20,146 nt of DNA from a virus: positions 1 through 20,146 of the IMG/VR virus record IMGVR_UViG_3300046012_000167, one strand, 5' to 3'. The notes beneath the pieces were generated by a model. The model was not told where the DNA came from and made no database searches. It saw nothing but the letters and a program-made list of their open reading frames with translations. Both the position numbers and the translations under genes were made by a program. Shown here one piece after another: positions 1 through 20,146 of this stretch (positions are counted from its first letter, which is position 1; each line of letters begins with the position of its first letter).

Positions 1-515
1 TAGACGTGCGTCAGCCGCGCCGGCACGAACCCCGGACCCATCGCATAGAGCCGACAACCGAGGCCGCCGGTCTCGATGCAGGTCGGATTGTAGACGTCGA
101 GCGCGGCCAAGACGTTGGCCGACAGCGTCGCGCCGCCGCAGTAGAGGCTGGGCTGGATGCCGGCGACAAGATCGACGGGCCGGCTGGTTGCGGCCGCAGC
201 ATCGGGTGCCGCCGCGGCGCCGCAGGAATAGCCCTCGACGGCGACTTTGATGCTCGGCGGCGTGGCCGTCATCTCGGCGCCGATCTGCGCTGCCTGGGTC
301 CACTGATAGGGACCGATCACCTTGATGCGAGATCCGTACTTGGCACCGACGCGCTGCTTGAGCGTATCGACGCCGCCGGACGTGATCGATCCGCCGGCGC
401 CGTACATCAGCCACAGCCGCATCTGCTCGCCGGTCGAAGTGATCGGTGATGGCGTGACGACGCCGGCGCATGCGGCAAGGCACAGCGCGACGAGTGGCGC
501 CAGAACGGCCCTCAT
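1..515 (-). CDS. lipoprotein with alpha/beta-hydrolase-like motif, 3' partial
   Basis: The frame opens with ATG at 515 (ATGA overlap with the endolysin stop, AAGGAG eight bases upstream) and stays open to the window edge, giving 171 residues without a stop. The N-terminus is a lipoprotein signal (APLVALCLAAC, lipid on Cys16). The mature part reads LWLMYGAGG, RIKVIGPYQWTQAAQIGAEM, SIKVAVEGYSCGAAAAPDA, VDLVAGIQPS: strand-loop-helix spacing with GxSxG (Ser97) like the nucleophile elbow of alpha/beta hydrolases such as cutinase-type esterases. The Asp and His of the triad would lie further on or outside the window. It may act on the outer membrane or envelope during lysis. The gene itself is confident; the hydrolase idea is moderate. 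Confidence 0.75.
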   Translation of the reverse strand, partial: MRAVLAPLVALCLAACAGVVTPSPITSTGEQMRLWLMYGAGGSITSGGVDTLKQRVGAKYGSRIKVIGPYQWTQAAQIGAEMTATPPSIKVAVEGYSCGAAAAPDAAAATSRPVDLVAGIQPSLYCGGATLSANVLAALDVYNPTCIETGGLGCRLYAMGPGFVPARLTHV

Positions 516-1135
516 GACGCCCACTCCTTTGTGATCTGATCGTCGTCGCCGTCGAAGCTGTTGCAGTCGACCTGGCCGCTTACGCCGCTGACAAAATGCG
601 GGCGCGGACCGATCACGCCATCGGAGTATTGCCAAAGCCAGACGCGCGACCAGCTCGCCTGCGGGCGCGGCGCGTTGCCGTATTGAGCGAGCCATAGGTG
701 ATGTTCGCCGAGAAAAGGATCGATGTGCTGGCCGAGCAAATCCTTGACGCGGTTGCCGCTGTAGAGCTTGGCCTTGCGGCCGAGCTTGGCGTCGACCCGT
801 TCCAGGAATTCGTGCGCTTGCGCGACGCTCATATTGGAGGGGCGATTGTCCTCCCAATCGAGCGCCATCAAGGTGTGATCGTCGGGCTTCACCGTCTCGA
901 TGAAGTGCTCGACCTGCTGCGCGATGTTTTCGCCGGTGTTGAAGTGATAGGCACCGGTGAGCAAGCCTGCCGCGCGGGCCGCCTTGACGCGGTCCGCATA
1001 GGTCTTGTCGACCATGCCGCGGCCCTGGGTCGCCTTGAGGATGACACCGACGATGCCGTGCTTGCGGATCGCGTCGAAGCTCGAGACCGTGTTGTGATGC
1101 GAGAGGTCCAGGACCTTGAGATTGATCGGGGCCAT
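512..1135 (-). CDS. GH25 lysozyme (endolysin)
   Basis: A 207-residue muramidase that cleaves the MurNAc-GlcNAc bond of peptidoglycan at host lysis. Motifs in order: VLDLSHHN (catalytic-pocket Asp10), GVILKATQG, GLLTGAYHF, MALDWED (catalytic pair D93/E95), LYSG, LWLAQYG, WQYSDG (168-173) and VDCNSFDG (189-196), all as expected of a complete GH25 domain. No signal peptide, no separate wall-binding domain; release would need the membrane protein encoded just upstream. The start at 1135 (MAPINLKVLD) is fixed by a TGATG overlap; an upstream in-frame extension would run back through the previous gene. ATGA overlap with the lipoprotein gene. Confidence 0.93.
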   Translation of the reverse strand: MAPINLKVLDLSHHNTVSSFDAIRKHGIVGVILKATQGRGMVDKTYADRVKAARAAGLLTGAYHFNTGENIAQQVEHFIETVKPDDHTLMALDWEDNRPSNMSVAQAHEFLERVDAKLGRKAKLYSGNRVKDLLGQHIDPFLGEHHLWLAQYGNAPRPQASWSRVWLWQYSDGVIGPRPHFVSGVSGQVDCNSFDGDDDQITKEWAS

Positions 1136-1416
1136 CACGCACCTCCGCCCGGTACGTGAACGCGCGGCAGGCCCATCATTGCGAGGCAAAACCAGATCGC
1201 CAACGCCGCCAGCACCAGGGCTGCGGTATAACCGAGCCCGACGAGACAATCCCGCCAGAACGATTCCATCTCGTGCTCGAGCGTCCGCACCGGCGTATCG
1301 GGACGCCATCCGCCGGGATCTCCGGGGATGTCACCGAGATGTGATTCCACCAGGGTGCGGGCACGCTCAGACTCGGCCCGCCCGCGTGCGGATCGAAAGA
1401 AGGCCATGGCGCTCAT
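1135..1416 (-). CDS. single-helix membrane protein, holin candidate
   Basis: A 93-residue protein. The start at 1416 overlaps the peptidase stop (ATGA); the ATG at 1407 is an alternative. The first 55 residues are soluble and charged (FFRSARGRAESERARTLVES...TLEHEMESFWRD), followed by one strong membrane helix at residues 58-82 (LVGLGYTAALVLAALAIWF) and a short tail PRVHVPGGGA. The location between two cell-wall hydrolases makes a holin or other lysis-timing membrane protein plausible; the late, single helix does not fit classic two- or three-helix holins, so a spanin-like or regulator role is possible. No family motif is recognised. Its stop overlaps the GH25 start as TGATG. Confidence 0.65.
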   Translation of the reverse strand: MSAMAFFRSARGRAESERARTLVESHLGDIPGDPGGWRPDTPVRTLEHEMESFWRDCLVGLGYTAALVLAALAIWFCLAMMGLPRVHVPGGGA

Positions 1417-1997
1417 CCCCCGAAGCCGCCGCGCATGTGACGCAGGCGACGCATGGCGAAACGAATGTGGAGGTGCCGGCGGGCGAAGCGGGTCGCGCCC
1501 TGCGGCTCGATGTGCCAGGGCTCGTAGGCCATCGGGAAACGCAGCCCGAAGCGCGCGGCATTGCGGTGCGCGAAGGCGAGACCGCCGCCGGCACATGCCA
1601 GATCGGCCGCAAGCCCGCGCTCGTGATTGGAATGACCGGGCCGCGCCGCAAGGCCAGGCTTGGCAGCGTGGAGCGCCGCCTGCTGGGCGTGGCTGCGGAA
1701 ACCGGAGCCAACCGCGCAACGCGCACCGGCAGGCATCGAGGCATTGAGCTCGCGAAGCTTGCCGACGAAGGCGCCGTTCATTCCACCAATGTTACCGAGA
1801 CCGCGCGTTGCGACGGACCGAGATGCGCGACGCGCAATGTGGCGGCGACCGTGATGCACGTGACGATGCGCATTGTGCCGGTGCCGATAATGATGGTGGT
1901 GATGGACATGGCGGTGCCAACCTCTCGCCTGCACCTCGTGCGGATGCCACAGCAGAATGAACGCAAGCGAAAGCGCAGCGACAATGCCGTGTCGCAT
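1413..1997 (-). CDS. secreted M15 D-Ala-D-Ala carboxypeptidase-like endopeptidase, His-rich
   Basis: A 194-residue peptidoglycan peptidase. Residues 1-24 form a signal peptide (GIVAALSLAFILLWH, probable cleavage after VQA). Residues 28-53 are strikingly histidine-rich: 14 of 26 residues are His. The catalytic domain follows: GSGFRSHAQQAALH, then SNHERGLAADL (zinc ligands H125 and D132) and EPWHIE (catalytic E159, zinc ligand H162), the signature of the M15 family (VanY/VanX-type). All metal and catalytic residues are present, so the enzyme should be active in the periplasm. It opens the lysis cassette, starting with AGGTG upstream, and its stop overlaps the next start as ATGA. It may cut peptide cross-links beside the GH25 endolysin. 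Confidence 0.85.
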   Translation of the reverse strand: MRHGIVAALSLAFILLWHPHEVQARGWHRHVHHHHHYRHRHNAHRHVHHGRRHIARRASRSVATRGLGNIGGMNGAFVGKLRELNASMPAGARCAVGSGFRSHAQQAALHAAKPGLAARPGHSNHERGLAADLACAGGGLAFAHRNAARFGLRFPMAYEPWHIEPQGATRFARRHLHIRFAMRRLRHMRGGFGG

Positions 1998-2078
1998 CAG
2001 GTCACCTCTGAGGTTGGTTTCGGACGACTTGACCGACGCCCTCAGCCAATGGGAGGCTAAAGGGCGCGGGAGGACGCT

Positions 2079-2459
2079 ATGTCAGGGCCGAATTGGACAC
2101 TGAGCGATGATCGGAAAACTGTGACGGTTACATTTCCGACGACCCCGCCAGTCGCCTTTCAGCTTGACGTCGACGCGGTCGAAGACATGCTCAAGAACCT
2201 CGGGATGTTCCGCGCCGGTATGACGCCGGAGGTTCCAAAGACCTTCGCGCAAGCTCAGAAGGTCAGCGCCGTCCTCGATCCCGGATGGGTCACGGAGCCG
2301 GACGCGATGATGGGCGATTCACTGTTGCACATTCGCGACCCACATTTTGGGTGGCTGCATTACCTGTTGCCTAAAGCGGAGGCACAGAAACTCGCGCATT
2401 TACTTGAAAATCAAGCGGCCGCCCCGCGCCCTGGACTAGGACCAGGTAAGGCAAATTAG
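2079..2459 (+). CDS. plus-strand protein of unknown function
   Basis: The only likely gene on the plus strand. It has a near-perfect ribosome binding site (GGAGG, five bases before ATG). The 126-residue product has ordinary composition: MSGPNWTLSDDRKTVTVTFP, a strand-turn-strand opening with PVAFQLDVDAVEDMLKNLG, a helical middle (TFAQAQKVSAVL), then DPHFGWLHYLLPKAEAQKLAHLLE. Soluble, no signal peptide or membrane segment, no recognised motif; perhaps a small beta-helix domain. It faces away from the lysis cassette and towards the tail operon, so it must have its own promoter; a lone reversed gene between late operons is the usual position of a 'moron', which may serve the lysogen or regulate lysis. 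That role is inference. Confidence 0.68.
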   Translation: MSGPNWTLSDDRKTVTVTFPTTPPVAFQLDVDAVEDMLKNLGMFRAGMTPEVPKTFAQAQKVSAVLDPGWVTEPDAMMGDSLLHIRDPHFGWLHYLLPKAEAQKLAHLLENQAAAPRPGLGPGKAN

Positions 2460-2616
2460 TCGTGCCGCCTCCGCTGCCGAACAAAGGGCGGTCATATCCA
2501 CCGGCACCGCCGCCTTTGCCGTAAATCTGCATGAATTCTCCCGGCACGAGATTGGGCATCGCGTTCAGTTCAACTGTGAGCGGATCGGTCATCACCACCG
2601 TCGCCAAATACCGCAT
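2371..2616 (-). CDS. small unrecognised protein
   Basis: An 81-residue open frame starting MRYLATVVMTDPLTVELNA at 2616, with a purine-rich ribosome binding site (GGGGGAGAGAG) about six bases upstream. The middle is glycine-rich (YGKGGGAGGYDRPLFGSGGG), recalling the glycine-rich fibre domain; the rest looks beta-prone (NLPYLVLVQGAGRPLDFQV). I do not recognise a family. It lies after the terminator-like hairpin and its 3' end overlaps, tail to tail by 89 bases, the plus-strand gene ending at 2459. The good start site supports it; the overlap argues for caution. Confidence 0.5.
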   Translation of the reverse strand: MRYLATVVMTDPLTVELNAMPNLVPGEFMQIYGKGGGAGGYDRPLFGSGGGTTNLPYLVLVQGAGRPLDFQVNARVSVPPL

Positions 2617-2769
2617 GACCACTCTCTCTCCCCCAATTGTCTAACTCACTGGCTCAAGCGCGCATCACAACGCCGCTCCTGCGCGCCAGAGATCGTCGAT
2701 CTGGTCGTCGACCAACCGAACGCACTCCCGAGCTCGCCGACCGAGGTTGTGAAAAAGGCCTGGAGAGAC
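2617..2769. other. 153-base non-coding gap
   Basis: This is the longest gap between same-strand genes. Apart from the T-run of the hairpin at its right end and the ribosome binding site at its left end, I see only a short palindrome TGGTCG-t-CGACCA near 2704-2716. No convincing promoter is visible by eye. Confidence 0.5.
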
Positions 2770-2776
2770 TTAGGCC
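2752..2776 (-). terminator. possible rho-independent terminator of the tail operon
   Basis: On the minus strand: GGCCT, a ten-base loop, AGGCC, then TTTTT. The stem is five base pairs with four G/C pairs, and it overlaps the stop codon of the fibre-associated gene. The stem is short and the loop long, so efficiency is doubtful, but it is the only hairpin plus T-run seen in the window and it sits at the end of the structural block. Confidence 0.42.
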
Positions 2777-3198
2777 GGCGGAGCGAACACTTCGGTCGCC
2801 CGATCAGCAGTAAACAATCCCGCGGCTACTAGCGCAGCCTTTGCGGCCACAGCCGCGGCACTTGCAACATCGATATGCCCGAGCAGCCGGAACTGGTCGA
2901 CCCAGCGCGCCAGTTGCACATTCTGTGCAGCAGCCGCCATGACGGCCGTATATTCGGCATCGGTCAGTCGCGTGAGAAATACGACGCCATCAACAACGGT
3001 GGATGCAGGTACGGGTATCGGCGCATCAACAATAGCAGGCGCAGCGAATTTACCGCCGGCGTATGTCCATCCCGGTCCAGCTTCATCGGATGCTATCGGC
3101 GTCTGTCCCTCTGGCGGCGACCAGCCTTCTTTGCCGTCCCATAAGACCGCATTGACAACGCTTCCATCGCCGTCCACCAAAACATATCTGTCGCTCAT
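2770..3198 (-). CDS. tail-fibre-associated small protein
   Basis: A 142-residue protein coupled to the fibre gene by an ATGA overlap; the ATG at 3198 is preferred over an upstream GTG-type start. It opens with MSDRYVLVDGDGSVVNAVLWDG, EGWSPPEGQTPIASDEAGPGWTY and GGKFAAP: the 'V-D-x-x-G-x-V-x-N ... W-x-P-P ... GWTYxxGxF' pattern that recurs in small genes next to phage tail fibres, often annotated as fibre assembly or tip proteins. The C-terminal half is an alanine-rich helical region (ARWVDQFRLLGHIDVASAAAVAAKAAL). It may chaperone or cap the fibre. The last codons overlap a terminator-like hairpin. Confidence 0.68.
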   Translation of the reverse strand: MSDRYVLVDGDGSVVNAVLWDGKEGWSPPEGQTPIASDEAGPGWTYAGGKFAAPAIVDAPIPVPASTVVDGVVFLTRLTDAEYTAVMAAAAQNVQLARWVDQFRLLGHIDVASAAAVAAKAALVAAGLFTADRATEVFAPPA

Positions 3199-5666
3199 TG
3201 GGTTGCATACTCCGTGATAATGCAAACGCCGCCCGCTCCCGCTCCACCAGCAGCATTTGCAGCGACATTGACGGACATGGCGCCTGAGCCACCGCCGCCG
3301 TAATTGCTGCCTGCTGTGCCAGTGATACTTGCGCCGCCGCTATATGTCGACTTCCCTCCAGCCCCCATGCCTAAACCTGAATTGCCACCTTGCGTAGTCC
3401 CAACTTGATATTGGGCCGTGGCTGCGGACGACGAATATGGCGCATTATTGCCTGACATTCCGGCAGCACCAAAATCTGAAGTGCCAGGTGCTCCACCAGC
3501 GCCGCCGCTGCCAATCGCAGCGCTGCCGCCACCAGTCCCACCAACACCTCCAGCAGCAACACAAATCGATCCACAAGACGTACTGCCGCCAGTGCTGCCA
3601 GTGCCACCTCCAGTGGTGCCAGCAGCAGCACCAGCACCAATTGTTATAGTTTGCGATGCGCCAATCGTTGCTGCTATCGCAATTGTGCGAGCATAAGAGC
3701 CGCCACCGCCGCCGCCACCACCTGTAACAAAACCAGACGCCCCTGCTACGCCACCGCCACCGCCGCCGCCACCAACACATTCGATGACCGCATAAATCAA
3801 CCCCGTTCTCGGAGTGTACGTCCCTCCTGACGTAAAGATTTGTTGAGCAACAACGCCGACACCGCCCAATGTTGATCGTGCTGCGGCAGCAGATGCCGTA
3901 GTCAACACCGCCTTGCCGACCGTCGTGGCGTCGGTGATGTCGGTCGATGCCGGGCCGATCGTCGCTTTGCCGCTGGCTTTTGTGTAGTTGTAGACGCGCC
4001 AGTTACCCGACGCATCGGAGATGGCGACGCAGGTATCGCCAGCCGCAGTTGTGATGTTGGCGGCGCCGGGCAAAATCAACGATGACGAATTGTGCGTTAA
4101 GGTCAGAATGCCGGTGAAGCGAATGAACCGCAGACGGCTCGCGGCGGTGCCAAATCCCGTGATCGTCGTCGTGCCACTGATCGCGACGAATGACGTGCCG
4201 ACAAGGCCAATCTCCGTCGTCGTCGCGCTCGCGACCGTGACTTCGGCCGGACCGATGATCGACTGATTTTTCGAGACATAATTGAAGACGCGCCAGTTGC
4301 CGGAGTCGTCAGACACCGCAAGGCAGGTATCGCCCGCGACCGTGATGATGTTGGCGCCACCCGGCAGGATCAGAGACGAGGCGTTATGCGTGAGCGTGAG
4401 AGCGCCGGAGAAGCGCACGAACCGGACCTGGTCCGCCGTAGTCCCAAAGCCGGTGATTGTGGTGGTGCCGCTGATCAGAATGTTGTTTGTCGCGGCAGCG
4501 CCAATATCGCAGGTCGTGGCTGATGCGACGGTACTTTCTGCACCTGGCGTCCAATTGCCCTTGAGACCGCCGGCAAAGGTTTGAAGCTGCCCTGACGACC
4601 AAGTGTTGGCTGCATTGAGCTGCGGGACGTTGGCGCCGCTAGTGCCGATACCGACGGCACCATCCGAGATGTGATTGCCGGTAGCGTCGCTATAGATTGG
4701 AATATGCCCAGCGGTCGATGTGGTATCGCCGATGACTGTGCCGGAACCGATACCATCGGAGCCTGGAGCCCCAGCCTCGGCGAACAAGATGGTGCAGTTT
4801 TCGGCATTAGTCGGAATCGTCCCGACGCCGATCGGGGTCACCGAGATCTTGCGATAGCCGGTGCCATCGACCACGCTGCCGGTGACCGTAAACAGCATGC
4901 GCTTTTGCGGCGCGCTGATCTGGACGATGCTCAGTCGGCCGCGGTCGGTCGATTTTCCAGGATCATCGAATGTATCGAGAATCGCGGCAATATCGTTGCC
5001 GAACCGATCCAGGTTGTCGAAATAGAGCGTCGTGATCGAGGCAAACGTGCCGCTCGACATCTTGAAGATGCCGTTGCCGGGATCGGAATCCGTGGTGCCA
5101 TTGCCGAAGGCAAGCTCCAGCCCTGCGGTCGGACCGATCGGACCGGTTATGCCGCCGGCGCCGGCGGCGCCGGGCAAGCCGGCCACGGCGATCGTCCAAT
5201 CCGTGAAGGTGCCAGAACCACCGATACCGGTGACGTTGACCGTCAACGACGTGCCGGAATAGGCGCTGGCGATGCCGCCCATGTAATTCAGCGAGGGATT
5301 GGCAGCACTGAAGATCACCAGCGGCGTGCCGGCCGAGAACGACTTGTCGGCCTGCGTCGTGAACGATTTTGAGCCGACGCCAATGGCAACCGACGTCGTC
5401 GATGTAGCGATCAAAGCGGTTGCAGCCGCCGCGGCCGTAACCGCACTGGCGGCAGCCGCTACCGCAGCCGTGTTGGCATAATCAGCGGCATCGGCGATCG
5501 CGTTGGCAACTGTCGCATCGTCCTGCAAGGCAGGAATAAAATTGGTCGTATGACCGCCATGGCCAAACCCGCCCGGATTGGTCGAGGCATTGTAGTCCGA
5601 GCCGTTGTAATAGCTCGCAAGCCGCGCGATCGCAGCCGTAATCGTGCCGCTCCAGGGATAGCTCAT
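3195..5666 (-). CDS. tail fibre protein with polyglycine C-terminal domain
   Basis: An 823-residue protein at the end of the tail operon, where receptor-binding fibres lie. I chose the ATG at 5666, with GAGGTG five bases upstream. Layout: a short anchor (YPWSGTITAAIARLASYY), an Ala-rich helix (residues about 60-90), a collagen-like piece (GLPGAAGAGGITGPIGP, about 164-180), a mixed region, two tandem 98-residue beta repeats (about 379-564), and a linker IFTSGGTYTPRTGLIYAVIE (611-630). The last 190 residues are a glycine-rich domain with two runs of eight glycines. The linker plus polyglycine is typical of phage 'glycine-rich domain' fibres, related in style to Gp38-type adhesins, where Gly-rich loops carry host specificity. 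ATGA overlap with the following gene. Confidence 0.85.
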   Translation of the reverse strand: MSYPWSGTITAAIARLASYYNGSDYNASTNPGGFGHGGHTTNFIPALQDDATVANAIADAADYANTAAVAAAASAVTAAAAATALIATSTTSVAIGVGSKSFTTQADKSFSAGTPLVIFSAANPSLNYMGGIASAYSGTSLTVNVTGIGGSGTFTDWTIAVAGLPGAAGAGGITGPIGPTAGLELAFGNGTTDSDPGNGIFKMSSGTFASITTLYFDNLDRFGNDIAAILDTFDDPGKSTDRGRLSIVQISAPQKRMLFTVTGSVVDGTGYRKISVTPIGVGTIPTNAENCTILFAEAGAPGSDGIGSGTVIGDTTSTAGHIPIYSDATGNHISDGAVGIGTSGANVPQLNAANTWSSGQLQTFAGGLKGNWTPGAESTVASATTCDIGAAATNNILISGTTTITGFGTTADQVRFVRFSGALTLTHNASSLILPGGANIITVAGDTCLAVSDDSGNWRVFNYVSKNQSIIGPAEVTVASATTTEIGLVGTSFVAISGTTTITGFGTAASRLRFIRFTGILTLTHNSSSLILPGAANITTAAGDTCVAISDASGNWRVYNYTKASGKATIGPASTDITDATTVGKAVLTTASAAAARSTLGGVGVVAQQIFTSGGTYTPRTGLIYAVIECVGGGGGGGGVAGASGFVTGGGGGGGGSYARTIAIAATIGASQTITIGAGAAAGTTGGGTGSTGGSTSCGSICVAAGGVGGTGGGSAAIGSGGAGGAPGTSDFGAAGMSGNNAPYSSSAATAQYQVGTTQGGNSGLGMGAGGKSTYSGGASITGTAGSNYGGGGSGAMSVNVAANAAGGAGAGGVCIITEYATQ
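3975..4241 (-). repeat. fibre repeat copy 2
   Basis: Encodes the second copy: TVASATTTEIG, ISGTTTITGFGT, RFIRFTGILTLTHN, SSLILPGAAN, GDTCVAISDASGNWRVYNY. Most residues match copy 1; many third-codon positions differ, so the duplication is not recent. Confidence 0.82.
4269..4535 (-). repeat. fibre repeat copy 1
   Basis: Encodes a beta-rich block running from TVASATTCDIG through ISGTTTITGFGT, RFVRFSGALTLTHN, SSLILPGGAN and GDTCLAVSDDSGNWRVFNY. It is followed 98 residues later by a closely related block. Such stacked modules usually form the shaft of a trimeric fibre. Confidence 0.82.
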
Positions 5667-6547
5667 CACAGCACCTCTTCGACGTCGATCACGGTTGAGC
5701 CGATATCGGCGAGCGCCTGGACGATCGGGGGCGCCGCCTTGAATGTTCCGAGGTAGGAGCGCTTGTTGAAATTGGTGGCGTCGTCAGGATCGGGCACGAG
5801 GAAGATTTGGCGGCTGATGCCGATGCGGTTGCCGATCCGAAAGACGTCGCCCATAAGTTCCTGGAACGACAGCATGTCGAAGGCGAGATGCTGGGTGCGG
5901 CGCTGACCGCGATCCCAGAACGTTCGCTTGCCACCGAGCGACTCGACCATGTCGGTCAGCGGCACCGGCGCGAAACTATTGTCGGGCGTGTAGTTAAGGC
6001 TGGGCCGGAAGGCGCGTCCGATCAGCAGCCGCCCGAATTGCAGATAGCCGTCCGGGTTTGCGGAGTCGAAAACCTCGACCGTCCAATATTGTGCGTTGGC
6101 GAATGACACATTCTCGACCGAGACGATCTCGGCGAGATAAGTCGGCACAATCGTCAGATCGAAGCTGTCGGGGATTCCGTACCAGAAGCCGGGGTCCTCC
6201 CATTGCAGCCAGGCTCCGGTGTCACCCCAATCGATCGTGGTGCCGCTCACCGTGCGTATACCGCTGTCGTATTGCACCGTCAGCATCGCGGCGTCGGCAT
6301 ACGAGCGCGCGCGCCAACTCGCGCCAGGCGAAATATTGGTCGGCCCCACGACAATGCCGCCGATCGGCCGAACGCTGCCGAAGTCGATCGAGAATGCCGT
6401 TGATGCATTCGCCGTGTCGGTCGTGCGCGCGACCTTCTGGATATCCTCGTCCTGCATGTTGGCGCGCGGCAGAGCGGCGAGAAAGCTGCCACCACTGATG
6501 ACGGCCGCATCCGAGAAGTTGTCATAGATAATGACGCAGCTTCCCAT
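5666..6547 (-). CDS. tail protein, discoidin-like N-terminal pattern
   Basis: A 293-residue tail protein, probably part of the tip or a fibre-anchoring piece. The start at 6547 is favoured because it overlaps the stop of the truncated copy (TGATG) and reproduces that copy's N-terminus; an ATG at 6562 is possible and an extension to 6604 is not supported. Residues about 35-110 (LPRANMQDEDIQ, FSIDFGSVRPIGGIVVG, TNISPGASWRARSYAD) follow the strand order of galactose-binding/discoidin-like beta sandwiches, a common carbohydrate-binding fold in phage tails. The C-terminal half is mixed and ends with VQALADIGSTVIDVEEVL. The stop overlaps the fibre gene start as TGATG. Binding function is inference. 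Confidence 0.68.
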   Translation of the reverse strand: MGSCVIIYDNFSDAAVISGGSFLAALPRANMQDEDIQKVARTTDTANASTAFSIDFGSVRPIGGIVVGPTNISPGASWRARSYADAAMLTVQYDSGIRTVSGTTIDWGDTGAWLQWEDPGFWYGIPDSFDLTIVPTYLAEIVSVENVSFANAQYWTVEVFDSANPDGYLQFGRLLIGRAFRPSLNYTPDNSFAPVPLTDMVESLGGKRTFWDRGQRRTQHLAFDMLSFQELMGDVFRIGNRIGISRQIFLVPDPDDATNFNKRSYLGTFKAAPPIVQALADIGSTVIDVEEVL

Positions 6548-6750
6548 CAGAAAGATTCCCATCGCAACCAAGGGCGGATATCGGCATCGCATTGCTCTTC
6601 GCAAACCGCACGAACACCGCTGTCGTAGGCGACCCTGGATTTTTCAGCATCGGAATACGAACGGATGCGCCACGTCGAGCCAGGCGATATGTTCGTTGGG
6701 CCGATACCCTTCCCGAAAAAATTGTCATAGATGATGACGCAGCTTCCCAT
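6547..6750 (-). pseudogene. truncated duplicate of the downstream tail protein gene
   Basis: An open frame of 67 codons that begins with the same eleven residues as the next gene (MGSCVIIYDNF), then jumps to GPTNISPGSTWRIRSYSDA and DSGVRAV, ending WLRWESF and stop. The intact neighbour has the same blocks (GPTNISPGASWRARSYADA, DSGIRTV, WLQWED) but with about 55 more residues between the first two and about 200 more after the last. So this copy has an internal deletion and lacks its C-terminal two thirds. It keeps a ribosome binding site (GGAG seven bases before the ATG at 6750), and its TGA overlaps the ATG of the intact gene, so it may still be translated. A TTG at 6795 could extend it by 15 residues. 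Confidence 0.75.
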
Positions 6751-6816
6751 CGCGCCGCTCCAGATCGGAATTTCAAAAGTGATGAGGCGACTCAATCGCA
6801 GCGACGACGGTGCGCG

Positions 6817-7446
6817 CTATTCAAATGCGAATGTTTTCGTGGTTCCGTTGACGCGCATCTTCAACTTGTTACTGCCGCCATCGAACCAGATGTCACCATC
6901 GCTCAGTCTGGATGGAGTTCCCGACATTGCCGGAAACGACAATTGTGAAGAATTGTTCTGGGTGGTTTGCTTGGCTGCCAGCACCAACGGACCGCCGACC
7001 ATCGTCGCAGAGGGCTGCCCGACAGGGCTGACAACGGTTATCTGTGCGTAAGTCGGATTGAAAAATACGGCGTTAGAAACGCTGTACCCAGCACTGATAT
7101 CAACATCGAAACCGTCGACAGGCGGAGACCCGGCACCGCCTGATTTATTATAAGGAATAGCCCAGAATCGCGACTTCAATCCGGCCGTAAGCGGCAAGCC
7201 GCTGAACCGGCAAATAATCGAGTCCCCTAAGCTTCTGCCGATAAAATGCGCATCTCGAAAATTGCCGGGAGTCCCCGATGTGACCCACGGTGTGGCGTAG
7301 ATATCGGTGTGGTCATACTTCAAATAATCAAGGCCATCCTCATTAGGATCATCGATGGTCCATGTCGCAAACAGAATGTCAAAAAAGCTGCTACCGCTTA
7401 GCCCGGACAAAACGATCTGAGATACGACTTGGATAGGGTCTGGCAT
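6817..7446 (-). CDS. tail protein of unknown role
   Basis: A 209-residue protein with GGGGGTG just before its ATG. The first two thirds are beta-rich with aromatic residues (FFDILFATWTIDDPNEDGLDYLKYD, RFWAIPYNKSG), like a fibronectin-type fold. The C-terminus SRLSDGDIWFDGGSNKLKMRVNG is a short motif often seen at the ends of phage tail-fibre and tip-accessory proteins. The DNA is clearly poorer in G+C than its neighbours (26 of 60 bases at 7321-7380, 29 of 60 at 7141-7200), so this gene was probably swapped in from another phage. It likely contributes to host recognition or tip structure; no specific function can be given. Confidence 0.6.
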   Translation of the reverse strand: MPDPIQVVSQIVLSGLSGSSFFDILFATWTIDDPNEDGLDYLKYDHTDIYATPWVTSGTPGNFRDAHFIGRSLGDSIICRFSGLPLTAGLKSRFWAIPYNKSGGAGSPPVDGFDVDISAGYSVSNAVFFNPTYAQITVVSPVGQPSATMVGGPLVLAAKQTTQNNSSQLSFPAMSGTPSRLSDGDIWFDGGSNKLKMRVNGTTKTFAFE

Positions 7447-7447
7447 T

Positions 7448-9022
7448 TCACCCCCACAATTCCAGCGACGTGAGGCGCTTGGTGAAATCGTCGATGCGGC
7501 CGATCACCAGGAAGTTTTTGCCGGCGCCATAACCGAAGCGCTCGATCGGCGCCGAGAACATGAGCTGGGCCACGGAGCCGATCTGGATCGCCTCGGCGCG
7601 GTCGAAGGTCAGCGTGATCTCCAGCAGCAGCCGATCCCGACGAGATCCGTACATGGCCAGGCGCCGGACCGCTTCCGCTAGGGCGGCTGCCTGTGTGGTC
7701 AGCAGCGTATCGACATTGATTTGCACGGCCTTGGGATGCGCCGTCAGAATGGAGCTGTCCTGCGCCGTCGCCTTACGATCCTGCTGGCTTGTCAGAACCG
7801 CTCGTGTGGCGTCGTCGACAGCACCCACGATCTCGCTGGTCGTCATCTTCTGCCAGATACGGCCCCACGTCAGAGTGACCGCATAGGCAGGCACGCCCTG
7901 CCCTTCCTGGCTGGGCCCGGAGACGAGCGACAGCGTCGTGTTTTCGTTGGCGATATCGCGGATCGTGAAAGTGTCGACCGGATCGCCGGTCGGCAGCGAC
8001 ACACTGATCGCCTGCAGCACGCCGAACTGGTCTGGCAGGATTGCTCCGCCAATCGAGTTGCCGACTTGTCCCAGCAGCGCGTCGGCGTTGCTGTCATCGG
8101 CGATGACGATCCCAATCTCGGCGGGATTGAAGGCATGCAAGGCATCGAAGTTCGCAGTGCCAATATCCGCAGAAGCCCAGCCGAACAGGCTCAACATCCT
8201 TTGCATCACCCGGGCGGCCGAGCGCAGCGCCAGCGTCGCGCCCTCGACCACGTCGGCCGTCACGGTCAGGGCCGGTGCCCCGCCCAGCCGGAAAATGCCG
8301 AGCGCAAGACAGGTGGCGTATTGACCTGGGATCAGAGTGGCGGCGATCAGGCTGGACAGCACCGGATAATCGCCGGCATTGGCCAGCGCGAAGGCGCCGT
8401 CCTTGGCAATGATTGACGACACCGCTCCGCCGGACACCTGGTAGAGTAGGTTGAACGCATTCGCGAGCACGCACGGCACGTTACTGGCCGCGCCGAACAC
8501 CCACGGCTTGATCTGATCCTTGAGGCTGGCGTCTCCTTCCGCGGTCGCGCCCGGGCCAGTCGTTGTCCCGGCATAGCGCGTCGTCAGCAGGGGGTGCTGC
8601 AGCTCGGACAGCCGGTCTGACGTCCGCAGCCGCAAAACCCGGGTCGCATCCGACGAGTCGATCCCCTGCAAGGTGCCCCGAAACACCAATCCCGCCGATG
8701 ACACCGGCGCCGTGATGTCCGGCAGCTGCTTGAGCCGCCACGCCCGCCCATCAAAGCCGTAATCCAACCATGGATCGAGTGCGCCATCGGCATTGTTGAG
8801 CGTAATCAGCCCGACATTGCTCGACGGGGTGCCGAGCGTTCCACCATCCTGGAACAAGGACCGTGAGAACTTCCCCGCATCAACGAGGCGGCCGTCGTAG
8901 AACGTATTCGCCGGCGTATCGTGCGGCCCGGTCGATTTGCTATGGCTTGAATAATACAACGTCTCGACAGCCGAGCCGGTCCACGCGTCGATCTCAAGCA
9001 GATAGACGGACGTGTCAGGCAT
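7448..9022 (-). CDS. tail tip/hub protein
   Basis: A 524-residue protein immediately after the tape measure, the position of distal-tail and hub proteins. Its N-terminal region has the pattern of a recurrent phage tail-tip family: an opening strand, YYSSHSKSTGPHDTPANTFYDGRLVD, a 'GTPSSNVGLITLNNADGALD' stretch and then YGFDGRAWRLKQL. The middle is mixed, and the C-terminal part (RLLLEITLTFDRAEAIQIGSVAQLMF...KNFLVIGRIDDFTKRLTSLELWG) looks like a hub barrel domain. It probably forms the ring that links the tube to the fibres. Start in TGATG overlap with the tape measure stop; the next gene begins one base after its stop. The family pattern is recognised from memory, the exact role is inferred. 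Confidence 0.7.
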   Translation of the reverse strand: MPDTSVYLLEIDAWTGSAVETLYYSSHSKSTGPHDTPANTFYDGRLVDAGKFSRSLFQDGGTLGTPSSNVGLITLNNADGALDPWLDYGFDGRAWRLKQLPDITAPVSSAGLVFRGTLQGIDSSDATRVLRLRTSDRLSELQHPLLTTRYAGTTTGPGATAEGDASLKDQIKPWVFGAASNVPCVLANAFNLLYQVSGGAVSSIIAKDGAFALANAGDYPVLSSLIAATLIPGQYATCLALGIFRLGGAPALTVTADVVEGATLALRSAARVMQRMLSLFGWASADIGTANFDALHAFNPAEIGIVIADDSNADALLGQVGNSIGGAILPDQFGVLQAISVSLPTGDPVDTFTIRDIANENTTLSLVSGPSQEGQGVPAYAVTLTWGRIWQKMTTSEIVGAVDDATRAVLTSQQDRKATAQDSSILTAHPKAVQINVDTLLTTQAAALAEAVRRLAMYGSRRDRLLLEITLTFDRAEAIQIGSVAQLMFSAPIERFGYGAGKNFLVIGRIDDFTKRLTSLELWG

Positions 9023-12000
9023 CAGGACGCCTTGCGCCGCCCAGCGTGGGCAGTCTCCCGCACAAGATCACGCTGAGCCCCAGCGACGATGTCAACGCGC
9101 TCACCGACGTGCGCGGCGCCCATGACGGTTGCCTGCTGGACCTGCCCCAGCCCGCTTTTCTGCTCCTGCCGCAAGGTTGAGACCTCTGCTCGCAGGGAAC
9201 GCAATTCATTCAGAACCTCGCCCATCCCGCCAGCACCGCCCACCGGGAACGGAATGACGTTGCTGGGCAGCGGACGGCCGGCGATCAACGCGTCTACAGT
9301 CTGACGATTTATCGCGGCATTGGCGGCCGGGATGACAGCTTCGCCGTTCGAAAGTCTCACACCGAAAACAGAATCAGACGTCCCCGTGCCCGGACCAGTA
9401 ATCCAGCCACCAGTGGCCACCCCCCCACCTCCAGCCATGAGTTTTGTGTTCGTGGCAATCCTGGTGAGAAACGCATTCGAAGTGTCAATCCGACTGTTGA
9501 TGCTTTGTAGGAACGAAAGCGACGCCAGCGAGGTGACGTTCTGCTGCACCATTTGCGATAGATTGGCATTGGCGGTGTTCAATATCGCCGACATCGTGAC
9601 CAGCTGGGCATAGGAACTAGACGCCGTCGCATTTGCGGTGTCCTGAAGCGTGTTCGCGGCGGATTGCAGCGTCGCCACGGACGCAAGATTCTGGTTCGAT
9701 ATATCGGTCGCGCTCTTGATGAAATTCAACACCGACTGGTTGTCGTTCACCGCGCCGGTGGTGCCACCGATCGCCCCGACCGTGCTGTCGCCCTTGGTGT
9801 TGATCGCGAACGTCTGCACACCCAGCGCGCTGGTCTGGATCGAGCCCTGGGTATTGATGGCCGTGGTCTGCGCCTTGATCAGATCGGCGAGCGTGGTCTG
9901 TGCCGGGAGCGCCTGCAGGGCGGCCGTGACCTGCGCTACGATCGTCTGGTTGCCGGCCGCCGATCCATAATAGGCCTTGCTGGCATCGAGCAGCGTCTGC
10001 GCGTAGCTGGTGATCGAATTAGCGGCGTTGAAGTCACCGCCTTGCGCCAGCGACAATTGAGAATTGAACGCCGTCTGCGCGGAGCCGAGACGGTCCTGCG
10101 GCGACAGCACGGAATTCGAGCCGCCTTTGAGGTTGGCCAGGAACGCCGTGATGCTGGTCGCCAGCGAGTCCTGACTCGCCATCACCTGCTGATTGAACGT
10201 CGTAATGATCTTGAGCCGCTGAGCCGCGAGCGACGTCTCCATCAATATGATGTTCTGGTTGCCCTGCTGGGCCTCGGCGAGGCGCTGCTTGTTGGCGTCG
10301 TAGTCGAACGCCGCCAACTGACCGGCCAGCGTCGTGGTGTCATTGAGCGCTGCGAACAGCGAATCCGTCCAGCCCTGCGCATCGGCCGCGAGCGTGCTGG
10401 CGCTGACCGTGGTGACAAACTGATTCACCACACCGGTCAAGGTCGGGAACTGGTTGATCAGGTCCTGGAACGCCTGCCCGGTGAGCTGGGCATTGTCGAC
10501 GATCGACTGCGCCTGCACCTGAAAGAACTTTGCCACCAGGTTCGGATCGGCGCCAATGCTGGCCGCATCCGTCACATTGCTCTGGTTCGTGGCGATGAGC
10601 GATGAAATGTCGTTGAGATAGCCTTTGCCTTGCGCCGAGTTGATCTTGCCCTGCAGATCCTGCTCGAAGCTCTGGCGCAGCTTGATGATGGCATCCGACA
10701 CCTTGCCGACCACGCCATCGGTCGATAGCCCGAGGTCCGTCAGGGCGCTTGTCAGGCTCTTGGCCGCATCGCTGATGTTATCGAGGCGCGTCTGGATGTC
10801 AGTCTTGGTGACGCCGCTCAGGACCTGCTCGGCGGCCTGCTGCTGCGCTACTGCTCGGTCGGTGAACTGCTTGACCAAGGCGAGGCGCTGCGCCGACAAA
10901 GAATTTTCCAGCGACACCATGGCGGCCCCGCCGTCCTTGGCCTCCTGTAGACGCTGCGCATTGGCATTTGCATCAAACGCTGCGAGCGCGCCTGACTTGG
11001 TGTTGGTATCGAGCGCGGCTGTCAGCGTGCTAAGCTGGTTCGCCGCATCGCGAGCCTCAGCCGCCGCAATGGCCTGATCACGTGCCTGCTGCTGAGCCGC
11101 ATCTTGACCGGACTTGCCGCCGAGGAACCCGAGACCAGCGCCTGCCAACGCTCCAACGCCTGCGCCGATCAGCGTCCCGACGCCGGGCAAAATCATTGTG
11201 CCGATCGCGGCACCAGACAAGCCACCGGACAGCGCGCCAGACAATGCGCCCTGTCCCGGAGACGCGCTCGCCTGCCCCCCCTGATAGGCGCCCACACCAG
11301 CCCCGACAGCAGCAATCCCGCCCAGCGCATAGTTCGGACCTGCCGCAGCGCCAGGCGCCGCCAGACTCAATGGAGCGCCCCCGCCCGGGGTGCTCGCGCT
11401 TCGACGCCATTCGTCTGCCGCCTGCTGGTTCGCGGACTTGATGCCGGCCGCAACAGACTGGGAGAGGTTGTCGTTGGCGCCCGTACCTCCGAAGATGGCC
11501 GCGCCGCCAGCAGCCACCAGCTTGTTCAACGCCATATCGGTGATCTTGTCCGACATCCGCAGCAGCGAATTCGTGAACGCATCGAGCGGCGACTTGCCGC
11601 TGCGCAAGTCGGACAGGAACCCCTTCAGCGCATCATCTGCCAAGTCCTTCATGAGCTTCATGTTGTCGATGACACGAAGCTGCTCGGCCTCCCAACTCTT
11701 CAGCGAGTCCGGAACACTGTCATAAACGCCCCGCAACTGCTGCGCGATGCGCAGGTCCTGATCACTCAATCCAACGGTCGAAAACTGGAATTTTATGTCG
11801 TTGGCGAGCTTGGCCTTCTCATAAGCCGCGGTCTGATCCCTGATCGATTGCGTGACACGATCAAATTGCTTTTGCGCGTTGTCGTTAAGCACCAGCCCTG
11901 ACTGGACCTGTGCGTCATGAGCACTCATTGTGGCGCGCAGCTTTACATAGCTGGCAATCTGGTCGTCAGTGATGCTGCTATCGACAACCTTCGCCGCCTC

Positions 12001-13260
12001 CAGCAATTGAAATTCGGCACGAAGCCCCGCTGCCGCACCTGCCGATTGGCCAAGCGTCATCGTGTCGGCCTGCAGTGTCAGCGTATGACGCTCCAGCGAC
12101 GTCACCGCGCGGTCCCATGCGTCCCGAACCTGCGTCGCTGCGGCCGTGGCAGTATCGGTTGCCTTCGATTGGTCTGCGAGGGCGCTGACGTCCCCCTGAA
12201 ACCTCCCCGCGAAGCTATTGCCCATCCCGCCCGCGAGGCGCTGGCGAGCGGCCGCCATGGCGTCACCCTGGGAAGCAGCAGCGGGCGGTGCGCTGCTCAG
12301 ATAATTGTAAGCCTGGACCGGAGCGCCGATCCCAGGAAGGAATGCAGCGATCTTCGGGACCCAGCTTGGAATGTAGGACATCAAGGCGCTCACCTGGCTC
12401 GCCGCACGAGCCACGGTCTCGACAATGATAACCCAGACATTTTGTAGCTTCAGCGCCGCGTTCGTGACGTCGATCTGGGTCGTCAGAAATTCATTGATTG
12501 TCTGTTTCGCGGCAGCCAATCGCGTGCCAAGGTCGGTCGCGTATTGCACCTGATCGGCTGAGATGCTGTCGGACTGAAACTTGGTGAGCTTCTCCAGGTC
12601 AGCATCCGCACTCGGCGCGTAGAGCTTGCGCTGGGCGTCGACGCTGCCGTATTTGTCGAGAAGCGATATACCCTGGCTGATCACATAATTGAGGCCCTGC
12701 CACGCGATCACGACGGCAGCGATGGGCGGCCCGATGCTGCTGAAAAAGCCCAGCGCTTTGCTTGCGACACCACCAAGAGCGGACGTCGCAACCGACGCAG
12801 TGACACCGATCGCCTGGAGCACGGCCGGCATTGCAAGATTGACCACCCCGCGGAATGCCGGCGACATCGCATAAGCCGCGAGCGCGAGCAGCTTGAGGTG
12901 ACCGATCAGGCTCAGTGTGCTTTCCGCGACGCTGACGAGGCCGGTGCCGACCTTGTCGGCGGCATCCGCGAATTGACCTATGGCGCGAACGTTGTCGTTC
13001 GCCGCGCTCTGGGTCTGCTGCATCGTCTGCAATTGGATATGCTGGTAATTTAACTGCTGCTGGATCACAGCCCCGTAGCGCTTTTCCACTTGCGCAAGGC
13101 TGTTGTCGAAAACCAGCGTCGCCTGCGAAGCGCGCTGCGAGGTCACCGCCACCGCGGCCTGGCCATCGTTGACGGCCTTGAGCGCGCCGGCGACCTTGTC
13201 CTCCCCTGTCGAGGTGAACTCGTAGGTCAGCCGCTTGACCGCATCTTGCATCGTCGTCAT
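9022..13260 (-). CDS. tape measure protein
   Basis: The tape measure sets tail length and is ejected ahead of the DNA. At 1412 residues it is by far the largest gene, and follows the chaperones as expected. The N-terminal part is helical and Gln/Ala-rich, with a hydrophobic segment around FFSSIGPPIAAVVIAWQGL; a central Gly/Ala-rich hydrophobic region (PGVGTLIGAGVGALAGAG, near 11110-11250) may insert in the host membrane. Two related blocks lie 223 residues apart (see repeat entries). The C-terminus carries the classic tape-measure signature GGWITGPGTGTSDSV then VRLSNGEAVIPA. With the usual rule of about 0.15 nm per residue the tail would be roughly 210 nm. No peptidase or transglycosylase domain is apparent. 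Its stop overlaps the next start as TGATG. Confidence 0.95.
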   Translation of the reverse strand: MTTMQDAVKRLTYEFTSTGEDKVAGALKAVNDGQAAVAVTSQRASQATLVFDNSLAQVEKRYGAVIQQQLNYQHIQLQTMQQTQSAANDNVRAIGQFADAADKVGTGLVSVAESTLSLIGHLKLLALAAYAMSPAFRGVVNLAMPAVLQAIGVTASVATSALGGVASKALGFFSSIGPPIAAVVIAWQGLNYVISQGISLLDKYGSVDAQRKLYAPSADADLEKLTKFQSDSISADQVQYATDLGTRLAAAKQTINEFLTTQIDVTNAALKLQNVWVIIVETVARAASQVSALMSYIPSWVPKIAAFLPGIGAPVQAYNYLSSAPPAAASQGDAMAAARQRLAGGMGNSFAGRFQGDVSALADQSKATDTATAAATQVRDAWDRAVTSLERHTLTLQADTMTLGQSAGAAAGLRAEFQLLEAAKVVDSSITDDQIASYVKLRATMSAHDAQVQSGLVLNDNAQKQFDRVTQSIRDQTAAYEKAKLANDIKFQFSTVGLSDQDLRIAQQLRGVYDSVPDSLKSWEAEQLRVIDNMKLMKDLADDALKGFLSDLRSGKSPLDAFTNSLLRMSDKITDMALNKLVAAGGAAIFGGTGANDNLSQSVAAGIKSANQQAADEWRRSASTPGGGAPLSLAAPGAAAGPNYALGGIAAVGAGVGAYQGGQASASPGQGALSGALSGGLSGAAIGTMILPGVGTLIGAGVGALAGAGLGFLGGKSGQDAAQQQARDQAIAAAEARDAANQLSTLTAALDTNTKSGALAAFDANANAQRLQEAKDGGAAMVSLENSLSAQRLALVKQFTDRAVAQQQAAEQVLSGVTKTDIQTRLDNISDAAKSLTSALTDLGLSTDGVVGKVSDAIIKLRQSFEQDLQGKINSAQGKGYLNDISSLIATNQSNVTDAASIGADPNLVAKFFQVQAQSIVDNAQLTGQAFQDLINQFPTLTGVVNQFVTTVSASTLAADAQGWTDSLFAALNDTTTLAGQLAAFDYDANKQRLAEAQQGNQNIILMETSLAAQRLKIITTFNQQVMASQDSLATSITAFLANLKGGSNSVLSPQDRLGSAQTAFNSQLSLAQGGDFNAANSITSYAQTLLDASKAYYGSAAGNQTIVAQVTAALQALPAQTTLADLIKAQTTAINTQGSIQTSALGVQTFAINTKGDSTVGAIGGTTGAVNDNQSVLNFIKSATDISNQNLASVATLQSAANTLQDTANATASSSYAQLVTMSAILNTANANLSQMVQQNVTSLASLSFLQSINSRIDTSNAFLTRIATNTKLMAGGGGVATGGWITGPGTGTSDSVFGVRLSNGEAVIPAANAAINRQTVDALIAGRPLPSNVIPFPVGGAGGMGEVLNELRSLRAEVSTLRQEQKSGLGQVQQATVMGAAHVGERVDIVAGAQRDLVRETAHAGRRKAS
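10145..10347 (-). repeat. tape measure internal repeat, copy 2
   Basis: Encodes DTTTLAGQLAAFDYDANKQRL followed by METSLAAQRLKIITTFNQQ. Similarity to copy 1 is clear in protein and weaker in DNA, which suggests an old duplication that lengthened the ruler. Limits are approximate. Confidence 0.7.
10814..11016 (-). repeat. tape measure internal repeat, copy 1
   Basis: Encodes DTNTKSGALAAFDANANAQRL, then a helix with SLSAQRLALVKQFTDRA. It matches copy 2, which lies 669 bases (223 codons) further along the gene, with the order D-T-T, LAAFD, QRLxEAxxG, SLxAQRL, Q preserved. Confidence 0.7.
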
Positions 13261-13266
13261 GACGGC

Positions 13267-13977
13267 TCACTTCTCGTAGGTCACGGTGATGGCCGGCGAC
13301 GGGACGACTGATCCCGCCTGGCGATCCGCTCGGATTGTCGGCTCTCGGTAAACGCGGCCGCCCCTGAGAAAATGCCGCGAGGTATTGTTGCCGTGCAGCG
13401 CGTACCCATCGGTTAATTCTCGATAGCCGAATTTGATCGCGGCGATGTTTCCGAACCGGCTATTGGCGTCGCTCGCGGTGCGCTCGTAGATTTTGTTCGC
13501 AACCTGGATCACAAACGCGCGGCCGGATTCCGTCTTCCCCACCTCGATCTTGCGCGCGTAGGACTCGTGGTTGACGAACACATACTCATCGGCGGCTGGA
13601 ATCTCTCGGCCCAACGCAACTTCAACCCCATCCGCCAACAGGACATGCCCGCGCCTATACCGCCCCGACACCACCGGCGACCGTTCGATCAACTTGTCGG
13701 CAATCCAGGACAGCACGTCGACGACAAGATCGAATTCGAAGATGATCGAGCCGCCATCCGGATTGACACTCTCCAGCGCTGCACCCCGACGTCCATCGAC
13801 CGTGGTCGTAAACGGCGGCACGCGGCCCAGGATCAGCCGGTTGGATTCCTTGGCGTCTTCCAATCCCGCCCGGGCAAAGTCCGCAGCGGCCTTTTTCTGC
13901 GCCGGCAGCACCAGGTCCGCCCGGATCATCGCCTCGGTGATACGCTCGACTGGATCGATCTTGATGCGCACGACCAT
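13267..13977 (-). CDS. uncharacterised tail-module protein
   Basis: A 236-residue protein inserted between the chaperone pair and the tape measure, where most siphophages have nothing. I prefer the ATG at 13977, two bases after the chaperone stop; a TTG at 13983 would overlap it. It opens with VVRIKIDPVERITEAMIRADLVLPAQKKAAADFAR (basic strand then long helix), has VVDVLSWIADKLIERSPVVSGRYRRGHVLLADG, then EYVFVNHESYARKIEVGKTESG and a helix with FVIQVANKIYERT. The 'helix, SPVVSGRYR, strand, Y-R-IE-G' order resembles HK97 gp10-type neck/tail-completion proteins, so it may be a relocated member of that class. That match is an impression only. It ends seven bases before the tape measure start. Confidence 0.6.
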   Translation of the reverse strand: MVVRIKIDPVERITEAMIRADLVLPAQKKAAADFARAGLEDAKESNRLILGRVPPFTTTVDGRRGAALESVNPDGGSIIFEFDLVVDVLSWIADKLIERSPVVSGRYRRGHVLLADGVEVALGREIPAADEYVFVNHESYARKIEVGKTESGRAFVIQVANKIYERTASDANSRFGNIAAIKFGYRELTDGYALHGNNTSRHFLRGGRVYREPTIRADRQAGSVVPSPAITVTYEK

Positions 13978-13979
13978 GC

Positions 13980-14782
13980 TCAAGTCGATCCGGTTGGCAT
14001 GTTCATCGCCTCGGCGGCAACCGCGGCCCGCCGGTCACCCAACCGCACCAGCGCCCGCGCTTCCCAATGCTCCAAATCCAGTCGCATGAAACCGCACCAC
14101 GCCTGCAGGCATTCCCATGTGACCACCGGATGGCCCATTCCGTTCTGCGAAAGACCGGGGCAGATCTCGAGGAAGTAGCCCCACAGGTAGATCAGACCAT
14201 CCGGACATTGCGGACCGAGTGGATCGGCACGCGCGGCCGCTTTGACATTGCCGAGCTTGGCCCACTGCGCGGCCGCCGATTTCTTATGATCCGATTCCGT
14301 CGCACCGTCGGCGACCTTTCGGGCGTTGCGGAATTCGTGCTCGGCGAAGACGATCAGGTCGTCGACGAGCGCCTGATAAAATTTCCGGCGGTGTTCACGA
14401 ACACCCAGGCCTGCCGCCGTAGCCAACCCATCGCAGGATCGGTCCAGAGCTCTTTCGCGTTATCCTTAGAGAACGGCACGTCGAGCGCCTTGCCGTCGAG
14501 ATCGACCAGATGCCAACCCGCGGTGAGCGCCACAAGCTTGTCGACCTGCTGCTCGGTCAGATCGTCATCGTCCTGCAGGTTGCGCCCCGAGCGCATCTTG
14601 CGCATGACCTGCAGCGATTGTGCCCGGTCGATCTTGCGTCCGACCTCGCTGTCCGGCGACAGAAAGGAGATGAACGCCTCCTTGTCGTCCGAGTCCTTGA
14701 GAACAGCCTCGGTGAGCGGGCTGGTGATCGGCATCGAGAAGGCGTCGGAAACGTTGGCGGCAAGCGCCGCGAATTTGCTCAT
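13980..14782 (-). CDS. tail assembly chaperone, frameshifted long form (gpGT-like)
   Basis: A -1 slip at the heptamer A_AAT_TTT (14384-14378) would join the first 135 residues of the short chaperone to 132 residues of the overlapping frame (YQALVDDLIVFAEHEFRNA... to MNMPTGST), giving about 267 residues. The second frame has no convincing independent start: its only long reading opens inside the G gene with a weak start. The T-like part has a helical start, a middle with GLIYLWGYFLEICPG, WECLQAWCGFMRLDLEHWEA, and an alanine-rich end. The arrangement mirrors lambda G/GT and most long-tailed phages, where the fused form recruits the tape measure. If frameshifting does not occur, the second frame would be a separate gene, roughly 13980-14426. 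Confidence 0.72.
14354..14782 (-). CDS. tail assembly chaperone, short form (gpG-like)
   Basis: A 142-residue protein in the slot between tail tube and tape measure, where lambda has gene G. Tail assembly chaperones bind the tape measure protein and tube subunits during tail polymerisation and are absent from the finished virion. The start MSKFAALAANVSDAF at 14782 has AAGGA about nine bases upstream; an upstream in-frame reading would add an arginine-rich leader running through the hairpin spacer and is rejected. The body is acidic and helical (DDDDLTEQQVDKLVALTAGW), then ELWTDPAMGWLRRQAWVFVNT. The last residues overlap a second reading frame that continues as the GT form. Confidence 0.78.
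   Translation of the reverse strand: MSKFAALAANVSDAFSMPITSPLTEAVLKDSDDKEAFISFLSPDSEVGRKIDRAQSLQVMRKMRSGRNLQDDDDLTEQQVDKLVALTAGWHLVDLDGKALDVPFSKDNAKELWTDPAMGWLRRQAWVFVNTAGNFIRRSSTT
14378..14384 (-). promoter_or_regulatory. programmed -1 ribosomal frameshift slippery site
   Basis: Read on the minus strand in the G frame the sequence is gga AAT TTT atc, i.e. the heptamer A_AAT_TTT, which fits the X_XXY_YYZ rule exactly and shifts into the frame AAA TTT TAT that encodes the T part. It lies eight codons before the G stop. A short inverted repeat GTGTTC-gt-GAACAC (14391-14404) ends six bases upstream. Sequence match and phase are seen directly; efficiency is unknown. Confidence 0.72.
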
Positions 14783-14898
14783 TGGATTTCTTTCCTTCGG
14801 CGGAAGGGTGATGAGGCGCGAAGACCGCCGTCTCCGCGCCTCTGGTTGCAACCATCACCGGCGTTGCGCCGGCAACATTACCCGCGCGGCGGCGCGGA
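14783..14898 (-). promoter_or_regulatory. stem-loop cluster downstream of tail tube gene
   Basis: The spacer between the tube gene and the chaperone gene contains, in transcription order, a GC-rich hairpin CCGCGC-n4-GCGCGG (14882-14897) starting one base after the stop codon, a second hairpin CCGGCG-n3-CGCCGG (14858-14872), and the palindrome TGGTTGCAACCA (14843-14854). None is followed by a T-run, so they do not look like a full intrinsic terminator; they may stabilise the 3' end of the tube mRNA or attenuate readthrough. The ribosome binding site for the chaperone gene (AAGGA) is at the end of the spacer. Confidence 0.45.
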
Positions 14899-16146
14899 TC
14901 AGGAGGCTTCGGTGTCGACGATCTGGATGGTGGTCTGATCGACGCCGGGATCGGAGCCGACGTACTTCAGCGCCTGGAACGGCATCGTGATGGTCTGTCC
15001 GCCTTCACCGCTGGTGGCGACATCGGCATCGGAGAACTTGATGCGCGGCAGCAGTACCGTCATGGCCGGCGTGCTGTCGGCGTTGGCCGTGGTGAGATAG
15101 GCCAGGACGCTGACCTCGTCCTCATCGGTGAAGTTGCCGATCAGCGCACCGTCCTGAAGATTGGCGGTGATTTGCCCGGTGACATTGGCGCGACCGAGGA
15201 AGATTTCCGGGACGACATCTTGCCCGACCACAGGATCGGATGACGGACTCAAGGTCATCTGGATGTTGAGCCCGGTGACGACGCCGACCGTCGCTCCATT
15301 GACGCGCAGCAGACCGTTGACCGCGGCAAGGATGCCGGTGGTCGTCTCTGCAGTCGGCGAGGTGAAGTAGGGCGCATCGGAATCTTCCAGCACCACCATG
15401 TTCCGGCCCATCAGCGGAAACTCGATGGTGCTCAGACCCGACGCCGGCAATTGCATGGTGAAGCCGCCGACGCGGTTTTCGGTGAACAGCCGGGCGACGT
15501 CGATGTCCTCGTTGTAGATCTCGATCCCGAGCTTGCGGCTGACATGACCCGTCGACGGCACAATCAACCGTTGACCGACCGTCACGAGGTCGAAATCCGT
15601 ATCTGCGCTCATGTCGACCGGCGCCGGATGCACCGTGAGGGTCCGATTGGACGAGCCGCCGAAGGCGAGGATCAGGAAGTTCTTGGCATTGTCGCCCGCC
15701 GTCGAGGCATTCGTCAGCCGAACGACATGACCGACGCGAAGGCCGAGCGCCACCGGATCGCCGGCCGCGAACGTCAGACTGTTGCCTGATGCCGACGCGG
15801 CAACACTCGTCAGGTCGGTTTCATCCAGCGCGACCGCCGCTTCCCATGTGCCGCGGAACGCAGCCTCGAACCAGTCGGCATAGGTCAATGGGCTCAACTC
15901 GCCGGTGACCGACCCGCTGACCCGCCGGGTGCCATGACGATAATCCGCGATCTGCCGATCGCTGCGGATTTCGTTGGACTGGTAGGTATCCTTGCCCAGC
16001 TTCAGCGACGCCGACACACGTCGCAGGATCTGGGCGCCGCTGGCGCCGGGATCGGTCGCCGTGTCCGGCTCAGCATTGGCGGCGATCACGCCGGACGAAT
16101 AGAACTTGTACGACACGCGCGCGGATACGCCTTCTGCGAGCGGCAT
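14899..16146 (-). CDS. major tail (tube) protein
   Basis: The main structural subunit of the tail tube, about 415 residues. The N-terminal block with TYQSNEIRSDRQIADYRHG followed by RRVSGSVTGELSPLTYADWFEAAFRGTW is the characteristic opening of the phage tail tube protein family TTP_2. The rest is beta-rich with several Thr/Ser/Gly repeats typical of tube and Ig-like decorations. Two ATGs are possible: the one at 16152 lies only one base after AAGGAG, while the ATG at 16146 lies seven bases after it, so I prefer 16146 (MPLAEGVSARVSY). The gene is flanked on both sides by hairpin-rich spacers, unlike its overlapping neighbours, which suits high-level expression. Confidence 0.88.
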   Translation of the reverse strand: MPLAEGVSARVSYKFYSSGVIAANAEPDTATDPGASGAQILRRVSASLKLGKDTYQSNEIRSDRQIADYRHGTRRVSGSVTGELSPLTYADWFEAAFRGTWEAAVALDETDLTSVAASASGNSLTFAAGDPVALGLRVGHVVRLTNASTAGDNAKNFLILAFGGSSNRTLTVHPAPVDMSADTDFDLVTVGQRLIVPSTGHVSRKLGIEIYNEDIDVARLFTENRVGGFTMQLPASGLSTIEFPLMGRNMVVLEDSDAPYFTSPTAETTTGILAAVNGLLRVNGATVGVVTGLNIQMTLSPSSDPVVGQDVVPEIFLGRANVTGQITANLQDGALIGNFTDEDEVSVLAYLTTANADSTPAMTVLLPRIKFSDADVATSGEGGQTITMPFQALKYVGSDPGVDQTTIQIVDTEAS

Positions 16147-16152
16147 GGTCAT

Positions 16153-16238
16153 GCTCCTTGGTTTGGACGAATGCCGCCCGCGGCGGCAGGGGGAAGACTA
16201 TCGCGGCCGAGGGTGCGCCAATTGGCGCAGCCTGCTTC
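16153..16238 (-). promoter_or_regulatory. palindromic spacer upstream of the major tail tube gene
   Basis: This 86-base gap stands out in an otherwise overlapping operon. It holds two perfect inverted repeats: TGCCGCC-cgc-GGCGGCA at 16172-16188 and the 16-base palindrome TGCGCCAATTGGCGCA at 16214-16229. Near the gene it carries a strong ribosome binding site (AAGGAG on the minus strand) just before the tail tube start. The hairpins may affect mRNA stability, processing or local transcription so that the abundant tube protein is made in excess. The structures are seen; the function is inferred. Confidence 0.45.
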
Positions 16239-16718
16239 TCAGCCGACCTGGTCGAAGTACGCGCTCACTTCGCAGCACGCCCAGAAATAGTTGCCGACCT
16301 GAGACGACAGGCCCGGCGGCTTTAGATCGGCGCCATCACCGCCCGGATACACCGTCGCATCGAAGCAAGAGATGTCGGCGTCCCGATAGGATCGAAACAA
16401 AACCGCGATCTGTTCGGCGATCGATTCCGCTTCGTCCAGGCCCTTGCCTTTCGGCACAAACACATAAGCGTCTAGGCGCAAGGTGTTGCGATAGACGTTC
16501 CGGCCAGAGCCACCGCCGAATGACGTGATGTTGCCCCGCTCGGCGAGAACCTCGATATAGACGAACGGCGCCGGCGTATCCGGCAGGTCCGCATGGCCTG
16601 CGGAATCCTTGTCCTCGTTCTGCCAGCGAAACGGCACGGCCGCGTCGCCGGCATCGACAACGTTGCCGCCTTCGATACGCGCCCGCATGGCGACCCGTGC
16701 TGCGCTCAGCGTCGTCAT
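16239..16718 (-). CDS. tail terminator-like / tail completion protein
   Basis: A 159-residue protein. Tail terminators cap the finished tail tube and form the interface with the head. The visible pattern is an N-terminal helix (SAARVAMRARIE), the segment PFVYIEVLAERGNITSFGG, a strand NTLRLDAYVFVPKGKG followed by a long helix with EAESIAEQIAVLFRS, and a final strand CCEVSAYF. This helix-strand arrangement and the slot just before the tail tube gene fit the DUF4128/lambda gpU-like group. The start overlaps the previous stop as ATGA. Moderately sure from order and pattern. Confidence 0.65.
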   Translation of the reverse strand: MTTLSAARVAMRARIEGGNVVDAGDAAVPFRWQNEDKDSAGHADLPDTPAPFVYIEVLAERGNITSFGGGSGRNVYRNTLRLDAYVFVPKGKGLDEAESIAEQIAVLFRSYRDADISCFDATVYPGGDGADLKPPGLSSQVGNYFWACCEVSAYFDQVG

Positions 16719-17062
16719 CCCGCCGCCTGGATTTCAAGCGCGATCAGCGTCCCATCGACCCGGCGCGTGCTGTCATCGACTGCCTTGATCGCAACTTCCT
16801 TGCCGCGGATGACAAGCTTGTCGGCGGTCGTGACCGGCAACAATCCTGAAAGCGTGTCCACCAGACAGATCACCTTGCGGTCACCCTGCACGATCGAGCC
16901 GATCAACTCGGTCGGCTCGTAGCCGGCGACCTTAGCTCGCACGGTCGTGTCGGCATGGGTGCGGGATTGCGGCGTGCCTGAGAAGCGACGCATGGCGATG
17001 TCTTCGCCGCTGACGGCCATCGCCTGCTGATAATCGGCAAGCACGCGATCGGCGAACGACAT
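16715..17062 (-). CDS. head-closure/stopper-like neck protein
   Basis: A 115-residue protein that begins with MSFADRVLADYQQAMAVSGEDIAMRRF and then becomes a small beta-rich domain (VRAKVAGYEPTELIGSIVQ, RKVICLVD, KLVIRGKEVAIKAVD). This size, the N-terminal helix plus beta barrel, and the slot after the connector match head-closure or head-tail joining proteins that seal the neck after packaging. It starts in a TGATG overlap with the connector stop and ends in an ATGA overlap with the next gene, so translation is probably coupled. Family assignment rests on context and fold impression, not on a diagnostic motif. Confidence 0.6.
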   Translation of the reverse strand: MSFADRVLADYQQAMAVSGEDIAMRRFSGTPQSRTHADTTVRAKVAGYEPTELIGSIVQGDRKVICLVDTLSGLLPVTTADKLVIRGKEVAIKAVDDSTRRVDGTLIALEIQAAG

Positions 17063-17697
17063 CAGAACACCATGATGCGGTTGACGAACCCACCGGCCGT
17101 CAGCGCCCCGAGGATATCCGCAGGCATCTGATTATTGGCGGTCTGATCGACCCAGCGTTCTCGGTCGATCAGCCCCGGTATCGACAGTCGTTTTTCCATC
17201 GGGTCGATGCCTGCATTGGCCCAATAGGACGACGCGAGCTGAGCGGCGATCGCCTTGAGCACGTCAGGCACGGTCTCGTAACCGGCCTCGTAATCGACAA
17301 CCACTTTTCCGGAAGGCCAGCATGTCGCGACGTCGTTTGTGAGCCGCGTAAACGTTGCAGCCGCGGCGTCGAACTCATAGTCAACATCAGCGGTCAGCGT
17401 CACGCCATTCTCGGTAATCGAATGCACCTCAGTGATCGGGCGCCGCGCCGCATAAAGCGTCCGCTGATCGCTTTTCAGCCGATAGGTTTCGGTCAATTCC
17501 TCAAGCCGCAACGTCGGCTGCGCCAGCCCATCACCAACAACCATGCATGACGCCGTGATCATTGCGGCTACGCGAATGCCTAGAGAGTCAAGCTGATCAT
17601 CCTTACTGTCATCGTCGGATGCCAACCCAACAGCGACGCGCAATTCCTCGATCGACAGCAAGGTCAGATCGTCCGCAGGCGATGTCACTGATAGCAC
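17062..17697 (-). CDS. head-tail connector (adaptor) protein, gp6-like
   Basis: Connector proteins of this class bind beneath the portal ring and bridge it to the tail. The N-terminal part (LTLLSIEELRVAVGLASDDDSKDDQLDSLGIRVAAMI) is the helical start typical of HK97 gp6/SPP1 gp15-like connectors, followed by a beta-rich middle (PITEVHSITENGVTL...DYEFD) and a C-terminal helical piece with VPDVLKAIAAQLASSYWAN. I chose the GTG at 17697, which lies 11 bases after the stop of the collagen-like gene and has GGA upstream; this gives 211 residues. A longer reading from a TTG at 17754 would add a cysteine/arginine-rich leader overlapping the previous gene and is unlikely. The stop overlaps the start of the next gene. 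Confidence 0.8.
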   Translation of the reverse strand: MLSVTSPADDLTLLSIEELRVAVGLASDDDSKDDQLDSLGIRVAAMITASCMVVGDGLAQPTLRLEELTETYRLKSDQRTLYAARRPITEVHSITENGVTLTADVDYEFDAAAATFTRLTNDVATCWPSGKVVVDYEAGYETVPDVLKAIAAQLASSYWANAGIDPMEKRLSIPGLIDRERWVDQTANNQMPADILGALTAGGFVNRIMVF

Positions 17698-17707
17698 GGC
17701 ACTTGTC

Positions 17708-18781
17708 CTACGCTCGCGACACAGCAGACAGCAGCGGATACAGGTCAAGATCAATTCTCGATCCGTCGCCGTTGGTCAGTGTCAGAAGGGCCTCATCGCT
17801 GATGTCTAACCGGACTACAGCCTTGGCCGCGTCGCCCCGCTGACCGCGCTCGCCTGGCGCCCCGCGCTTGCCCTGCGAGGCAATAAGCTGCCAGCCCTCG
17901 CCTGGGCACGGGCCCGGGTTGTCGGTACGGGCCAGGAACGACGCCCCATTCAACACGACGATATCGAGCTCACGGTAATCGCCGCGCGCGGGTTCAAAAG
18001 TCCCTTCAACCCGAAACGAGCGGCCTGGCTGACCATCACGGCCGGCGCGCGCCAAGCATATCCAATCGTCATGCCCAGGCTTTCTGCCGGTATCCTTGAT
18101 CGCCTGATAGGTCTGGCCGTCGTGCACCACAACCGCGCCCTCGTAGTGCACGCGATCGCTCCACTCGCGGACGACCGGAAGTTTCCCATCCTTCCCCGCC
18201 GGCGCCGCCGGCAGCGCCGCGACGGCGTCGCCAACCATCCGCGCAATCACCGCCGGGTCGGCATCCTTGCCCGCCGGCGCCGCGGGCAGCCCCGCCACAG
18301 CGCGCGCCACCGCGTCGTCCACCATCGACGCCACAAGCGCCGGATCTGCATCCTTGCCCGCAGGGGCCGCCGGCAGCGCCGCGACCGCCTCCGCGACCGT
18401 CCGCGCAATCACCGCCGGGTCGGCATCCTTGCCCGCCGGCGCCGCGGGCAGCCCCACCACAGCGCGCGCCACCGCGTCGTCCACCATCGACGCCACAAGC
18501 GCCGGATCTGCATCCTTCCCCGCCGGCGCCGCCGGCAGCGCCGCGACGGCGTCGCCAACCATCCGCGCGATCACCGCCGGGTCGGCATCCTTGCCATCTT
18601 CGATGACGGCCAATCGATCAGCAACATCGCGCTCAAGCCTCGCCAGACGTAATTCCCGCTCGGCATCGATCCGCCGAAGATTGGAGATCGCCGCTTCGAT
18701 CCGCAGCGCCGCCTCCCGCTCAATGCGGCCGGCAACAAGCGCGAGTTCATCGACAAGCGTCTCAAGCGGCGAAGCGGGCAT
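17708..18781 (-). CDS. collagen-like repeat protein with carbohydrate-binding-like modules
   Basis: A 357-residue protein, directly downstream of and overlapping the portal gene. Residues 1-62 are charged and heptad-like, probably coiled coil. Residues 63-195 are five tandem units, each opening with GKDADPA and closing with LPAAPA, alternating 25 and 29 residues long (A-B-A-B-A). Residues about 211-244 (YEGAVVVHDGQTYQA...DDW) and 268-302 (DIVVLNGASFLAR...EGWQLI) look like two copies of a small CBM5/12-like module, known from many phage fibre and decoration proteins. Gly-X-Y collagen-like triplets follow each module (GRDGQPGRS near 247; GKRGAPGERGQRGD near 304). The overall design suggests a trimeric extended fibre or capsid decoration protein exposed on the virion. 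The position between portal and connector is unusual and suggests a head or neck appendage, but the role is inference. Confidence 0.72.
   Translation of the reverse strand: MPASPLETLVDELALVAGRIEREAALRIEAAISNLRRIDAERELRLARLERDVADRLAVIEDGKDADPAVIARMVGDAVAALPAAPAGKDADPALVASMVDDAVARAVVGLPAAPAGKDADPAVIARTVAEAVAALPAAPAGKDADPALVASMVDDAVARAVAGLPAAPAGKDADPAVIARMVGDAVAALPAAPAGKDGKLPVVREWSDRVHYEGAVVVHDGQTYQAIKDTGRKPGHDDWICLARAGRDGQPGRSFRVEGTFEPARGDYRELDIVVLNGASFLARTDNPGPCPGEGWQLIASQGKRGAPGERGQRGDAAKAVVRLDISDEALLTLTNGDGSRIDLDLYPLLSAVSRA
18197..18595 (-). repeat. tandem protein-coding repeat, 162-base super-period
   Basis: This is an in-frame repeat array inside the collagen-like gene. Five units encode GKDADPA...LPAAPA with alternating 75- and 87-base lengths, so the pair repeats every 162 bases. 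The first and last units encode the same amino acids and are nearly identical in DNA; their matching 5' flanks on the plus strand start at 18187 and 18511, 324 bases apart. High nucleotide identity implies recent expansion or ongoing homogenisation by recombination. Confidence 0.85.
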
Positions 18782-20146
18782 GTGAGGCCTGTTTCAAACG
18801 AAATGATTGAATCAGATCGGCGGTCTTATTGCCGTCATCCTCGGGCTGCTGGGGCTCGTCTTGCGCACCAGATGCAGGCTTCGGCGGCGGGGCCGCCACC
18901 TTGCCCGCCATACTGAGCGGCACATCCTGCATCTGAACGAAAAGCTGATCGCCGCCTTCCTTGGCCGGCAGATCGAGATAGCGCCGCCCCTCGTTCGGCG
19001 TCATGACGCGGCGTGTCCCGTTCGACAGCGCGTCGATCATTTCCTTAAAGGACGACCGCAGCAGAGCATTGGTGTCAAACTCAATATAATCATCGGGGAA
19101 ACCTTTGAGGCGAAACAACAAGCCGAACGCTTCCTCAATGTGATTGAGCGCAAAGCCAAGCCCCATCGCCTTCCACGACGACATCAACGCTTCGGTCGAA
19201 GCGAACGGCGTCCCGCCAATGCCGAGGATCTGCAGCGGCATCCGGAAAGCGAGCGCTACGTTCTGATCGCTCAGCTTGAGCATGTCGGCGAGCTGCGCGT
19301 CGCCGGCACCAACCGTGATCGGACGCGCCTTGAGGCCCCAGGACAAAATCGGCGTACCGCCGGCATTCTCTCCCTTGGTCTGCGAATCCCATCGGGTGCG
19401 CAGCTCATCCGCCTGCTGTTTCGTCAGTTGCTGTTCCGTCTCCAATAGGAATGACGGTCGCGCCTGGTTGAGATAAAACGCCACCTGATGATTGAGCGCA
19501 GCGCCCGACATCATCAGCTCCAGGGCCGCGGCGCAGATCGGGCTTTCGCCTTTCAGCGGATGGCGCGGCGTGTGAAGCCGAACGTGCAACACATCGCGCG
19601 CCGGAATGGGCGCAGACAGATCGAACCTGCTCTGTACGATCTCGTTGCCACCAAGCTGGTAGTAGATCGAACCGTCGGCGGCGACCAGCGGATACCCGTC
19701 GCGCATCCAGTGCAGTTCGGCGATCTCATTACGATCATTTCGAATCGCGAGCGCGAACCCCTCACCCTTCTGGTACAAGCGCCGCGTCAGGTTGAGCAGC
19801 AGGTCCGACATCGATTGGTAATCGTTCGGCCGACGGATGATGCGGGACAACGCTGACGTCGTCACGCGATCCCGCCCCCCTGTCGACCCCGCCTGCCAAT
19901 GATCGCCGGGGCACATCGCAACGGTCTGGGAATAGGCCGAGACACAGGCCTCGACCATCGCTCCGCTCTCGCCATAAGGCTGGAGCGAGTAGCCCATCTG
20001 CCACCAATTCCAGAATCGGCCGGCCTTGGCCGAAAGCCAGCCATCGGATAGCGCATATGGCCCGGGCCGGTACTGCCCTTCGGCAGACTTCGACCGGCCC
20101 GGGAAGATATGAGCGAGCAGGCCCAACTTAATCGGCCTTGGCTTCC
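18762..20146 (-). CDS. HK97-type phage portal protein, possibly 5' partial
   Basis: Portal proteins form the dodecameric ring at one capsid vertex through which DNA is packaged and to which the tail attaches. The product (about 454 residues or slightly more) has the usual family length and layout: an early tryptophan-rich stretch (GRFWNWWQMGYS), the segment RIIRRPNDYQSMSDLLLNLTR, a DVLHVR strand, the conserved central part with GTPFASTEALMSSW, and a low-complexity Pro/Gln/Asp-rich tail before the stop. The first usable start inside the window is a TTG at 20126, preceded by AAGG and by what could be the last codons of an upstream gene (EAKAD, then TAA at 20130-20128). The frame stays open to the window edge, so the true start could lie outside. 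Its 3' end overlaps the next gene by 20 bases. Function is confident; the start is not. Confidence 0.92.
   Translation of the reverse strand, partial: KPRPIKLGLLAHIFPGRSKSAEGQYRPGPYALSDGWLSAKAGRFWNWWQMGYSLQPYGESGAMVEACVSAYSQTVAMCPGDHWQAGSTGGRDRVTTSALSRIIRRPNDYQSMSDLLLNLTRRLYQKGEGFALAIRNDRNEIAELHWMRDGYPLVAADGSIYYQLGGNEIVQSRFDLSAPIPARDVLHVRLHTPRHPLKGESPICAAALELMMSGAALNHQVAFYLNQARPSFLLETEQQLTKQQADELRTRWDSQTKGENAGGTPILSWGLKARPITVGAGDAQLADMLKLSDQNVALAFRMPLQILGIGGTPFASTEALMSSWKAMGLGFALNHIEEAFGLLFRLKGFPDDYIEFDTNALLRSSFKEMIDALSNGTRRVMTPNEGRRYLDLPAKEGGDQLFVQMQDVPLSMAGKVAAPPPKPASGAQDEPQQPEDDGNKTADLIQSFRLKQASHARFAA

Follow-up and report, generated by a model that had tools for sequence, protein, structure and literature searches.

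A conserved A_AAT_TTT heptamer as the predicted -1 frameshift site joining the G and T tail assembly chaperone frames of a siphovirus-like phage and its relatives

Results

Analysis of a 20,146-nt stretch of viral DNA (hereafter the window), whose genes are all carried on the minus strand, points to a lambda-type G/GT tail chaperone pair that would be made by -1 programmed ribosomal frameshifting at the heptamer A_AAT_TTT. From sequence comparison and structure models we put the probability of this reading, in a siphovirus-like phage or prophage, at roughly 0.94; the host is probably an alphaproteobacterium. An earlier note on this DNA had proposed such a frameshifted chaperone pair, and the proposal is supported by the exact -1 phase, the conserved heptamer, the startless T frame, the protein families and the predicted fold. 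The site is a textbook case of a known kind of system.

Layout of the tail genes and identity of the joined product

The genes run in the order major tail protein, G, T, one extra gene and tape measure protein, which places the pair between the major tail protein and the tape measure (Table 1). G matches the tail assembly chaperone family phrog_313 (E 2e-8) and begins at AAGGAAAGAAATCCA-ATG, in which AAGGA is a good Shine-Dalgarno sequence with a duplex energy of -5.7 kcal/mol; its stop lies 7 codons past the slip site. The T frame is open from 14459 to its stop at 13980, and its -1-frame overlap with G, 106 nt long and open throughout, is a layout repeated in related loci. The shorter interval of 14354-14426 is the overlap measured from the earliest candidate T start, a TTG, to the G stop. 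Joined, G and T encode a product of 267 aa.

Table 1 Features of the tail gene region of the window.
Feature	Position	Strand	Remarks
Major tail (tube) protein	14899..16152	-	PF18906 Phage_tube_2, E 8e-22; precedes G
G frame, short tail assembly chaperone, 142 aa	14354..14782	-	ATG 14782, stop 14354
TTG, sole candidate T start before the slip	14424..14426	-	Judged unused
Inverted repeat GTGTTC-gt-GAACAC	14391..14404	-	Six bases upstream of the slip; judged incidental
A_AAT_TTT slippery heptamer	14378..14384	-	Predicted re-pairing: P-site Asn AAU to AAA, A-site Phe UUU to UUU
T domain after the -1 shift (YQALVDD..., 132 aa + stop)	13980..14378	-	PF23812 Phage_TAC_18, E 8.5e-8, above cut-off
Gene between T and tape measure, 236 aa	13267..13977	-	phrog_16336, E 2.5e-42, unknown function
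Tail length tape measure protein	9022..13260	-	phrog_16823, E 4.9e-19

Two families of tail assembly chaperones of fused size give alignments to the 267-aa protein that span the junction, namely phrog_8233 (residues 61-239; 28.6 bits vs 19.0 for G alone) and phrog_15027 (residues 28-205). The structure model of T reached a pLDDT of 91 from 28 sequences, with a helix beginning at residue 2 after the slip. When this model was compared with viral models using Foldseek, the chaperones of Seurat, K1H and Loki were among the top matches, with a weaker match to Sansa; a fold search of T against the PDB found no match (best E 0.68). The Seurat, Loki and Sansa chaperone genes are themselves deposited as joined pairs. 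Membership in these families and in this fold suggests that the GT product would serve as a tail assembly chaperone.

The gene that follows T is kept across the AAATTTY clade; in locus L011 its place is 5' of the major tail gene. It is syntenic with Loki ORF14, a 'putative tail completion protein', and its model (pLDDT 79) had no match in a PDB fold search; it may be a displaced neck or tail-completion gene. Elsewhere in the window, imperfect direct repeats of 75-94% identity (6244-6346 vs 6600-6702, and 6516-6548 vs 6719-6751) suggest that the beginning of the 312-aa gene at 5666-6604 was duplicated, the duplication being decayed or partial. A 162-nt tandem repeat of 2.5 copies (91%; 18187-18595, minus strand) lies within the ORF at 17708-18781 and encodes recurring 'AGKDADPAVIARMV...' segments, while two adjacent minus-strand ORFs, at 512-1309 and 1413-1997, resemble cell-wall lytic enzymes by eye, one being muramidase-like and the other D-Ala-D-Ala peptidase-like.

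Position, phase and conservation of the heptamer

In the phase of G the site reads GCC GGA AAT TTT ATC, and a -1 slip at the heptamer yields ...TAGNF-YQALVDD..., which bears out the placement of A_AAT_TTT in the overlap, in the correct phase to enter T, by the earlier note. Judged from the sequence and a published rule (PMC4066793), the heptamer lets both tRNAs re-pair, with fully cognate re-pairing in the A site. AAATTTT occurs as a single copy in the window, and 0.75 copies are expected per shuffle, so the bare motif alone is not rare. Across long ORFs of related contigs, however, an in-phase X_XXY_YYZ is found at 0.15% of codons and AAATTTY at only 0.012%, and the latter frequency implies that AAATTTY would fall in phase within the 106-base overlap by chance in about 0.4% of cases, for one genome.

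In order to compare the junction among relatives, 80 viral contigs were fetched with the major tail protein as the anchor query; searches of viral contigs with the fused GT protein or with the gene downstream of T returned no matches. The nearest set comprised 23 contigs with 54-77% identity in the major tail protein, one of which (L020) ends before the junction. In the remaining 22, which represent 19 distinct sequences besides the window, both G and T were located. The eight of these that make up alignment A2 are 40-49% identical to the window.

All 22 near relatives carry AAATTTT or AAATTTC, in the G phase, exactly at the G/T junction, and in most of them the G match stops on the very nucleotide where the T match begins. 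When 20 sequences were aligned by codon, the heptamer came first for conservation among 719 7-nt windows. Its last base is always T or C in this set, giving the two Phe codons that permit cognate re-pairing. The T-frame Phe codon at the slip is TTT in 23/23 sequences vs 34% of Phe codons in these contigs, a count to which no formal probability is attached owing to shared ancestry and double coding. Double coding also fixes the heptamer in part through protein constraint, so that its nucleotide conservation depends partly on the amino acids encoded.

A separate codon bias was observed a little further into T. At the fourth codon after the slip, Leu is written CTC in 56 of the 59 sequences that have Leu there, compared with 23% of Leu codons elsewhere in T. 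An RNA element was considered as the cause and set aside, double coding being simpler: with CTG or CTA a stop could arise in G, and CTC gives a conserved G-frame Ser. The bias therefore probably reflects double coding with this Ser together with avoidance of a premature G stop.

Alternative explanations for the two frames

T might instead be a separate gene, perhaps translationally coupled to G, that is read from its own start at the TTG at 14426. This codon does lie 48 nt 5' of the slip, and many distant loci have a start-like NTG at this place, but the TTG of the window is a by-product of a G-frame Trp codon, TGG, that is invariant in the alignment (W120). The sequence upstream of it pairs with the anti-Shine-Dalgarno at -3.0, close to the background median of -2.6 and far from the -5.7 of G. 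In at least 20 of the 22 near relatives the T frame lacks ATG, GTG and TTG alike between the upstream stop and the heptamer (L012 being an exception), that stop often sitting just 9-15 nt 5' of the slip, and 49 of 74 loci in the wider set likewise lack all three codons from the T-frame stop to the slip. Moreover, both the homology and the predicted fold of T begin right after the heptamer. An independent start is thus very improbable, in agreement with the earlier view that T has no convincing start of its own. The comparison of relatives that had been proposed as a check of the frameshift accordingly shows the heptamer kept and a second-frame start and ribosome binding site not kept, the reverse of the pattern that had been named as speaking against it.

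Explanations that act before translation deserve even less weight. In bacteria, slippage during transcription normally takes a run of some 8 or more A or T. An A/T run within GC-rich DNA, such as this site, might suggest slippage by RNA polymerase, but homopolymers in AAATTTT are no longer than 4, and the heptamer keeps one invariant codon phase, which ribosomal slippage requires; polymerase slippage has been mentioned at Tn with n > 8 (PMC3711429), and we regard it as having next to no likelihood here. A mutation or assembly error that split a single ORF would be conceivable for one contig from a virus collection, yet the same -1 layout recurs dozens of times, in independent contigs, in prophages and in deposited phages, and this conservation refutes it, leaving it a negligible probability.

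A variant of the favored frameshift reading would make the upstream repeat, or a structure downstream, a necessary stimulator. The window has the 6-bp stem upstream, and the downstream regions of several relatives fold better than shuffles, with z to -3.2 among near relatives and -5.2 in one distant locus. A 6-bp stem is found in 2.6% of the 26-nt windows of this genome, however, and most relatives reach only 3 bp, so that the repeat reported in the earlier note is indeed present six bases upstream but does not stand as part of a conserved signal. RNAalifold, applied to 73 nt downstream in 18 sequences, found no conserved pair among pseudoknot-free folds, and the window itself folds at the shuffle background (z +0.17 downstream, and -0.59). 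An Rfam search gave chance matches only, and upstream Shine-Dalgarno-like elements were inspected by eye. Since the repeat varies among relatives and no consensus RNA structure was detected downstream, only the heptamer is supported as a signal, and an obligatory stimulator is unlikely.

Slip-site variants and annotation in the wider family

Across 74 loci the commonest slip sequences are GCTTTTT (24), AAATTTC (15) and AAATTTT (14), AAATTTY accounting for 29 of 74 in total. AAATTTT is found in three prophages from rhizobial MAGs (L091-L093, one of them a Mesorhizobium), in Bradyrhizobium phage ppBdUSDA122-1 and in two Acinetobacter phages, and AAATTTC in a Synechococcus phage; prophages of Massilia and other Burkholderiales carry G_CTT_TTT or C_CGT_TTT. 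In the more distant relatives the slip varies (G_CTT_TTT, G_CGT_TTT, G_GGA_AAC) and the junction and -1 direction are constant, although this direction is directly tested only where both frames were matched, since at loci where homology located just one frame the script took the other to be in the -1 phase. Sites of sequence GGGAAAC are placed one codon 5' of the column that holds AAATTTY, and 51 of 69 distinct sequences have the G stop 7 codons after the slip.

These variants raise the possibility, which we advance tentatively, that one homologous junction has repeatedly swapped its slip sequence between lineages, rhizobial phages having A_AAT_TTY, Massilia-type prophages G_CTT_TTT and other loci G_CGT_TTT or G_GGA_AAC. 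The junction itself, the -1 direction and in many cases the 7-codon spacing would have been retained, without a detectable RNA stimulator. Such loci would form a natural stimulator-free series tuned to the tRNA sets of their hosts.

The frameshift is unannotated in the relatives checked. T is listed as a separate hypothetical gene, with its start downstream of the slip, in records of Bradyrhizobium, Synechococcus, Roseobacter, Pasteurella and Acinetobacter phages and of a Rhizobium plasmid. In deposited relatives (L082, L083, L084, L085, L086, L087 and L090) T is a separate gene that starts well downstream of the slip, and the N-terminal part of T is consequently missing from those records.

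Discussion

Under the proposed mechanism, most ribosomes would translate G and terminate 7 codons after the slip, and a minority would slip back one base on A_AAU_UUU by tandem slippage, tRNA-Asn moving from AAU to AAA and tRNA-Phe from UUU to UUU, and then read T to give the 267-residue GT protein. We infer the slippage itself, its efficiency and the chaperone role. By analogy with lambda, many copies of G and few of GT would bind the tape measure protein, with the T domain recruiting the major tail protein.

Work in E. coli indicates that the best bacterial motifs permit cognate re-pairing in the A site, that UUY A-site codons are highly shifty, and that R_RR.U_UU.Y is among the exceptions listed for the requirement that X and Z be both purines or both pyrimidines (PMC4066793). 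The invariable T or C at Z in the AAATTTY family fits this exception and the shiftiness of UUY. G_CTT_TTT in the distant relatives would act through its U_UUU tetramer; in E. coli the second rank goes to U_UUY tetramers, with low levels (PMC4066793). Chaperone sites of the HK97-like kind, measured elsewhere, shift at 6-7% (PMC3711429).

The closest general parallel is the tail assembly chaperone G/GT frameshift of lambda, which was reportedly described by Levin in 1993 and Xu in 2004. It has since been reviewed (PMC5009743). As in lambda, the pair lies between the major tail and tape measure genes, its overlapping frames are in -1 register, the slip is near the end of G, and G and T domains are joined in a minor fused product, here a predicted one. 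Unlike lambda, which slips at G_GGA_AAG, the phage studied here has A_AAT_TTT, a T domain of PF23812 and an extra gene between T and the tape measure.

The tape measure chaperone of Escherichia phage Seurat (KM236243, CPT_Seurat13/14) shares the fold of T (TM 0.70, E 8.6e-4) and is deposited as ribosomal slippage at ...AAT TTT TTC, where T_TTT_TTC stands next to AAT_TTT. It differs in having T_AAT_TTT followed by T_TTT_TTC, with the slip close to the G stop, and in its identity of just 18%. Acinetobacter phage Loki (LN890663, LOKI_12/13) is likewise a fold match with joined frames, and a gene separates its chaperone from its tape measure, but its heptamer is A_AAA_AAC; the junction of Sansa, a weaker fold match to T, is G_GGA_AAA. 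The Vandenendeviridae and Andersonviridae chaperones have an invariant GTTTTT, identified by comparative genomics (PMC12846349), and thus also a conserved -1 site, rich in U, where the short chaperone frame ends. They belong to other families and their site is not A_AAU_UUY, although the G_CTT_TTT of the distant relatives described here is similar. The suggestion in the earlier note that a non-lambda heptamer makes the site a notable variant therefore does not hold, since Seurat, Loki, Sansa and the Vandenendeviridae already use others and non-lambda slip sites, annotated in the first three, are ordinary. A literature search for AAATTTT in tail genes returned no relevant paper, a result that is weak as evidence of absence.

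Together these results settle the annotation of T as the C-terminal half of a fused chaperone, in a gene that is widespread and unannotated. The natural slip variants at one homologous junction provide material for the study of frameshift efficiency outside the enterobacteria.
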